From: Flavivirga algicola
GTDB taxonomy: Bacteria > Bacteroidota > Bacteroidia > Flavobacteriales > Flavobacteriaceae
Direction: 5' to 3'
Assembly (NCBI RefSeq): GCF_012910715.1
Contig: NZ_JABBHF010000008.1
Span: 1 to 64,000 of the forward strand
Length of the DNA stretch: 64,000 nucleotides
Shown in pieces: positions 1-64,000 of this stretch. The notes below the pieces were generated by a model. The model saw only the letters and a program-made list of their open reading frames with translations. It was not told the DNA's origin and did no database searches. Each line of letters starts with the position of its first letter. Within the stretch, counting starts at the first letter, position 1. The position numbers and the translations under genes were made by a program.

Positions 1-380
1 AAAAAAAACTATTTGCAAAATTACCTGATAAAAAATGGACATTTGATAATATGGGGCCTTTTGTTGTACCCGAAAAAGGGATGAAAATAGAATTAAGTCC
101 AGAAACGTTTTCATTATACGAACGGGCAATAAATAGTTCCGAAAATTCCAAAATTAAGGAGATTAACGGGGTGTATTATATAAATAATAAAAAATCAACG
201 AGTTATACCTTTAACCAGGATTATTATTTTATGATGGGAGACAACAGAAAAAGTAGCGAAGATTCCCGCAGGTGGGGTTTTGTACCAGAGTCAAATATTA
301 TAGGCAAGGTACAATGTGTTTTATTTTCAAATTATCAAGACAGGTTTAGGTGGGACCGTTTATTTAAAAGTGTCAATTGA
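1..380 (+). CDS. Signal peptidase I, C-terminal part (gene begins before the window)
   Basis: The frame is open from the left edge, so the gene starts outside the window. About 125 residues remain. The segment [11 protein letters not shown] followed by WGFVP and IIGK is the conserved box near the C-terminus of type I signal peptidases (S26 family). These membrane-anchored Ser/Lys proteases cut signal peptides on the outer face of the inner membrane. The catalytic Ser and Lys lie upstream and are not visible, so activity cannot be judged. The end [11 protein letters not shown] is usual for Bacteroidota LepB proteins. It sits 54 bp before the RND permease gene on the same strand, so it may be an accessory signal peptidase tied to that cluster rather than the housekeeping copy. 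Confidence 0.88.
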
Positions 381-434
381 TTAAATTAACGTTATAAAAA
401 GCATAGTAAATAATAATTTTATACAAATGGTTAT

Positions 435-3400
435 ATGAACTTTAAGCTTTCTACATTCTCTACGCTTATTGCGTTCATATGTCTATCCATTGTTGGAGCC
501 TGTCTTATTCCCCTAATTAGTGTACAATTGGCTCCAACTAAAACCTTGCCGTCAATACATGTAAATTACAGTTGGAGAGATGCTTCTGCCAAAGTTATCG
601 AGCAGGAAGTGACCTCAAAACTGGAAGGTGTTTTTAATACGGTTAAAGGTATCAAGAATATTAGTTCTACATCTGATAAGGGTAGGGGTAATATTTCTTT
701 AAAGTTCAAAAACCATATTAATATGGATGCGGTTCGGTTCGAATTGGCAAATTTGATTCGTCAATCTTATACCGAATTCCCTGAAGGTGTTAGTTATCCA
801 AACTTGTCATTAAGTGCTGCTAATGAAAATAAATCGCCTATACTGTCCTATAGTGTGCATGCTAATGAAAGCCCATATTTTATCAAGAAATATGCCGAGA
901 AGTATATCTTACCAAAATTATCGATGATTAAAGGTGTTAACCGGGTGAATCTTCATGGAGCAGCTCCTTTTGAATGGGTTGTAGAATATAATTCCAAAGT
1001 ACTTTTACAATTAAAGCTCTCCGTAAATGATATTCAACAGGCTATTGGTAGCTATTTGAATAAAAAAGAATTAGGACATGGTATTTTTAAGACGAATGGT
1101 GATAGTCATCATAAAATATCAATCAGTTTATCTTATAAACCAGAAACAGAAATTAACTGGAATAGAATACCAGTAAAAAAAATTGGGAATAGGATTGTTC
1201 ATTTAGAAAATATAGCAAAGATTAAATATAAAGAAGCCGATGTAAATAGCTATTATAGGATAAATGGATTAAATACCATTAATATGACCATATATGCCGA
1301 ACAAAATGTTAATACCATTGATTTGGCAAATACAGTTAAAGCTAAAGTTATTGCTTTGAATGGTGAATTAGATAGTGGTTACAGTATAAAACTTACTCAG
1401 GATACCACAGAATATGTTGTTGAAGAGTTACAGAAAATACAAAAAAGAACCCTGTTTTCTTTTCTGATTTTACTCATACTTATTTTAATAATTAATAGAA
1501 GTTTTAAGTATTTAACCATTTTGTTTTTAAGTATCATTACTAATTTACTAATAGCGGTTATTTTTTATTATCTGTTTAACGTAGAATTACAGTTATACTC
1601 ATTTGCGGGTATTACCATTTCTTTTGGGATTATTATAGATAATAGTATTATTATGATAGACCATATAAGAAATAAAGGGAATAAGAAAGCCTTTTTAGCC
1701 ATTTTAGCTGCCACGCTTACGACCATTGGAGCGTTGATGATTATTTTTTTATTAAAGGAAACGCAACGCGCCGACTTATTGGATTTTGCTTTGGTTATTG
1801 CTATTAATATTGGTGTTTCTTTATTGGTGTCGCTATATTTTGTACCCGCTTTGTTAGATAAAATGAGTTTATCTAAAAAACGAATGCGCTTTTCTAGAAA
1901 ACGAAAAAAACGTATTGTAAAATTTACAAATTGGTATAGTCAAGTTCTTTTTTTTATGAAAAAGCCACGTTTAAAATGGGTATTTGTGGTTGTTTTCGTT
2001 TTAGGTTTTGGAATCCCTTTTCATTTATTGCCAAAAGAAATTGAAAATGAAGATTTTTTTGCTAACATATACAATAAAAGTATAGGTACTGAATGGTTTG
2101 CAAATGAAGTTAGACCCACTTTAGAAAAAATAATAGGAGGTGCTTTAAGATTATTTACTGAAGATGTTTTTGAAAGTTCCTTTTATTCTGAGCCAGAAAG
2201 AACATCATTAAGGGTAACAGGCCAGATGCCAGATGGTTGCACCATACAACAACTTAATGAGGCCATAACTAATATGGAGGCTTATCTTAGTAAATTTGAT
2301 GAAATTGAACTTTTTGAAACCAGAATCTCCAGTTACAGAAACTCAAATATTTCGATTTATTTTAAGGAAGAGTATGAATTTGGCGGGTTCCCTTATACGT
2401 TAAAAAGCTTATTAGAATCTAAAGTGGTTAGTTTGGGAGGCTTAGATTGGACGGTGAGCGGTGTTGGTAGAGGGTTTTCCAATGCTCTGGGATCTGGTTC
2501 AAAAAGCAACAGAATTGTATTAGAAGGCTATAATTATGACAGATTATATCGTTATGCCGAACAATTAAAACAACAACTCATTGACAGTACAGGTTCCAGG
2601 GTAAAGGATGTAGAAATAACTAGCGGTAGATGGAGAGATCATGCACTTTACGAATATTATTTAGATTTTGATGACAATAAGTTGGCCCTTGCCAATGTTT
2701 CACAAACGCAATTGTATGGATACCTAAAAAATCAAGTATATTCAGGTAAATTACCTTCTATTATTCAGAACCATGAATTACAAAGAGTAAAATTGATATC
2801 GGATAAATACCAAAAATTTAATGTTTGGGACTTAAAAAATACGCCCATTTCAATTCAGAATAAACAATACAAGCTGGATCAGTTAGCTTCCATTGAAAAA
2901 AGAAAAACAGGAAATACTATTAAAAAAAATAATCAACAATACAGTTTAACAGTGGCATATGATTTTCTTGGAACGCCGCTTTTAGCCCAAAGAGTAAGAA
3001 AGAAAAATATAGAAAGTTTCGAGCCAGAATTACCCTTAGGCTATAAAATTTTTGAGCAAAAATATAATAGATGGAACAAAAAGGATAAAACACAATATTA
3101 CTATTTGTTTATAGTCATTTTAATCATCTTTTTTATCTGCGCCATTCTCCTTGAATCTTTAAAACAACCCTTTGCCATAATAAGTATGATCCCCATTTCT
3201 TTTATAGGCGTATTTTTAACCTTTTACCTCTTCGATTTCAATTTTGATCAAGGTGGTTATGCGTCTTTTATTTTATTGTGCGGTATTAGTGTTAATTCGG
3301 CACTGTACATTATCAATGACTTCAATAATTTAAAAGTTCAATACCCCAATAGAGATACTAGGTTGCTCTATTTTAAAGCCTTTAATTATAAAATAATACC

Positions 3401-3584
3401 CGTTATTCTTACCATAGTATCGACCATTGTTGGATTAATCCCTTTTGTTTGGAGCGGACAAAATGAAGCGTTTTGGTTTTCGTTTGCGGTAGGATCCATA
3501 GGAGGATTGTTATTTTCTTTAATAGGCATCTTTTTTTATTTACCGCTGTTTGTTTTGAAAAGAAAGACGCTTAAACTTCTCTAA
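435..3584 (+). CDS. RND-family efflux permease (AcrB/HAE1-like), orphan
   Basis: 1049 residues, the normal length for an RND permease. It has an N-terminal membrane helix, a large periplasmic loop, a helix bundle at about 340-480, a second periplasmic loop and a C-terminal bundle at about 890-1040. The family motif of TM4 reads GIIIDNSIIMIDH, so the first relay aspartate (D402) is kept but the second is Asn403. The TM10 motif reads GISVNSALYII, with no lysine at the AcrB Lys940 position. These residues carry protons in AcrB, so coupling may differ here. No membrane-fusion or TolC-like gene adjoins it. The next genes are an acyltransferase pair, 21 bp downstream, which suggests a role in exporting or modifying an envelope component. 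The substrate is unknown. Confidence 0.88.
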   Translation: MNFKLSTFSTLIAFICLSIVGACLIPLISVQLAPTKTLPSIHVNYSWRDASAKVIEQEVTSKLEGVFNTVKGIKNISSTSDKGRGNISLKFKNHINMDAVRFELANLIRQSYTEFPEGVSYPNLSLSAANENKSPILSYSVHANESPYFIKKYAEKYILPKLSMIKGVNRVNLHGAAPFEWVVEYNSKVLLQLKLSVNDIQQAIGSYLNKKELGHGIFKTNGDSHHKISISLSYKPETEINWNRIPVKKIGNRIVHLENIAKIKYKEADVNSYYRINGLNTINMTIYAEQNVNTIDLANTVKAKVIALNGELDSGYSIKLTQDTTEYVVEELQKIQKRTLFSFLILLILILIINRSFKYLTILFLSIITNLLIAVIFYYLFNVELQLYSFAGITISFGIIIDNSIIMIDHIRNKGNKKAFLAILAATLTTIGALMIIFLLKETQRADLLDFALVIAINIGVSLLVSLYFVPALLDKMSLSKKRMRFSRKRKKRIVKFTNWYSQVLFFMKKPRLKWVFVVVFVLGFGIPFHLLPKEIENEDFFANIYNKSIGTEWFANEVRPTLEKIIGGALRLFTEDVFESSFYSEPERTSLRVTGQMPDGCTIQQLNEAITNMEAYLSKFDEIELFETRISSYRNSNISIYFKEEYEFGGFPYTLKSLLESKVVSLGGLDWTVSGVGRGFSNALGSGSKSNRIVLEGYNYDRLYRYAEQLKQQLIDSTGSRVKDVEITSGRWRDHALYEYYLDFDDNKLALANVSQTQLYGYLKNQVYSGKLPSIIQNHELQRVKLISDKYQKFNVWDLKNTPISIQNKQYKLDQLASIEKRKTGNTIKKNNQQYSLTVAYDFLGTPLLAQRVRKKNIESFEPELPLGYKIFEQKYNRWNKKDKTQYYYLFIVILIIFFICAILLESLKQPFAIISMIPISFIGVFLTFYLFDFNFDQGGYASFILLCGISVNSALYIINDFNNLKVQYPNRDTRLLYFKAFNYKIIPVILTIVSTIVGLIPFVWSGQNEAFWFSFAVGSIGGLLFSLIGIFFYLPLFVLKRKTLKLL

Positions 3585-3605
3585 ATAAAGAACTCGATAA
3601 GTACT

Positions 3606-5057
3606 ATGCTCTTTAACTCCATCGATTTTGCAATATTTTTACCAATAGTTTTTATATTATACTGGTTTGTGTTCAATAAAAACCTTAAGCTTCAAAACGT
3701 ATTTGTAGTTATAGCTAGCTATTTTTTTTATGGATGTTGGGATTGGCGATTTCTTTTTCTTATACTTTTTAGTACTGTTATTGATTATTCGGTTGGATTC
3801 CAACTCGCAAAAGAAGCACATAAAACAAAAAGGAAAATTTTGCTTTGGATTAGCATTGTAGTAAATCTGGGATTACTCGGTGTATTTAAATATTATAATT
3901 TCTTTATTGATAATTTTACAACGATGTTTTCCTTCTTTAATATGAGAATAGAAGCTAGTTCTTTAAATATCGTATTACCAGTTGGTATTAGTTTTTATAC
4001 ATTTCAAACATTGAGTTACACCATTGATGTTTATAAAAGAAAAATGGAGCCAACAAAGGATTTTATTTCCTTTTCAGCATTTGTTAGCTTTTTCCCTCAG
4101 TTAGTTGCAGGTCCCATTGAAAAAGCTTCAAATTTACTACCACAATTTTATAAAAAGAGAACATTCGATTATAGCAAAGCGGTAGATGGGCTCCGACAAA
4201 TACTTTGGGGCTTAATAAAAAAAGTGGTCATTGCCGATAATTGTGCCCGCTATGTGAACGAGATCTTTCTTCATTCAGATTATTATTCGGGTAGTACGTT
4301 GCTTTTGGGGGCTCTGTTATTTGCGTTTCAAATTTATGGGGATTTTTCAGGATACTCAGATATAGCAATAGGAACCTCCAGACTTTTTGGATTCCATTTA
4401 AAGAAAAATTTTGCCTTTCCATATTTTTCCAGAGATATTGCCGAGTTTTGGAGACGTTGGCACATATCGTTATCGACATGGTTTAAGGATTATCTTTATA
4501 TACCATTGGGAGGTAGCCGAGGGAGTGTGTGGTCAAAAATTAGAAACGTATTTATAATATTTATAGTGAGCGGGTTTTGGCATGGTGCCAATTGGACTTT
4601 TATTGTTTGGGGCGTATTAAATGCTATTTACTTTTTACCCTTATTATTAACTCACGAAAATAGGGTAAATACAAACGTTGTGGCCGAAGGAAAAAGCTAT
4701 CCATCTGTAAACGAGTTTTTAAACATCTTAAAAACATTTGGGCTAACGCTTTTAGGTTGGGTCTTTTTTAGAGCAGATAATGTTCAACATGCGCTACACT
4801 ATATGGCAAGGATTACGTCTCTTTCCTTATTTACCGTACCTAAATTTTTAAAAATGGGGGGCGTTTATACCACACTAATGCTTATAATGATTTTTATTTT
4901 AATAGAATGGAAAGGAAGAGAACAACAATATGCTATTGCTGAGTTTAGATTCAAACAAGCAAAATACATGAGGTGGGTTTTTTATTTATTTCTTGGGTTT
5001 ATACTCTTCTACTATGGAGATTTTAACAAAACCGAATTTATATACTTTGCATTTTAA
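3606..5057 (+). CDS. MBOAT family O-acyltransferase (AlgI-like)
   Basis: 483 residues with about ten hydrophobic segments. The MBOAT signature is clear: YSDIAIGTSRLFGF, then FWRRWHISLSTWFKDYLYIPLGG, then FWHGANWTF, whose His326 is the expected catalytic residue. AlgI and PatA/PatB-type proteins of this family move acetyl or other acyl groups across the inner membrane to polysaccharides or peptidoglycan. The gene starts 21 bp after the RND permease and ends 9 bp before an SGNH-like gene, the usual two-part arrangement in which MBOAT passes the acyl group to a periplasmic SGNH partner. The acceptor is not identifiable here, since no glycosyltransferase or polysaccharide export gene is visible nearby. 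Confidence 0.93.
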   Translation: MLFNSIDFAIFLPIVFILYWFVFNKNLKLQNVFVVIASYFFYGCWDWRFLFLILFSTVIDYSVGFQLAKEAHKTKRKILLWISIVVNLGLLGVFKYYNFFIDNFTTMFSFFNMRIEASSLNIVLPVGISFYTFQTLSYTIDVYKRKMEPTKDFISFSAFVSFFPQLVAGPIEKASNLLPQFYKKRTFDYSKAVDGLRQILWGLIKKVVIADNCARYVNEIFLHSDYYSGSTLLLGALLFAFQIYGDFSGYSDIAIGTSRLFGFHLKKNFAFPYFSRDIAEFWRRWHISLSTWFKDYLYIPLGGSRGSVWSKIRNVFIIFIVSGFWHGANWTFIVWGVLNAIYFLPLLLTHENRVNTNVVAEGKSYPSVNEFLNILKTFGLTLLGWVFFRADNVQHALHYMARITSLSLFTVPKFLKMGGVYTTLMLIMIFILIEWKGREQQYAIAEFRFKQAKYMRWVFYLFLGFILFYYGDFNKTEFIYFAF

Positions 5058-5066
5058 ATAAAGGGT

Positions 5067-5990
5067 ATGAAGCGTTTTCTATTTCAATTGGTCAAGTATC
5101 TAATAATTTTAATGATCCTTATTTGTGTCCCTATTTCAGTGACGTCAACACTTGTTAAAAATAAGGGCTTTTTAAATAGTGAAACAGAAAGTAATCTTTT
5201 GTTTTTAAAAGAAAAAAATGAGTACGATATCGCTTTTTTAGGCATATCTCAGGCCAGAAATTTTTCAAGACATGGTAATCATGATCGGGTAGAAGGAATA
5301 CTAAATAAAAAAATAGTCAATTTAGGACAAGGAGGAGCTGTTTGTGGTATTAATGAACAGTTGTTTTATCTGGATTACTTCTACTCAAAAAAGAATACAG
5401 TAAAACAGCTTTATTATATCTTACCACCTCAGTTGATGTTTTCAGATACACATCCGTTTGCAACAAATACTTTTGATATTGAGCCTTTTGATATGTCTTT
5501 TTTGACACGATATATATTTTTCGATTCCGAAAATAAATATGGACGTATTCATTCATACTTAAGGAGCAAATTAGAGAAAAAGTGGTTGTATTATGCCCCG
5601 GAAACAAAGAAAAAACAAACTCAAGTTGTAGAAGAAATAGATTATTTATCGGCTAAAAAAAAGACATTGGTTGACGATACCTGGAGTTCAAGACCAGATT
5701 CAGACCGATTTAAAAAAAGTAAGCAAGTTCTAATGAAAACTATAGATTTGGCTTTATCTCATAAAACCGAAATTATATTCATTATACCACCAAATTTATT
5801 AGGAACTAAACGAGGTCTTACCAAGGTTTATGAATTCCTAAAAACAATGGAAAATATCAAAGGCATAAAGGTTTACGACTTTTCACAATCTGTATTGAAT
5901 CCAGAATATTACTACGATTACCACCACCTAAATTCAGATGGCGTCATTTATTTTACTGAAAATTATTTGAAAAACATAAGGATAAAATAA
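5067..5990 (+). CDS. SGNH-like periplasmic partner of the MBOAT acyltransferase (AlgJ/DltD-like)
   Basis: 307 residues with an N-terminal signal anchor (residues about 8-28) and a periplasmic body. FLGISQARNF carries Ser61 in the position of the SGNH nucleophile, and DYHHLN near the end gives an Asp284-x-x-His287 pair, as in AlgX/AlgJ, DltD and other MBOAT partners. The likely job is to transfer or hydrolyse acyl groups delivered by the upstream MBOAT protein. The 9-bp spacing indicates co-transcription. Overall similarity to named families is low, so the exact reaction is inferred from the two motifs and the gene order. Confidence 0.72.
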   Translation: MKRFLFQLVKYLIILMILICVPISVTSTLVKNKGFLNSETESNLLFLKEKNEYDIAFLGISQARNFSRHGNHDRVEGILNKKIVNLGQGGAVCGINEQLFYLDYFYSKKNTVKQLYYILPPQLMFSDTHPFATNTFDIEPFDMSFLTRYIFFDSENKYGRIHSYLRSKLEKKWLYYAPETKKKQTQVVEEIDYLSAKKKTLVDDTWSSRPDSDRFKKSKQVLMKTIDLALSHKTEIIFIIPPNLLGTKRGLTKVYEFLKTMENIKGIKVYDFSQSVLNPEYYYDYHHLNSDGVIYFTENYLKNIRIK

Positions 5991-6016
5991 ATGCTAGACG
6001 AATATTATAACCTCAT

Positions 6017-6171
6017 GAGGGTGTCTAAAAATCTTTATAATTTGATTTGTCAGGTTGAGCACTTCGACTACGCTCAGTGTGCAACCTGTCGAAACCAATA
6101 TTGATTATCAGTATTTTAAAAATATTTCGACAAGCTCAATATGACATAGAACATACTTTTTAGACATCCTC
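6017..6171. repeat. MITE-like element with 15-bp terminal inverted repeats
   Basis: GAGGGTGTCTAAAAA (6017-6031) and its inverted copy with one mismatch (6157-6171) bound 155 bp without coding capacity. Inside lies a second imperfect palindrome (6051-6062 against 6077-6088) and two related segments, TTCGACTACGCTCAGT (6064-6079) and TTCGACAAGCTCAATATGAC (6126-6145). Short repeats of this kind occur between genes in many flavobacterial genomes. No target duplication is evident. Confidence 0.5.
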
Positions 6172-6280
6172 TTTTCAATATTCTGTAAAACAGATTGTTG
6201 TCTGGCTCCTTTTACAGCTCTTCAATTTTTTAATCCAATGGTAGGAAATTTTTATCGTTGGCTGTTATATATTTAATTAT

Positions 6281-6327
6281 GAACTCATCTTGACTTTTTA
6301 AGAAATAGGAAAAGTCAAGATGAGTTC
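6281..6327. promoter_or_regulatory. Perfect 18-bp stem-loop upstream of the 6387 gene
   Basis: GAACTCATCTTGACTTTT (6281-6298) is exactly complementary to 6310-6327, leaving an 11-nt loop. No T-run follows on either strand, so it is not a classical terminator. It lies 59 bp before the start of the secreted protein at 6387 and could be an operator, a leader hairpin or another short repeat. Confidence 0.45.
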
Positions 6328-6386
6328 TATATAAAAAAACAATCGCCTTTATTTATTTAAAATTAGCTTAAAAACCTTAACCTACA

Positions 6387-7496
6387 ATGAGAAAATTATC
6401 TTACTTATTATTGCTGCTTTTTTCAAATTCATTAATAGCCCAAGACCATTCGGTCTATTTTATTGGACATAGTTTAATCGCTCACACGATTCCACAAATG
6501 ATCGATGAACTTGCTAATGACGATGCGGAAACTACTTATAATTTTGCGAAACAAATAATCAATGGCTCCCCTTTGTCGAATCAATGGGAAAACCCCGAAA
6601 GAGGAGAGGGAGATTGGGATTATAGTATAGATCTACCTACAGGTAATTATGACCGTTTGATTGTCACGGAAGCAGTACCTTTGCAAAATCACTTAACTTG
6701 GTCGAACACCTACGAGATAGTCGATAATTTCAATAACTTTTTTCACCAGCATAGTCCTAATGGTCAAATGTATATCTACGAAACATGGCATTGTATTAAT
6801 AGTGGCCCTGGTTTAGTTGGGTGTTCTTATGATAATGATGACCATCTTCCATGGAGACAACGTTTAGATGACGATTTGGTGAAATGGGAAGGCATTGCAG
6901 ATTATACAAATGCATTAAACCCAGACAAAGAAGTCTTAATTATACCAGGAGGTCAAGCCATGGGGAGGCTTTATGATGCCATTGAGAATAATACCTTGAG
7001 TGGTGTTAATTCCATTGAACATTTTTATAGTGATGATATTCATCTTAATGAGATAGGCAGTTATTTTATTGCTTGTGTCATGTATGCAACTATATATAAG
7101 AAATCACCAGAAGGCTTAACTGTAAATACAAATAATGTTTGGGGGATTCCATATGATTCTCCTGGCGACACATTGGGAAGACAATTGCAAGAAATAGCAT
7201 GGGCAACCGTTAGTGGCTATGATAGAAGCGGTGTTAGTAATACAACACTTAGTGTTGTTGATGCTGACGCATCAAACATTAAAGTTTATTCAACGCCTTC
7301 CAGCCTTGTCATTAAAAATATTGAAACTACAGGAGATGTGGCATTATATGATATTGGCGGACGTATGATAAATAAACTTAAGATCAATAAATTTAAAGAA
7401 GATCTTTCAATTCCAATTAATGGTTTAAAAGGTATTTATTTAGTGTCGGTTATAAGCTCTAATGGTTCAAAAGTTAACAAAAAAGTAGTAATATAA
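6387..7496 (+). CDS. Secreted SGNH-like hydrolase with T9SS sorting domain
   Basis: 369 residues. The signal peptide ends at about LIAQ (residue 19). FIGHSL carries a candidate nucleophile Ser29, and DDIHLNE near residues 216-222 supplies an Asp-x-x-His pair, the layout of SGNH/GDSL esterases. The last 75 or so residues (IKVYSTPSSLVIKN, ALYDIGGRMI, LKGIYLVSV, KKVVI at the end) are a type A T9SS C-terminal domain. The protein should therefore cross the outer membrane and be anchored or released at the surface. It stands alone with its own terminator. Substrate unknown; carbohydrate de-acylation is a guess from the fold. Confidence 0.75.
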   Translation: MRKLSYLLLLLFSNSLIAQDHSVYFIGHSLIAHTIPQMIDELANDDAETTYNFAKQIINGSPLSNQWENPERGEGDWDYSIDLPTGNYDRLIVTEAVPLQNHLTWSNTYEIVDNFNNFFHQHSPNGQMYIYETWHCINSGPGLVGCSYDNDDHLPWRQRLDDDLVKWEGIADYTNALNPDKEVLIIPGGQAMGRLYDAIENNTLSGVNSIEHFYSDDIHLNEIGSYFIACVMYATIYKKSPEGLTVNTNNVWGIPYDSPGDTLGRQLQEIAWATVSGYDRSGVSNTTLSVVDADASNIKVYSTPSSLVIKNIETTGDVALYDIGGRMINKLKINKFKEDLSIPINGLKGIYLVSVISSNGSKVNKKVVI

Positions 7497-7522
7497 ATGC
7501 TTTGTAAATTAGCATTAAAAAA

Positions 7523-7563
7523 AGTTGCCAAGTTGGTTTTTTTTAAAACCGACTTGGTGTTTT
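7523..7563 (+). terminator. Rho-independent terminator after the T9SS protein
   Basis: A 13-bp stem (7528-7540 with 7545-7557, one G-U pair) and a TTTT loop, preceded by an A-run and followed by a T-rich stretch, 31 bp after the stop codon at 7496. Confidence 0.7.
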
Positions 7564-9446
<1,883 letters not shown>

Positions 9447-9470
9447 AATTGGAGAGCTTATTGATTAGCT

Positions 9471-9587
9471 ATTTGTCGTTCCCACAAAGCAGGGAACCTC
9501 ATTAAACTTAAACTAGTAGTATGGTCATTTGAGTAAAGCAAAATATCTAACAAAGAGGTTTTATAGTGCTTTCAGAATGACAGAAAT
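9471..9587. repeat. Degenerate palindromic repeat between pyrG and yidC
   Basis: ATTTGTCGTTC (9471-9481) pairs imperfectly with GAATGACAGAAAT (9575-9587), and an inner arm GAACCTC (9494-9500) pairs with GAGGTTT (9555-9561). The segment CGTTCCCACAAAGCAGGGAA resembles the short repeats scattered between genes in many Bacteroidota. It ends 6 bp before the yidC start codon. Confidence 0.5.
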
Positions 9588-9593
9588 TAAAAT

Positions 9594-11495
9594 ATGGAAG
9601 AAAAAAAATTAGATATTAATTCGGTCATAGGGTTTATACTCATTTTCGGAATATTAATGTATATGCTTTGGCAAAATCAGCCAACGCCAGAAGAACTGGA
9701 AGCTCAAGAAAAAGCTAAGCAGGAACAAATAAAAGCAGAGAAAAAAGCTTCAGAACCAAACCAGGCAAAAATAACGACTGCTGAAGATTATACAGCTGGT
9801 GCTACTTCAGATTCCCTTCAATTAGTTAATCTAAAGAATAAACTTGGTGTTTTAGCATATTCGGAAACTTTAGCTTCAGAAAACAATGAAACACTGGTTG
9901 AAACCGATTTATTTGCCTTAAAGTTTAATAATAGAGGCGGGTATTTATCAGAAGTCAGGTTAAAGGAGTTTGTAGATTTTAATGACGAACCAATCTATAT
10001 TGTAAAAGATAATAATGCTTCTTTTAATATTAATTTTGGAACTACCGAAAGCCGTATAGTTAATACAAGAGATAGATATTTTGTACCTACTGTAACTAAA
10101 AATGGTGACAATACCATTGTTTCTATGAAACTAAAAGTATCGGAAAGTAAGTTTTTGGAATATCGTTACGAGTTAAAAAATAACGACTATATGATTGATT
10201 TCACGGTTCGTTCTCAAGGATTTAGTGATGTGATTAACAGTTCGCAAGCAGTTAATTTAGATTGGAATCTTAAAACGTATCGTCATGCAAAAAGTATTTC
10301 TTATGAGAATAGATATACCGAAGTGGTTTTTGAATACGAAGACGGTAAGGATGACTATTTAGGGCAGCAAGAGCAGACAGAAGATACCGCAGAGGATGTT
10401 AGTTATGTAGCGTTTAAACAACACTTTTTTACATCTGTTTTATTAGCAGATGCTCCATTTAAAACAGGAGCTTTCGAATCTAGAAACCTAGTTCAGGATG
10501 AAGAAGTAGATACTGTTTATACGAAGGCATTTGTAGCAAAACTGCCTTTGGAATTGGCTGGTGGTGAGATTAATAAAACAATGGATTGGTATTACGGTCC
10601 AAGCGATTATAAAATATTAAATGCATATGATAGAAATTTAGACGAGATTGTACCACTTGGTTGGGGTATTTTCGGCTGGATTAATAAATATGTCTTTATT
10701 CCCTTATTTGGTTTCTTAGGAGGGTTTTTACCTTACGGAATTGCCATTATTGTTATGACGATCTTAATCAAATTATTACTGTCTTTTGTACAGTATAAAC
10801 AATTTTTATCGCAGGCAAAAATGAAAATTCTGAAACCAGAATTAGATGCCATCCGCGAGAAGTACAAAGACAATAAAATGAAAGCGCAACAAGAAACCAT
10901 GGCTTTGCAAACTAAAGCAGGAGCTAGCCCGTTAAGTGGTTGTTTGCCAGCCTTGGTACAATTGCCGGTATTTTATGCGTTATTCCAGTTTTTCCCTTCG
11001 GCGTTCGATTTAAGACAGAAAAGCTTTTTATGGGTTGAGGATTTATCATCTTATGATACGGTAGCAAACCTTCCTTTCAGTATTCCTTTTTATGGGGATC
11101 ATGTAAGTTTGTTTCCATTATTGGCATCTATTGCAATTTTCTTCTACATGCGTTTAACCACAGGGCAACAGGTTAACACGCAGCCACAACAAGAAGGTAT
11201 GCCAGATATGGGGAAAATGATGAAGTATATGATGTACTTTTCACCAATCATGATGTTGTTTTTCTTTAACAACTATGCCTCAGGTTTAAGTTTGTATTAC
11301 TTTATTTCTAACTTGATTAGTATTGGTATTATTTTAGTGATCAAAAATTATATCCTTGATGAAGATAAGATTCATGCTCAGATTCAAGAGAATAAAAAGA
11401 AACCTAAAAAGCAAAGCAAATTCCAGGCACGTATGCAGGAAATGATGGAGCAGGCAGAAAAACAAAAACAGGCACAGCAAAAGAAGAAAAGATAA
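9594..11495 (+). CDS. yidC: Membrane protein insertase YidC
   Basis: 633 residues, typical of the long Gram-negative form. A first membrane helix (about 9-22) is followed by a periplasmic beta-rich domain (about 90-330). Then comes the conserved insertase core: a helix at about 360-385, the cytoplasmic hairpin (QAKMKILKPELDAIREKYKD), SPLSGCLPALVQLPVFYALF, and further helices up to about 580. The tail is very basic (KKPKKQSKFQARMQE to KKKR), suited to binding ribosomes. It inserts inner-membrane proteins alone or with SecYEG. It has its own terminator. Confidence 0.98.
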   Translation: MEEKKLDINSVIGFILIFGILMYMLWQNQPTPEELEAQEKAKQEQIKAEKKASEPNQAKITTAEDYTAGATSDSLQLVNLKNKLGVLAYSETLASENNETLVETDLFALKFNNRGGYLSEVRLKEFVDFNDEPIYIVKDNNASFNINFGTTESRIVNTRDRYFVPTVTKNGDNTIVSMKLKVSESKFLEYRYELKNNDYMIDFTVRSQGFSDVINSSQAVNLDWNLKTYRHAKSISYENRYTEVVFEYEDGKDDYLGQQEQTEDTAEDVSYVAFKQHFFTSVLLADAPFKTGAFESRNLVQDEEVDTVYTKAFVAKLPLELAGGEINKTMDWYYGPSDYKILNAYDRNLDEIVPLGWGIFGWINKYVFIPLFGFLGGFLPYGIAIIVMTILIKLLLSFVQYKQFLSQAKMKILKPELDAIREKYKDNKMKAQQETMALQTKAGASPLSGCLPALVQLPVFYALFQFFPSAFDLRQKSFLWVEDLSSYDTVANLPFSIPFYGDHVSLFPLLASIAIFFYMRLTTGQQVNTQPQQEGMPDMGKMMKYMMYFSPIMMLFFFNNYASGLSLYYFISNLISIGIILVIKNYILDEDKIHAQIQENKKKPKKQSKFQARMQEMMEQAEKQKQAQQKKKR

Positions 11496-11528
11496 ATATA
11501 ATTTCTGATAAGAAGACTTTTACCAAAG

Positions 11529-11565
11529 AAGTTGCCATGTTTTGTTAAATATGGCAACTTTTTTG
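11529..11565 (+). terminator. Rho-independent terminator after yidC
   Basis: AAGTTGCCAT (11529-11538) pairs perfectly with 11551-11560 around a 12-nt loop, and a T-run reaches 11564. It lies 33 bp after the yidC stop. Confidence 0.85.
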
Positions 11566-11643
11566 TTATACAATTTGAAAATAATATTTTCGTTTAATTA
11601 GTGTTGTTCTAAAAAAATGAACTCTCAAAAAAGACAGTCTAAA

Positions 11644-12345
11644 ATGAAAAAGGTAATATTTACACTGCTTGCTATATTAATTTATGGTTCAAGTTTCTCT
11701 CAAAGTGTTAATCAATTTGATGAAAACGGAAAGCGTCATGGTATTTGGAAAAAAACATTTAAGAATACCAATGTTCTTAGGTATGAAGGTGAATTTTCGC
11801 ATGGAAAGGAGATAGGAGTTTTTAAGTTTTATAAAAATATTAGAAAGAAACCCGTTTTAACGGCTACAAGAACTTTCAATGAAAATGATAATAAAACCTA
11901 TGTTAAGTTTTTTACATCTAGAGGAAAGCTTATTAGTGAAGGAACAATGGATGGGAAGCTATATGTTGGAACATGGAAATATTATCAGAAAAACTCCGAT
12001 AAACTATTAACTTTAGAGCACTATAATAATAAAGGAAATTTACATGGTGAGCGCTTTGTCTATTATCCTGATGGACAAGTAGCAGAAAAACAAAATTATA
12101 TTGATGGAAAATTAGATGGTGCTTCAACCTGGTATTCTGTTAAAGATGTTGTTTTAAAATCTTTTATTTATGTTAATGGGGAGCTTCATGGTGATTCAAA
12201 GTTTTATAACCCAAAAGGCGAGTTGATTACAGAAGGAAGATATAAGCATGGAAAAAAACATGGTATTTGGAAATACTATGAAAATGGAAAATTAGTGAAT
12301 CAGAAAGACTTTTCAACACAAGGAAAATACAAAAAGGAAAAATAA
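11644..12345 (+). CDS. Secreted MORN-repeat (YwqK-like) protein
   Basis: From the internal ATG at 11644 the protein is 233 residues and opens with a good signal peptide (MKKVIFTLLAILIYGSSFSQ). The upstream in-frame ATG at 11617 would place nine charged residues before it. The body is a series of MORN_2-type repeats: NGKRHGIWKK, YEGEFSHGKEIGVFKFYK, GKLYVGTWKYYQ, KGNLHGERFVYYPDGQ, NGELHGDSKFYNPKGE, HGKKHGIWKYYENGK. Databases often label such proteins as YwqK-family antitoxin, but nothing here supports a toxin-antitoxin role. Probably a periplasmic or surface beta-repeat protein of unknown function. Confidence 0.8.
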   Translation: MKKVIFTLLAILIYGSSFSQSVNQFDENGKRHGIWKKTFKNTNVLRYEGEFSHGKEIGVFKFYKNIRKKPVLTATRTFNENDNKTYVKFFTSRGKLISEGTMDGKLYVGTWKYYQKNSDKLLTLEHYNNKGNLHGERFVYYPDGQVAEKQNYIDGKLDGASTWYSVKDVVLKSFIYVNGELHGDSKFYNPKGELITEGRYKHGKKHGIWKYYENGKLVNQKDFSTQGKYKKEK

Positions 12346-12376
12346 AAAAAGCTCCTTTTTTAAAAGGAGCTTCCTT
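12344..12376. terminator. Bidirectional terminator between convergent genes
   Basis: GCTCCTTTT (12351-12359) pairs with 12362-12370. An A-run precedes it and a T-rich stretch follows, so transcripts of the MORN gene (plus) and of the fasciclin gene (minus) could both end here. Confidence 0.75.
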
Positions 12377-12430
12377 TTTCATAGACAATTTTAATCCACG
12401 ATTAACAATGTCTACAATCAACAAATCAAA

Positions 12431-14698
12431 CTAATTTGTCAAATCTGGAATGGCTACTTTATTTATAACATGTATCACGCCGTTACCAGCTTGAACATCA
12501 ACAGCTATTATTCCAATATCTGAATTTCCAGAGCCATCAGTTAAATCTGCGATATTATTTCCAGTACCAGGTAAAGTTATAGTAAGATCATCACCTTCCA
12601 AGCTTGGAGCCATAGTATTTCCTGGATTGTTTAAATCACCAGAAGTCACGTTCATGCCACCAATTACATGATGTAACAAGACTTGAGTTAATGTGGCTTC
12701 TTCAGGAACGGTTATTGCTGCAAAAGCATCGTTTGTTGGAGCAAATACTGTAAAGGGAGCAGGGGCTGTTCCATTTGCTGTAGAAAGCGTGGCAACAAAA
12801 TCTGTAGCAGGTGTTAACGTCGTTAAAGCATCTACTAAAGTAGAAAAGGTAGGGTCGGCTGTAGCAAAAGTGACAACGGTTGGTATATCTATTATGGCAT
12901 CTACAGCATGTATAACGCCATTAGATGCAATAATATCTGGTATAGCTACTGTAGACATACCATTAAGTGTTACACCGTTATCTGTATTGATATACAAACT
13001 TAAATTATTTGAAGTGGCTCCGAAAGTTGCAGCCGTTTTTACATAGCTATTGGTCAAGCCAGAAGATGTAGCTGTAGCACCTGCGACAACATGATTAGAT
13101 AAAATATCATTTAAATCGTTTGTATTTGGGTTTGTAAATGCTGTAAACGCATCATTAGTTGGTGCAAAAACAGTAAAATCACCTGGTGTAGATAATAAAT
13201 CTGTAAAGGTGGTATTGCCCCCAGTTGTTAAAGCATCTACCAAACTTGTTAGATTTGGATTAGCAATAGCATGATCGACAATGTTGGGTAATCCAATTAC
13301 AGCATCAACAATATGAATAACTCCGTTAGTAGCTTCGATATTTGGTGTGTCAACTGTCGAAATGCCATTAAAGGTCACGCCACTTGAAGTATCGAAGAAG
13401 ATACTCATTTTATTGTCGCCTGCACCAGTAGCTTCAGTAGAAGCATAACCAGAACCTAAACCAACGAGGTCAGTCGACATTAATGTAGACCCAGAAATAA
13501 CATGATTTAATAGCACTTGAGCTAATACATCTGTTGGAACATCTCCTAAAGTAGCAAAATTATTTTCAGATAAGAATGCAGTAAAAGCAGCATTGTTAGG
13601 AGCTAATACAGTAAATGGTCCAGCACCACTTAATACATTAACTAAATCACCATCAGCTGCTTGTAGTGCAGCAACTAGGTCACTTAATTCGGGAGTGTCA
13701 AGTGCAACGCCAACAATATTTTTTGGTAATTGAGGTAAGACAACTTTATTGATAACATGTATAACACCATTAGCAGCTTGTACATCTGTAACGGTAATAT
13801 TGCTAACTCTGCCATTTACATCGGTAAGTGTTGCGCCTCCAGTTACGTTGGCTGTGATCTCTCCACCTAAGGTAGTTACAGGCATATTATCTGTTAAAGC
13901 AGAAGCTAATACATTAGCTCCAGCTACAGCATGTAGGTCTAAAGTAGCTTTTAGTGTTGGTTCGTCGATGTCGTTTAGAGATGCTACTCCAAGTTCCGTT
14001 AATAAATCCCCAAAAGCATCATTTGTTGGAGCAAATACTGTAAAAGGAGCAGGGGCTGTCCCATTAGGCGTAGATAATGTAGTAACATAATCGAATGTTA
14101 AATCATTTCTTGTTAACGCCGCAACCAAAGTAGAGAATGTGTCATCAGCAAGTGCAAAATCGACTACAGTAGGCAAGTCTATTACTTTGTCAACGATATG
14201 CACCACGCCGTTAGAGGCTTGTAAGTTAGGTGTAGAAACATCGGAAATACCATTTAATTTTACACCAGAAGATGTATCTATGTAAATACTCAACTTGTTA
14301 CTGGTACTACTTTCTGTAGCTAATGTGCTATTATAACCAGTGCTAAGGCTAGAAGAATTAAACTCCCCCTCTATAACATGGTTTAATAATACTTGAGTGA
14401 GTACATCTACAGGGACATCATTTAAAGAAGCAAACCCTTTATCGGATAAAAACGTTTCGAATGCAGCATTGCTGGGTGCAAAAACGGTATAAGTACCAGA
14501 TTGCAAAGTTGTAGCTAAGTTTGCGCGTTGTAGTGCGGCTACCAGATTTGATAAATTAGAATCTGTTAATGCTAATTCAACAATGTTTAGTGTTCCAACC
14601 ACAGGAGTAGTGTTATCATCATCATTGCTACATGCTACAATGAGTAACATTGCAATCAATATGAGTGGCAATTTTTTTAAAGCATTTAATGGTTTCAT
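12431..14698 (-). CDS. Lipoprotein with five fasciclin (FAS1) domains
   Basis: 755 residues from the ATG at 14698. An alternative start at 14731 would put 11 residues before the lipoprotein signal LPLILIAMLLIVAC. Five FAS1 domains follow, each with the pattern (F/Y)TVFAP(S/T)N(D/A)AF ... H1 region ... NGVIH(V/A)(V/I)(D/N) ... at about residues 35-175, 176-325, 326-480, 481-620 and 621-755. FAS1 modules act in adhesion and matrix contacts. Several domains share near-identical DNA: 12721-12775 and 14011-14065 differ at three of 55 positions, indicating recent internal duplication. The gene is monocistronic with an unusual promoter region. Confidence 0.95.
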   Translation of the reverse strand: MKPLNALKKLPLILIAMLLIVACSNDDDNTTPVVGTLNIVELALTDSNLSNLVAALQRANLATTLQSGTYTVFAPSNAAFETFLSDKGFASLNDVPVDVLTQVLLNHVIEGEFNSSSLSTGYNSTLATESSTSNKLSIYIDTSSGVKLNGISDVSTPNLQASNGVVHIVDKVIDLPTVVDFALADDTFSTLVAALTRNDLTFDYVTTLSTPNGTAPAPFTVFAPTNDAFGDLLTELGVASLNDIDEPTLKATLDLHAVAGANVLASALTDNMPVTTLGGEITANVTGGATLTDVNGRVSNITVTDVQAANGVIHVINKVVLPQLPKNIVGVALDTPELSDLVAALQAADGDLVNVLSGAGPFTVLAPNNAAFTAFLSENNFATLGDVPTDVLAQVLLNHVISGSTLMSTDLVGLGSGYASTEATGAGDNKMSIFFDTSSGVTFNGISTVDTPNIEATNGVIHIVDAVIGLPNIVDHAIANPNLTSLVDALTTGGNTTFTDLLSTPGDFTVFAPTNDAFTAFTNPNTNDLNDILSNHVVAGATATSSGLTNSYVKTAATFGATSNNLSLYINTDNGVTLNGMSTVAIPDIIASNGVIHAVDAIIDIPTVVTFATADPTFSTLVDALTTLTPATDFVATLSTANGTAPAPFTVFAPTNDAFAAITVPEEATLTQVLLHHVIGGMNVTSGDLNNPGNTMAPSLEGDDLTITLPGTGNNIADLTDGSGNSDIGIIAVDVQAGNGVIHVINKVAIPDLTN

Positions 14699-14714
14699 AA
14701 TATTTATAGTTTTA

Positions 14715-14800
14715 TTTTGTTTAACAAACATATAAAATAATTAAACAAAAATCCAAATTTTGTTTAATATTTTTTGAAATAAGATAAACAAAAATGTTTT
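14715..14800 (-). promoter_or_regulatory. Tandem 43-bp unit with TTTTGTTTAA / TTAAACAAAA palindromes upstream of the fasciclin gene
   Basis: TTTTGTTTAA occurs at 14715-14724 and 14758-14767. Its reverse complement TTAAACAAAA occurs at 14741-14750, with a one-mismatch copy at 14784-14793. Both pairs are offset by exactly 43 bp, so the region is two diverged tandem copies, and the middle pair forms a perfect 10-bp inverted repeat with a 7-bp gap. On the minus strand a -7 box TATGTTTG (14725-14732) follows a TTG (14754-14756) at 21 bp, placing the palindromes over the promoter. Probable operator region; regulator unknown. Confidence 0.5.
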
Positions 14801-14852
14801 AATAAGTGATTTATGAAACCGTATTTCGATAATCATTTTCTGTAAATATGCG

Positions 14853-14860
14853 TATCTTTG
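14853..14860 (+). promoter_or_regulatory. -7 promoter box of mnmA
   Basis: TATCTTTG matches the Bacteroidota -7 consensus TAnnTTTG and lies 18 bp before the ATG at 14879. No -33 TTG is seen at the usual distance. The box overlaps an in-frame TTG at 14858, which argues against that codon as the start. Confidence 0.55.
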
Positions 14861-14878
14861 CAGCCTAATTTATTTAAA

Positions 14879-16066
14879 ATGAAACGAGTCATTATTGGAC
14901 TTTCAGGAGGTGTAGATTCTAGTGTAGCTGCTTATTTATTAAAGGAGCAGGGGTACGAGGTTATTGGCTTATTTATGAAAAACTGGCACGATGATTCGGT
15001 GACAATATCCAATGAATGTCCTTGGTTAGATGACAGTAATGATGCCATATTAGTAGCCGAAAAATTAGGAATACCTTTTCAAACGGTTGATTTAAGCGAG
15101 CAGTATAAAGAGCGTATAGTTGACTACATGTTTAATGAATACGAAAAAGGTAGAACACCAAACCCAGATGTACTTTGCAATAGAGAGATTAAGTTTGATG
15201 TTTTTATGAAGATTGCTTTAGAGCTTGGAGCAGATTATGTAGCTACAGGTCATTATTGTAGGAAAGGGACTATTCAAAAAGAAGGTAAAGCGATCTACCA
15301 ATTACTTGCAGGCGTTGACGATAATAAAGACCAGTCTTATTTTTTATGTCAGTTATCCCAAGATCAATTGGCAAAATCATTATTTCCTATAGGGGAATTG
15401 ACAAAACCTGAAGTACGTGAAATAGCTACTAAGTTGGATTTGGTGACTGCCGAAAAGAAAGATTCTCAAGGTTTGTGCTTTATTGGTAAAGTGAAATTAC
15501 CAGATTTTCTTCAGCAACAATTAAAACCCAAAGAGGGTGTTATAGTTGAAATACCAAAAGAGCAAGATGTTTTTGCTCATGCCGAAACCGAATTTAATTC
15601 TAAAGAAGAGAAATTAAAATATTTATCTCGTAAAATTGACTATAAAGTTGATTATGGTAAAATAGTAGGTAAACATCAAGGTGCCCATTACTTTACCAAA
15701 GGTCAGCGAAAAGGCCTGGCCGTTGGAGGTACGGTAGAACCTTTGTTTGTTATTGATACCGATGTAGATGAAAATGTTATTTACACAGGACAGGGTAAAG
15801 AACACCCAGGTTTATTAAAAAAAGCCTTGTTTGTAACAGATGATGAATTGCATTGGATTAGGGAAGATTTAGAGTTAGAACTGGATGCAACTATGGAAGT
15901 CATGGCTAGAATCCGATACCGACAGCCATTGCAAAAAGCAAGACTATATAAAGTAGAAGGAGGCTTGTATGTCGAATTTGAAACGTTTCAATCTGCAATA
16001 ACCGAAGGGCAGTTTGTAGCATGGTATTTAAAAGATGAGCTTGTAGGTTCTGGAGTTATTTCCTAA
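14879..16066 (+). CDS. mnmA: tRNA 2-thiouridylase MnmA
   Basis: 395 residues from the ATG at 14879. An in-frame TTG at 14858 lies inside the probable promoter and is rejected. The PP-loop [15 protein letters not shown] near the N-terminus binds ATP. Cys100 in PDVLCNRE and Cys200 in SQGLCFIG are the catalytic pair of this family, and QRKGLAVGG marks the middle domain. The enzyme thiolates uridine 34 in the wobble position of tRNA-Lys, -Glu and -Gln, taking sulfur from a relay fed by a cysteine desulfurase. Followed 13 bp later by a flavin oxidoreductase gene. Confidence 0.97.
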
Positions 16067-16079
16067 TAAATAAAATGAT

Positions 16080-17021
16080 ATGAATAACAAAATTACCGAA
16101 TTATTTAATATTGAGTATCCTATTGTTCAAGCGGGTATGATTTGGAATAGTGGTTGGCGTTTAGCGTCGGCAGCAAGTAATTCTGGTATTTTAGGCCTCA
16201 TAGGGGCAGGTTCTATGTATCCTGATGTTTTAAGAGAGCATATCCAAAAATGCAAAAAGGCTACTAATAAGCCTTTTGGTGTTAATGTTCCTATGCTATA
16301 TCCTAATATCGAAGACATCATGGATATTATTGTGGAAGAAGGTGTGAAGATCGTATTTACTTCAGCTGGAAATCCGAAAATATGGACGTCTTGGTTACAA
16401 GAACGTGGCATTACTGTAGTACATGTTGTTAGTAGTGTGAAGTTTGCTTTAAAAGCACAAGAAGCAGGCGTAGATGCCATAGTTGCTGAAGGCTTTGAAG
16501 CTGGTGGGCATAATGGTAGAGACGAAACAACAACGTTAACCCTTATTCCTATGGTTAAAGAGCAAATCCAAATTCCGTTAATTGCGGCAGGTGGTATCTC
16601 TACAGGAAAAGCGATGTTAGCAACCATGATTTTGGGAGCAGATGGGGTTCAGGTTGGTAGTCGATTTGTTGCAAGTATAGAAAGCTCAGCACATGATGCA
16701 TTTAAAAAAGTAGTGGTTGATGCTAAGGAAGGAGATACCCAATTAACACTAAAAGAATTGGCCCCTGTGCGTTTGGTCAAAAATAAATTCTATGAAGATA
16801 TTCAGGAACTCTATAAGTCATCACCATCTATAGAACAATTAAAAACATTACTAGGAAGAGCTCGTGCCAAACGTGGTATGTTTGAAGGAGATTTAGATGA
16901 AGGGGAACTGGAAATAGGTCAAATTGCTGGGTTAATTCATGATATCAAACCTGTTTCTCAAATTATTACTGATATCTTAGAGGAGTTTGAAGTGGCTAAG
17001 GAGAAGATTTCTAGTTTATAA
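16080..17021 (+). CDS. Nitronate monooxygenase-like flavin oxidoreductase
   Basis: 313 residues with the TIM-barrel fold of the 2-nitropropane dioxygenase / FabK family. PIVQAGM opens the barrel. FEAGGHNGRDE is the loop bearing the active-site His of nitronate monooxygenases, and IPLIAAGGIS plus GADGVQVGSRFVAS bind the FMN phosphate. Likely an FMN-dependent oxidase of nitronates or a related enoyl reductase; the sequence alone does not separate these. It follows mnmA at 13 bp and meets the next gene tail to tail with only 4 bp between stops. Confidence 0.85.
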   Translation: MNNKITELFNIEYPIVQAGMIWNSGWRLASAASNSGILGLIGAGSMYPDVLREHIQKCKKATNKPFGVNVPMLYPNIEDIMDIIVEEGVKIVFTSAGNPKIWTSWLQERGITVVHVVSSVKFALKAQEAGVDAIVAEGFEAGGHNGRDETTTLTLIPMVKEQIQIPLIAAGGISTGKAMLATMILGADGVQVGSRFVASIESSAHDAFKKVVVDAKEGDTQLTLKELAPVRLVKNKFYEDIQELYKSSPSIEQLKTLLGRARAKRGMFEGDLDEGELEIGQIAGLIHDIKPVSQIITDILEEFEVAKEKISSL

Positions 17022-17025
17022 AGAC

Positions 17026-17961
17026 TTATTTTTTAGGTAATGCACTCACTGAGATTTTATATAGCCTACTCAGTCCGTTATCATATTTATTAAACTCTTT
17101 TAATAGTTCATTGATTGATAGTGGAGTCTCAAAATCTATTTGCGTATTATCTTGTTTGCTCGTAAAGTATAAAGTATTAGTTTGGCTATCTACAAAAGGG
17201 CAATAATCCATTTTTTTCGTATTAATAGCTTTTCCTAAATTTTTAGCTTTTGACCATCCATCATGTGTGCGATAACTAATATACAAATCACCACTGCCAT
17301 AGCCTCCTTGTTTATTATAACAGCCATAGATTAAATAAGATTCGTCTGGAGCGATAAAAGCATTGTATTCATATCCAGTAGAATTTATGCTATCTGGCAA
17401 CATTTCAGGTTCAGAATAAGAGTTATTAATAAATGTACTCACATATATATCATCTTTACGTTTTAAATTAGGATTATCTCTGGTGAAATAAAAATTACCA
17501 TTGTTGGCTATCGAAGGATAAAATTCGCCATGCTCTGTATTAATTGGGCTTCCCATATTTATGGGCTGCGACCAATCACCACTAAGAGAGGCGCGTTCTG
17601 CATACCATATGTCAAAGTCTTTTGGGGTGTTTGATGCAACATCCAAAGGCCTTGTAGAAACAAAATAGATTTTTAAACCATCCTTAGAGAAAAAAGGCTC
17701 TAGGTCAAAAAACTGACCAGAAAACGAGGCAACTTGTGGAGTGCCCCATTCCTTTCCCTTCTTTTTTATGGTGATGATAGCAGATAGATTCCCCATAATG
17801 CTCTGTCCAGAAAACATAATTTCATCACCATTAGGAGAAATAGCCACATCACGAACATTAGGAAATTGTTTTACAATTTCAGGTATAAAAGGCTTGGTTG
17901 GTTGTTGTGAAAAGCCTAAAAAAGCATGAGTGATAAAAATAAATAGATAGAAGTACTTCAT
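17026..17961 (-). CDS. Secreted PD40 (WD40-like) beta-propeller protein
   Basis: 311 residues with a signal peptide (YFYLFIFITHAFLGFSQ). Repeated beta-propeller units of the PD40/TolB type are visible: VAISPNGDEIMFSG, LEPFFSKDGLKIYFVSTRP, GEFYPSIANNGNFYFTRD, YNAFIAPDESYLIYGCY, MDYCPFVDSQTNTLYFTS. Such proteins sit in the periplasm or at the outer membrane, often with OmpA-type partners; none is adjacent here. Function unknown. Confidence 0.8.
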   Translation of the reverse strand: MKYFYLFIFITHAFLGFSQQPTKPFIPEIVKQFPNVRDVAISPNGDEIMFSGQSIMGNLSAIITIKKKGKEWGTPQVASFSGQFFDLEPFFSKDGLKIYFVSTRPLDVASNTPKDFDIWYAERASLSGDWSQPINMGSPINTEHGEFYPSIANNGNFYFTRDNPNLKRKDDIYVSTFINNSYSEPEMLPDSINSTGYEYNAFIAPDESYLIYGCYNKQGGYGSGDLYISYRTHDGWSKAKNLGKAINTKKMDYCPFVDSQTNTLYFTSKQDNTQIDFETPLSINELLKEFNKYDNGLSRLYKISVSALPKK

Positions 17962-18321
17962 AACAAATGTATTTATTACAAGATACTAAAGTGGATATTT
18001 AAAATTCTAAAAGGAATGTTAATCTTAATCTTAATAAGTAAGAAAGGAGGAATTTAAATCCCTCCTTAATTAAACGCTGAAACTTATAAGCTTTGATACT
18101 TCTAATCCCTTTAAAATAAAAAGCTAAATGTTTCCTAAAGTGCTGTTGTTTATTTAGTTTGCATTTTTACAGCTTCACGAATGTATGAAAATACTACAAT
18201 AAATCAATTTAAAAGTTGTACAGACTTATCAACAACTGTTAACATTTGTTAATTTTTAACAAAAATTAAAAGAAGATTACAAAATTCTTAAAAATATAAG
18301 GCTAAAGACTATTTTTGTCTA
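17962..18321. other. Intergenic region between divergent genes
   Basis: 360 bp without a convincing gene. It holds an AAGGAGG/CCTCCTT hairpin (about 18044-18067), an AGTTGT/ACAACT inverted repeat (18214-18237) and a TTGTTAA-TTT-TTAACAA hairpin (18246-18262). A single 9-mer TTATCAACA (18226-18234) differs by one base from a DnaA box, but there is no cluster. Confidence 0.4.
18288..18317 (+). promoter_or_regulatory. Promoter of the MATE gene
   Basis: TTA (18288-18290), 19 bp, then TATTTTTG (18310-18317), one base off the TTG-N19-TAnnTTTG consensus. The box ends 4 bp before the ATG at 18322, so the transcript is probably leaderless or nearly so. Confidence 0.5.
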
Positions 18322-19707
18322 ATGCAATTTAAACACTATACCAAAGAATTTAGCTATAATTGGAAATTAGCTGCACCAGTAATGCTTGGTATGTTAGGAC
18401 ATACCTTTGTGAGTTTTGTTGATAATATTATGGTAGGCCAGCTGGGAACAGCCGAATTGGCAGCAGTATCTTTGGGTAATAGTTTTATGTTTATAGCCAT
18501 GTCCTTAGGCATTGGTTTTTCTACAGCCATAACACCTCTAATAGCAGAGGCAGATGCAGCAAAAGACTTTACAAAAGGAAAATCCTCTTTTAAGCACGGC
18601 TTGTTTCTATGTACTGTTTTAGGGGTTTTACTCTTCTTGATGGTATTTTTTGCAAAACCCCTAATGTATTTAATGAAGCAACCCGCTGAGGTTGTAGAAT
18701 TGGCAATTCCCTATCTAGATTTAGTTGCCTTTTCTTTAATCCCTTTAATTATTTTTCAAGGTTTTAAACAATTTAGTGATGGGTTGTCCATGACCAAATA
18801 TCCAATGTATTCAACATTATTGGCAAATATTATAAATATCATTTTAAACTATGTATTGATTTTTGGAAAACTAGGTTTTCCAGAACTTGGCATTGTAGGA
18901 GCAGCTTACGGAACTTTGGTGTCACGTATTATTATGGTTTGGTATTTATGGTTCTTACTTAAGGGAAAAGAGAAATCCAAAGCCTTTGTAACAAATATTA
19001 AGTTTTTTGTTTTAAATAAATTAATGCTTAAAAAAATTATCAATTTAGGTGCGCCAAGTGCCATGCAGATGTTTTTTGAAGTGGCTATTTTTACAGCAGC
19101 CATATGGTTAAGTGGATTATTAGGTAAAAATCCGCAAGCTGCCAACCAGATCGCACTTAATTTATCGTCTATGACATTTATGGTAGCTATGGGGCTAAGT
19201 GTAGCTTCTATGATTCGTGTTGGTAATCAAAAAGGGCTTAAAGCATATTATGAACTGCGCCGTATTGCATTTTCATTATTTTTAATGGGAACTATGTTTG
19301 CAATCGGCTTCGCATTGTTGTTCTTTATATTTCATAATCAACTACCAAAGTTATATGTAGATTTTGATGATGCCAAGAATTTACTTGATAATACCGAAGT
19401 AGTAAGTATCGCATCTAAGCTGCTAATAGCAGCAGCCATTTTTCAAATAAGTGATAGCATTCAAGTATTGGTTTTAGGGGCTTTACGTGGTTTACAAGAT
19501 GTTAAAATACCTACTATTATTACATTTGTATCGTATTGGTTGGTTGGTTTTCCTGTGAGTTGGTTTTTAGGAAAGGAAACTGTATATGGTAGTTTTGGTA
19601 TTTGGTTAGGGTTATTGGCAGGTTTATCAACCGCAGCTATTTTATTGTATATTCGATTTAATTATTTGACTAAGAAATTAATTGCCAGGAGTATTTTGAA
19701 AAACTGA
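18322..19707 (+). CDS. MATE family multidrug/metabolite exporter
   Basis: 461 residues with about twelve membrane helices in two homologous halves, the usual MATE size. The N-terminal segment LAAPVMLGMLGHTFVSFVDN then IMVGQLGTAELAAVSLG is the NorM-type motif, and GAPSAMQMFFEVAIFTAAIW repeats it in the second half. MATE proteins expel organic cations or metabolites in exchange for Na+ or H+. Its stop is followed by the next ATG after a single base, so the small gene downstream is probably co-transcribed. Confidence 0.95.
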   Translation: MQFKHYTKEFSYNWKLAAPVMLGMLGHTFVSFVDNIMVGQLGTAELAAVSLGNSFMFIAMSLGIGFSTAITPLIAEADAAKDFTKGKSSFKHGLFLCTVLGVLLFLMVFFAKPLMYLMKQPAEVVELAIPYLDLVAFSLIPLIIFQGFKQFSDGLSMTKYPMYSTLLANIINIILNYVLIFGKLGFPELGIVGAAYGTLVSRIIMVWYLWFLLKGKEKSKAFVTNIKFFVLNKLMLKKIINLGAPSAMQMFFEVAIFTAAIWLSGLLGKNPQAANQIALNLSSMTFMVAMGLSVASMIRVGNQKGLKAYYELRRIAFSLFLMGTMFAIGFALLFFIFHNQLPKLYVDFDDAKNLLDNTEVVSIASKLLIAAAIFQISDSIQVLVLGALRGLQDVKIPTIITFVSYWLVGFPVSWFLGKETVYGSFGIWLGLLAGLSTAAILLYIRFNYLTKKLIARSILKN

Positions 19708-19708
19708 T

Positions 19709-20155
19709 ATGAAATTATTAAAAACTATAGATAAAGTATTAGCAGCTTTTGGAAATATAAAGGCCATGGAGCGTACACATGTAGATACTTACACAGAAGA
19801 TTTAATAGCTAAAATAAAAGGGGTAAAGATTGCAGAATCAGAATATGGGCAACTTTTTGTCTCATTTCAAAGTTTGGCTAATTATGAATTTCTTAATGCT
19901 ACAATTTTAAGCGGGACTAATATAAAAACATTTAATGGAAGTAGCCTTATATTTGCTGAAGATGGAAAAGAAACAATATTTCTCTCTGATACTAAAGAAA
20001 TAGAATCTGACTATTCTAACATTTCAAATAGATGGTTAACAAAAATTAGTTTTGTAATTAATGATAATGATAAAAAAATGATGTTAGAACAACGGTTCGA
20101 CAAGGTATTTCTTAATTACAAGAAGAAGTCTTTACCAATGCAAAAAAGTAATTAA
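19709..20155 (+). CDS. Conserved-looking protein of unknown function
   Basis: 148 residues, no signal peptide and no membrane segment. The N-terminus (MKLLKTIDKVLAAFGNIKAM) is amphipathic and the rest is predicted mixed alpha/beta with alternating hydrophobic strands (GQLFVSFQSLANYEFLNATI). I recognise no domain. It begins one base after the MATE stop, so it is probably in the same transcript. The next small gene follows at 27 bp. Confidence 0.65.
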   Translation: MKLLKTIDKVLAAFGNIKAMERTHVDTYTEDLIAKIKGVKIAESEYGQLFVSFQSLANYEFLNATILSGTNIKTFNGSSLIFAEDGKETIFLSDTKEIESDYSNISNRWLTKISFVINDNDKKMMLEQRFDKVFLNYKKKSLPMQKSN

Positions 20156-20182
20156 TATTTCAACAATTTTTAAACTCAAAAA

Positions 20183-20410
20183 ATGACACTCCCAAAATTT
20201 ATATTAGGCGATAATACAGAATACCCTAATGCCATTTTTGTAATTCATACCGAATTTCCCAGATTTATTATTAATCTTGAAGATGATGAAGTAGAATGGT
20301 TTGAGGACTTTGATGCTGAAGATCAAAAAGAGTTAAAAAGTGAAACTGAAAATGCTATAAAGCTTGCTACAGAGTTTTACGATAGTGAAATAACAAAATA
20401 TGAAGATTAG
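20183..20410 (+). CDS. Small acidic protein of unknown function
   Basis: 75 residues, strongly acidic in its second half (NLEDDEVEWFEDFDAEDQKE). The N-terminal half FILGDNTEYPNAIFVIHTEF-PRFIIN looks like a short beta sheet. No cysteine, signal peptide or membrane segment. It lies 27 bp after the preceding gene and 9 bp before the PAP2 phosphatase gene, so the four genes from the MATE exporter onward may form one operon. Function unknown. Confidence 0.65.
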   Translation: MTLPKFILGDNTEYPNAIFVIHTEFPRFIINLEDDEVEWFEDFDAEDQKELKSETENAIKLATEFYDSEITKYED

Positions 20411-20419
20411 CATATAACT

Positions 20420-20989
20420 ATGATTGAAAAACTTTTAGAGTACGATACCGAATTATTTTTGTATTTGAATAACCTAGGTTCAACACCTTGGGATAACTTA
20501 TGGTTGATAATAACAAACAAACTTACGTTTATTCCATTGTATGCTATTTTGTTATTCATGCTTTATAAAAAATATGGGCTAAAGTCATTACTGGTTTTCG
20601 TAGTGGTAGTTGCCTTAATGATCACCTTTACAGATCAGATCACTAACGTATTCAAGCGAGGATTTCAGCGCCCCAGACCATGTGGGGAAGCTAATCTAAT
20701 TGATCAAATGAGATTCATAGCTGTTCGTTGCGGTAAATATGGCTTCTTTTCTGGGCATTCATCAAACTCAATGGCAGCTGCTGTTTTTGCAGGTTTAATG
20801 TTAAGGAAATTTCATAGAAACCTCATTTTTATTTTACTATTTTGGAGTGCCGTGGTAGCATATAGTAGAATTTATGTTGGTGTACATTACCCGTTAGATA
20901 TTGTATGTGGATTGACATTTGGTGCCATTTCAGGGTTTCTATTTTATAAATTGGCTAAATACCTTTTAAAACGATTTATTGCTTCTTAA
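20420..20989 (+). CDS. PAP2-family membrane phosphatase
   Basis: 189 residues with five to six membrane helices. All three phosphatase signature pieces are present: KRGFQRPRP, FFSGHSSNS and SRIYVGVHYPLDIVCG. This family removes phosphate from lipid pyrophosphates such as undecaprenyl pyrophosphate, phosphatidylglycerol phosphate or lipid A. It lies in the inner membrane with the active site facing the periplasm. Which lipid it uses cannot be told. Last gene of the MATE-led cluster. Confidence 0.9.
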   Translation: MIEKLLEYDTELFLYLNNLGSTPWDNLWLIITNKLTFIPLYAILLFMLYKKYGLKSLLVFVVVVALMITFTDQITNVFKRGFQRPRPCGEANLIDQMRFIAVRCGKYGFFSGHSSNSMAAAVFAGLMLRKFHRNLIFILLFWSAVVAYSRIYVGVHYPLDIVCGLTFGAISGFLFYKLAKYLLKRFIAS

Positions 20990-21240
20990 CGACTAGATTT
21001 AATAAATAATTGAATATCCATTTTGTATGACAAATAGATTCTTTATGTCATCCGAATGCATGTGAACCTATCTGTTGCCTAGATAGATAATCTCATAATA
21101 CTGATTTCAATAGTTTAAACACGAGGTTTGGAACAGGTTCAGATGGACAAAATTTGATTATGACAAATTGCAGATAGTTAGTATAAATAATTATAAAATC
21201 TTAATACATTTTTAATTAAAGAAAATTTTTTCCTGATTTT
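20990..21240. other. Intergenic region upstream of the LytTR-controlled lipoprotein
   Basis: I see no gene and no terminator. It has a small hairpin CTATCT/AGATAG (21068-21086) and two related short stretches, TATGACAAAT (about 21027) and TATGACAAAT again near 21168. The regulatory array begins at 21248. Confidence 0.35.
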
Positions 21241-21247
21241 CAGTTAA

Positions 21248-21334
21248 TTCACCATGTCATTTTAATTGCTCACCAAGAATAAGATGGTGTTCACCATATT
21301 AATTTTATAAGCCTTTTCGATGGGAATATCTTTG
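21248..21334 (+). promoter_or_regulatory. Three 21-bp-phased TTCACCAT repeats and promoter of lipoprotein A
   Basis: TTCACCAT (21248-21255), CTCACCAA (21269-21276) and TTCACCAT (21290-21297) start exactly 21 bp apart. After a 29-bp gap comes the -7 box TATCTTTG (21327-21334), with TTA 19 bp before it (21305-21307). Direct repeats two helical turns apart are how LytTR regulators bind DNA, and a LytTR gene lies 1.3 kb downstream. The same array with the same 29-bp gap precedes the paralogous lipoprotein at 25455. ATGGTG (21284-21289) also makes an inverted repeat with the third copy. Confidence 0.7.
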
Positions 21335-21371
21335 TCTAATTAAAAAAATGTCCCATCAAGAAAGAAGAAAA

Positions 21372-22577
21372 ATGAAAAATTTATTTAAAACAAGCATATT
21401 TTTATTGATTAGTTTATTTATTGGGTGTAGTTCAGATGATAGTAAACCATCCGATGACAATGGTTCTGAAGTAGATTTAACAGCTGCAAGATTAGATGAT
21501 TTTCAATTGTCTGGAGTTTCTTATACCAATATTAGTTTAACACAGCCAGAAATTGTTGGTGGTGAAGAAAAAACACCAGGTACAATTATTATTACTGTTC
21601 CAGCTGCAACAGACCACCTTAATTTAAGTTTGGCTTCTGTTAATTTTAACGAATCTAAATTCGAAATATCCCCAGCAGTGGGTTCTGTACAGTCTTTTGA
21701 AGTGGGTAGCGCTATTGCTTATACCATTACTTCTAAAGATAACTCAGAAAAAAGCATAAGTTATTTGGTTTCGGTAGTAAAAGAAGAACCAGCAGCGGAA
21801 ACACTAAAAATAACAGGGTTTAAATTCGAAAAAAGCAAAAATTCAGAACTGCCATCAGATATAATGGCTACTAAAATAGTAGAATACCCAGGGACTAACT
21901 GGAATGCCATTTTTATCCTTGTGCCAAATGAAACAAACTTGACTAACTTAATTCCAACTATAGAATACAAAGGGACCTCTTTAGAATATAAACAAGGAAA
22001 CACAGGTTTGGCGGCTTTTGCACCATATCCAGAAACAGATTTAACCGTTGATTTTACAAGTAACCATGATTTGAGAAGTACAGATAGAAACGAATTCCTT
22101 TTATCTGTTATAGGTTCAGAATCAACAAAGAACTACCGTGTTATTGTTGATGTTCAAAACCCCATTGAGTTACAAAGTAATTCGGCATCAATAGGAGATT
22201 TAACAGAAGGAGGAGGAACTCAAATATATTCATTAAGATGGACCAATAAAGGAAATCACCCAATAGAAAGAAATCTTAAAGCCAGTGGCTACATAGATAA
22301 TACCTCTAATAAAATTGGAAATATATTTGAAGCTTATTTAGAGGTGTCAGATCCTTTACAAGGCGCATATATTAAGCCAGGAGAAGAAGGTCTTGTGATT
22401 TTAAAAGTTAATACTGATGGTGCTGCAATTGGAGACTATGATATTAATGTTACCTTTTCTCCAAGATATGATGTAAATCGGGCAAAGATTAATGACATAC
22501 GTGATGATTTAAATCCAATAGAAGATATTTTCTCACCAATAATATTAAACACTAGGTCTACAATTAAGAGCGAATAA
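21372..22577 (+). CDS. Lipoprotein A, DUF5018-like, paralogue of the 25455 gene
   Basis: 401 residues from the ATG at 21372; an earlier in-frame ATG at 21348 would add eight charged residues before the signal. The lipobox is SLFIGC. The body is beta-rich: a first module (about 30-135), then a module beginning LKITGFKFEKSKNSELPSD with FILVPNETNLTNLIPTIEYK, which recalls DUF5018-type Ig-like repeats. The C-terminal third contains IGDLTEGGGTQIYSLRWTNK. The 25455 protein has the same order, including LKLTGFTFEKSKN and VPVGTDFTNLVPT. Probably surface or periplasmic. Its promoter array suggests control by the adjacent LytTR regulator. Confidence 0.8.
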   Translation: MKNLFKTSIFLLISLFIGCSSDDSKPSDDNGSEVDLTAARLDDFQLSGVSYTNISLTQPEIVGGEEKTPGTIIITVPAATDHLNLSLASVNFNESKFEISPAVGSVQSFEVGSAIAYTITSKDNSEKSISYLVSVVKEEPAAETLKITGFKFEKSKNSELPSDIMATKIVEYPGTNWNAIFILVPNETNLTNLIPTIEYKGTSLEYKQGNTGLAAFAPYPETDLTVDFTSNHDLRSTDRNEFLLSVIGSESTKNYRVIVDVQNPIELQSNSASIGDLTEGGGTQIYSLRWTNKGNHPIERNLKASGYIDNTSNKIGNIFEAYLEVSDPLQGAYIKPGEEGLVILKVNTDGAAIGDYDINVTFSPRYDVNRAKINDIRDDLNPIEDIFSPIILNTRSTIKSE

Positions 22578-22646
22578 TAGTATCTATCCAATACAATATT
22601 AGTACTTTTTTATAGTTTTGAGGTTAGCTAAATCTAAAATGAATTT

Positions 22647-23378
22647 ATGGTAATTAACAATAAAAAAGTACTAATTGTTGAAGATGAATTTTCTATTGCA
22701 TTGGATATTGAAACCAGTTTAAAAAAAGTAGGATATGATATTGTAGGTATTGCAAGTAGTTATAATGAAGCCATGAAGTATGCAGAAGAAGCTACACTAG
22801 ATATTGTTATTATGGATATTAATATTTCTGGAGAAAAAAATGGTATAGTAACAGCTAAGGATATTTATGACAAATATAAAATTCCGATCGTTTTCTTAAC
22901 GGCTTATGGTGATGATGACACGTTTAAAAAAGCCTTAGAGTCTAGACCGTTTGCGTTTTTGTTAAAACCCTTTAATACTAAAGAATTGTCCTTTGCTGTA
23001 CAAATAGCGCTACAAAAACATCTTGAAAACAATACTCCAAAAACTACGATACCTGGTGCTAAACTATCTGAAATCATTTTTATCAAGGATAAATCGCAGT
23101 TTATAAGTGTTAAGATAAATAAAATTTTATGGGTAGAGGCTATGGATAACTATACTCAAATTATCACCAAGGACAAAAAGATTTTAGCCAATATGTTTTT
23201 AAAGGAATTCTATGAAAAAGTACCACAAGATAAGTTTTTAAGAATTCACAGATCCTATATGGTAGCTCTCGATAAAATTGATAAAATAGAAAATAGATTT
23301 ATTTTTATTAATGGACATAAAATTCCTATAAGTAAGGCATATAGAAGCCAATTAATAGAACGATTAGATATCTTATAA
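22647..23378 (+). CDS. LytTR-type response regulator
   Basis: 243 residues. The receiver domain (about 1-122) has KVLIVEDE, the phospho-acceptor Asp57 in IVIMDIN, the switch Thr in VFLTAYG and Lys in LLKPF. A LytTR DNA-binding domain (about 145-243) follows: ILWVEAMDNYTQIITKDKK, FLRIHRSYMVALDKI and GHKIPISKAYRSQL. It sits one base before a TPR histidine kinase gene, its likely partner. A -7-like box TAGTTTTG lies at 22613-22620. The phased repeats upstream of the two flanking lipoproteins are its most likely targets; its own promoter lacks them. Confidence 0.93.
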   Translation: MVINNKKVLIVEDEFSIALDIETSLKKVGYDIVGIASSYNEAMKYAEEATLDIVIMDINISGEKNGIVTAKDIYDKYKIPIVFLTAYGDDDTFKKALESRPFAFLLKPFNTKELSFAVQIALQKHLENNTPKTTIPGAKLSEIIFIKDKSQFISVKINKILWVEAMDNYTQIITKDKKILANMFLKEFYEKVPQDKFLRIHRSYMVALDKIDKIENRFIFINGHKIPISKAYRSQLIERLDIL

Positions 23379-23379
23379 T

Positions 23380-25317
23380 ATGGAGCAAACTTTACTCTTT
23401 TTAAAACAGTTTTTTTATCTCTGCTTTTTCTCTTTTTATGTTTCATTAACTGCGCAAACAGATAGTTTAGAGCAAAAATTAATTAAAGCTTCTAAGGAAG
23501 AAAAGATAGAACTCTATAAGCAGTTGGCTAACAAATATGAAAAAATTAAGATAGATAAAGCCATAGATTATGCCGAGCAGGGACTAGAATTGCTAAAGGG
23601 TGTAAATAATAAAAACACGGGTTTTTTCTATATGAGGCTTGGGTACTTATATAATGATAAATCCGAACATATAAAAGCGTTATTTTATTATAAGAAAGCA
23701 TTAGAAGTATCAGAAGAGTTAGATTATGAATTGGGAATAGGCAAATGCTATCAAAATATTGGGGTTACTCATGTGAAAATGGGAAATTATGATCAGGCCC
23801 TTGATTACGATCTAAAAGCACTAAAGATTTACGAAAAACATAATAAAGAAAACCTTGTTGCTGGAATAGTTGGTAACATTGGCTCGCTCTATTCGTGCCG
23901 ATTAAAAGATAATGAGAATGGCCTATTATATTATAATAGAGCATTGGAAATATCTGAAAAATCTGGAAATGATGAGTTTAGAGTTTATATTTTAGTAGCT
24001 GTTGCTGAGTTGTATGTGAGGCAAAAAGATATAGTAAAGGCTAAAAGTACATTAAAAAAAGCCATAGATATTGCAGAAGAAGTTAATTATCCAAAAGTTA
24101 TAATATCTGCATTAGCTAATCTATCTCAAATAAGTATAGAAGAAGAAGATTTTAAACAGGCCCTGATGTATTCTAAAAGAGCGTTGCAAATACGTTTAGA
24201 GTCTGGATATACAGAAGATGATACATCAACATATTTAACTCTTGCAGAGATTTATGAAAAACTTAAAAATACTAAGAAGGCAAAGGTATATTATAATCAG
24301 GCACTCACGGCTGCTCTAAAATCAGAGGCTTTACCACAGCTATCGAAAGTATATGAAGCGCTCCATAAGTATTCCGATAGAAGAAAAAACCATAAAAAAA
24401 GTTATGAGTATATATTAAAATATAATGAAGCTAAAGATTCATTATTTACTATAGAAAAAGATAAACAATTAAAGGAAATACAAGCAAAATTTGATTTAGA
24501 AAACAAGGAAAAAGAGATTCTGTTTTTAACTAAAGAAAACGAAATTAAGGTATTGGAAAATAAAAACCAAAGTACCACCAAAAACGTATTAATAATTGGG
24601 GTATTGGCGTTAACTATTACCCTTTTAACAGTATTCTATGCCTATAGAAATAAACAGGCAAGCAATAAAATTCTGGCAGAAAAGAACAAGGTTATATCCC
24701 AAACCTTAGAAGATCGTGAAATACTATTAAAAGAAGTACACCATAGAGTTAAAAATAATTTACAGATTGTATCAAGTTTATTAAGACTTCAGTATAAGTT
24801 TGGGAATCATAAAAGTTCTTCTGAAGTTTTACATGAAATTCAAGATAAAATACAAGCGATGTCTATTATACATGAAAGATTATATAAGTCCAATAATCTA
24901 TCATCAATTAATTTGAAAGCGTATCTCGATAATTTGTTAAGCTATTTTAATACGAGCTACGATCTTCCAGAGCAAAATATAACTATAACTACAGATATCG
25001 ATAATATAGATCTTGGGATGGATCGTTTGGTGCCTTGTGGCTTAATAGTCAATGAAATAATAGCAAACAGTATTAAATATGCATTTCAGGATGAAGCTAG
25101 CGGTCAAATTAATATAAAGGCATCAAAAAACAAGGATAAGTGTGTTCTCACAATAGAAGATACAGGAGTGGGATTTCCTGAGGGCTTTGAATCAAAAAGT
25201 AGTCAGTCTTTAGGGATGCAGCTTATACAGGGACTAACAAAACAAATTAAAGGTACCGTAGACATTATTTCAAATCCTGGAGCATGTTATACCATTACAT
25301 TTAGTATGGCTCAATAA
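23380..25317 (+). CDS. TPR-containing sensor histidine kinase (HisKA_2 type)
   Basis: 645 residues. An N-terminal signal (FFYLCFFSFYVSLTAQ) leads into about seven TPR units (about 40-330, for example YYKKALEVSEEL, NYDQALDYDLKALKIYEKH, LYYNRALEISEKS). A coiled linker and a membrane helix (about 400-420, VLIIGVLALTITLLTVFYA) follow. The kinase core has LLKEVHHRVKNNLQIVSSLL with the phospho-His in 454-455, then NEIIANSIKYAF (N box) and IEDTGVGFPEG (G box). The TPRs should lie in the periplasm as the sensing part. ATG is one base after the regulator stop, so both are translated from one mRNA. Signal unknown. Confidence 0.93.
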   Translation: MEQTLLFLKQFFYLCFFSFYVSLTAQTDSLEQKLIKASKEEKIELYKQLANKYEKIKIDKAIDYAEQGLELLKGVNNKNTGFFYMRLGYLYNDKSEHIKALFYYKKALEVSEELDYELGIGKCYQNIGVTHVKMGNYDQALDYDLKALKIYEKHNKENLVAGIVGNIGSLYSCRLKDNENGLLYYNRALEISEKSGNDEFRVYILVAVAELYVRQKDIVKAKSTLKKAIDIAEEVNYPKVIISALANLSQISIEEEDFKQALMYSKRALQIRLESGYTEDDTSTYLTLAEIYEKLKNTKKAKVYYNQALTAALKSEALPQLSKVYEALHKYSDRRKNHKKSYEYILKYNEAKDSLFTIEKDKQLKEIQAKFDLENKEKEILFLTKENEIKVLENKNQSTTKNVLIIGVLALTITLLTVFYAYRNKQASNKILAEKNKVISQTLEDREILLKEVHHRVKNNLQIVSSLLRLQYKFGNHKSSSEVLHEIQDKIQAMSIIHERLYKSNNLSSINLKAYLDNLLSYFNTSYDLPEQNITITTDIDNIDLGMDRLVPCGLIVNEIIANSIKYAFQDEASGQINIKASKNKDKCVLTIEDTGVGFPEGFESKSSQSLGMQLIQGLTKQIKGTVDIISNPGACYTITFSMAQ

Positions 25318-25342
25318 TAATACTATTAAAAAGCATATTAAA

Positions 25343-25429
25343 CCCACCAGCTATTTTAGTACGTTTACCATAAAAACAATTAGATTCACCATTTTTATTT
25401 ATTAATACCATAACGATGGTATAAGTTTG
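25343..25429 (+). promoter_or_regulatory. Three 21-bp-phased repeats and promoter of lipoprotein B
   Basis: CCCACCAG (25343-25350), TTTACCAT (25364-25371) and TTCACCAT (25385-25392) begin exactly 21 bp apart. A 29-bp gap leads to the -7 box TAAGTTTG (25422-25429). Number, phase and distance to the promoter are the same as before the paralogous gene at 21372, and the core ACCA is invariant in all six repeats. An extra perfect inverted repeat ATACCAT-AACG-ATGGTAT (25405-25422) touches the -7 box. Confidence 0.7.
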
Positions 25430-25454
25430 TCCTAAAAAATAAATAAAAAGATTC

Positions 25455-26618
25455 ATGAGAAGAATTATTAAATTACAAAGCATAGGAATTATATCATTAA
25501 TGATGCTGCTTATAATAAGTTGTGATTCTAGTGATGAAAACACTAGTAGCAACCAAGAGGTTAATATAGAAGAAGCTAAACTTTCGGATTTTCCTTTATT
25601 TGCAATACAACATACGGCAATAGAGATTATTGACCCAGAGATTGAAGGTAATAAAGAAGTTGCTTATGGAGAAATAAAAATTACTGTACCAAGTTCGGTA
25701 TCTCTAGATAATATAGCAGCATCCATTACATCCGAAGAACTTAATTTAAGCAAGTTTAGTATATCACCAGGAAATGATGCGGCATTATCTTTTGAAGACG
25801 GAAAAGCACATGTATATACCATTAGCTTGACTACAGGAAGCAAAGAAGCAATATTACATTACAATGTAAGTATCGTCAAGGAATTACCACCTGTTCCCGA
25901 GACTTTAAAACTAACAGGTTTTACGTTTGAAAAAAGTAAAAACCCAGATTTGCCCAATGATATTATAATTTCTAAAAGAGCAGATGTTAATGTAGGGTAC
26001 GAAAGAATTTATCTTTTAGTGCCAGTAGGAACTGATTTTACCAATCTAGTGCCGACTGTTTCTTATGAAGGATCAAATTTGTATTATAGCCAAGATGCCT
26101 CTATGTCACCCATAGATATGGATGTGAAATTTCCAGAAGGAGACGTTAGTTTTGATTTTAAATACCCTAAGAGGTTCTTTTTGGTAATTAAGGATGAAGA
26201 TAATGATAAGACGCAACTGATTGATGTCGTTGTAGATGTTACTAATCCAGTTAGAATAGAAACAGCATCGGTTACGACTCCAGACGTCACAGAAGGAACA
26301 ACTGGAAATTTTACAGCCCTAACAAAATGGGTCAATCAGGGGAATCATAAAATCAATTTTCAAAAAGCAACAACTTATGAAGATATCAGTCCTGTTATTA
26401 CACCTCCTGCAAATGTAATTACTGTAAATAGAACACTTCCTGGCGGCGGGTTACTACCAGGGGAAAGTGCTGATGTTAATGTACAAGTATCCCAATATTT
26501 TCCAGAAGGAACCTATAAAACCACAGCTGTTTTCTATACCAAAATATTTCAAGATAATGGTAGTGATGATCTATTTGAATCAGCAAAAGTCATGGTAACA
26601 TCAAAAATTATTAAATAA
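25455..26618 (+). CDS. Lipoprotein B, DUF5018-like, paralogue of the 21372 gene
   Basis: 387 residues with lipobox MLLIISC. Same architecture as lipoprotein A: an acidic linker, a first beta module (about 30-145, with ITVPSSVSLDNIAASI), a module starting LKLTGFTFEKSKNPDLPND with IYLLVPVGTDFTNLVPT, and a C-terminal module (VTTPDVTEGTTGNFTALTKW, LLPGESADVNVQVS). No catalytic motif is apparent, so a binding or adhesive role is more likely than an enzyme. The gene lies just after the histidine kinase, has its own repeat-bearing promoter and ends at a clear terminator. Confidence 0.8.
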   Translation: MRRIIKLQSIGIISLMMLLIISCDSSDENTSSNQEVNIEEAKLSDFPLFAIQHTAIEIIDPEIEGNKEVAYGEIKITVPSSVSLDNIAASITSEELNLSKFSISPGNDAALSFEDGKAHVYTISLTTGSKEAILHYNVSIVKELPPVPETLKLTGFTFEKSKNPDLPNDIIISKRADVNVGYERIYLLVPVGTDFTNLVPTVSYEGSNLYYSQDASMSPIDMDVKFPEGDVSFDFKYPKRFFLVIKDEDNDKTQLIDVVVDVTNPVRIETASVTTPDVTEGTTGNFTALTKWVNQGNHKINFQKATTYEDISPVITPPANVITVNRTLPGGGLLPGESADVNVQVSQYFPEGTYKTTAVFYTKIFQDNGSDDLFESAKVMVTSKIIK

Positions 26619-26676
26619 TACAGTACCATTCGTTAAATGATTTTACATTAAGAATTAGTAGCAAATTTATTTCCTC

Positions 26677-26712
26677 AAGCCTGAATAACGGTATCATTTT
26701 CAGGCTTTTTTT
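26677..26712. terminator. Terminator between lipoprotein B and meaB
   Basis: AAGCCTGAA (26677-26685) pairs with 26699-26707 around a 13-nt loop, followed by seven Ts. Serves the plus-strand gene ending at 26618; the minus-strand side is less T-rich. Confidence 0.8.
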
Positions 26713-26747
26713 GTTTAAGAAATTGAATTAATAATAAATTTAGTGAG

Positions 26748-27821
26748 TTAGTCCAATCCTAATAAATAATCGGCAGCAGCAAAAGGTGTTGTTTGATTAG
26801 CTTCTATAAGCTGCAATTGATTTTCGAGTTCTTTTTTAATTTTGGAACGATTAAAAAAGTCAAATTTCAATTGTTCCTCTATGGTTTGTATGAGCCAAAA
26901 TTTATTTTGCTCGTTTCGTTTTGTATAAAAATGGTTGTTTTTAGTAGTCATGGCGATAAAATCTAAAATAAATTTCCAAATGGTGTCAATGCCTTCATTT
27001 TTAAGGGCGCTACAGACAATTACTTTAGGTTGCCACTTTGAGGGTTTTTCAGGGTAGAGGTGAAGGGCTCTGTTAAATTCTACTTTTGCAAGTTTTGCCC
27101 GCTTTAAATTATCTCCATCAGCTTTGTTAATGGCAATAGCATCTGCCATTTCTATAATACCTCGTTTTATTCCTTGTAACTCGTCACCAGCGCCAGCCAA
27201 TTTTAATAATAAAAAGAAATCGACCATGCTATGAACTGTTGTTTCGCTTTGACCAACACCAACGGTTTCAATAATAATAACATCAAAACCAGCAGCTTCA
27301 CACAAAATAATAGCCTCTCTGGTTTTTCTGGCAACACCCCCTAATGAGTCTCCCGAAGCAGATGGACGAATAAAAGCATTGTTATCTCTTACCAGATCTT
27401 CCATTCTAGTCTTATCACCCAAAATACTGCCTTTAGTAAGTGAGCTGCTAGGGTCTATAGCTAATACAGCAATACGTTTTCCTTTTGAAGTAATATGCTT
27501 GCCAAAGGCCTCTATAAAAGTACTTTTTCCAACACCTGGTACCCCCGTAATACCTATACGAACAGAATTGTTTGCATGCGGTAAACATGCTTTTATTATA
27601 GTATTCGCTTTTTTTAAGTGCATTGGGTTTTTACTTTCAACTAAAGTAATTGCTCTGCTTAAGGCCGTAATATCCTTTTTTAAAATGGAGGACACTAGAA
27701 CATCTGTATTAATTTTGGCCCGTCTTTTCTCCTTAATGGTTTTTATAGTAGATTGATTGGTAATTTCAGAAATAGAAACACCTTTTTTTTCTTCAAGTGC
27801 AGATTTTTTTTCTTTTGCCAC
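26748..27821 (-). CDS. meaB: Methylmalonyl-CoA mutase-associated GTPase MeaB
   Basis: 357 residues. GITGVPGVGKSTFIE is the Walker A of the ArgK/MeaB G3E GTPase family. AVLAIDPSSSLTKGSILGDKTRM, FIRPSASGDSLGG, DVIIIETVGVGQSE and INKADGDN complete the signature. MeaB guards and reactivates the B12-dependent methylmalonyl-CoA mutase, so the host probably has that enzyme elsewhere; it is not in this window. The start is a GTG at 27821: an in-frame stop lies four codons upstream with no ATG between. Confidence 0.96.
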   Translation of the reverse strand: MAKEKKSALEEKKGVSISEITNQSTIKTIKEKRRAKINTDVLVSSILKKDITALSRAITLVESKNPMHLKKANTIIKACLPHANNSVRIGITGVPGVGKSTFIEAFGKHITSKGKRIAVLAIDPSSSLTKGSILGDKTRMEDLVRDNNAFIRPSASGDSLGGVARKTREAIILCEAAGFDVIIIETVGVGQSETTVHSMVDFFLLLKLAGAGDELQGIKRGIIEMADAIAINKADGDNLKRAKLAKVEFNRALHLYPEKPSKWQPKVIVCSALKNEGIDTIWKFILDFIAMTTKNNHFYTKRNEQNKFWLIQTIEEQLKFDFFNRSKIKKELENQLQLIEANQTTPFAAADYLLGLD

Positions 27822-27933
27822 GAATAACCAAATGTTTGTCTAATTTACTATTTTATTAGTGAAATTCAATTTTAACGAGGCTTAGGTTAAATAAGATTGT
27901 CTAAAAATAACTTAGATATCTGGTTCTTGATGC

Positions 27934-28488
27934 TTACTTGAGTGGTAAAGAAACCTTCACATCATCCCACGCCATGGTTAAAAATAAATTGTCTGTAGAA
28001 TTATCGAAAGCAATTGTAAATTGTTCTACTGTAGATGATAATTTCTGTACAGGAACTTCAATATTTAAAACATCATAATTAGGATCCCACATCGGTTTCA
28101 TATCAGAATTCACACCCCAAGGATATTGTTTAGAATTAAATATAACGGTCCAGGTTGTATCCTTTGGTACGGTCCAAAGCGTATATTTTCCTATAGGCAA
28201 AGGCATACCTTGTACGTCAAGAGTTTGGTTGGTTTCAAAAGTAGTAGCTTCATTGGCCCCAGTACGCCATACTTGATTAAAAGGTACTAAAGCGCCAAAA
28301 ATAGCTCTATTTTTTTTGGAAGGTCTATTGTAAAACACTTCAAGCTTTAAATCATTCAGTTTAAATTCTACAGTATCTTTAGGACTTAGGCGTTGCGAAA
28401 AAATATTTTCAACAAAAAAGGAATATAGAAATAACCCCAAGGCAATTACGGACAAAAGAATTAATATACGCTTTAAGAAGGTGTTCAT
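27934..28488 (-). CDS. DUF2911 family membrane-anchored protein
   Basis: 184 residues with an N-terminal signal anchor (about 7-28). The DUF2911 hallmarks are present: VFYNRPSKKNRAIFG, LVPFNQVWRTGANEATTFE, PIGKYTLWTVP, WTVIFNSKQYPWG. The domain is common in secreted Bacteroidota proteins and its function is not established. It lies alone on the minus strand, 175 bp divergent from an ECF sigma factor gene. Confidence 0.9.
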   Translation of the reverse strand: MNTFLKRILILLSVIALGLFLYSFFVENIFSQRLSPKDTVEFKLNDLKLEVFYNRPSKKNRAIFGALVPFNQVWRTGANEATTFETNQTLDVQGMPLPIGKYTLWTVPKDTTWTVIFNSKQYPWGVNSDMKPMWDPNYDVLNIEVPVQKLSSTVEQFTIAFDNSTDNLFLTMAWDDVKVSLPLK

Positions 28489-28663
28489 ATAGAGAATTTT
28501 AAAGGGTATAAATATACTTTAAAAAGTGATGATTATTAATAATGTTAACGCAGATTTTTTTAATTTTCTTATTTAAGACGAGAAAAAATATTCTTTTTTG
28601 TCACACAACATTTTTTTTATCGTCTTTTAAACGAACTAACTTATTACCAAAAGTAGAATTAGC

Positions 28664-29215
28664 ATGTTTCAAGTTGACATTATTGAACAATGTAAACAGA
28701 ACAATCGGAAAGCACAATTACAGTTATACAACCAGTACTGTGATGGGATGTATATTGTTGCCAAACGGTTTTTAAAAGATGCTACTGAAGCGGAGGATGT
28801 AGTGCAGGAAGCCTTTTTGAAGGCTTTTGTTAAGCTAGACCAATATAAAGCTGAAGTTACTTTTGGTGCTTGGTTAAAACGTATTGTTATTAATAAAAGT
28901 ATCGACCTCTTAAAATCTAAAAAACAAGAACTTGTTGCGTTAGAAGAGGTGCACCTAAAAGTGGTTGATACAACTTATGATGACAAATGGTTCGTAGGCG
29001 ACGCAATTACATTAAATGATGTAAAGACAGCTATTAATAAATTACCTGATAAATATCAATATGTTGTGATGCTTTATTTAATTGAAGGATATGACCATCA
29101 GGAAATCTCAGAGATTTTAAATATTTCTGAAGTGGCGTCAAGAACACAATTATCGAGAGGTAAAAGTAAATTACAAGAACTGTTAACACTTAAAAAAGAT
29201 GGCACGAGATATTAG
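28664..29215 (+). CDS. ECF-type RNA polymerase sigma factor
   Basis: 183 residues with regions 2 and 4 only, as in group 4 (ECF) sigma factors. Region 2 contains DATEAEDVVQEAFLKAFVKL and TFGAWLKRIVINKSIDLLK; region 4 contains LPDKYQYVVMLYLIEGYDHQ followed by EISEILNISEVASRTQLSR, a helix-turn-helix for the -35 element. Its last 17 bases overlap the next gene, a membrane protein that is the likely anti-sigma factor. An AAGACGA/TCGTCTT inverted repeat (28575-28626) lies upstream. What activates it is unknown; the third gene of the operon is an envelope protein. Confidence 0.94.
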   Translation: MFQVDIIEQCKQNNRKAQLQLYNQYCDGMYIVAKRFLKDATEAEDVVQEAFLKAFVKLDQYKAEVTFGAWLKRIVINKSIDLLKSKKQELVALEEVHLKVVDTTYDDKWFVGDAITLNDVKTAINKLPDKYQYVVMLYLIEGYDHQEISEILNISEVASRTQLSRGKSKLQELLTLKKDGTRY

Positions 29216-29771
29216 AGAGCTGTTTAAAGATGATAAAATAACGCATGAAAAAATGCCAGAAAATCATCAAGAAAGATTTCTTAAAAAGTTAAATGAAGAA
29301 ATACCAACAGTACGCAACACTAAATTTAATTGGATGCATATAGCAGCAAGTATCGTATTGTTTTTAGGCTTGGGTTTTGGGGCTTTTAAGTTTTTCCAAT
29401 CTCCAGTAGATAAACCAGCAGATGTAGAAGTCGTGGCTACAGAAACAGTTAATACAAAATCGCTTGGGGACATTTCTCCTGGTCTTAAAAAAGTTGAAGA
29501 TTATTATTTGGCAAGTATTAATTTAGAATTATCTAAAATAAAATATACTCCGGAAACCAAAGACCTTTTCGATGGGTATTTGCTGCAATTAGATGAACTC
29601 GATAAAGAATACAAGCGTTTATCGACAGAGTTAACTGAGTCGGGACCAAGCGAGTTAACAGTAAATGCGCTAATTGATAATTTGAAGTTTCGTTTAAACC
29701 TTTTGTACCGTTTAAGAGATCAATTAAAGGCATTAAATACCTCAGATAGTATTACCAAAGAGGTAGGATAA
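29199..29771 (+). CDS. Probable membrane anti-sigma factor
   Basis: 190 residues with one membrane helix (about 46-67, MHIAASIVLFLGLGFGAFKF). The short cytoplasmic head (DIRELFKDDKITHEKMPENH, then FLKKLNEE) resembles the sigma-binding end of Bacteroidota anti-sigma proteins. The outer part is a helical, acidic region (about 100-180). No zinc-binding His-Cys motif is present. Overlap of 17 bp with the sigma gene implies coupled translation, usual for sigma/anti-sigma pairs. The function is inferred from this arrangement and topology. Confidence 0.7.
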   Translation: MARDIRELFKDDKITHEKMPENHQERFLKKLNEEIPTVRNTKFNWMHIAASIVLFLGLGFGAFKFFQSPVDKPADVEVVATETVNTKSLGDISPGLKKVEDYYLASINLELSKIKYTPETKDLFDGYLLQLDELDKEYKRLSTELTESGPSELTVNALIDNLKFRLNLLYRLRDQLKALNTSDSITKEVG

Positions 29772-29790
29772 TCAATCTAAAAATCAAAAA

Positions 29791-31332
29791 ATGAACAAGA
29801 TAATTATAAAAATCAAATTATTTGCTTTAGGCTTTCTTATTACTGGGGGGCTTATAGCACAACAAAAGTTGACCAAAATATCGCAATCTATTGGAGTAGA
29901 TGAAGATGTTACTATCGATTTAAATACAAGTCATTGCAATATTGTATTTGACACATGGAATAAAGATACCATTGAAATAGAGGCTTATATTGAATCTGAT
30001 GATTTAAGCAAAGAAGCATTAGAGAATGCCTTGAAAAACTGGAATGTTGATGTGGATGCATCAAATAGACAAGTAGCAATTACAGCCAAAGCCAGAGTAA
30101 ACTCCTGGGTTTATCGCTCAGGAAGTCATGACGATGAGGCTGTTCATGCAATACTAGAAGAGTTAAAGTTTGAATTGGCAGAATTACCAGAAATTCCCGA
30201 AATACCAGAACTTCCTGAGATACCAGCGCTTCCTGAAATGCCTGTAATGCCAGTGCTTCCTCCATTACCTGAATTACCAGAAGGACTTAATGAGGTTCAG
30301 TTCGATTACAAAGCCTATAAAAAGGATGGAGAGAAGTATTTGGAAGAATATACACAAAAGTTTGAGTCTAAATTTGGAAAAGAATACGCTAAGAAAATGG
30401 AGGAGTGGGGTGATAAATTTGGAAAAGAATGGAAAGAGAAGTATGGTAAGGAAATGAAAGCATGGGCGGAAAAATTTGATGAAGAATGGCAAGAAGAATA
30501 TGGTGAGCGTATGCAAGAATGGGGTGAGCGTTTTGCTGAAAGAATGGAAAGAAAGGCAGAAGCACAGGAAGAAAGAGCAAGGGCACAACAAGAAAGAGCG
30601 CGAGCACAGCAAGAGAGAAATAGGGCGAAACAAGAAAGAATACGAGAAAAAATAGTTGAAAGGCACGAAAGGCATGCAGAAGAACGAGAAAAGTTAGTAA
30701 AAAACAGAAAAGTTTTAATTGAAAGGTTGGTTAATAGAGAATCTAGCTCTAAAGTAAAAAAGACTATTAAAATAAAAATGCCTAAAAAAGCTAAGCTAAA
30801 GGTTAATGTAAGGCATGGCGAAATAGAGTTTGCTGCTAATGTTGATGACTTAAAAGCAGACTTGTCTCATACAAAATTCACGGCATATAGCATTAATGGA
30901 AGTTCTACTTCCGTTAATGCTTCATATTCGCCTATTTATGTGAATTATTGGAATTTGGGAGAATTAAACCTTAGTTATTCAGAAGATGTTGAATTAGTTC
31001 ATGTAAAACAAATGGTTTTAAATTCGAACTCATCCAATACCACTATAAAACATTTATTAGGAAGTGCTATTATAGATGGAAATATAGGGGACTTAAAGAT
31101 TTTAGATATCGATGATGCCTTTTCCAACTTAAATATTATTATCCAAAACAGTAATGCGGTTATAGCTCTTCCTAAAGTAAATTTTAATTTACAGTATAAA
31201 GGCAATCGTTCGCACGTAAGCCACCCCAAAAAAGGACTTAATCATAATACTTCTAACTTCTCCACGGGTAGTTTGGCAAGCGGAAAAAGTATTCTTGTAA
31301 ATGCTAAATATAGCCATGTCACTATGCAGTAA
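29791..31332 (+). CDS. Exported protein with Pro-Glu-Leu repeats, long charged coiled coil and beta C-terminus
   Basis: 513 residues. The signal peptide ends near GGLIAQ. A first small beta region (about 25-110) is followed by about twelve short units of the type LPEIPE / IPELPE / MPVLPP (about 129-168). Then comes a long highly charged helix (about 175-310): Trp-rich 11-residue repeats such as EEWGDKFGKEW and AWAEKFDEEW, then RARAQQERAR-type runs. The last 190 residues are beta-rich with TKFTAYSINGSSTSVNASY-like segments, recalling DUF4097 adhesin-like helices. It starts 19 bp after the anti-sigma gene. Likely envelope-located and part of the sigma circuit. No exact homologue recognised. Confidence 0.75.
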   Translation: MNKIIIKIKLFALGFLITGGLIAQQKLTKISQSIGVDEDVTIDLNTSHCNIVFDTWNKDTIEIEAYIESDDLSKEALENALKNWNVDVDASNRQVAITAKARVNSWVYRSGSHDDEAVHAILEELKFELAELPEIPEIPELPEIPALPEMPVMPVLPPLPELPEGLNEVQFDYKAYKKDGEKYLEEYTQKFESKFGKEYAKKMEEWGDKFGKEWKEKYGKEMKAWAEKFDEEWQEEYGERMQEWGERFAERMERKAEAQEERARAQQERARAQQERNRAKQERIREKIVERHERHAEEREKLVKNRKVLIERLVNRESSSKVKKTIKIKMPKKAKLKVNVRHGEIEFAANVDDLKADLSHTKFTAYSINGSSTSVNASYSPIYVNYWNLGELNLSYSEDVELVHVKQMVLNSNSSNTTIKHLLGSAIIDGNIGDLKILDIDDAFSNLNIIIQNSNAVIALPKVNFNLQYKGNRSHVSHPKKGLNHNTSNFSTGSLASGKSILVNAKYSHVTMQ

Positions 31333-31355
31333 TTTTACCTTACAGTTTGCTGTTT

Positions 31356-32042
31356 TCAACGTTTTTTATTACTTATTTTCCAAAAATTAAATTTTCTTCG
31401 GAGAGTAAATCCAAGTTTTTTATATAATTGTATAGGTCCCAGATTGGTTTGGTCTACATGTAAAAAGGGAATCTTATTTTGCTTAAATATACCTTCTACA
31501 GTGTGCGCTATGAGTTGTTTTGCATAGCCTCTACCTGTATAATTGGGGTGTGTTATTACAGCGCTTATTTCGATAAATTTATTAGTTTGCATCCGTTCGC
31601 CAGTTACAGCCACAAGCTTATTATCTTTATATATCCCATAATAATGCCCTAACTCATTTGTTTTTGGTTTGAAGTATTCAGGGTATACTAGCTTCACCAA
31701 GTCTATGAGGTCACTGTAATGTGCTTCTGTTAACCTGATGATAGTTTCGGTAATGGGAAAATTTATTTTATGATATATAATCATTTGTAAACCTACATAT
31801 TTTATAGGTTCCTTAAAGCCTATTGGTATTTGGGGTTTATCACCAACAATAAAAAAATCATCAATTAATTGGGCATATTTTTCTATAGCAATGCTAGTGT
31901 CTGCATTATTTATAAAAGCACCAAAAGGGCCATAATCTGGATGAAAAAATTTCACATAACCATAATCTATTGCCTTATCGGAATGGCAATCGGTTAAAGA
32001 GAACCAAACAGGATTATCTAGAGCATCTTCAGGTATTACCAT
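31356..32042 (-). CDS. GNAT family N-acetyltransferase
   Basis: 228 residues. The GNAT fold occupies the C-terminal half: LVAVTGERM, FIEISAVITHPNYTGRGYAKQL (acetyl-CoA pyrophosphate loop) and FLHVDQTNLGPIQLYKKLGF, the FR47-like pattern with the catalytic-side Asn. The N-terminal half is a degenerate repeat of the fold. Substrate unknown. It follows miaA by 2 bp, at the downstream end of a long minus-strand gene run. Confidence 0.85.
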   Translation of the reverse strand: MVIPEDALDNPVWFSLTDCHSDKAIDYGYVKFFHPDYGPFGAFINNADTSIAIEKYAQLIDDFFIVGDKPQIPIGFKEPIKYVGLQMIIYHKINFPITETIIRLTEAHYSDLIDLVKLVYPEYFKPKTNELGHYYGIYKDNKLVAVTGERMQTNKFIEISAVITHPNYTGRGYAKQLIAHTVEGIFKQNKIPFLHVDQTNLGPIQLYKKLGFTLRRKFNFWKISNKKR

Positions 32043-32044
32043 TG

Positions 32045-32950
32045 CTAAGATATTTTTTGATTTATTTGATTAATAATAACTTCTTTTGGTGTCATGAAAT
32101 CAAACCATAAGGTTTCATCATTTTTTTTAAACCAGGTGAGTTGGCGTTTGGCAAAACGACGTGTGTTCTTTTTTATTTCAGAAACAGCGAAATCGAGTGT
32201 CCATTCGGCATTTAAATAATTAAATAACTCTTTGTAACCAACAGTATTTAAGGCGTTTAATTTTTTAAAAGATATTAAGCTTTTAACTTCATCTAGTAAA
32301 CCTTCCTGCATCATAATATCTACCCGTTTGTTAATGCGATCGTATATGGTCGACCTTTCTGCAGTGAGTCCAACGGTAATCGTTTTAAAAGGGCGTTTTA
32401 ATTTTCCCTTTTTTAAAAAAGATGAATAGGGCTTGCCAGTGCCAATACAAATTTCTAAAGCACGAATGACGCGGTGCGGATTATCAATAGCAATCGAATT
32501 GTAAGCCACAGTGTCGAGCTGCATTAATTGCTCTTGTAAATGCGACAACCCTTTAGTTGCTAAATCCTTGTTAAGTGATTCACGGATATGACTTGCGACT
32601 TCAGGGAAATCATCCAATCCTTTAGTGACCGCATCAACATACAATCCAGAACCACCAACCATAATAACAGTATCATGCGTTTTAAAAAGTGTATTTAAAA
32701 CATGTATGGCATCCTTTTCAAAAGCGCCAACGTTATAGGTGTCGGTTATAGATTTATGATGGATAAAATGATGTTTGGCTGCGGCTAATTCTTCTGGTGT
32801 TGGAGCAGCAGTTCCTATTTGCATTTCTTTAAAAAACTGCCGAGAATCTGTCGACAGAATTTCGGTATTAAAATGATTAGCTAATTTTATACTTAAAGCT
32901 GTCTTGCCTATGGCAGTTGGCCCAACTATGGAAATAAGTGTTTTATTCAT
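32045..32950 (-). CDS. miaA: tRNA dimethylallyltransferase
   Basis: 301 residues from the ATG at 32950, which gives MNKTLISIVGPTAIGKTALS; the codon before it is also ATG. LSTDSRQFFKEMQIGTA and MVGGSGLYVDAV are family signatures, and FAKRQLTWFKK closes the core. The enzyme adds a dimethylallyl group to adenosine 37 of tRNAs that read codons beginning with U. Its start overlaps the last bases of the upstream ion-channel gene (stop at 32943), so translation of the two is likely coupled. Confidence 0.97.
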   Translation of the reverse strand: MNKTLISIVGPTAIGKTALSIKLANHFNTEILSTDSRQFFKEMQIGTAAPTPEELAAAKHHFIHHKSITDTYNVGAFEKDAIHVLNTLFKTHDTVIMVGGSGLYVDAVTKGLDDFPEVASHIRESLNKDLATKGLSHLQEQLMQLDTVAYNSIAIDNPHRVIRALEICIGTGKPYSSFLKKGKLKRPFKTITVGLTAERSTIYDRINKRVDIMMQEGLLDEVKSLISFKKLNALNTVGYKELFNYLNAEWTLDFAVSEIKKNTRRFAKRQLTWFKKNDETLWFDFMTPKEVIINQINQKIS

Positions 32951-33791
32951 CATGTAAATTATGCCCACATTTATAGCAAAACTTAGCACCATCTTTATGT
33001 TTTTCTGCCATACAGTTAGCACAAGACCGAGAGTTTAAAGGCACGCTTTTATCTAGTTCTTTATCTGCTTTATTTTGTGTAGCATACTCTGCGGACACAA
33101 TCCCTGTTGGCACGGCTATGATACCATATCCCAATATCATAACGATTGACGCTATAAATTGTCCAAGTGGAGTTATAGGCGAAATATCACCATATCCAAC
33201 AGTAGTAAGCGTAACAATACACCAATAAACACTGGTAGGAATACTTGTAAAACCAGCTTGATCGCCTTCAACCAGATACATAATAGTACCTAGAATGATA
33301 GAAATTATAATAACAGTAAATAAAAAGACAGATATTTTTACGCGACTTGCTTTTAAGGCTTTCAACAATGTGTTAGATGCGCCTAAATAGCGAGCTAATT
33401 TTAATATCCTAAATACCCGTAACAATCGTAAAGCACGTAAAGCAGCTAAGGCATGTACACCACCAAAAATTAGTGATATGTATTTTGGAATGGTAGCCAG
33501 TAAATCAACGATACCATAAAAACTGGTAACATACTTATACGGCTTTTTTACAGTAACCATTCTAGCTATGTACTCTATGCTAAAAAGTATGGTGATAACC
33601 CATTCGGATATGTTGAGAAAATTATGATATTTGGTATCGAAAGCTTTAACGCTCTCTAGCATGACCAAGATAATACTTGCAATAATGGTTACAAGTAAAA
33701 TAATATCAAATAATTTTCCAGCAGGTGTATCAGCTTCATATATAATATCATGAAGTTTTGTTTTCCAATGCCTTTTTTTGGGTTTATCCAT
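32943..33791 (-). CDS. Voltage-gated-type potassium channel with C-terminal zinc ribbon
   Basis: 282 residues. Six membrane helices are visible, with an S4-like segment bearing regularly spaced arginines (ALRALRLLRVFRILKLARYL) and a pore with filter TVGYGD near residue 197 after IVTLTT. This marks a K+-selective channel of the voltage-gated superfamily. The cytoplasmic tail ends in CANCMAEKHKDGAKFCYKCG, a double CxxC zinc ribbon, an uncommon addition. The gene overlaps miaA and is part of the long minus-strand operon. Confidence 0.93.
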   Translation of the reverse strand: MDKPKKRHWKTKLHDIIYEADTPAGKLFDIILLVTIIASIILVMLESVKAFDTKYHNFLNISEWVITILFSIEYIARMVTVKKPYKYVTSFYGIVDLLATIPKYISLIFGGVHALAALRALRLLRVFRILKLARYLGASNTLLKALKASRVKISVFLFTVIIISIILGTIMYLVEGDQAGFTSIPTSVYWCIVTLTTVGYGDISPITPLGQFIASIVMILGYGIIAVPTGIVSAEYATQNKADKELDKSVPLNSRSCANCMAEKHKDGAKFCYKCGHNLHDE

Positions 33792-33815
33792 GTATTCAAA
33801 AGTAAGAAAGATAGA

Positions 33816-35777
33816 TTACTTTTTCTTTAAAAGTATCAGCGAATTCGTTTGGATATCTATAATTTTACTCATGAACTCTTTTAAGGAAGCATAATACTCT
33901 GGCCCGTAAATAGCTTTTTTAAAGTCTATTTTTAGCATAACCCCAATAGAATTACCAATAACTTTAGTAGAGAAAGTAATTTTACCAGAATGGTTTGGTA
34001 AGGCGATGGTTTTTTCTTCAGGATGTTCTGCTATGATATATTTACTATCATCGAAACGAAGATTGAATAGATAAAAATAAGTGTCTTTATAACCAAAATC
34101 GATGGGATATGTTCTTTCTTGAAGCCTGAAAGGGTTTTCATTAAAAAAAACAACAAAAAAAGGATTTAGATAAATGTTATCACCAGTATCTTCATAGTTA
34201 TAGTCTATACGGTAAGTTTCTTTGAAGTCTGAACTGGTTATTCCATCGCTTGTTACTTTAAATTCAGAAATATCTAAATAAGGAAACCTGTTTTCTAGAG
34301 TTTGAATATAGGCTCCAGGGTTAGGGTAGTATTTTTTTTTATAATTTAAAGCGTGGTATCCCGTTCGTTTTGAAGTTATATTTCCAGAGATGTTTTCATT
34401 TTCATCAAGATGCATTTCTGCTTTGTAAAGAACATTTGAAGGCTTACTTGGCTTTATATCTACCCACTCGCTGCCATTTTTGAAATCCATAAGCCTGCCA
34501 TAATGGTTTAAACACCTAAAAGGAATGTCTCCAAAGGCCAAGTAGTTATCTGTAGCATCTAAATAGTAGATAGTATCTTCTATGGTGACTTGATTGATAA
34601 GGTAGTTAAATTCAGAAATAACTGGAAAAATTTTTGTGGCAAACCCATTTCCTCTGGTTGATATTAATACAGGTTTTACATTAATATTAGCTTCTTTTAA
34701 CAAATTATGAAGTAAAATATTTATGGATGACACATTTCCTGATTTGTTTTTAATTAAATTTTTAACCGAAACATCTTTGAATATTTTATAATCTCCGTTC
34801 CAGGTATAGCTTTCTTGAACATACTTGTAAATAGCTTTTGCCTTTTTTAATAAACCCTTTTCGTTGATAATTTCGGGAGTTAACAAATCTTCTAAATCTA
34901 TAGACTTATTTAATTGTTTTCCAATATCTTTATCTGTTTTAAATTCTCTATCTACAGTTTTCCATGTTTTTGCATAATTGTATTCTCTACCATCAAAAGC
35001 CTTCAGTGTTTGTAGCTCATACTCAACTCTTGCCAAATAATTGCTTTTAGAAGTCATATAATCTTCTTCTATAAAAGCAGGGATATCCTTCATGGCATAA
35101 ACACTATTCCCGCAATCTGCATGGCCGCCTCTATAACCTTCTAAGCATTTCTTCTCAATTTCTGTTGTATTTGTTGTTAATTTTTGGCCACCTATTAATT
35201 TAATATTATAGTGCCAATTCCCTGGAATACTTGTTCTATATTCGTTATATAAAGTTGGTACATCACTTTGAAAATCCCACCCTTTGTAATTAAATTTGAA
35301 AGGGGAAGTAAGTTTGTAACTATAAGTTATTACAGAGCCTTCTTTAATATTGGGCAACGTAAATTTTACAAAGGTGTGGTTTTCGTCGTATTCCTCTCTA
35401 AAAATATCCTTTTCAAGTAATTGGGTTTTAGTAACATTTCCGTCAACTAGGTTATAAGTCGTTGCAACAATGTCATCTACTTTTTCCCTTTTATCGCTGG
35501 TTTTATACAAATGGATGGAAATAGTAGCTTTATTAAAGCCTTCCTTGTTTAATATTTTTATTTTTTGTTTTACTTCGGTTATCAAGTCATAATCAGCTCT
35601 ATCTACAAAGCTATTTCCGTATTTGTAAATGATTATGGCGTTAGCAGTGGAATCTTTTTTAAACGTGTTTGTTTCTATATCTGCTAAGGTGACCCTGTAA
35701 GATTCAGAGTTAAAATTAGATTGAGAAAAAAGAGTTAGATTGGAGATTAATAAAAAAAAGAGTAAAGTTTGTTTCAT
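33816..35777 (-). CDS. Secreted DUF3857/transglutaminase-like protein with no catalytic triad
   Basis: 653 residues with signal peptide (LLFFLLISNLTLFSQ). The DUF3857 domain (about 50-230: VKQKIKILNKEGFNKATI, FVKFTLPNIKEGSVITYSYK) precedes a transglutaminase-like core (about 290-430). In that core the segment NKSGNVSSINILLHNLL has no cysteine at the nucleophile position, and FNYLINQV lacks the usual histidine, though LDATDNYLAFGD keeps the aspartate. It is therefore probably not an active transglutaminase or protease. Such proteins are widespread in Bacteroidota and of unknown role. Ends close to the ion-channel gene on the same strand. Confidence 0.85.
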   Translation of the reverse strand: MKQTLLFFLLISNLTLFSQSNFNSESYRVTLADIETNTFKKDSTANAIIIYKYGNSFVDRADYDLITEVKQKIKILNKEGFNKATISIHLYKTSDKREKVDDIVATTYNLVDGNVTKTQLLEKDIFREEYDENHTFVKFTLPNIKEGSVITYSYKLTSPFKFNYKGWDFQSDVPTLYNEYRTSIPGNWHYNIKLIGGQKLTTNTTEIEKKCLEGYRGGHADCGNSVYAMKDIPAFIEEDYMTSKSNYLARVEYELQTLKAFDGREYNYAKTWKTVDREFKTDKDIGKQLNKSIDLEDLLTPEIINEKGLLKKAKAIYKYVQESYTWNGDYKIFKDVSVKNLIKNKSGNVSSINILLHNLLKEANINVKPVLISTRGNGFATKIFPVISEFNYLINQVTIEDTIYYLDATDNYLAFGDIPFRCLNHYGRLMDFKNGSEWVDIKPSKPSNVLYKAEMHLDENENISGNITSKRTGYHALNYKKKYYPNPGAYIQTLENRFPYLDISEFKVTSDGITSSDFKETYRIDYNYEDTGDNIYLNPFFVVFFNENPFRLQERTYPIDFGYKDTYFYLFNLRFDDSKYIIAEHPEEKTIALPNHSGKITFSTKVIGNSIGVMLKIDFKKAIYGPEYYASLKEFMSKIIDIQTNSLILLKKK

Positions 35778-35779
35778 GC

Positions 35780-37144
35780 TTAGTCTAATATAATTTGTTT
35801 CACCTTTTTATTTTTACGAAGATAGCTTTGAATGATGTGTTGTGTATCCCGATTATTATTCATTGGTGTAATAATGGATTCTAAAACTTCGATGTTATTT
35901 ATTTGATAATTAAGATTGAAGAACCCTAGGCCTTTAAATACACCATTCTCAATTAATATAGCACTACGTTCATCAACATCCCGCCCTTTGTCAATAATAA
36001 CCATATTTTTATTGGAATAGCTGTTTTTGGATAATAATAACTCGACTCTTTTGTTATAAGACTCAGTAGATTCTTTTTGTATACAAGCACCTTCGCAGGT
36101 TTTTATATCGTAATTGAAACAGCTGGATTTGGTTTTGTAAATTCCTGTTAATTTTTGGCATAGCTTATATTCTTCAATAGCCTTAATTATAAAACTCTTG
36201 CCACTTTGTCTATTGGTAAAAGTGGTTACTGGCTTTTTTCGTGCGTCTGCAATATCAATTTTTAAATTAATATAATCGTTTTCATCTTTAAAACTGTATA
36301 AAGCATGTGTGAAGCTTGTTCTGCGCAATGCTCTGTTAAAAATTGGTTTTACACGTTTTATTTCTTCACTTTCTTTTAAAAGAGCAACGAGTTCACTCCC
36401 TGTAGCCTCGTAGGTTACAGCAGTAACTTGAGCTTGTATTTTTTTTGATTTTTGATTGGTACTCGTAAAATGCTGGTTGATACGTTTTTTTATATTATTG
36501 CTTTTTCCAATGTAAATAATATCTCCATCGGCTTTATGAATATAATAAACCCCGGTTATGGCTGGTAATTCATTGATAATATCTATATGCCTTGGCTCTA
36601 ATTGATGTTTTGGATTTGCTCTTACCGATTCTTGAATAATACTTTTAGTAGTGTCTTTATCTAAAAGTATTTTAAACAATTTTACTGTGGCTAAAGCATC
36701 GCCAGAAGCCCGATGTCTATCTGTAACGGGAATACCGAGCGATCTAACCAATTTACCTAAACTATAGGAAGGTTGATCTGGAATTAGGTTTTTTGATAGT
36801 TCAACCGTACAAAGTGATTTTCTTTCAAAATCAAACCCCAAGCGGCTAAATTCTGTTTTTAAAATACGATAATCGAACTGTGCATTGTGAGCTACTAAAA
36901 TACAATCGTCTGTAATCTCGACAATACGTTTGGCAACCTCATAAAATTTTGGCGCATTACGCAACATGCTGCTATTAATACCAGTTAAGTTTACTACAAA
37001 AGGTTGTATTTCGCGTTCTGGGTTAACCAAGCTTATAAATTGATCAACTACTTGATGTCCATCATATTTATAGATTGCAATTTCTGTAATGCCCTCTTCG
37101 TTATACTTACCTCCAGTAGTTTCTATGTCTAGTATTGCGTACAA
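35780..37144 (-). CDS. DnaQ-like exonuclease fused to a UvrC/Cho-type GIY-YIG nuclease
   Basis: 454 residues. The N-terminal DEDDh exonuclease (about 1-170) has AILDIETTGG, VAHNAQFDYRI and HRASGDALAT. The GIY-YIG domain (about 190-275) has GVYYIHKADGDIIYIGKSNN followed by IKKRINQHF. A UvrC/Cho-like Cys cluster follows (CFNYDIKTCEGAC). The UVR helix and RNase H-like 5-prime nuclease part of UvrC are absent, so it could make only one incision, as Cho does, with the exonuclease available to trim. Likely DNA repair. Starts 102 bp after the upstream gene. Confidence 0.93.
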   Translation of the reverse strand: MYAILDIETTGGKYNEEGITEIAIYKYDGHQVVDQFISLVNPEREIQPFVVNLTGINSSMLRNAPKFYEVAKRIVEITDDCILVAHNAQFDYRILKTEFSRLGFDFERKSLCTVELSKNLIPDQPSYSLGKLVRSLGIPVTDRHRASGDALATVKLFKILLDKDTTKSIIQESVRANPKHQLEPRHIDIINELPAITGVYYIHKADGDIIYIGKSNNIKKRINQHFTSTNQKSKKIQAQVTAVTYEATGSELVALLKESEEIKRVKPIFNRALRRTSFTHALYSFKDENDYINLKIDIADARKKPVTTFTNRQSGKSFIIKAIEEYKLCQKLTGIYKTKSSCFNYDIKTCEGACIQKESTESYNKRVELLLSKNSYSNKNMVIIDKGRDVDERSAILIENGVFKGLGFFNLNYQINNIEVLESIITPMNNNRDTQHIIQSYLRKNKKVKQIILD

Positions 37145-37246
37145 AAAATGTTTCTGCGTTTATTTGTTTTTTTGTTAGTGTGACTGCGTGTTTTTTTAAG
37201 TTTAGACAATCTATCATATTGTAGTATTGCCTGTTTCTTAAAGTGC

Positions 37247-37915
37247 TTATTGATAACTTCTTGCCCCAAATATACTACTTCCAACTCTAACCATGGTACT
37301 ACCGCATTTAATAGCTAATAGATAATCACCACTCATCCCCATACTTACCGTGTTTAATTGATGGTTATGGGTATTTATTTGCTTTAAATTTTCAAAAGTA
37401 TCTTTTAAATAATTGAATTCTTTCTTTACTTGATTTTCATCTTCGGTAAATGTTGCCATTCCCATGAGTCCAACAACCTTAATATTTTTTAATTCTGAAA
37501 AGGTATCCGATTTTATAATCTCTGATGCTTCTTCTGGTGTCATTCCAAATTTAGAGTCTTCTGAAGCTATCTTTATCTGGAGTAAACAATCTATAACCCT
37601 TTCATGTTTTATGGCTTGTTTGTTTATTTCTTTTAAAAGCTTAAAGTTATCTACGCCATGAATTAAACGCACAAAGGGGGCCATATATTTTACCTTATTA
37701 CTTTGAACATGTCCAATCATGTGCCATTCAACGTCTTTAGGCATATCATGGTGTTTGTCTACCATTTCTTGGATTTTATTTTCTCCAAAAACACGTTGTC
37801 CGGCATTATAGGCTTCCATTAAATCGCTTACGGGCTTTGTTTTGGAAACGGCAACTAATGTTACATGTTCTGGTAATGCCGATTTTATATTATTAAGATT
37901 TTGTTTTATACTCAT
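37247..37915 (-). CDS. YggS family PLP-homeostasis protein
   Basis: 222 residues with the alanine-racemase-like PLP barrel. AVSKTKPVSDL holds the PLP lysine, FGENKIQEMVDK and WHMIGHVQSNK line the pocket, and MGMSGDYLLAIKCGSTMVRVG binds the phosphate. Members (PLPBP/YggS/ProsC) handle free pyridoxal phosphate and affect amino- and keto-acid balance; no enzymatic activity is established. It lies in the minus-strand operon with a DinB gene 12 bp upstream. Confidence 0.95.
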   Translation of the reverse strand: MSIKQNLNNIKSALPEHVTLVAVSKTKPVSDLMEAYNAGQRVFGENKIQEMVDKHHDMPKDVEWHMIGHVQSNKVKYMAPFVRLIHGVDNFKLLKEINKQAIKHERVIDCLLQIKIASEDSKFGMTPEEASEIIKSDTFSELKNIKVVGLMGMATFTEDENQVKKEFNYLKDTFENLKQINTHNHQLNTVSMGMSGDYLLAIKCGSTMVRVGSSIFGARSYQ

Positions 37916-37927
37916 TATTAAATAATA

Positions 37928-38398
37928 TTAGTCCCAAATTAAAGGCCTGTCTATACCAATAGTTCGCAAATAAGATAACATTTGCCCTGTATGCACAGAT
38001 TCGTGGTATGCTATGCGGTTAAGGTAATCTCCAAGTATTTTACTTTGTCCAACCTCACTGCGTTCAATTCTTATTTGCTCTAGATCCTGTGTGTTAAAAC
38101 TTTTAATCATATTAGTAAAATCCTCTCTATAAGTTTCAGCAAATTTAAGTTCTGCATCTATACTTTTATAAGGTAGGTTTTCCCAAGGGGATTTGTAGGC
38201 TCCTAAATTACCTCTTTTCTCAATTATTTTATGAAATAAGTGCTCGCCTTCTAGCACGTGTCTTATCATTTCTATAATACTAAAAGCTTGTTCATCAGGC
38301 TTCCAATGTAGGTGTTCTTTAGGAATACCTTGCCAAAGTTTTAGACTACGTTTTCTAATTTCGGAAAAGTTCAATAAAATAATTTCAGTTGGGTTCAT
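37928..38398 (-). CDS. DinB-superfamily protein
   Basis: 156 residues, an all-helical four-helix DinB/YfiT-like fold. Putative metal ligands are His in IRHVLEGEHLFHKI and His in RIAYHESVHTGQMLSYL near the C-terminus. DinB-like proteins include thiol-dependent S-transferases (bacillithiol or mycothiol users), but most are uncharacterised. A second DinB-like gene lies at 42896. It sits within the long minus-strand run. Confidence 0.85.
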   Translation of the reverse strand: MNPTEIILLNFSEIRKRSLKLWQGIPKEHLHWKPDEQAFSIIEMIRHVLEGEHLFHKIIEKRGNLGAYKSPWENLPYKSIDAELKFAETYREDFTNMIKSFNTQDLEQIRIERSEVGQSKILGDYLNRIAYHESVHTGQMLSYLRTIGIDRPLIWD

Positions 38399-38450
38399 AT
38401 AAACTTTTTTATAGGTTCATTTAATGGAAGATCAAATGCCTAATAATGAA

Positions 38451-39689
38451 TCAAAATTCATAAATTGTGACACCGCTTCGTAATTTCGGTTCAATAAAAG
38501 TGCTTTTTGGAGGCATGGTTAAGTGATTGTTGGCAATGGCCTTCATTTCTTCAACAGTAATAGGGACCAAGCCAAAACCTATTTCAAATTCACCACTATC
38601 GACTTTATTCTTTATAGTTACCAGATCGTTTTTTCCATGTGAATAAGCGATTCGCTTGTCGTTACGTAAATTCTTAACCCCTAAAATAGGCTCTAAAATG
38701 GTTTTATAAAGAATCTGCGTATCTAAAGCATCAAGAGCATTCTTGAATGTATAATTACTTTTTCTTAGATATAGTGAATAGAACTCGCCATCAAGATACA
38801 TACTAAAATGATGTTTGCCAGTTGGTCTGTATAATTCACTGCCTCTATTTTCAATACGATACATGGTATCCAATTTAATTAAAAAGGCTTCTTTGCTTAG
38901 TCCATTTAAATCTTTAACCAGTCTGTTGAATTCATGAATTCTTAAGTTCGATTCAGGAATTAAATAGGTCATAAAGTAATTGTACGGTTCATTTCCAGTA
39001 TGTTTATCGTTTTCAGATTTTAAATCTTTAGCCAGCAAATACGAAGAAGCAGACCTATGGTGTCCATCTGCAATGTATATTGTATCAATTTTTTCGAATT
39101 CGTTACTTATAAGGTCTATTGATTTAGCATCGTCAAGTTTCCATAAATAATGTGTATCTCTGTAGGTGGTCGTAAACTCAAACTCGGCTCTATCTTTTTG
39201 TGTTTCGGAAATAATGTTACCAATAATGGTATTATCTGGATAAGTTAAAAGAACAGGCTCTGCATTAAAACGAACTGTTTTTAAATAATCTTTAAAGACG
39301 TTTTCTCTATACTCAATGGTGTCTTCGTGCTTTTTGATTACATCATTTTCATAATCTTCCGAGCTAGCTGCTGCAATGATTCCTGAAAAAATGTGTCCTT
39401 CTCTGTTTACAATTTTATATATATAGTAACTAGGTGCTTTATCTTGAATAAAAATAGCATCTTCCTTAAATTCTAAATAGCGATTTCTAACTAAAGCATA
39501 GCGTTCTTTTCCAGAAATATGTTTGTGATACTTATATCCAGGGTTTATAATATGTAAAAATGAAAACGGATTGTAGCCCATTCTGGATTCACGTTCTGCT
39601 AAGGTGTATGTTTGATAGGAGCGCGCAGCAACTAAACTAACTTTATCTCGCGTTGGTCTTACTGCTTTAAATGGGATTATTTTTGTCAT
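38451..39689 (-). CDS. DUF1015 family protein
   Basis: 412 residues, matching the usual length. Landmarks are IIPFKAVRPTRDKVSLVA, NPFSFLHIINPG, TIYIADGHHRSASSYLLA (the most conserved block) and KNLRNDKRIAYSHGKNDL. Also named SerK-like in some bacteria, where DUF1015 proteins act as free-serine kinases; the IADGHHR block fits that family, but function here is not proven. Its start codon lies 5 bp from the left inverted repeat of the element at 39695-40241, which may have displaced or replaced the native promoter. Confidence 0.88.
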   Translation of the reverse strand: MTKIIPFKAVRPTRDKVSLVAARSYQTYTLAERESRMGYNPFSFLHIINPGYKYHKHISGKERYALVRNRYLEFKEDAIFIQDKAPSYYIYKIVNREGHIFSGIIAAASSEDYENDVIKKHEDTIEYRENVFKDYLKTVRFNAEPVLLTYPDNTIIGNIISETQKDRAEFEFTTTYRDTHYLWKLDDAKSIDLISNEFEKIDTIYIADGHHRSASSYLLAKDLKSENDKHTGNEPYNYFMTYLIPESNLRIHEFNRLVKDLNGLSKEAFLIKLDTMYRIENRGSELYRPTGKHHFSMYLDGEFYSLYLRKSNYTFKNALDALDTQILYKTILEPILGVKNLRNDKRIAYSHGKNDLVTIKNKVDSGEFEIGFGLVPITVEEMKAIANNHLTMPPKSTFIEPKLRSGVTIYEF

Positions 39690-39694
39690 GTTTT

Positions 39695-39738
39695 AGTGTT
39701 TAGTAATCAGTTCGCAGTGTTCAGTAATCAGTTGGTAG
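39695..39738 (+). repeat. Left terminal inverted repeat
   Basis: Begins AGTGTTTAGTAATCAG and ends GTTGGTAG. Its 39703-39732 part matches the right repeat perfectly in inverted orientation. Confidence 0.75.
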
Positions 39739-39808
39739 TGATCAGTGAGCACCAAACGCTAAATACCGAACATCGAACTGAATACTGCCAATTCATCATT
39801 TGGAGCCG

Positions 39809-40163
39809 AATTTTCAAGGATTTAGTATCATATAGTTAATTAATATTTCAACTTCATTACTTTCTACCCATCAGATTAGAGAAAGTTTCTTTTTGAAATA
39901 TAGCCACAATGTAAAGAAAACTCTAACCACGTTTGTATTTCTGAATTTTCAGCATCACAGTCGGTTAACTTGCTAACAAAATGTTTAGGATATAACCTTT
40001 TACGATAAGCCTCAGATATATTTGCACAAACACTTCTGGAAGATCTCCTAACCTGATCTGTAAGCGAATATGTTTCTTCTTTTGGAAAGTGTTTTGATAA
40101 ATGAAAAATTTTCATAGCTAAATCGAATGCCTTTCTATAAGCCAATAAATCTTGAAACTTCAT
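39809..40163 (-). pseudogene. Decayed four-helix-bundle (23S rRNA IVP / Avd-like) gene
   Basis: The first 90 or so residues match the four-helix-bundle family closely: DLLAYRKAFDLAMKIFHL, YSLTDQVRRSSRSVCANISE, FVSKLTDCDAENSEIQTWLE and FSLHCGYIS. After GYISK the frame runs into a stop at 39876-39878, giving only 95 residues where about 115-125 is normal. The missing end can still be read in another frame just downstream (VEILINYMILNP, near 39812-39850) with stop codons in it, so the gene has suffered a frameshift and nonsense changes. The family includes proteins encoded in 23S rRNA intervening sequences and the Avd accessory protein of diversity-generating retroelements; neither context is present here. 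Confidence 0.8.
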
Positions 40164-40190
40164 TACTTAAATTTTAATTTAGAGATTATG

Positions 40191-40241
40191 CTACCAACTG
40201 AACACTGATTACTGAACACTGCGAACTGATTACCAATCACT
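40191..40241 (-). repeat. Right terminal inverted repeat
   Basis: Begins CTACCAACTGAACACTG on the plus strand and ends at the first bases of the neighbouring stop codon. It contains one more 7-bp CAGT-type unit than the left copy. Confidence 0.75.
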
Positions 40242-41130
40242 ATTTCATAAACTGTTTCGCAACATGCTCAGCCTTTCTGCTTTTCGTATAATCATAAAAA
40301 CCTTCACCAGATTTCACTCCTAATTTACCTGCTCTAACCATATTTACTAATAATGGGCAAGGGGCGTATTTAGGGTTTTTAAATCCATCGTACATCACAT
40401 GGAGTATAGATAGGCATACATCTAGACCGATAAAGTCAGCTAATTGTAATGGTCCCATGGGGTGTGCCATACCTAATTTCATAACCGTATCAATTTCATT
40501 AACACCAGCAACGTTATTGTAAAGCGTTTCTATAGATTCGTTAATCATAGGCATTAAAATACGATTGGCTACAAAACCAGGGTAGTCGTTAACTTCAACA
40601 GGAATTTTACCTAAAGTTTTAGACATATCCATGATGCTTTTAGTGACCTTGTCACTTGTATTATAACCACGTATAATTTCAACTAATTTCATAATAGGCA
40701 CTGGATTCATAAAATGCATGCCTATTACTTTATCGGGTCTTGAGGTTATTGCTGCTATTTGTGTAATAGATATGGAAGAGGTATTTGTAGCTAAAATGGT
40801 TTCCTTAGAACAGATTTCATCTAATTTTTTGAAGATATCAAGTTTTAAATCCACATTTTCTGTAGCAGCTTCTACAACTAAGTCTACAGATGTAACACCT
40901 TCATAAATATTGGTAAACGTAGTGATATTGGATAGGGTTTGGGCTTTATCGGTTTCAGAGATTTTTTCTTTAGCTACCATTCTATCCAGGTTTTTAGAAA
41001 TGGTTGTCATGCCTTTTTCTAGTGAAGCTTCACTTATGTCTATAAGTTTTACAGTAAAGCCACTTTGAGCAAAAGTATGAGCGATACCATTACCCATAGT
41101 ACCTGCCCCGATAACTGCAATGTTTTTCAT
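40240..41130 (-). CDS. 3-hydroxyacyl-CoA (3-hydroxybutyryl-CoA) dehydrogenase
   Basis: 296 residues, single-domain type. AVIGAGTMGNGIAHTFAQSG is the Rossmann NAD-binding loop. ATNTSSISITQIA with GMHFMNPVPIMKLVEII carries the catalytic His-Glu region, and DYPGFVANRILMPMINE leads into the helical substrate domain (HPMGPLQLADFIGLD). It oxidises 3-hydroxyacyl-CoA to the 3-keto form with NAD(P), in short-chain fatty acid or butyrate metabolism. The upstream Gfo/Idh gene is 10 bp away. Its stop codon touches the inverted-repeat element. Confidence 0.93.
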   Translation of the reverse strand: MKNIAVIGAGTMGNGIAHTFAQSGFTVKLIDISEASLEKGMTTISKNLDRMVAKEKISETDKAQTLSNITTFTNIYEGVTSVDLVVEAATENVDLKLDIFKKLDEICSKETILATNTSSISITQIAAITSRPDKVIGMHFMNPVPIMKLVEIIRGYNTSDKVTKSIMDMSKTLGKIPVEVNDYPGFVANRILMPMINESIETLYNNVAGVNEIDTVMKLGMAHPMGPLQLADFIGLDVCLSILHVMYDGFKNPKYAPCPLLVNMVRAGKLGVKSGEGFYDYTKSRKAEHVAKQFMK

Positions 41131-41140
41131 CTAAATATTT

Positions 41141-42100
41141 TTAAAAACAATTTATTATTTGAGTCGCTACTCTTAGTGCTTCTGTACCGTCGTGAAGCGT
41201 TACAATAGGGGAAGTGTTATTGTTTATTGCGTCTGCAAATGTTTCTAATTCATCGAGAATGGCGTTATTTTCCGATATATTTGGATTATCAAAATAAATC
41301 TGTTTTTTTACACCTTCGGCATTTTGTAGGATCATATCGAAGTCTCCAGGATTTTCAGGGGCATCCTTCATTTTTACGACTTCACATTTTTTTTCTAAGA
41401 AATCTACAGAAATGTAAGCATCTTTTTGAAAGAAACGGGCTTTACGCATTTTTTTCAACGATATTCTACTTGCCGTAAGATTCGCCACACAGCCATTTTC
41501 AAATTCAATTCGAGCGTTTGCTATGTCTGGTGTCTCACTGATTACAGAAACTCCGCTTGCCGAGACATTTTTAACTTTAGAATCTACAAGACTTAAAATA
41601 ATATCGATATCATGAATCATTAAATCTAATACCACAGGAACATCGGTTCCTCTCGGGTTAAATTCTGCTAAACGATGTGATTCAATAAACATGGGCGATT
41701 TAATATCATCTTTTACGGCTGTAAAAGCGGGATTAAAACGCTCTACGTGTCCTACCTGACCTCTAAGATTATGCTCTGCTAGCAGTTCTCTAATGTGTTC
41801 TGCCTCTTCTACTGTATTTGTTATTGGTTTTTCAATGAAGATATGCCTGCCTTTTGCAATGGCTTGTTTCGCACAGTCGTAATGCGAAAGTGTTGGTGTT
41901 ACAATATCTACGACATCAACAGCATCAATAAGAGCTTCTATGGAACTAAAAAACTTATAACCGAATTCTTTTTCTACATTATTACCATTAATTTCATCGG
42001 CATCATAAAAACCTACGAGATTATATTTTTTTGATTGATTAAGGAGTCTTAAATGAATTTTTCCCAAGTGACCAGCACCTAGCACACCAACTTTAAGCAT
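41141..42100 (-). CDS. Gfo/Idh/MocA family oxidoreductase
   Basis: 319 residues from the ATG at 42100. A GTG at 42118 lies inside the probable promoter and is rejected. KVGVLGAGHLGKIHLRLL is the NAD(P)-binding loop, VDIVTPTLSHYDCAKQAI and HIFIEKPITNTVEEA carry the catalytic Lys motif (EKP), and VMDL-type VVLDLMIHDIDIILSLV is the usual second-domain signature. Substrate unknown; sugar or inositol derivatives are typical. First gene of the long minus-strand run. Confidence 0.92.
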   Translation of the reverse strand: MLKVGVLGAGHLGKIHLRLLNQSKKYNLVGFYDADEINGNNVEKEFGYKFFSSIEALIDAVDVVDIVTPTLSHYDCAKQAIAKGRHIFIEKPITNTVEEAEHIRELLAEHNLRGQVGHVERFNPAFTAVKDDIKSPMFIESHRLAEFNPRGTDVPVVLDLMIHDIDIILSLVDSKVKNVSASGVSVISETPDIANARIEFENGCVANLTASRISLKKMRKARFFQKDAYISVDFLEKKCEVVKMKDAPENPGDFDMILQNAEGVKKQIYFDNPNISENNAILDELETFADAINNNTSPIVTLHDGTEALRVATQIINCF

Positions 42101-42117
42101 ATATTTTACGTTTTCCA

Positions 42118-42125
42118 CAAAAATA
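42118..42125 (-). promoter_or_regulatory. -7 promoter box of the minus-strand operon
   Basis: TATTTTTG on the minus strand, 17 bp before the ATG at 42100. No -33 TTG at the usual distance. Confidence 0.45.
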
Positions 42126-42257
42126 AGATATTTACAACATGAATTTGATTATTTATAGCTAATTTTTTGCTTATTTCATGTGAAAATAAATTTTGCCTAT
42201 TTTGTTTTCATCTTTCAAATGTTTAACTAATTTTAGCATTACTAAAGCTCCCTAACA

Positions 42258-42899
42258 TTGAAAGATACTTTTAAGCACAAAGGCTTACGCCAACAATTGG
42301 TTAATGTTTTAAAGACCAAAGGAATAACAGATGTAAATGTTTTACATGCTATAAGCAAAATTCCCAGACATTTATTTATGGATTCTGGTTTTTTAGACCA
42401 TGCCTATCAAGATAAAGCCTTTCCTATTGCAGCAGACCAAACGATTTCTCAACCCTATACCGTAGCATTTCAAAGTGAACTATTACAAGTAGAAAAAGGA
42501 GATAAAGTTTTGGAAATTGGTACAGGAAGTGGTTATCAAACTGCTGTTTTATGTGAATTAGGTGCTAAGGTTTACAGTATTGAACGTCAGCAAGAATTAT
42601 TTAAAAAGACGAGCAAGTTTTTGCCCAAGTTAGGCTATCGTGCCAAAAAACTTATTTTTGGTGATGGCTACAAGGGGTTGGTCGATGAAGCACCGTTTGA
42701 TAGTGTTATTGTTACCGCTGGGGCTCCCTTTGTCCCAAAACCTTTGTTGGGTCAGCTGAAAATAGGGGGTAGGTTGGTCATTCCCGTTGGGGATAACGTG
42801 CAGATTATGACACTTTTTATTAGAAAGGGACCTAAAGAGTTTGAGAAAGAAGAATTTGGCGAATTTCGTTTTGTGCCTTTATTGGAGGATAAGAATTAA
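42258..42899 (+). CDS. pcm: Protein-L-isoaspartate O-methyltransferase
   Basis: 213 residues. FPIAADQTISQPYTVAFQ is the substrate-binding signature, VLEIGTGSGYQTAVL binds S-adenosylmethionine, and VYSIERQ plus DSVIVTAGAPFVPKPLLGQL complete the family pattern. It methylates isoaspartyl residues to start repair of aged proteins. The start is a TTG at 42258: an in-frame stop lies five codons upstream with no ATG between, and the protein's conserved N-terminus (KDTFKHKGLRQQL) begins there. The last 4 bp overlap the convergent DinB-like gene. Confidence 0.95.
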   Translation: MKDTFKHKGLRQQLVNVLKTKGITDVNVLHAISKIPRHLFMDSGFLDHAYQDKAFPIAADQTISQPYTVAFQSELLQVEKGDKVLEIGTGSGYQTAVLCELGAKVYSIERQQELFKKTSKFLPKLGYRAKKLIFGDGYKGLVDEAPFDSVIVTAGAPFVPKPLLGQLKIGGRLVIPVGDNVQIMTLFIRKGPKEFEKEEFGEFRFVPLLEDKN

Positions 42900-43456
42900 T
42901 GAACAGCAAAATAATTTTCTAAAACATTTTGAGCCTGTACCAAATGCCTTTCGTTATGGTAGATAACAACTCTAAAAGTATCTCCTAGTTTAAGCTTGAA
43001 TAGTTTGGAGATACTAATGGCAGTTTTTGTTTTATTAAGGCTTACATGTCTTGCTTTATCCAAGAGTTTGAGCATTTTTTCCTGCTGTACTAAAAAGCGC
43101 TCTAAAGCTCTTTTGTCTAAATCACTACCAATGGGATTTTTGTCTTTAAAGGTTTTCATTTTGTTTAGCTTTTCTTTTGGCAGCATACTTTTAGCGAAAT
43201 AATTACCCAAAAACCCTGTTTTAAAATAGGTTTCGGGCTTAGATTGGCTTTTAGTAATCTGCTGTTCTATTTCTGGCAGGTAGTAGTCTCCGTATAGATT
43301 TAGATGAGCAATGCATTCTAAGGCGCTCCAAATGTCTTTATTTTCTTTCCAGTTAAGTGCATCAATTGTTTTTTGGTTCCATGTGGTTACCTGATTGATG
43401 TTTAGTCTTGTTTTTTCTATGAGTTCTGCAATTAATGCTTCTGATGTCACCTTCAT
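42896..43456 (-). CDS. DinB-like (DinB_2) protein
   Basis: 186 residues, all helical. SALECIAHLNLYGDYYLPEI and FRVVIYHNERHLVQAQNVL hold the three histidines expected to bind a divalent metal in this superfamily. Function is not known, and it is distant from the copy at 37928. It overlaps pcm by 4 bp tail to tail. Confidence 0.8.
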   Translation of the reverse strand: MKVTSEALIAELIEKTRLNINQVTTWNQKTIDALNWKENKDIWSALECIAHLNLYGDYYLPEIEQQITKSQSKPETYFKTGFLGNYFAKSMLPKEKLNKMKTFKDKNPIGSDLDKRALERFLVQQEKMLKLLDKARHVSLNKTKTAISISKLFKLKLGDTFRVVIYHNERHLVQAQNVLENYFAVH

Positions 43457-43508
43457 AATATTTTTTTACAAAGGTTCAAATTAAGCTTCATATAAATATT
43501 GATTCAAA

Positions 43509-44045
43509 TTAAGATTTTTTAATTCTTGAAAGTGTTTCAGGAGTCATTCTTAGATACGAAGCGATATATTTATTGGGTATTTCTTGAAAAAGCTGCGGGC
43601 TCCGTTTTAAAACTCTGTTATATCTCTCAACAGGTGATGTTGTTAAAATATCGCGCTCTCTTTCCATTTGTTGAAGTGCAAAGTTTTCCAAAATAAGCTG
43701 CCATATTTTGGTGTTTTCGGAAGATTCTGATATAAAATCCACATAAGCTTTTTTATCTAAAACTTTTAAGGAGGTATGCTTTAAAGCTTGAATATATAAA
43801 TCGGAAGGCTTTTCACTTAAAAAAGAGTCCAATGCAGCAATTAAATTGTTTTGATAGCCAAATCGGATGGTATGTTCTTCAAATTCATCCAAAACAAAAA
43901 TTCTTACAGCTCCTGTTTCTAACAAGTATAAATTGGTATCGATACTACCTTTTACTTTTAGGTATTCATTCCGTTTTAACTCCAATGTTTTTTGCCATAA
44001 GTTTTGACCGTTCAATTTTTCTATTAGGGCTGTGATGGGGTTCAT
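43509..44045 (-). CDS. Crp/Fnr family transcription regulator
   Basis: 178 residues from the ATG at 44045; the longer open frame up to 44117 would run into the upstream gene and adds an implausible hydrophobic leader. The cyclic-nucleotide-binding-like domain (about 20-120: EYLKVKGSIDTNLYLLETGA, VRIFVLDEFEEHTIRFGYQ) is followed by a winged helix with PNKYIASYLRMTPETLSRI. This short form is common in Bacteroidota and usually lacks a known ligand. It lies 28 bp after the S15 peptidase gene, so it may regulate it or be co-transcribed. Confidence 0.9.
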   Translation of the reverse strand: MNPITALIEKLNGQNLWQKTLELKRNEYLKVKGSIDTNLYLLETGAVRIFVLDEFEEHTIRFGYQNNLIAALDSFLSEKPSDLYIQALKHTSLKVLDKKAYVDFISESSENTKIWQLILENFALQQMERERDILTTSPVERYNRVLKRSPQLFQEIPNKYIASYLRMTPETLSRIKKS

Positions 44046-44073
44046 TTTTTTAATAATCTTTATAGATAATATT

Positions 44074-45924
44074 TTATTCTCCCAAAGCCCTATTAAAAGT
44101 ATGGACACCACCAACAACAGGTAAGGTCAAATGTGTTCCATCCAAATCAACCGTCAACATGGTTCCTGCTTCTGGATGTAAGGTAAACTCTTTATCACTT
44201 GAAAAAATCATCAACCCTATTTGCTGACCAGCTTTAATGATTTGGTCATCGGGCATTAATTCAAAAGAAACCTCATAAAACTTTCCAGGTTTTAAAGGTT
44301 TGCTTTGGGTTAACGATTTATAATTTTGAGGATCTGCCCAACCACGGGTAATGATATTATCTGTAATAACGGCATTATCTTGTTTATTCCATGGTAAGGA
44401 TACCAACCAAACGGATAGATTGGCTGCAGACTTGCTACTTGCTAATTTAATAGTGACTTTGGGGACCCCCGAAATATGAATATCCTTTTTTAATTTAGGG
44501 GTCACATAGAGTAAACGATGTTCTAAGATTTCGGCTGTTGCCAAATCTTTGCCAGAAAATGAATAGTCATCAATTAAAATCTCTTTGCCTTGTTTTTTTA
44601 CTTTAGAAGTAAGCAACCCACCGGTTTTAGATGCTTCAGAAGTTAAATATAATGTTACGTTGGAAGCATCTGGGTTTGGGTAATCTTTGTAGGATGTTGG
44701 TTCGGACATGTTGTCGTCTTCACGAACAATCCAGGCTTTAGCATCATTTTCTACACCGTTTTTAATACCGTGTAAATATCGGGTGAACCAGCGATTCATA
44801 ATTTTAATGGGAGGTGGTCCGCCATGTCCTTTTTGGTGATAATATATTTGAGCTGGGATGCCTAATGCTTTCGCCTTTGCATATAAATTGTAACTGTGCT
44901 CTGTCATCACATTCCAATCATTAAACCCATGAGACATTAATAAGGCTGCTTTCATGTTATCTGCATGGTCTATATAATTACGTTTTGCCCAGAAATTATT
45001 GTAGTCTCCTGTAATTCTATCCATGCCATTTTTCATTTCGGTATCTCTAACAGTTTTATTGTTATAGGGGCGATTGGCTTCTGCTCCACTATGAATAAAA
45101 TCGTAAAGTACATCCACATCTTCTCCGAGATAACCACCAGGCGATCTTACCAATCCGTTGGATCTATAATAGTTATAAAAAGAGGTGACAGGTGCAATAG
45201 GAATGATAGCTTCCAAGCCTTCAACGCCTGTCGTAGCTGCTGCCACGGGAAGCGTACCGTTATAAGATGTGCCAGTCATACCCACTTTCCCTGTAGACCA
45301 ATAAGCCGTAACAGTTTCGGTACCATCAATGGTTTTATAGCCTTTTACACGACCACATAACCAATCAATGACAGCTTTTGGGGCCAATGACTCATTCTCA
45401 CCTCCTACGGTAGGAGCCCCTTGTGAGAGTCCAGTACCAGGCGAAGATGAGTGTACAACAATATAACCTCTTGGAACCCATTTTTTTATATGGGAATTAG
45501 ATATAATAGGGCGTTTGCCTACTCGTGTTACTTCAGGATGCACACGCTCTTTTGGAGTCTCACCTAGTTCATGTTTAACATCCCAAAATAGCCCATTAAC
45601 ATTTGGAGCAACGCCTGCGAAGTAAGGGCTTGAAATATAAATGACGGGGAGTTTTAAGCCTTCACTTTCGGTTTGCTGCGGTCTTGTTACTGCTACGTGC
45701 ATGCGATCCAATTTACCATCACCATCCGTATCAAAGGTTGTTTCTACCCATAAGTCTTGTCTAATCCATTGGCTGGGATCGTTAAAAGCCTCTACAATTT
45801 GGGCTTCGCCATTTTTAAAGTATGGTACGGCCTTATTAGTTTCTTGTCCGATACTTAAAAAGATACTGGTAACAAATAAGATGCTAGTTAACACTATAGG
45901 CTTTAATCTAAGAGAGTTGCACAT
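44074..45924 (-). CDS. Secreted X-Pro dipeptidyl-peptidase S15 / CocE family hydrolase
   Basis: 616 residues with signal peptide (IVLTSILFVTSIFLSIGQ). An alpha/beta hydrolase domain holds the nucleophile in GMTGTSYNGTLPVAAAT, the Asp in LMSHGFNDWNVMTEHS and the His in HQKGHGGPPP. The C-terminal jelly-roll domain (about 430-610) has GVPKVTIKLASSKSAANLSV. Family members release X-Pro dipeptides or cleave esters; the FDTDGDGKLDRMHVAVTRP start is that of Xaa-Pro dipeptidyl-peptidases. Likely periplasmic. The NTF2-like gene lies 18 bp upstream. Confidence 0.93.
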   Translation of the reverse strand: MCNSLRLKPIVLTSILFVTSIFLSIGQETNKAVPYFKNGEAQIVEAFNDPSQWIRQDLWVETTFDTDGDGKLDRMHVAVTRPQQTESEGLKLPVIYISSPYFAGVAPNVNGLFWDVKHELGETPKERVHPEVTRVGKRPIISNSHIKKWVPRGYIVVHSSSPGTGLSQGAPTVGGENESLAPKAVIDWLCGRVKGYKTIDGTETVTAYWSTGKVGMTGTSYNGTLPVAAATTGVEGLEAIIPIAPVTSFYNYYRSNGLVRSPGGYLGEDVDVLYDFIHSGAEANRPYNNKTVRDTEMKNGMDRITGDYNNFWAKRNYIDHADNMKAALLMSHGFNDWNVMTEHSYNLYAKAKALGIPAQIYYHQKGHGGPPPIKIMNRWFTRYLHGIKNGVENDAKAWIVREDDNMSEPTSYKDYPNPDASNVTLYLTSEASKTGGLLTSKVKKQGKEILIDDYSFSGKDLATAEILEHRLLYVTPKLKKDIHISGVPKVTIKLASSKSAANLSVWLVSLPWNKQDNAVITDNIITRGWADPQNYKSLTQSKPLKPGKFYEVSFELMPDDQIIKAGQQIGLMIFSSDKEFTLHPEAGTMLTVDLDGTHLTLPVVGGVHTFNRALGE

Positions 45925-45942
45925 GTTTTTGTATTGTTGATT

Positions 45943-46470
45943 TTATTGTTTGGGAAGATATTTCTCTGGAATAGGGTTTTTTGGGGTTTCTTGAGTCCAG
46001 TAAATATTGATAACCCACCAACGTTTGCCATCATTTAAAAGTTGAATACTGTTGATGCCTCTCATAAATGGTTTTTCGTCTGATTCACTTTTAAAGGATT
46101 CGTAGGTACTAAATACTTGGGAGATATTACCAAAAGTATCTATTTCTCTATGGATTTCTTTTTCAAAAAAACCATTTTCAACCAGCCATTTACCAGAGCT
46201 TTTAATATAATCATCAGGTGACATATAACGTGTTTTGTAGGCGCCTTCCTTATTTTTTCCAGATGGGATTAATTTCGCATCGGGCTTAAATAAAAATTTG
46301 AACAGTTCCCAATCTCGTTTAACACCTTTTTCTCCCGAAATAACAGCATATAACGTCTCGATTGTACTATCCAATGTCTGTACTTTTTCTAAATGGTTTT
46401 TTGCTTTTTCTTGCGATTGTACAGATAGTGTTACGATGCACAATAGTATAATCGATATCGTTTTTTTCAT
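45943..46470 (-). CDS. Secreted NTF2-like (SnoaL-type) protein
   Basis: 175 residues with a signal peptide (ISIILLCIVTLSVQSQ). The fold of a nuclear-transport-factor-2-like cone is suggested by IETLYAVISGEKG then DWELFKFLFKPDAKLIPSG, FEKEIHREIDTFGNISQVFS and GINSIQLLNDGKRWWVINIYW. Catalytic residues are not evident. It precedes the S15 peptidase gene by 18 bp and is probably in its operon. Confidence 0.8.
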   Translation of the reverse strand: MKKTISIILLCIVTLSVQSQEKAKNHLEKVQTLDSTIETLYAVISGEKGVKRDWELFKFLFKPDAKLIPSGKNKEGAYKTRYMSPDDYIKSSGKWLVENGFFEKEIHREIDTFGNISQVFSTYESFKSESDEKPFMRGINSIQLLNDGKRWWVINIYWTQETPKNPIPEKYLPKQ

Positions 46471-46606
46471 CTTGAAATGTGATAAATAAATTAGATCAAC
46501 AAAATAAAGCTTTTGTTGGTCTTGAAACGTTAATGCTTTCTTAAATTTAAGACAATTCTATAGATATAGCCACCGAAAAGCTTGCGGGTAGAAACGAAAA
46601 CAAAGA

Positions 46607-47065
46607 TTATTTGAAATTTTTCTTTATTCTGTCTAAATCACGTTTATTATCACGGTCTTTAATAGTTTCCCGTTTATCATACAGTTTTTTACCTTTTGCT
46701 AAAGCAATGTCCATTTTTGCATAGCCCTTATCATTAATAAATAATCGTAAAGGAATAATGGTAAGCCCTTTATTTTGAACCTCTTTTAATAGCTTTTTAA
46801 GTTCTCTTTTGTTTAGTAAAAGCTTTCTTTCTGCTTTAGGGCGATGATTGTAATAGTTGCCAAAAGCATATTCTTCAATAGTCATATTGATAACAAAAAG
46901 CTCTCCTAGCTCGTTAAATTCACAGAAACTTTCAGCAATAGACGCTCTGCTGCTTCGTATCGATTTAATTTCTGTTCCTGTTAGTACAATGCCCGCTGTG
47001 TACTTATCCAATATTTCATATTGAAAGCGTGCTTTTTTGTTCTGTATGTTAACGTTTTTTTGCAT
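46607..47065 (-). CDS. smpB: SsrA-binding protein SmpB
   Basis: 152 residues from the ATG at 47065; an in-frame TTG at 47074 lies inside the probable promoter. KKARFQYEILDKYTAGIVL, GTEIKSIRSSRASIAESFCE, YNHRPKAERKLLLNK and LALAKGKK-type IALAKGKKLYDKRETIKDRD are the family blocks. SmpB carries tmRNA to stalled ribosomes for rescue. The tmRNA gene itself is not in the window. Confidence 0.97.
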   Translation of the reverse strand: MQKNVNIQNKKARFQYEILDKYTAGIVLTGTEIKSIRSSRASIAESFCEFNELGELFVINMTIEEYAFGNYYNHRPKAERKLLLNKRELKKLLKEVQNKGLTIIPLRLFINDKGYAKMDIALAKGKKLYDKRETIKDRDNKRDLDRIKKNFK

Positions 47066-47071
47066 GGAGCA

Positions 47072-47079
47072 CAAAACTA
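47072..47079 (-). promoter_or_regulatory. -7 promoter box of smpB
   Basis: TAGTTTTG on the minus strand, ending 6 bp before the smpB ATG, so the mRNA should have almost no leader. Confidence 0.5.
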
Positions 47080-47205
47080 CATAATTTTATGAAGTTATTG
47101 ACTTGCCATACTACTGAAATAGCAATTTATGAGTTAAAGAATTATTAATTGATTATACATTTAAGTAAATAAAATTACTTTAGCAGGTAGAATTTGATTG
47201 AGTTT

Positions 47206-48786
47206 ATGAAAAAAGCAATTTTATTAGTTTTATTTTTTCTGATTTTAATGTCTTGCAGAAGTGTTAAAAACCATAACGAACAAATAACAAAATTGCATGG
47301 TGTAGCAGACATACACGAAGATATAGACAAGGCATATAGTCAATTAAAAAGACATCACCCCAAATTATACCAATATACCTCTAAGGAAGTATTAGATTTT
47401 AAATTCGATAGTTTAAAAAGGTCTATCGACACGCCAATGGATTCCAGAGCCTTTTATAAAAGATTGGCACCAGTAGTAGCACAGGTTAAGCAAGGTCATA
47501 TTTCTTTAGGTTCTGCAAATAAATGGTATACCAAAAAAGAACGTAAACAATTGCTAAAACGTAAGCTTGAATTTTATGCCCTGGATTTTGAGTATCTGGA
47601 CAATAAGCTTTGGGTGAAAAATACGAGAGGAAAGGATTCTACATTAGTAGGATGTGAAATGCTAAAGATTAATGATGATTTGGTTTCAGATTTAATTACT
47701 GTATATAAAACACGTTTTGCCTCCGATGGTTACAATAATACTTTGCATGATAGATACGTTGGACGGCATTTTTCTAGTTTTTATTATAAAGATAAAGGGT
47801 ATGTCGACAGCCTAAAGGTCGCTTTTAAAAATAAGGACTCGTTGTTTATCAAGACGTTTAAACGCATCCAAAAGAAAGAGACATCTAAAAAACAAGACTC
47901 TACCAAAATAAAAAAACGCATCAAGCGAACATCAAAAGAAAAAAAAGCAAGTCGTTTGGCTTTTAAAAAGAAGCGTAAGTTTAATCGAAGACATGGTTAT
48001 ATAAAAAAGAACAAAGAATATACACGGAATTTTTGTTTTGTTGGTACTGATAAGAGTATTGCTTATATGAAATTAAGAAGCTTTACCAATGGAAATTATA
48101 AGCGGTTTTATAAGGGAAGTTTTGCAAAACTAGATTCTGCTAAAACAAAAAACCTAATCTTGGATTTAAGGGATAATGGTGGTGGCAGAATTGCCGAAAT
48201 AGATTATTTATACTCGTATTTGGCAACTAAAAAATATAAGTTTATTGAAGATAGTGAGGTAAATAGCCGCATACCGTTCTTAAAATTTTTAATGAGTAAC
48301 ACGACACCCAATACCATTAAAGTATTGTCAGGTATTGTTTCTCCTATAATCGTTGTTCAGAACCTAATGAGAACGAGAAAACGGAATGGAAAGTTGTATT
48401 ATAGGTTCAGACAAACCAAAATTAAAGCCCCTAAACCCCTGCACTTTACAGGTAATATTTATGTTTTGATTAATGGGAATTCATTTTCGGCCTCTTCTTT
48501 AATATCAACACATTTAAAAGCAACTAAAAGAGCCATTTTTGTAGGGGAAGAAACAGGAGGTGCATATAATGGTACTGTGGCGGGTATTTATAAAATGTAC
48601 GAATTGCCAAATACCAAGCTTAAAATAAGGATGGGGATGATGCAAATTGAAGCACCACAAAAACAGTACCCAGATGGCTATGGTGTAATGCCAGATATTG
48701 AAATATTGCCCACAATTATTGATAGAAATTTAAAAAAAGACCCTGAGTTTGATTGGGTTCTAAAAGATATCAAAAGTAGACGATAA
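47206..48786 (+). CDS. S41 family peptidase, lipoprotein
   Basis: 526 residues from the ATG at 47206 (a TTG at 47194 is the alternative). Lipobox LILMSC. A helical N-terminal region (about 40-110) precedes a basic, low-complexity linker (about 225-275, KKRIKRTSKEKKASRLAFKK). The peptidase core has YMKLRSFTNGNYKRF, LILDLRDNGGG, and YVLINGNSFSASSLISTHL with the candidate nucleophile Ser, then FVGEETGGAYNGT. This is the tail-specific protease fold. The basic insert between the PDZ-like part and core is unusual. Role unknown. Confidence 0.88.
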   Translation: MKKAILLVLFFLILMSCRSVKNHNEQITKLHGVADIHEDIDKAYSQLKRHHPKLYQYTSKEVLDFKFDSLKRSIDTPMDSRAFYKRLAPVVAQVKQGHISLGSANKWYTKKERKQLLKRKLEFYALDFEYLDNKLWVKNTRGKDSTLVGCEMLKINDDLVSDLITVYKTRFASDGYNNTLHDRYVGRHFSSFYYKDKGYVDSLKVAFKNKDSLFIKTFKRIQKKETSKKQDSTKIKKRIKRTSKEKKASRLAFKKKRKFNRRHGYIKKNKEYTRNFCFVGTDKSIAYMKLRSFTNGNYKRFYKGSFAKLDSAKTKNLILDLRDNGGGRIAEIDYLYSYLATKKYKFIEDSEVNSRIPFLKFLMSNTTPNTIKVLSGIVSPIIVVQNLMRTRKRNGKLYYRFRQTKIKAPKPLHFTGNIYVLINGNSFSASSLISTHLKATKRAIFVGEETGGAYNGTVAGIYKMYELPNTKLKIRMGMMQIEAPQKQYPDGYGVMPDIEILPTIIDRNLKKDPEFDWVLKDIKSRR

Positions 48787-48801
48787 GAGTGGCATTTTTT
48801 A

Positions 48802-48831
48802 TTGCCTTCCCGTAAAACATTCGTATTTTTA
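48802..48831 (+). promoter_or_regulatory. Promoter of lpdA
   Basis: TTG (48802-48804), 19 bp, TATTTTTA (48824-48831): one mismatch to TTG-N19-TAnnTTTG, 36 bp before the start codon. Confidence 0.5.
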
Positions 48832-48867
48832 CGTTCGATTTAAAAATAAAAACATCAAATATATTTT

Positions 48868-50268
48868 ATGAATTCATACGATGTAGCCGTAATAGGTTCA
48901 GGACCTGGTGGATATGTAGCAGCAATACGTTGTGCGCAATTAGGAATGAAAACTGCCATTATAGAAAAATACTCTACGTTGGGGGGAACCTGCTTAAACG
49001 TAGGTTGTATACCAAGTAAAGCACTTTTAGATTCTTCGCACCATTATGAAGATGCTGTAAAACATTTTGAAGAACACGGTATAGAAATACCAGGTGATGT
49101 TAAGGTGAATTTAGAAAAAATGATTGCTCGTAAACAAGCTGTTGTTGATCAGACCACTGGCGGTATTGATTTCTTGATGAAGAAAAATAATATAGATGTT
49201 TATCGAGGTATGGGAAGTTTTAAAGATGCAACTCATATCGCAATTTCTGGAGAAGAAGCTACAGAAATTGAAGCAAAAAACACGATCATCGCAACAGGAA
49301 GTAAACCTTCAAATCTTCCTTTTATAAATATTGATAAAGAGCGAATTATAACATCTACAGAAGCTTTAAAACTTAAAGAAATACCCAAACATTTAATTGT
49401 GATTGGTGGTGGTGTTATAGGCTTGGAACTTGGACAGGTTTATAAAAGATTAGGGGCTGAAGTTTCTGTTGTAGAGTTTATGGACCGTATTATCCCAACC
49501 ATGGATGCTGGTCTATCCAAAGAACTTAACAAAGTTTTAAAGAAACAGAAGTTTAAGATCAATGCTTCCCATAAAGTGAAATCTGTTGAGCGTGTAGGAG
49601 ATGAGGTTATTGTGAAAGCAGATAATAAAAAAGGTGAAGAAGTTGAGTTTAAAGGTGATTATTGTTTGGTTTCTGTAGGGCGTCGCCCTTATACGGATGG
49701 CTTAAATGCAGAGGCTGCTGGTGTAAAACTAAATGAAAGAGGGCAGGTAGAAGTCAATGAGCATTTACAGACCAGTGCCGCTAATATTTATGCTATTGGT
49801 GATGTGGTAAAAGGTGCAATGTTGGCACATAAAGCAGAAGAAGAAGGGGTATTTGTAGCTGAAACGTTGGCGGGACAAAAACCACATATTGATTATAATT
49901 TGATACCAGGTGTGGTTTATACATGGCCAGAAGTTGCTGCAGTTGGTAAAACCGAGGAGCAACTAAAAGAAGCAGGTGTAGCCTATAAATCGGGACAATT
50001 TCCAATGCGTGCTTTAGGTAGAAGTAGAGCGAGCATGGATTTAGATGGATTTGTGAAAATTCTTGCAGATAAAACAACCGATGAAATTTTAGGAGTTCAT
50101 ATGGTAGGTGCACGTGCAGCAGATATGATAGCTGAAGCCGTTGTAGCTATGGAATACAGAGCATCAGCCGAAGATGTATCGCGTATGTCTCATGCACACC
50201 CTACATTTACAGAAGCTATTAAAGAAGCCGCTTTGGCAGCTACTGAAGATAGACCGTTACATATATAA
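48868..50268 (+). CDS. lpdA: Dihydrolipoyl dehydrogenase
   Basis: 466 residues. VIGSGPGGYVAAIRCAQLG binds FAD, and GGTCLNVGCIPSKALL contains the redox disulfide Cys41-Cys46. IVIGGGVIGLELG binds NAD, IYAIGDVVKGAMLAHKAEEE is the second FAD motif, and AHPTFTEAIKEA holds the C-terminal catalytic His-Glu pair. It is the E3 subunit of pyruvate, 2-oxoglutarate and branched-chain dehydrogenase complexes. It is alone here, with its own promoter and terminator, so it probably serves several complexes. Confidence 0.98.
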   Translation: MNSYDVAVIGSGPGGYVAAIRCAQLGMKTAIIEKYSTLGGTCLNVGCIPSKALLDSSHHYEDAVKHFEEHGIEIPGDVKVNLEKMIARKQAVVDQTTGGIDFLMKKNNIDVYRGMGSFKDATHIAISGEEATEIEAKNTIIATGSKPSNLPFINIDKERIITSTEALKLKEIPKHLIVIGGGVIGLELGQVYKRLGAEVSVVEFMDRIIPTMDAGLSKELNKVLKKQKFKINASHKVKSVERVGDEVIVKADNKKGEEVEFKGDYCLVSVGRRPYTDGLNAEAAGVKLNERGQVEVNEHLQTSAANIYAIGDVVKGAMLAHKAEEEGVFVAETLAGQKPHIDYNLIPGVVYTWPEVAAVGKTEEQLKEAGVAYKSGQFPMRALGRSRASMDLDGFVKILADKTTDEILGVHMVGARAADMIAEAVVAMEYRASAEDVSRMSHAHPTFTEAIKEAALAATEDRPLHI

Positions 50269-50294
50269 GTCACTAAAATATATTAGAATAAAAG

Positions 50295-50324
50295 AAAAGC
50301 GAACCTGTCGAGTTCGCTTTTTTT
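50295..50324 (+). terminator. Rho-independent terminator after lpdA
   Basis: AAAAGCGAAC (50295-50304) pairs perfectly with 50312-50321 around a 7-nt loop, followed by a T-run. Confidence 0.88.
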
Positions 50325-50341
50325 ATTATTATTTTTGGAAT

Positions 50342-51499
50342 ATGCAGAACATTCCTATTCATACAAATATTATTGGCTTAATCATTTTTGTAGGGATCTG
50401 CTTTGGGTTTTTTATATCTTATTTCTTGATTAAGAAATCGATACCTAATAAATCTCCAAATCTGTACATGGGGATGCTAATTTTAGTATTATCGTTTATC
50501 ATGTTGGAAGGTTGGCTTAACTATACCAGCTATATTTTTAAGGTATTGTGGCTTACCAATTTTTCAGAGCCCTTAAATTTTGTGATTGCCCCGCTTATTT
50601 ATTTGTTTATGACATCCCAATTAGGTGATAAAAGAAGTAGAAAAGATGGGCTTCACTTTATTCCCTTTGCGCTATGGTTTGTTTATTGTTTATGCTTCTA
50701 CTTGCAGGAAGATATATTTAAATACAATGACAATATACATGTTATGAATTTAAATATCCCCGAGCTTAAAATTACTGAAGCCTATACTGGAGATCCTTTG
50801 GGGGTTCGTAACTATGTTAATTTAGGGACTATCATTCATATTCTAGCTTATGTGGCAGTAGTAGCTCACAGGTTGCTTCAATCTGCTAAAAAAAGAGGTG
50901 TAACCATTTTTAAAACCACAGATAAAACGTTAAAATCGCTTAGAAATTCGTTTTATCATTTTTTGATAATTACCGTTATTTTAATTTTTGTTAAGATTAC
51001 TTTCGAAAGTGATGTTGGCGACTACCTAATCTTTTTATATATCTGTTTTATGGTCTTTTTGACGACTTTTCAAATTATGAATAGATCATCATATTACACA
51101 GAAGTATCCTCATTCTTAGAAGGTCCTGTTCTGAAATATAAAAAATCGTCATTGCTGGAAGATCAAAAAGATATGATATTGAACAAGATCATTGTCCAAA
51201 TGAAACAAGAGAAGTTTTATGTTAGTAGTTCGGCTTCTCTTTCAGGTTTATCTAAAGCAATAAATGAAACTTCACATCATGTATCTCAAGTTATTAATGA
51301 GCGATTAAACCAATCATTTTTCGAACTGTTGGCAACTCATAGAATAAATGAAGCTAAAGCTATTTTAAAAACAGATTTAGGAAAAAAACTAACGATTGAA
51401 GAAGTCGCCGAAAGAGTAGGATATAACTCCAAATCGGCATTCAATTCAGCATTTAAAAAAATAACGTCACTAACGCCTTCTCAGTATAGAGATTCTTAA
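50342..51499 (+). CDS. Membrane-anchored AraC-type transcription regulator 1
   Basis: 385 residues from the ATG at 50342; the open frame extends further upstream through the lpdA terminator, which rules out earlier starts. Seven or so membrane helices fill the N-terminal 240 residues. A C-terminal AraC HTH domain (about 280-385) has LSGLSKAINETSHHVSQVIN and LTIEEVAERVGYNSKSAFNS followed by FKKITSLTPSQYR. A -7 box TATTTTTG (50330-50337) ends 4 bp before the ATG. A similar regulator lies at 54263. It probably acts on the neighbouring acyltransferase gene. Signal unknown. Confidence 0.9.
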   Translation: MQNIPIHTNIIGLIIFVGICFGFFISYFLIKKSIPNKSPNLYMGMLILVLSFIMLEGWLNYTSYIFKVLWLTNFSEPLNFVIAPLIYLFMTSQLGDKRSRKDGLHFIPFALWFVYCLCFYLQEDIFKYNDNIHVMNLNIPELKITEAYTGDPLGVRNYVNLGTIIHILAYVAVVAHRLLQSAKKRGVTIFKTTDKTLKSLRNSFYHFLIITVILIFVKITFESDVGDYLIFLYICFMVFLTTFQIMNRSSYYTEVSSFLEGPVLKYKKSSLLEDQKDMILNKIIVQMKQEKFYVSSSASLSGLSKAINETSHHVSQVINERLNQSFFELLATHRINEAKAILKTDLGKKLTIEEVAERVGYNSKSAFNSAFKKITSLTPSQYRDS

Positions 51500-51526
51500 C
51501 TGTCTGGCTATTAATGTTTATTTGTG

Positions 51527-51596
51527 TGTCCCTATAAACTAGTACACCTCGCTTATAGGCTAATTCGTAAAACTATTGCAACTGCCAGTACTTTTG
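51527..51596 (+). promoter_or_regulatory. Upstream region of the acyltransferase gene with a CCCTATA motif and -7 box
   Basis: TGTCCCTATAAACTAGTACA (51527-51546), then CTTATAGGCTAATTCGTAAA, and the -7 box TACTTTTG (51589-51596) 24 bp before the ATG at 51621. The same order of sequences recurs before the amidase gene at 55491-55569, also just after an AraC-type regulator. Confidence 0.45.
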
Positions 51597-51620
51597 AAGC
51601 AAATCAAAAAACGAACAGTT

Positions 51621-52811
51621 ATGAATGCGCATCAAGAAACAAAAAGGCAAAGACAATATTTTATCGATTGGTTAAGAATAGGACTTATAATAAGCGTATT
51701 CTTTTTTCATGTAGGTATGATTTTTAGACCCGAACAATGGCATGTTAATAGTGATGAATCATTCGAATTCTTAGACCCTATTATGTGGTGGTTGCATTTG
51801 TGGAGAATGCCATTATTGTTTTTAGTATCAGGAGTCGGGACCTTTTATGCCATTGGTCATAGAACCAGCTGGCAATATGTGAAAGAACGTCTTAGAAGAC
51901 TTTATATTCCATTCACATTTGGGTTCTTTACATTGGTACCATTAATGATATATGTTGAGCGGATTGATAATTACGGCTCTCTTTTAGATTTTATTCCCCA
52001 TATGTTTGATGGTGGCCCATATCCAGTAGGTAATATTTCATGGCACCACTTATGGTTTATCCTTTATTTATTAATCATTTCTTTATTAATAGCACCATTT
52101 TTAAATTATACGAAAAGCGCACATTATAATTTAATACGAGGAAAACTAATAACTACGGCTTCTAGACAAATGGGATTAAATTGGTTGCTTCCAATTATTA
52201 TAGTATCTCAATTAATTTTAAGACAATACTTTCCTAAAAGCACACATGCTTTGTATAATGATTGGGCGTATTTTGTTTACTATTTATTATTTTTTATGAG
52301 TGGCTTTATATTGTTTACAAATTATAAAGTAATTGATGCATTAGTTAAAGACAGAAGATTATACCTTTATCAAACAATTGTTTTTACAATATTGCTATTT
52401 TCATTACCTTATATTTTAGGAAAGCCCTCAATAATTCAGGATTATTCCCGTGGAATTATAGAGATGATCATTTCATTATCCTGCGGATTAACAGCAATTG
52501 GTTATTTTAAGAAATATTTTAATAAAGACCATAAATACAGAAAACTACTTAATGAGGCTATTTATCCGTTTTATTTGTTACATCAACCTGTTTTAATTTT
52601 TATTGGTTATGGAGTCCTCCAAATGGAAATTTCATATATTTTTCAAGCTATATTGATAATAGTACTCTCGTTGGTTTCAATAATTGGCTTCTATTGGCTT
52701 ATTATAAGACAATTTAATATTTTAAGAGTTGTATTTGGGATGAAAATAAAATCCAAAAAAGAAACTTTAAAGGAGGATCAAGTTCGTAAATCGCTAGCTT
52801 TTGATAAATAA
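51621..52811 (+). CDS. Acyltransferase 3 family membrane protein
   Basis: 396 residues from the ATG at 51621 (an in-frame TTG at 51576 lies before the -7 box). About ten membrane helices. QRQYFIDWLRIGLIISVFFFHVG holds the conserved Arg and His of the Acyl_transf_3 family, with MPLLFLVSGVGTFYAIGHRT and ISWHHLWFILYLL downstream. Such proteins add acetyl or succinyl groups to glycans or lipids on the membrane; OpgC-type succinyltransferases look similar. Partner genes are not adjacent. Preceded by a regulator of AraC type, which may control it. Confidence 0.88.
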   Translation: MNAHQETKRQRQYFIDWLRIGLIISVFFFHVGMIFRPEQWHVNSDESFEFLDPIMWWLHLWRMPLLFLVSGVGTFYAIGHRTSWQYVKERLRRLYIPFTFGFFTLVPLMIYVERIDNYGSLLDFIPHMFDGGPYPVGNISWHHLWFILYLLIISLLIAPFLNYTKSAHYNLIRGKLITTASRQMGLNWLLPIIIVSQLILRQYFPKSTHALYNDWAYFVYYLLFFMSGFILFTNYKVIDALVKDRRLYLYQTIVFTILLFSLPYILGKPSIIQDYSRGIIEMIISLSCGLTAIGYFKKYFNKDHKYRKLLNEAIYPFYLLHQPVLIFIGYGVLQMEISYIFQAILIIVLSLVSIIGFYWLIIRQFNILRVVFGMKIKSKKETLKEDQVRKSLAFDK

Positions 52812-52835
52812 GTTTTAAAAATTCTGATAAAATGA

Positions 52836-52962
52836 AATTATTTAGAAACATTAGATAAACCTAATGATGATAGAACTTTAATTGATGAACAAAGAGAGTC
52901 CAACATAGGTTATATGTGACTGAAAAGATAAAGTTTATATTGAGGCAATAAACGAACAAGAT
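52836..52962 (+). pseudogene. Remnant of a protein-coding gene
   Basis: Between the acyltransferase and the cyclase genes, one frame reads ETLDKPNDDRTLIDEQRESN (52845-52904) up to a stop at 52917, and a shifted frame just downstream continues YIEAINEQD (52936-52962). The residue pattern looks like the acidic tail of a real protein broken by frameshifts and stops. No start and no identifiable family. Confidence 0.35.
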
Positions 52963-53006
52963 TGATAATATTGCGAGTTAAATAGGCAATGAACTAAGAT
53001 ATTAAA

Positions 53007-54101
53007 TTAATTAAAAATCACTTTGTATAATTGTATGGATTTCCTTTTACCACGAAGTAATAAGTTTTCAACTTTTATACACGAAAACCGACCATCCTTT
53101 TTTAATTTTTTTGCAAGTTCTTCAGAAATTAGAGTTTTAGAATTAAGGTTGTTGCACTCAGCCTGAATTCGAGCAGAAGTATTTAAAATGTCACCTGTAT
53201 AAATAAGTTCCTTTTTAATGATGCCAATTTCTCCAGTGGTTACTGCGCCTATATGGTAACCAGCTTTAAATTCTGGCACTAAACCAAATTGCTTAATATA
53301 TTTCTCCTTTTTCTTATCTATCATTTCAAAAATCTTTCTGAAACAATGAATACAGTTATTCTTATATAATCCAGGTTTTTCTTTCCAAGTCACCACAATT
53401 TCGTCCCCAACATATTGATATACTTCGCCAGAAGTCTCTAAAATAGCCTTGGTCATATCTGCATAGTAGGTTTGTAGTAGTTCAAAATATTTTTTATGTC
53501 CTAGAGATTCAGCTATAGTTGTAGACGATTTCATATCCAGAAACATAAAAACACGTGTTTCTTGTTTCGGTTTATGGTATTTTCCAAGATAGTTAGATAA
53601 TACGTTTTTACCAATATAATCCTTAATTTCAGAATAAAACAGGGCAATATCTAAAATAATCCCTGTATATATAACGGTACTCCAAAAGGAGAACTTTTTT
53701 ATAAACACCAATACGCTATCAATTACTATAGGGTCAAATAAAGAGGCTTTATATAAATAAGTATTATTTATAAATGTTAAGGAGATAAGGAAGACAACGA
53801 TAAAAAAAAGATAAAAGATACTTTTAAATGTAAGTTTAGTCCAAAAAGACTTTTTGTTAAATTTTTTTTTAAACCAAAAAATTTCTATAATTCCTTGCGA
53901 GAATCCCATTAATAAGCAACCAAGGCTTATCATGGTTAAAGAAGTTGATAGGCTGTATTTATTTCCTGTGGCTGGATATATAGTAGTTCTACCTAAAATT
54001 CCATATTCAAGCATGATATAAACTAAACCAAAAAACAACCAAATAATTCCAAAAGAAAGAATCTGTCTAAAATAATATTTGTATAACGGGTGAAATTGCA
54101 T
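53007..54101 (-). CDS. Membrane-bound class III adenylate/guanylate cyclase
   Basis: 364 residues. Four membrane helices occupy about 1-155. The class III cyclase domain (about 175-360) has FMFLDMKSSTTIAESLGHKK with the first metal Asp, YQYVGDEIVVTW with the second, EFKAGYHIGAVTTGEIG and IYTGDILNTSARIQAECN with the transition-state Asn-Arg region. The two metal aspartates are kept, so it is probably active; ATP or GTP preference is not certain. It would make a cyclic nucleotide in a genome whose Crp-like regulators often lack a known ligand. Lies divergently from the AraC-type regulator at 54263. Confidence 0.9.
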   Translation of the reverse strand: MQFHPLYKYYFRQILSFGIIWLFFGLVYIMLEYGILGRTTIYPATGNKYSLSTSLTMISLGCLLMGFSQGIIEIFWFKKKFNKKSFWTKLTFKSIFYLFFIVVFLISLTFINNTYLYKASLFDPIVIDSVLVFIKKFSFWSTVIYTGIILDIALFYSEIKDYIGKNVLSNYLGKYHKPKQETRVFMFLDMKSSTTIAESLGHKKYFELLQTYYADMTKAILETSGEVYQYVGDEIVVTWKEKPGLYKNNCIHCFRKIFEMIDKKKEKYIKQFGLVPEFKAGYHIGAVTTGEIGIIKKELIYTGDILNTSARIQAECNNLNSKTLISEELAKKLKKDGRFSCIKVENLLLRGKRKSIQLYKVIFN

Positions 54102-54262
54102 TAAGTAAATATAGATAAATCATAATGATTTTATTTTTAAGCATCTATATCATTTACATAAACACATTTTGAATTTAGATGCTTTTATTCAATGATACGC
54201 TAATAAAGAAAAGAATATTACGTTATTTTGTTTAAATATTAAACCAAATGTTCTAATTACCG

Positions 54263-55399
54263 GTGTTTTTTATAATAGGAATATGTATCGCTATTTTTCT
54301 TTCACTTCTTTTATTGATTAAAAAGAATAAATCGCGCGCAGATAAAATTCTGGTATTATGGCTCATACTAATTTCGATTAACCAAATATTTAATTATTTA
54401 AATATTACGGAAATTACTTTTCAGTACCCAAACTGGTTAGGTGTAGATTTTGGGATGCCTGTAATGATTGGTGTCTTTTTGTATTTCTATGTAAGAGAGA
54501 TTACAGGAAAACCGTTGAATAGTATTCCGAAAATAATCTTACACCTTTTGCCAACTCTTTTGGTTTACATTTTGGCCATACCATTTTATAAATTAACAGG
54601 ACCGGAGAAAATATATGTCTATAAGAATGAAGGCATAGGTTATGAGTGGTATGTTATTATGAATAATTTGGTTATAGCCATATCGGGATTAATATATGCG
54701 GTATGGTCTATAATTCTAATAAAAAAATATCAAATAAGAATTCAAGATAGTTTTTCCAATACAGATAAGAAAGAACTGCAATGGCTTCGGTTGCTTTCTT
54801 TCGGGTTTGCTATTATTTGGTTGTCTTCTGCCTTTTTCGAGAATAACATTATTTTTTCGGTTGTTGTTGTTTTTGTTTTAAGTATAGCTGTTTTTGGTAT
54901 CAATCAATTGAATATTTTTAATTCAAATTTTGAACTGGAAGGAACTAGGATAAAAGATGCTGTAATAGAGACCAAAAATACGAAAGAAGGAGAGCCTCTT
55001 TCAAGATCTAATGTGATATCTGAAAAATATGCGAAATCTGGCTTAAATGGAGCTATGGCTTCTGAAATTTATGCCAACTTAAACAAGATGATGAATGAAG
55101 CCGCGTCTTATAAGGACGAAAACCTAACTTTGGTTGAGCTGTCCAAAAGATTGGAGGTACATCCGAATCATTTATCGCAAGTAATCAATGAAAAAGAAGG
55201 AAAGAATTTTTATAATTATATAAATGCACTTCGAATTGAAGCGTTTATTGCATTGGCATCGCTTCCTGAAAATAAAAAATATACCATGATTTCTTTGGCT
55301 TATGATTGTGGTTTTAGTACAAAATCTACATTCAATAAGCATTTTAAATTACATACAGGTAAAACACCTACTGAGTTTTTTAATACTAGAAATACCTAA
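54263..55399 (+). CDS. Membrane-anchored AraC-type transcription regulator 2
   Basis: 378 residues with the same plan as regulator 1: seven or so helices (about 1-225) and a C-terminal AraC HTH (about 275-378, LTLVELSKRLEVHPNHLSQV, MISLAYDCGFSTKSTFNKHF). The start is a GTG at 54263; an in-frame stop three codons upstream leaves no ATG. An AAGCATCTA/TAGATGCTT inverted repeat (54139-54184) lies upstream. It is followed by the amidase gene, with two CCCT-TA motifs between. Confidence 0.9.
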   Translation: MFFIIGICIAIFLSLLLLIKKNKSRADKILVLWLILISINQIFNYLNITEITFQYPNWLGVDFGMPVMIGVFLYFYVREITGKPLNSIPKIILHLLPTLLVYILAIPFYKLTGPEKIYVYKNEGIGYEWYVIMNNLVIAISGLIYAVWSIILIKKYQIRIQDSFSNTDKKELQWLRLLSFGFAIIWLSSAFFENNIIFSVVVVFVLSIAVFGINQLNIFNSNFELEGTRIKDAVIETKNTKEGEPLSRSNVISEKYAKSGLNGAMASEIYANLNKMMNEAASYKDENLTLVELSKRLEVHPNHLSQVINEKEGKNFYNYINALRIEAFIALASLPENKKYTMISLAYDCGFSTKSTFNKHFKLHTGKTPTEFFNTRNT

Positions 55400-55413
55400 A
55401 GAATGATTTTCTT

Positions 55414-55440
55414 TTTCCCTGTATACACGCACCCTCTTTT
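55414..55440 (+). promoter_or_regulatory. First CCCTgTA-type motif before the amidase gene
   Basis: TTTCCCTGTATACACGCACC resembles the motifs at 51527 and 55491. It lies 15 bp after the regulator's stop codon and 77 bp before the start of the second copy. Confidence 0.35.
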
Positions 55441-55490
55441 TTTTAAACACTAATCTTTTTAATTATTTGATTTTTAGATTTTTACATGTG

Positions 55491-55569
55491 TTTCCCTATA
55501 GGCGCATACCTCTCTTTTTATAGCCCTTGTAAACTAAGCCTTTTTATATTCTTATCTGTTACATCTTTG
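55491..55569 (+). promoter_or_regulatory. Second CCCTATA motif and -7-like box before the amidase gene
   Basis: TTTCCCTATAGGCGCATACC (55491-55510), TTATAGCCCTTGTAAACTA, and a CATCTTTG box (55562-55569, one mismatch to TAnnTTTG). The layout parallels 51527-51596. The remaining 104 bp before the amidase ATG show nothing clear. Confidence 0.4.
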
Positions 55570-55673
55570 CCGAAGATTTTAATGTATGAAATATTATAGA
55601 GTGAAAAAAACACTCCAACGAAAGTCCATATAGACAATCATACCAAATAGATTAGAATATTTTAAATATAATT

Positions 55674-57128
55674 ATGAAATCTATAGTTTTTAAAAGTGCT
55701 ACAGAAATAACAAAACTTATAAGAGATAGAAAAGTCTCATGTGTGGAAGTAGTAAAGCAGTTTTTAGATCATATTGAAAAGTATAATAAAACCATTCATG
55801 CCGTAACCGATATTAAAGATTATAATGATATTGTTTTAGAGGCCAAAACCAAAGATGTTTTATTAAGTAATGGCAAAGTTTTAGGGCCCCTGCATGGGCT
55901 ACCAATCACAGTTAAAGATACTTTTAATGTAATGGGTTTGGTTACTTCAAACGGAAGCCCTAAGCTGAAAAGAAACATAGCAGTTAGTGATGCAGAGCTG
56001 ATAAAAAGATTAAAAAATGCAGGCGCTATTATTATAGGCAAAACAAATTTGGCATTGCATGCTCTTGACTGGCAATTAATAAACTCTAGGTTTGGACATA
56101 CTAATAATCCTTACAATCTTAACTGCGTAGTTGGAGGGAGTTCGGGAGGTTCGGCTGCAGCAATAGCTTCAGGTTTCACAGCGTTAGAATTAGGAACAGA
56201 TTCTGGGGGCTCTATTAGAGTACCAGCACACTTTTGCGGAGTTTGTGGTATACGAACAACAGAATCTGCTTTATCGAGCAAGGATAGTATGGAAACACCT
56301 AACATGCCACAGTTAGGGAGGCATTTAACAAGCCATGGGCCGTTGGCTAGGAACGTTGGTGATTTAATACTTGCCATGGAGGTATTATGGGAAAATGACC
56401 AACAATTTTTAGACAACCCTCCCATAGATTTTAAGCAGTTTAAATACGAAGAAGGTAAGTTAAAAATCGCTTACGCTCCAACACTAGATGGCTTGTATCT
56501 TGATGAAGCGTATAACGAGGTTTACATGTCATTTTTAGACAAGGTCCGTCGGTCAAGGCATGAATTAGTGCAATCTCAGCCTAGTTATAGTTCAAATACG
56601 CTCATTGATCTTTGGGGACGAATGACAGGATTTGATTTGGGAATCATTAAAAATGAGATGCTGCTAAGAGGTCTGACGTCTTATCTATCTATAAAATTTA
56701 AATACAAAGATACGCAATGGGCCAGGGGAGTACGTCAAGGCGTAAAAAGTTCTTGCAAAGATTATGTAGAAGCTTTACACTTAAAAGAAGCCATATCAGA
56801 ATCTTTTACGAGGTTTTTTTGCAAATATGATGTGTGGCTGACCCCTGTTGCCATGGTACCCGCTTTCAAACATCAAAAAACAGGAGAGCCTTTCAAAATT
56901 GATGGACGCAAGGTGCCCTATACCAAAGCATTCATCCCATTTAATTTTCCATCAGCTATTCCTGGTCATCCCATAGTGGTTATTCCTATTGGTACAACCA
57001 AAGAGGGGTTGCCAGTAGGGATTCAAATCCATGGTCGGAAATGGCACGATTACAAGTTGCTACAAATAGCCAAAGAGCTAGAAATGCTAACTAACGGATT
57101 TAAAATTCCAGAAATGTTTAAACCATAA
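55674..57128 (+). CDS. Amidase signature family enzyme
   Basis: 484 residues. The Ser-cisSer-Lys triad is visible: Lys in LPITVKDTFNV, Ser in VVGGSSGGSAAAIASGF, and the nucleophile Ser in LGTDSGGSIRVPAHFCGVCG. The end GLPVGIQIHGRKWHDYKLLQ is typical. These cytoplasmic hydrolases cleave amides (fatty-acid, malon- or peptide amides, or in GatA tRNA-linked glutamine). It is not GatA by context, as no gatB or gatC lies near. Substrate unknown. Regulated perhaps by the upstream AraC-type protein. Confidence 0.92.
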   Translation: MKSIVFKSATEITKLIRDRKVSCVEVVKQFLDHIEKYNKTIHAVTDIKDYNDIVLEAKTKDVLLSNGKVLGPLHGLPITVKDTFNVMGLVTSNGSPKLKRNIAVSDAELIKRLKNAGAIIIGKTNLALHALDWQLINSRFGHTNNPYNLNCVVGGSSGGSAAAIASGFTALELGTDSGGSIRVPAHFCGVCGIRTTESALSSKDSMETPNMPQLGRHLTSHGPLARNVGDLILAMEVLWENDQQFLDNPPIDFKQFKYEEGKLKIAYAPTLDGLYLDEAYNEVYMSFLDKVRRSRHELVQSQPSYSSNTLIDLWGRMTGFDLGIIKNEMLLRGLTSYLSIKFKYKDTQWARGVRQGVKSSCKDYVEALHLKEAISESFTRFFCKYDVWLTPVAMVPAFKHQKTGEPFKIDGRKVPYTKAFIPFNFPSAIPGHPIVVIPIGTTKEGLPVGIQIHGRKWHDYKLLQIAKELEMLTNGFKIPEMFKP

Positions 57129-57410
57129 ATTATTTATAAAACACAAAAATAATATCAATTCATGCAACCTTTTATTATTTAGAATGTCAATGGTAAGGAG
57201 TGACAAAAACATCAAAAAACAAATAATCAAAAAACGAACAGTTAATTATTAAAACCATGGAGTATAAACATGAAAATCTATCGCAAAAATCTTTTAATCG
57301 AACTTTCTGGGTTTGGACTGGCGTGCAAAGCCTAGCATTAAAAAGAAGGGATTAAATATTACTTAACAACAAATCATATAAAAAATTTAAAATCATTAAT
57401 CAAAAAACGA
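57129..57410. other. Intergenic region before the TonB receptor gene
   Basis: It holds the repeated stretch AATCAAAAAACGAA (57228-57241 and 57396-57409), which also precedes the acyltransferase start near 51602. A 32-codon open frame (57257-57355, MEYKHENLSQKSFNRTFWVW) may be a gene fragment. No terminator or clear promoter seen. Confidence 0.35.
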
Positions 57411-59774
57411 ATGAAAAATCTAATAATATTATTTATGTTATTTACCGCTGTTTTGTCAGCGCAAAATTATACCGTCAGTGGTATAGTAAAGGAGGCAAAA
57501 AATGGAGAAACAGCATTTGGAGCGTCTGTATTTTTAAAAGGAACTAGTGTTGGTTCCATTAGTAATGAGTATGGGTTCTTTTCTATTACGGCACCAAAAG
57601 GCAACTATACTCTGGTTGTTTCTTATATGGGATTCGAAAATATGAGCAAAGAAATAACTTTGGACCAAAATCAAAAAGTAAATTTTGAAATTAAAGAGCA
57701 GTCAACGCAATTACAAGAGGTTGTCGTTGTTGCAGAAGAAACCGAACGGGTAAGCCTTAAGAAACCAGAAATGAGTGTTTCCAAATTAAACATAAAAACA
57801 GTTAAACAAATGCCTGTGGTTTTAGGGGAGGTAGATATTATAAAGTCTTTACAAATGCTACCTGGAGTTACTAAAAATGGAGAAGGGACAGGAGGTTTTC
57901 ATGTAAGGGGAGGTGCCGTAGACCAAAACTTGGTATTATTAGATGAGGCGATTATTTATAATACATCACATATGTTAGGCTTTTTTTCTGTGTTTAATGC
58001 AGATGCTATTAAAGACATTAAATTATATAAAGGGGGAATCCCTGCTCGTTTTGGAGGTAGAACGTCGTCTGTATTGGATGTGCGTCAAAAAGATGGAAAC
58101 AGTAAAAACCTTGCTTTTACAGGAGGAATAGGGCTAATTTCAAGTAGACTAGCTGTTGAGGGACCTATGTATAAAGATAAAGGTTCTTTTCTAGTCGCAG
58201 GTAGAAGCTCTTATATTAATTTGTTTTTAGCTGCAGCAAACGAAAAGGATAGGCTTGGTTTTTATGACTTAAACCTTAAAACGAATTACAAGTTAAGTGA
58301 AAGCAATAAGCTGTATCTTTCGGGGTATTTTGGCAGGGACTCATTTAAGTTTGGTAAAAGTTTTAAAAGTAGTTATGGTAATGCCTCAGGAAATTTAAGA
58401 TGGAACCATATTTTTAATGATCGTTTATTTTCAAACCTGTCCTTAATTTATAGTAAGTATGATTATGATTTAGAAATTATAGACGATGAATTTGATTGGA
58501 TCTCATCAATTAATAATTATAATGTAAAATACGATCTTAAATACTATGCTAATGATAAGTTCAAATTAGATTTTGGAATTAGTGGCATTTATTATGATTT
58601 TGATCCAGGGCAAGTGCAACCTACTTCCCCTACATCTCCTATAAATCCTTTGGCATTGGATAGAAAAAAAGCCTTCGAAAGTGCCATATATGCAAATGCA
58701 GAGCATAAAGTAACAGATAATTTGACATTACAATATGGATTGAGGTATAGCGGTTTTAGCCGATTAGGAGGCCAGTCAATGGTAAACTACGCGAACAACC
58801 AACCTGTCGTATATAATAGCTTGCTGGGTATTTATGAGCGTGGTATAGAAGTAGGGGAGACTCCTTATAAAAAAGGAGAAACTATTAAAGCATATGGTAA
58901 TTTAGAGCCAAGAGCTTCTTTGGCATACCAATTAAATGAAGTTTCTTCTATTAAAGCAGGTTATTCAAGGTCTGCTCAGTATATTCACTTATTGTCAAAT
59001 ACAACATCGGTAACGCCTTTGGATGTATGGACTGCCAGCGGAAAATATGTTAAACCACAAGTGTCCGATCAGTATGCGATTGGCTATTTCAGAAATTTTA
59101 ACGATAAAAAATACTCACTGGAGATTGAAGGTTATTATAAAACAACCGATGATAGGATAGATTACATTGATGGATCATACCTAATTGGGCAAAATACTAT
59201 AGAAACAGAAATTTTAAGTGGAGATGCCAGGGCTTATGGTTTAGAGCTTTTAGTACGTAAAAATGAAGGAAGATTTACGGGGTGGATTGCCTATACTTTA
59301 TCTAAAGCAGAACAAAGAACCTTGGGAGGTACAGCTGGAGGCCCAGGAATTAATAATGGGAATTGGTATAACTCTTCTTTTGATAGAACGCATGATTTAT
59401 CGATCACGGGTGCTTACGAGTTAAATGATAAATGGACTTTTGGAGGTAATTTCGTTTTTCAAACAGGAAGACCAGTAACATACCCTAATGGGCAATATCA
59501 ATATGAAGGACAATCCATAGCTAGTTTTTCAGATAGAAACTCAGATAGATTACCAGCTTATCACAGGCTAGACCTTTCAGCAACCTATAGACCGAATAGA
59601 AAACCAAATAAGCGATGGAAGGGCGAATGGGTTTTTGGTATCTACAATGTTTATAGTAGAAAGAATGCTGCATCAATTTCTTTTGCTCAAAATGAAAGTT
59701 TAGGTATTAATGAAGCTACCAGAACAGCTATTTTCCCTATGGTGCCATCTGTAACATATAACTTTAAATTTTAA
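57411..59774 (+). CDS. TonB-dependent outer-membrane receptor with carboxypeptidase-like N-domain
   Basis: 787 residues. Signal peptide (LIILFMLFTAVLSAQ), then a carboxypeptidase-regulatory-like domain (about 20-95, YTVSGIVKEAKNGETAFGAS). A plug domain follows (about 120-230: LQEVVVVAEETERV, GEVDIIKSLQMLPGV, FHVRGGAVDQNLVLLDEA). The rest is a 22-strand-type beta barrel ending in VPSVTYNFKF. It is not a SusC with SusD; instead a DUF4249 lipoprotein gene follows. The ligand is unknown (siderophore, peptide or glycan). Confidence 0.95.
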   Translation: MKNLIILFMLFTAVLSAQNYTVSGIVKEAKNGETAFGASVFLKGTSVGSISNEYGFFSITAPKGNYTLVVSYMGFENMSKEITLDQNQKVNFEIKEQSTQLQEVVVVAEETERVSLKKPEMSVSKLNIKTVKQMPVVLGEVDIIKSLQMLPGVTKNGEGTGGFHVRGGAVDQNLVLLDEAIIYNTSHMLGFFSVFNADAIKDIKLYKGGIPARFGGRTSSVLDVRQKDGNSKNLAFTGGIGLISSRLAVEGPMYKDKGSFLVAGRSSYINLFLAAANEKDRLGFYDLNLKTNYKLSESNKLYLSGYFGRDSFKFGKSFKSSYGNASGNLRWNHIFNDRLFSNLSLIYSKYDYDLEIIDDEFDWISSINNYNVKYDLKYYANDKFKLDFGISGIYYDFDPGQVQPTSPTSPINPLALDRKKAFESAIYANAEHKVTDNLTLQYGLRYSGFSRLGGQSMVNYANNQPVVYNSLLGIYERGIEVGETPYKKGETIKAYGNLEPRASLAYQLNEVSSIKAGYSRSAQYIHLLSNTTSVTPLDVWTASGKYVKPQVSDQYAIGYFRNFNDKKYSLEIEGYYKTTDDRIDYIDGSYLIGQNTIETEILSGDARAYGLELLVRKNEGRFTGWIAYTLSKAEQRTLGGTAGGPGINNGNWYNSSFDRTHDLSITGAYELNDKWTFGGNFVFQTGRPVTYPNGQYQYEGQSIASFSDRNSDRLPAYHRLDLSATYRPNRKPNKRWKGEWVFGIYNVYSRKNAASISFAQNESLGINEATRTAIFPMVPSVTYNFKF

Positions 59775-59859
59775 TAAAATGAACCGCTTCATAATAAAGC
59801 TAAATATTTTGATTATAGGGTTATATGCTATGAATAAAAAAACAATAAAAAACGAACAC

Positions 59860-60705
59860 ATGAAAACATATTTTAAATTAGTAATACTTTTTTTGGCAAT
59901 GACGTTGACATCATGTGATGATGTTATAAATGTAGATGTACAAACAGCACCTAGTAGATTGGTCATAGAGGCATCTATTGACTGGGAAAAAGGAACCACG
60001 GGGAGCGATCAAACTATAAAATTAAGTAAATCGACACCTTATTTTGATACAAATACTAATACAGCTGTTACAAATGCTTCTGTAAGAGTTGTTAACGATA
60101 ATGACGGAACAGAGTTCATTTTTACACATCAAAACAATGGCGCGTATACCAATACAGGGTTTATTCCCGTAATAGGACAATCTTATACTTTAGAAGTGAT
60201 TCATGAGGGAGAAACTTATACAGCAAATGAAACATTGACGCCAGTTGTAGATATAACGGAGGTTAATCAGTCTAAAGAAGAAGAAGATGAAGATTTATTG
60301 GAAGTAAACATTATTTTCACAGATCCAGAGGCTGAAGAGAATTATTATTTACTTAAGATTCAAAGACAAGGTGATTTATTGCCAGAACTTATAGATTTTG
60401 ATGATGAATTTATTAATGGTAATAGAATTCCCATGTGGTATGAAAAGGAAGATGATGAAGACACGGATGAAGTAAATGAGTCGTTCCAACCAGGGGATGT
60501 CGTTGATATTTCGTTTTTTGGCATTTCTGAGGCCTATTCGAATTATATGCAAATTCTGATAGAACAATCTGAAGGAGCAGGTCTTTTTAGTTCTACACCA
60601 GTGCCTTTGAAGGGTAATTGTATTAATACAACAACCCCCGATAATTATGCCTTTGGTTATTTTAGGTTGACACAGGTTGTGAAAACAAGCTATACGTTCC
60701 AATAG
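59860..60705 (+). CDS. DUF4249 lipoprotein
   Basis: 281 residues from the ATG at 59860; an upstream in-frame ATG at 59779 would prepend a hydrophobic stretch before the real lipobox AMTLTSC. DUF4249 features are the opening INVDVQTAPSRLVIEASIDW, the acidic loop KEEEDEDLLEVNIIFTDPEA, and the C-terminal PVPLKGNCINTTTPDNYAFG then YFRLT. In Bacteroidota these lipoproteins follow TonB receptors and are thought to sit at the outer membrane as partners, role not proven. Ends at a strong bidirectional terminator. Confidence 0.88.
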   Translation: MKTYFKLVILFLAMTLTSCDDVINVDVQTAPSRLVIEASIDWEKGTTGSDQTIKLSKSTPYFDTNTNTAVTNASVRVVNDNDGTEFIFTHQNNGAYTNTGFIPVIGQSYTLEVIHEGETYTANETLTPVVDITEVNQSKEEEDEDLLEVNIIFTDPEAEENYYLLKIQRQGDLLPELIDFDDEFINGNRIPMWYEKEDDEDTDEVNESFQPGDVVDISFFGISEAYSNYMQILIEQSEGAGLFSSTPVPLKGNCINTTTPDNYAFGYFRLTQVVKTSYTFQ

Positions 60706-60728
60706 TTCTTAATTATTGAATCAAAACA

Positions 60729-60772
60729 AAAAAGGTCTAAAAAAGTTAAGTTTAACTTTTTTAGACCTTTTT
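60729..60772. terminator. Bidirectional terminator, 21-bp perfect palindrome
   Basis: AAAAAGGTCTAAAAAAGTTA at the left arm (60729-60749) is exactly complementary to 60752-60772 with a 2-bp centre. T-runs lie on both sides, serving the convergent genes ending at 60705 and 60814. Confidence 0.88.
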
Positions 60773-60813
60773 GATTTAATCTCATATTGATTGTTGATTA
60801 ACAAGGTGTTATG

Positions 60814-62523
60814 TTACAATTCAAAATCTGCATGCTTCCAGCTTTCTTTAAAAAGTATAGTATAGCGTTCAGCATTTTCTTTATCATTCAATGTTTCATA
60901 AGCCACTTTTATACCGTGATAGGCCCATCCGTTTTTAGGTAAACGATCAAGATCTTCAAGATATAATTCAATGGCAAGTTTCTTTTGTCCGTTAAGTGTA
61001 TAAATACGTCCTAAATGATGCCGAATAGAAAAAAACCAATCTGGTGGCTCATTATAGTTTAAGGCATCTTCCATTTTAACGGCATCTTTTAAGAGAACGA
61101 TACTGGCTTTTAAATCACCTTCATGAGCCATAATTTCTGCCTTTAAAACTTTTTCAGCTATTTTGACTAAATCATAAACCGAGTTAATGTCCCATACCGT
61201 TACCTCATTCAGTGTTTCATCTTTTGCCAGAGCCTCAAGCTCTATTAGTTCAGCTTTAGCTTTGTTTATATCTCCTTTGCCTAAATATGCCATGCCCTCA
61301 GCATAATGCCTAATTGCTTTGGGGTATTTCAAATCATAGGTTTTCAATTTCATGTTTAGGATGGTATCCCATTTTTTAAATTTTACGGCTACATAATAAG
61401 GAATGGTATAGTAGTGCTGTAAAGTACCCCAGCCAGGCTGCTTCATAATTTCTGGGTGTACATGTTCTGATACTTTATTGGCACCAATCATGGCCCAATG
61501 GCTATTACCTTCTAAGGTTGCAGTAGCAGCCATAAAATGGTAATTATGAGGGTAGTAGGCGAGTGGGTAAGCCCCTTGTGCATGACAGGCGATAACATAA
61601 GCACTATCAGCTTCAACCGCAGCGATATTAGATAGTGTTCCTTTATGATATTCTCCAGTTCTTATGTAGGTATGCGATGGCATGTGCAACAGGTGTCCAG
61701 AACCAGGAACCAAACCGTCATCAAAAGCTTTTGCGGAAATGTTGGAACGTTCGGGAGTGGTAGAGGCCTCAACCGCATGAATATAAAAATGATGCGCTCC
61801 AGGATGCTTTGGGTTTTGAGCAATGAGCTTTTCTAAAAGAGTTACGATTTCTACAGTCCATGGCTTTTCCGTACCATCTTTTTCATTTAAGTCCCAAGGA
61901 TGTAGATTCATAAGTGATTCGGCATATAAAGCACTAATTTCGGTATCTTCAGGATGTTGATCATACAAAACTTTCATGGCTTCAGAATATTTGGTATCTA
62001 ATTCTGTTCTGTCTTCAGGAGGTTCGGGAGCATAGCGTAGTGCCATGGCATCTATGAATTTCCTTTCTTTTTCGGTTGCATTTTTAGATAATGCTTTTGC
62101 TTTTTGTATAGCCTCGTAAGCCCGTTCGTAATTATCATCTTCCATACCTGCGTTGTAATTGGGGCCTAATACATACGCGTATCCCCAATAAGCCATGGCA
62201 CAATCGGGATCTAGTTTTGTAGCATAATAAAAAGAACGTGCGGCCTCGGCGTGGTTAAAACCGTAAGCCAGTGTCATACCCTGATTAAAATAACGCTGTA
62301 CCAAAGCATTCTGAGTTGTAATTTTATAGTCTACCGCATCATAGCCCTTTAAAAGTGGTGCTATGTTATCTTTTTTATACCATTCGGCATCTGTAACCAG
62401 TGGTATACAGGTATACTTGGATGAGGTCGTGGTTTTGCTTATAAATTCTTTCGGTTGTTCATTGTTTTTTTTACAAGAAAAAAATAAATTTAGGGCCATG
62501 ATTAGTAGTATACTTCTTTTCAT
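60814..62523 (-). CDS. TPR-repeat lipoprotein
   Basis: 569 residues with lipobox ALNLFFSC. TPR-like helical pairs recur from about residue 70: VQRYFNQGMTLAYGFNHAEA, ARSFYYATKLDPDCAMAYWG, and a C-terminal set (ELYLEDLDRLPKNGWAYHGI). The central stretch has many histidines and tyrosines (HHFYIHAVEASTTPERS, HMPSHTYIRTGEYHKG), and matches a family of tetratricopeptide proteins of about 550 residues in Bacteroidota and Proteobacteria whose function is not known. Monocistronic. Confidence 0.85.
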   Translation of the reverse strand: MKRSILLIMALNLFFSCKKNNEQPKEFISKTTTSSKYTCIPLVTDAEWYKKDNIAPLLKGYDAVDYKITTQNALVQRYFNQGMTLAYGFNHAEAARSFYYATKLDPDCAMAYWGYAYVLGPNYNAGMEDDNYERAYEAIQKAKALSKNATEKERKFIDAMALRYAPEPPEDRTELDTKYSEAMKVLYDQHPEDTEISALYAESLMNLHPWDLNEKDGTEKPWTVEIVTLLEKLIAQNPKHPGAHHFYIHAVEASTTPERSNISAKAFDDGLVPGSGHLLHMPSHTYIRTGEYHKGTLSNIAAVEADSAYVIACHAQGAYPLAYYPHNYHFMAATATLEGNSHWAMIGANKVSEHVHPEIMKQPGWGTLQHYYTIPYYVAVKFKKWDTILNMKLKTYDLKYPKAIRHYAEGMAYLGKGDINKAKAELIELEALAKDETLNEVTVWDINSVYDLVKIAEKVLKAEIMAHEGDLKASIVLLKDAVKMEDALNYNEPPDWFFSIRHHLGRIYTLNGQKKLAIELYLEDLDRLPKNGWAYHGIKVAYETLNDKENAERYTILFKESWKHADFEL

Positions 62524-62771
62524 GTGTTTGTATTTATTGATTTTTAAATGTCACCTGTAACCTTTAATGATGATTTTGTCATTTTCAGTTACATTTTGTA
62601 AAATTTTATTTCTTGATAAAATTGTTGTTTTACAAATTACTAAACTTTTTAAATGTCTATAATATAAAACTTACTTATTTTTGTTTTATTTAATGATTTA
62701 TATTAATAATATTACATTTTTAAGATGTTGACCTTTAAAATGTTAATAACTATAATAGCGAAACGCTCCAT

Positions 62772-63347
62772 TTGAAAACCCTCGAAGATATCAATAAACT
62801 GTCTGATGAAGATCTGGTAAAAGGCATTGTAAAAGACAATAATACATTGCTTTTTGAGATTTTATACGATAGGTATGCCATGTTGGTATATAATAAGTGT
62901 TTTGGTTTTGCTAAAGATCAAGATGAAGCTCAGGATTTAACCCAAGATGTCTTTTTAAAGCTTTTCGTTAAGCTGGGGAGTTTTAAGGGAAAGTCGAAGT
63001 TTTCAACATGGTTATATGCTTTCACGTACAACCATTGTGTAAATTATGTCACAAGAAATACTGCCAAAAAATTTGAAAAGCAATCTGTAGATTATAAAGA
63101 TATTGAAAACCTTTCTGAAGACTATGACGATGATTATAGTTTTATTGATATGAAAGTGGATAAGCTAAAAATAGCTTTGGACCTAATTTCTCCCGATGAG
63201 AAAATGATTTTATTACTAAAATACCAAGATTTCCTTTCCATTAAGGATATTGAAAGTGTTTTAGGAATTGGTGAAAGTGCCGTTAAAATGAGAATTAAAC
63301 GCGCCAAAGATAAGTTAGTAACAGTGTATAACGATAATCTTAAGTAA
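62772..63347 (+). CDS. Sigma-70 family (ECF-like) RNA polymerase sigma factor
   Basis: 191 residues. Region 2 reads DQDEAQDLTQDVFLKLFVKL then SKFSTWLYAFTYNHCVNYV; region 4 reads LISPDEKMILLLKYQDFLSI then IESVLGIGESAVKMRIKRAK. The start is a TTG at 62772: an in-frame stop lies 12 codons upstream and there is no ATG between. A -7-type box TATTTTTG is at 62676-62683. Its stop overlaps the ATG of a 59-residue gene by one base, and a mechanosensitive channel gene follows. Confidence 0.9.
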   Translation: MKTLEDINKLSDEDLVKGIVKDNNTLLFEILYDRYAMLVYNKCFGFAKDQDEAQDLTQDVFLKLFVKLGSFKGKSKFSTWLYAFTYNHCVNYVTRNTAKKFEKQSVDYKDIENLSEDYDDDYSFIDMKVDKLKIALDLISPDEKMILLLKYQDFLSIKDIESVLGIGESAVKMRIKRAKDKLVTVYNDNLK

Positions 63348-63526
63348 TGGAAAATAATCCGTTTAAAGACATAAACAAGCCCCTTAAGGAAGTTCCAAAA
63401 GAGCTGAAATCTAAGGTTATGAGTGATATTGCCATGGCAAAATTGCTTATGGATCTTGCTGCATTGTTTTCTTATAATATAGGCGATCTTATAGAATCTG
63501 TGATGAAACAACGAAAGGACAAATAA
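63347..63526 (+). CDS. Small helical protein of 59 residues
   Basis: MENNPFKDINKPLKEVPKEL starts one base inside the sigma factor stop codon (TAATG), so translation is coupled. The middle (VMSDIAMAKLLMDLAALFSY) is an amphipathic to hydrophobic helix that could touch the membrane, and the end is basic. Position between a sigma factor and a mechanosensitive channel suggests a regulatory or accessory part, for example a mini anti-sigma protein. Such a small neighbour occurs in other flavobacteria as far as I recall. Confidence 0.7.
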   Translation: MENNPFKDINKPLKEVPKELKSKVMSDIAMAKLLMDLAALFSYNIGDLIESVMKQRKDK

Positions 63527-63567
63527 TAGCCAAACAAATATTTAGCCAAACTAAAAATAATTAAAAT

Positions 63568-64000
63568 ATGGAAAAAGTAACAGGATTAAAAGATAAAGCC
63601 ATAGAGTCTTTAAGTAATATGTGGCCAGAGGTAACAAAAATACTTCTTAATTTGGTGGTCGTACTTTTTGTTTTGTTTATTGGGTGGCTAGTTACAAAAC
63701 TAGTAGTCCGCATTATAAAGAAAGCTTTAAAACTTGCTAAAGCTAATAAATTAGACGATAAACTAAACGATATAGAAATTGTCGAAGGTAAAAAACTAAA
63801 TTTCGATACCATAAAGATTATTTCAAATTTCGTGAAATGGGTCATGTACATCATGTTGATCATTATTGTGTCAGACATCATGAATTTAACGATAATCTCT
63901 AAGCAGATAAATAACCTTTTAGGTTACTTACCACAGCTATTTGCAGCATTGGTCATATTTACGGTTGGATTGGTTTTGGCAAATGTGATCAAAAAAGGTA
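63568..64000 (+). CDS. Mechanosensitive ion channel family protein, N-terminal part
   Basis: The frame is open to the window edge (144 codons seen). Helix 1 at about 22-45 (VTKILLNLVVVLFVLFIGWL), a basic stretch (KLVVRIIKKALKLAKANK), helix 2 at about 90-110 and helix 3 at about 120-140 (LLGYLPQLFAALVIFTVGLV). This matches the MscS-related proteins with conserved TM helices of flavobacteria. The pore-forming MscS domain lies beyond the window. Third gene of the sigma-led operon, 41 bp after the small protein. Confidence 0.8.
   Translation, partial: MEKVTGLKDKAIESLSNMWPEVTKILLNLVVVLFVLFIGWLVTKLVVRIIKKALKLAKANKLDDKLNDIEIVEGKKLNFDTIKIISNFVKWVMYIMLIIIVSDIMNLTIISKQINNLLGYLPQLFAALVIFTVGLVLANVIKKG

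Follow-up and report, generated by a model that had tools for sequence, protein, structure and literature searches.

Triple direct repeats as predicted operators of a LytTR response regulator at surface-protein promoters in Flavivirga algicola

Two paralogous lipoprotein genes of Flavivirga algicola, with genes for a LytTR response regulator and a sensor kinase between them, are each preceded by an array of three direct repeats, and we consider it probable that these arrays are the operators of that regulator. The TPR-containing kinase would act on the regulator, and the regulator on the triple direct repeats, probably activating genes for surface proteins; we infer the binding, the phosphorelay and the activation. 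As judged from the genomes alone, the array is conserved, specific and, among 12 genomes of the genus, present only where an ortholog of the regulator is. The whole has the look of a genuine regulon, of a known kind but not described before, in which the triple repeat also marks other genes for exported proteins.

The locus and its two arrays

The features below lie within the window, that is, the whole stretch of 64,000 nucleotides that was analysed.

21248..21305, forward strand: predicted operator array of lipoprotein A, with TTCACCAT, CTCACCAA and TTCACCAT at 21248, 21269 and 21290
21298-21305, forward strand: conserved extension ATTAATTT of the lipoprotein A array
21327..21334, forward strand: -7 box TATCTTTG of the lipoprotein A promoter, 29 bp past the last octamer of the array
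21372..22577, forward strand: lipoprotein A, with lipobox FIGC and no Pfam match; the start at 21372 agrees with the orthologs
22613..22620, forward strand: promoter-like TAGTTTTG upstream of the regulator gene, a candidate promoter
22647..23378, forward strand: LytTR response regulator, with a receiver (D13, D57, T85, K107) and a LytTR DNA-binding domain
23380..25317, forward strand: sensor kinase, with a leader, TPR repeats, a hydrophobic segment at about 398-423, HisKA_2 with H454, and HATPase_c
25343..25400, forward strand: predicted operator array of lipoprotein B, with CCCACCAG, TTTACCAT and TTCACCAT at 25343, 25364 and 25385, and extension TTTTATTT
25422..25429, forward strand: -7 box TAAGTTTG of the lipoprotein B promoter, 29 bp past the last octamer of the array
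25455..26618, forward strand: lipoprotein B, paralog of lipoprotein A

The gene content proposed in the original prediction, two paralogous lipoproteins with a LytTR regulator between them, is borne out by Pfam domains and by the 36% identity of lipoproteins A and B across their aligned part. The regulator carries both a receiver and a LytTR DNA-binding domain (PF00072, 1.4e-20; PF04397, 2.8e-21; Response_reg+LytTR), and its gene is separated by 1 bp from that of the kinase, whose HisKA_2 and HATPase_c domains make it the putative phosphodonor. For lipoprotein A the mechanical ORF start is 21348, and we used 21372. Neither lipoprotein matches Pfam at E 0.01, and across 17 relatives of A and B there are only weak matches (DUF6242 in 4 of the 17, best 0.0069). 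NCBIfam gave nothing telling, nor did the solved structures, with three matches, the best at E 0.11. An AlphaFold2 model of lipoprotein B, built from a three-sequence input, is mostly beta, with a mean pLDDT of 54. The candidate regulator promoter TAGTTTTG is exact in 4 of the 8 orthologous loci, and a similar block can be recognized by eye in the remainder.

The six predicted repeat positions are all exact, with a period of 21 bp; ACCA is, as claimed, identical in all six repeats; and the 29 bp from the last repeat to TAnnTTTG holds precisely at both 21327 and 25422. This octamer is the flavobacterial -7 element, located at -12 to -5 (PMC9723704 and PMC6847099, both in excerpt); with that placement, transcription would be expected to begin near 21339 and 25434. 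The window contains ACCA-N17-ACCA-N17-ACCA two times, none of 100 dinucleotide shuffles contains it, and a scan of the window for ACCA triplets at periods 6-44 returns two at period 21 and one at period 18. The same bare pattern is found six times in the 5.0-Mb genome; none of the four sites outside the locus is matched at E <= 1e-5 by a profile of the arrays, which gives 8.8e-16 for the lipoprotein A array and 1.5e-16 for the lipoprotein B array, both of them training arrays. A control with the pattern reversed is uninformative in this genome because ACCA reads the same backwards. A scan for sigma70-type promoters and terminators gave nothing above shuffles, the model being uninformative for this phylum. 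A TTG suitably placed for a -33 box is present in 5 of 22 arrays; the lack of one in the others carries no weight, because promoters of F. johnsoniae show little -33 signal (PMC6847099, in excerpt).

Distribution of arrays and regulator in the genus

Orthologous promoters in the genus retain the array, its period and the -7 box. In 15 aligned cis promoters the highest information lies at the two C of each ACC core, the period, about two helical turns, is 21 bp as in both arrays of the window, and the core positions are kept while the spacers diverge; in the 10 with a perfect TAnnTTTG, the distance is 29 bp in nine and 28 bp in one. Comparison of the A and B promoters points to one operator type, in line with the proposal that both lipoproteins share the same array. 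In favour of the proposed link, G302 has lost lipoprotein A, and its array precedes the regulator gene. Against it, a second copy of lipoprotein B in G302 has no array, and in G300 there is no array upstream of the regulator gene.

To follow the arrays genome-wide, we built the profile from 18 of them and searched the 12 genus genomes, scoring 150 first-look candidates per genome. At E <= 1e-5 there are 43 matches, 25 of them outside the training set, and all lie within the eight genomes that encode an ortholog of the regulator (75-88% identity); the four genomes without it have none, their best listed match being 1.6e-4. The backwards pattern gives 12 matches in 7 of the 12 genomes, against 29 true-pattern matches in 8, but its matches may partly coincide with true arrays, and the profile search was relied on instead. 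The regulator-less genomes occupy three places in the MeaB+PAP2 tree, with which the regulator tree conflicts in one well-supported group. The four-gene block is wholly absent from three of the four, where the cis arrays are thus missing for a trivial reason; G301 is the sole regulator-less genome in which the fate of a kept target can be seen. There, lipoprotein B has outlived both regulator and kinase, and retains its -7 box; the array is gone, the DNA upstream of the gene having been replaced altogether.

The proposed tie between the arrays and the LytTR regulator is thus supported by their presence in the same 8 of 12 genomes and by the loss of the array together with the regulator in G301. 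Could another protein, either a different LytTR paralog or an unrelated factor, bind the arrays, the link to the regulator reflecting chance or shared descent? The genome encodes several further proteins matching across receiver and LytTR domain (24-31% identity), and the co-occurrence count rests on 12 related genomes, which are not independent. We nevertheless hold this to be quite improbable, since the arrays are found in 8 of 8 genomes with the regulator and 0 of 4 without it, with absences at three places of the tree, since G304 has no arrays despite a regulator of 32% identity, and since G301 retains lipoprotein B without its array. That the regulator itself recognizes the repeats is the reading suggested by these sequence comparisons.

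A wider search agrees with a restricted distribution. Repeats in many unrelated promoters lacking the regulator would have spoken against the idea; with the strict pattern in 397 genomes of the family, the places listed outside the genus are tandem repeats. Relatives of the regulator at E <= 1e-40 are present in 97 of the 397 genomes. For 29 distant regulators (27 from loci of the family, plus L112 and L113; 36-41% identity) the upstream 500 bp contain no two ACCA spaced 21 bp apart, and a search of the same regions for three-copy repeats found none convincing, one of the 29 reaching p ~0.02, within chance. Among at least 80 loci in a contig scan with the regulator alignment, the ortholog is that of Flavivirga amylovorans (L116, 75%), and the other 79 listed are at 43% identity or less.

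Mode of action and known LytTR systems

RcoM has a sensor domain fused to a LytTR domain, and in BtsS/BtsR (YehU/YehT) the kinase is of the LytS type. The proteins studied here belong to neither type: the N-terminal domain of the regulator is a receiver, and the kinase combines TPR and HisKA_2 with a single hydrophobic segment after the leader.

LytTR domains that act on triple repeats have precedents. For RcoM1 and CoxC (Paraburkholderia, Afipia), too, the operator consists of three direct repeats of 8 bp at intervals of about two helical turns, the RcoM1 repeat being TTCNNGCA with 12-13-bp spacers and the CoxC intervals 18-21 bp (PMC11347149, in excerpt). In those proteins, however, a sensor is fused to the LytTR domain, an MHYT domain in CoxC (PMC11347149), and the targets are cox genes, whereas here a receiver-LytTR regulator with a kinase, the repeat TTCACCAT, a Bacteroidota -7 box and surface-protein targets are found. 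The oligonucleotide of E. coli YehT (BtsR) contains ACCGCTTA-N13-ACCACTCA, which by our own count on the printed sequence gives the same ACC(A/G) core and 21-bp period (PMC4847170, in excerpt), although its target is yjiY and our system has a TPR/HisKA_2 kinase and three repeats. Almost all LytTR sites, including those of AgrA, VirR and YpdB, consist of a pair of repeats, direct or inverse, each 9-11 nt long and separated by 11-13 nt (PMC4847170, in excerpt); they are usually limited to two repeats and share no common consensus sequence.

The kinase would sense something through its TPR domain, which is probably periplasmic, and transfer a phosphate to D57 of the regulator. LytTR domains would then occupy the three repeats along one face of the DNA, at a spacing of two helical turns and ending next to the -33 region, and would assist RNA polymerase at a weak promoter of the -7-box type. 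It is only the geometry that leads us to favour activation. With the same regulator and operators, repression of the lipoproteins, for example by covering the -33 region, is unlikely, though two points favour it. The LytTR protein CoxC, which also has a triple direct repeat, acts as a repressor, and its operator overlaps the -35 box (PMC11347149); and with TAnnTTTG at -12 to -5, the proximal repeat and its extension stretch to about -34. Against this, the sites of RcoM1 and of most LytTR regulators lie upstream of -35 and serve activation (PMC11347149), and the octamers here end near -42. Moreover, the lipoprotein B promoters have a G within the -7 box (TAAG, TAGG) that the lipoprotein A promoters lack; as such a G is nearly absent from F. 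johnsoniae promoters (PMC6847099, in excerpt), the basal activity of the B promoters may be weak.

Extent and significance of the regulon

Contrary to the original prediction, the locus is not self-contained. A third array, on another contig (C1:319012), precedes a gene for a secreted beta-propeller protein whose promoter and leader resemble those of lipoprotein B, and many of the 22 arrays in the relative G305 stand before genes for BspA-type LRR proteins and DUF285 lipoproteins. Within its own genome the regulator would control lipoproteins A and B and, in trans, the propeller protein. Paralogy of A and B, and a propeller promoter that looks copied from lipoprotein B, could also mean that the array was duplicated as part of a promoter block that accompanied the paralogous genes, and has no regulatory meaning. 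We give this almost no credence, since the cores have been kept through the divergence of the spacers and since arrays also stand before unrelated LRR_5 and DUF285 proteins.

In an open-access literature search, no paper was listed that names the operator of any LytTR regulator from this phylum. Our analysis supplies a predicted, sequence-defined operator at a fixed distance from a Bacteroidota -7 box, together with a list of targets in eight genomes, and LytTR action at this promoter type becomes directly testable. Surface-protein genes seem to join the regulon through an acquired promoter and leader. Possibly, and we offer this tentatively, the operator moves together with promoter and leader as one portable unit. 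Exported proteins of unrelated kinds (T9SS-sorted propellers, BspA-type LRR proteins, DUF285 lipoproteins) would in this way be drawn into a single LytTR regulon of the surface, which ranges from 1 to 22 arrays between species of one genus and in which the TPR sensor may monitor the surface itself.

The four-gene block and its predicted operator arrays

The block holds two paralogous lipoprotein genes with a LytTR response regulator and a sensor kinase between them.

Genes of the block, all four in the same direction, and a promoter-like element
21372-22577, lipoprotein A
22585-22630, conserved promoter-like block before the regulator gene, separate from the arrays, with TAGTTTTG at 22613
22647-23378, regulator, receiver-LytTR
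23380-25317, kinase, TPR/HisKA_2
25455-26618, lipoprotein B

Lipoproteins A and B are 36% identical, and a Pfam search of both at E 0.01 returned no family match. The original prediction described three ACCA-containing octamers before each, and the window sequence bears this out to the base: they begin at 21248, 21269 and 21290 and at 25343, 25364 and 25385, all six share ACCA, and the TAnnTTTG boxes start at 21327 and 25422, both 29 bp past the last octamer. The window has two copies of the ACCA triple, and 100 shuffles of it gave none. The bare pattern, with 6 occurrences in the 5.0-Mb genome, is not unique to the arrays, but a profile trained on the sequence of 18 arrays sets them cleanly apart.

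We aligned 22 arrays, 15 of them in cis to A, B or the regulator. Information reaches 2.6 bits at both C of each ACC core in all three copies and is low in the spacers; the promoter-proximal copy extends into TTCACCATATTAATTT. Two arrays of B genes, those of G248 B (22-bp step) and G305 C7:212385, exceed one mismatch against the strict pattern; they were excluded from the alignment but are recovered by the profile. A perfect TAnnTTTG follows 10 of the 15 cis arrays (nine at 29 bp, one at 28); in the other five the box matches 5/6 positions at 29 bp, under a tie rule that favoured 29. If TAnnTTTG represents -12 to -5 (PMC9723704, PMC6847099), the octamers share one helix face, with positions near -91/-84, -70/-63 and -49/-42, and the extension of the proximal octamer reaches -34.

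The promoter-like block at 22585-22630 suggests that the regulator-kinase pair may have a basal promoter of its own; TAGTTTTG is exact in 4/8 orthologous loci (this genome, G248, G305 and G300), and the others look alike by eye. Against this reading counts its third position, a G, which is nearly absent there from F. johnsoniae promoters (PMC6847099). The kinase combines a leader, TPR repeats, a single hydrophobic segment near 398-423 and H454, a layout that suggests an exported TPR sensor, of predicted topology.

Arrays and regulator across the genus

Relatives of A (E 1e-5) occur in 10 of the 12 genus genomes, versus 6 of the 299 in a family draw. At orthologous loci, all six genomes retaining A carry the array before it; in two of them the ACCA cores differ at one position. 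The eight regulator-bearing genomes have 11 B genes, 10 with an array; none was found upstream of the second B copy of G302. G302 lacks A, and its array starts 258 bp upstream of the regulator; in G300, also without A, only B is preceded by an array. One of three G305 B copies (L038:4879-5340, minus strand) is stop-interrupted, its array well kept.

The regulator has orthologs in 8/12 genus genomes (identity 75-88%); G304 has a match of 32% identity, and a search at E 1e-30 gave nothing in G299, G301 and G303. We ran the profile on all 12, scoring 150 candidates per genome, so that counts are lower bounds. Every one of at least 43 matches at E <= 1e-5 falls in the eight regulator-bearing genomes (at least 3 here, 3 in G306, 3 in G019, 2 in G307, 1 in G300, 3 in G302, 6 in G248 and 22 in G305). 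Among the 150 candidates scored in each of the regulator-less genomes, the best match is 1.6e-4 (G303), then 0.008-0.013; in the F. algicola genome the next below its three arrays is 0.038. Kinship ignored, the 8/8 versus 0/4 split has a probability of 1/495. In a MeaB+PAP2 tree, built from the genes flanking the block, the regulator-less genomes fall in three places, G301 by G302, G304 by G307 and G299 with G303, each pair at 100% support, with certain deeper branches weak (25% and 39%). The regulator tree orders this genome, G306 and G019 differently (99% in both), so exchange between species is possible.

The block is wholly absent from G299, G303 and G304, whose clean empty sites (L263, L264, L265) leave 108-127 bp between the matches to PAP2 and MeaB. 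G301 is the informative case among regulator-less genomes, since it keeps a B target: PAP2, B with its TAAGTTTG box, and MeaB are still in place, and two other long genes occupy the gap left by the loss of A, regulator and kinase. No array was found there at B, between PAP2 and MeaB, or among the 150 candidates that the profile scored in this genome.

Nor did repeats prove widespread without a LytTR gene among the matches listed from 397 family genomes. A strict search (YTYACCA three times, 21-bp steps, zero mismatch) hit 13, two being genus members (this genome and G019); in the other 11 the matches listed fall in repetitive sequence, either 7-bp tandem repeats and runs like them or, in G380, a single 21-bp tandem repeat. 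G248, the third genus member drawn, escaped because of mismatches in its arrays, and diverged arrays elsewhere could escape likewise.

Candidate targets beyond the block

The regulon had been proposed to be self-contained; it is not, as a third array lies on another contig (C1:319012) and G305 has at least 22. Eighteen of the 43 or more matches are training arrays; at least 25 are new (G305 18, G248 5, G019 1, G302 1), spread over four regulator-bearing genomes. An open frame lies downstream of 22 of these 25; one other has no frame of 70 residues within reach, and two adjoin PAP2, with the nearest long frame 439 (G248) and 938 nt (G305) on.

Arrays and candidate targets outside the window
L090:1501-2671 (C1:319012), third array of this genome, before a T9SS-sorted beta-propeller gene
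L037:11125 and L038:14217, minus strand, arrays adjoining PAP2
L325, L326, L327 and L328 (contigs C7, C5, C22 and C6), array-rich loci of G305
7 of 22 frames, LRR_5 proteins, BspA-type, 6 with Por_Secre_tail
8 of 22 frames, DUF285 proteins
3 of 22 frames, distant A/B-like lipoproteins
2 of 22 frames, B paralogs
2 of 22 frames, small proteins without family

By a simple leader rule, 25/26 target proteins have an export leader, versus 21/43 window frames of at least 180 residues, a control set in which some frames are spurious and others encode membrane proteins; one of the 26 comes from an array at 3.5e-5, and one G303 control row was dropped. The single target without a leader seems broken near its start.

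G305 shows a marked expansion of the arrays (at least 22 at E <= 1e-5), many of which precede DUF285 lipoproteins and BspA-type LRR proteins encoded in tandem. At L046:6658 and 8856 (G305 C17), four ACCA repeats at 21-bp steps precede distant A/B-like lipoproteins, with no clear TAnnTTTG at 29 bp. The PAP2-side array of G305 (L038) precedes a relic start, MKNLFK-stop, resembling the lipoprotein A leader.

The propeller protein (354 residues; Por_Secre_tail, Vgb_lyase and NHL similarity) has orthologs preceded by the array in G306 and G305. Between these three promoters and those of B (this genome, G306, G019), 69-81 of 111-112 positions are identical, as are 29-38 of 48 positions in the first 16 codons; identity outside this block falls to 23-41% upstream and 28-35% downstream. 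We infer that the propeller gene gained its promoter and leader as one block copied from B. The comparison covered 13 of 29 propeller matches, and 10 of the 13 genes have neither array nor B-like leader; these include genes of regulator-bearing genomes and hence are no test of the regulator link.

Relation to known LytTR systems

By domains and operator geometry, regulator and kinase are a LytTR two-component system. LytTR sites are described as 9-11-nt repeats with 11-13-nt spacers (PMC4847170), and by our count the ACC(A/G) cores of the YehT oligonucleotide in that article stand 21 bp apart, the period of the arrays. RcoM1 and CoxC have three 8-bp repeats at intervals of about two turns; for RcoM1 and most LytTR regulators the site lies upstream of -35 and binding activates, whereas CoxC, a repressor, has its site over -35 (PMC11347149). 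Since the arrays fit the former placement better, activation would be favoured over repression. The system is set apart from BtsS/BtsR by its different kinase, and from RcoM/CoxC by a regulator without a fused sensor. We found neither this operator nor any Flavivirga LytTR regulon described in our searches of the open-access literature. Systems of this kind are already known; new in this case are the sequence of the repeat, the phylum, the set of targets and what looks like a transfer of promoters.
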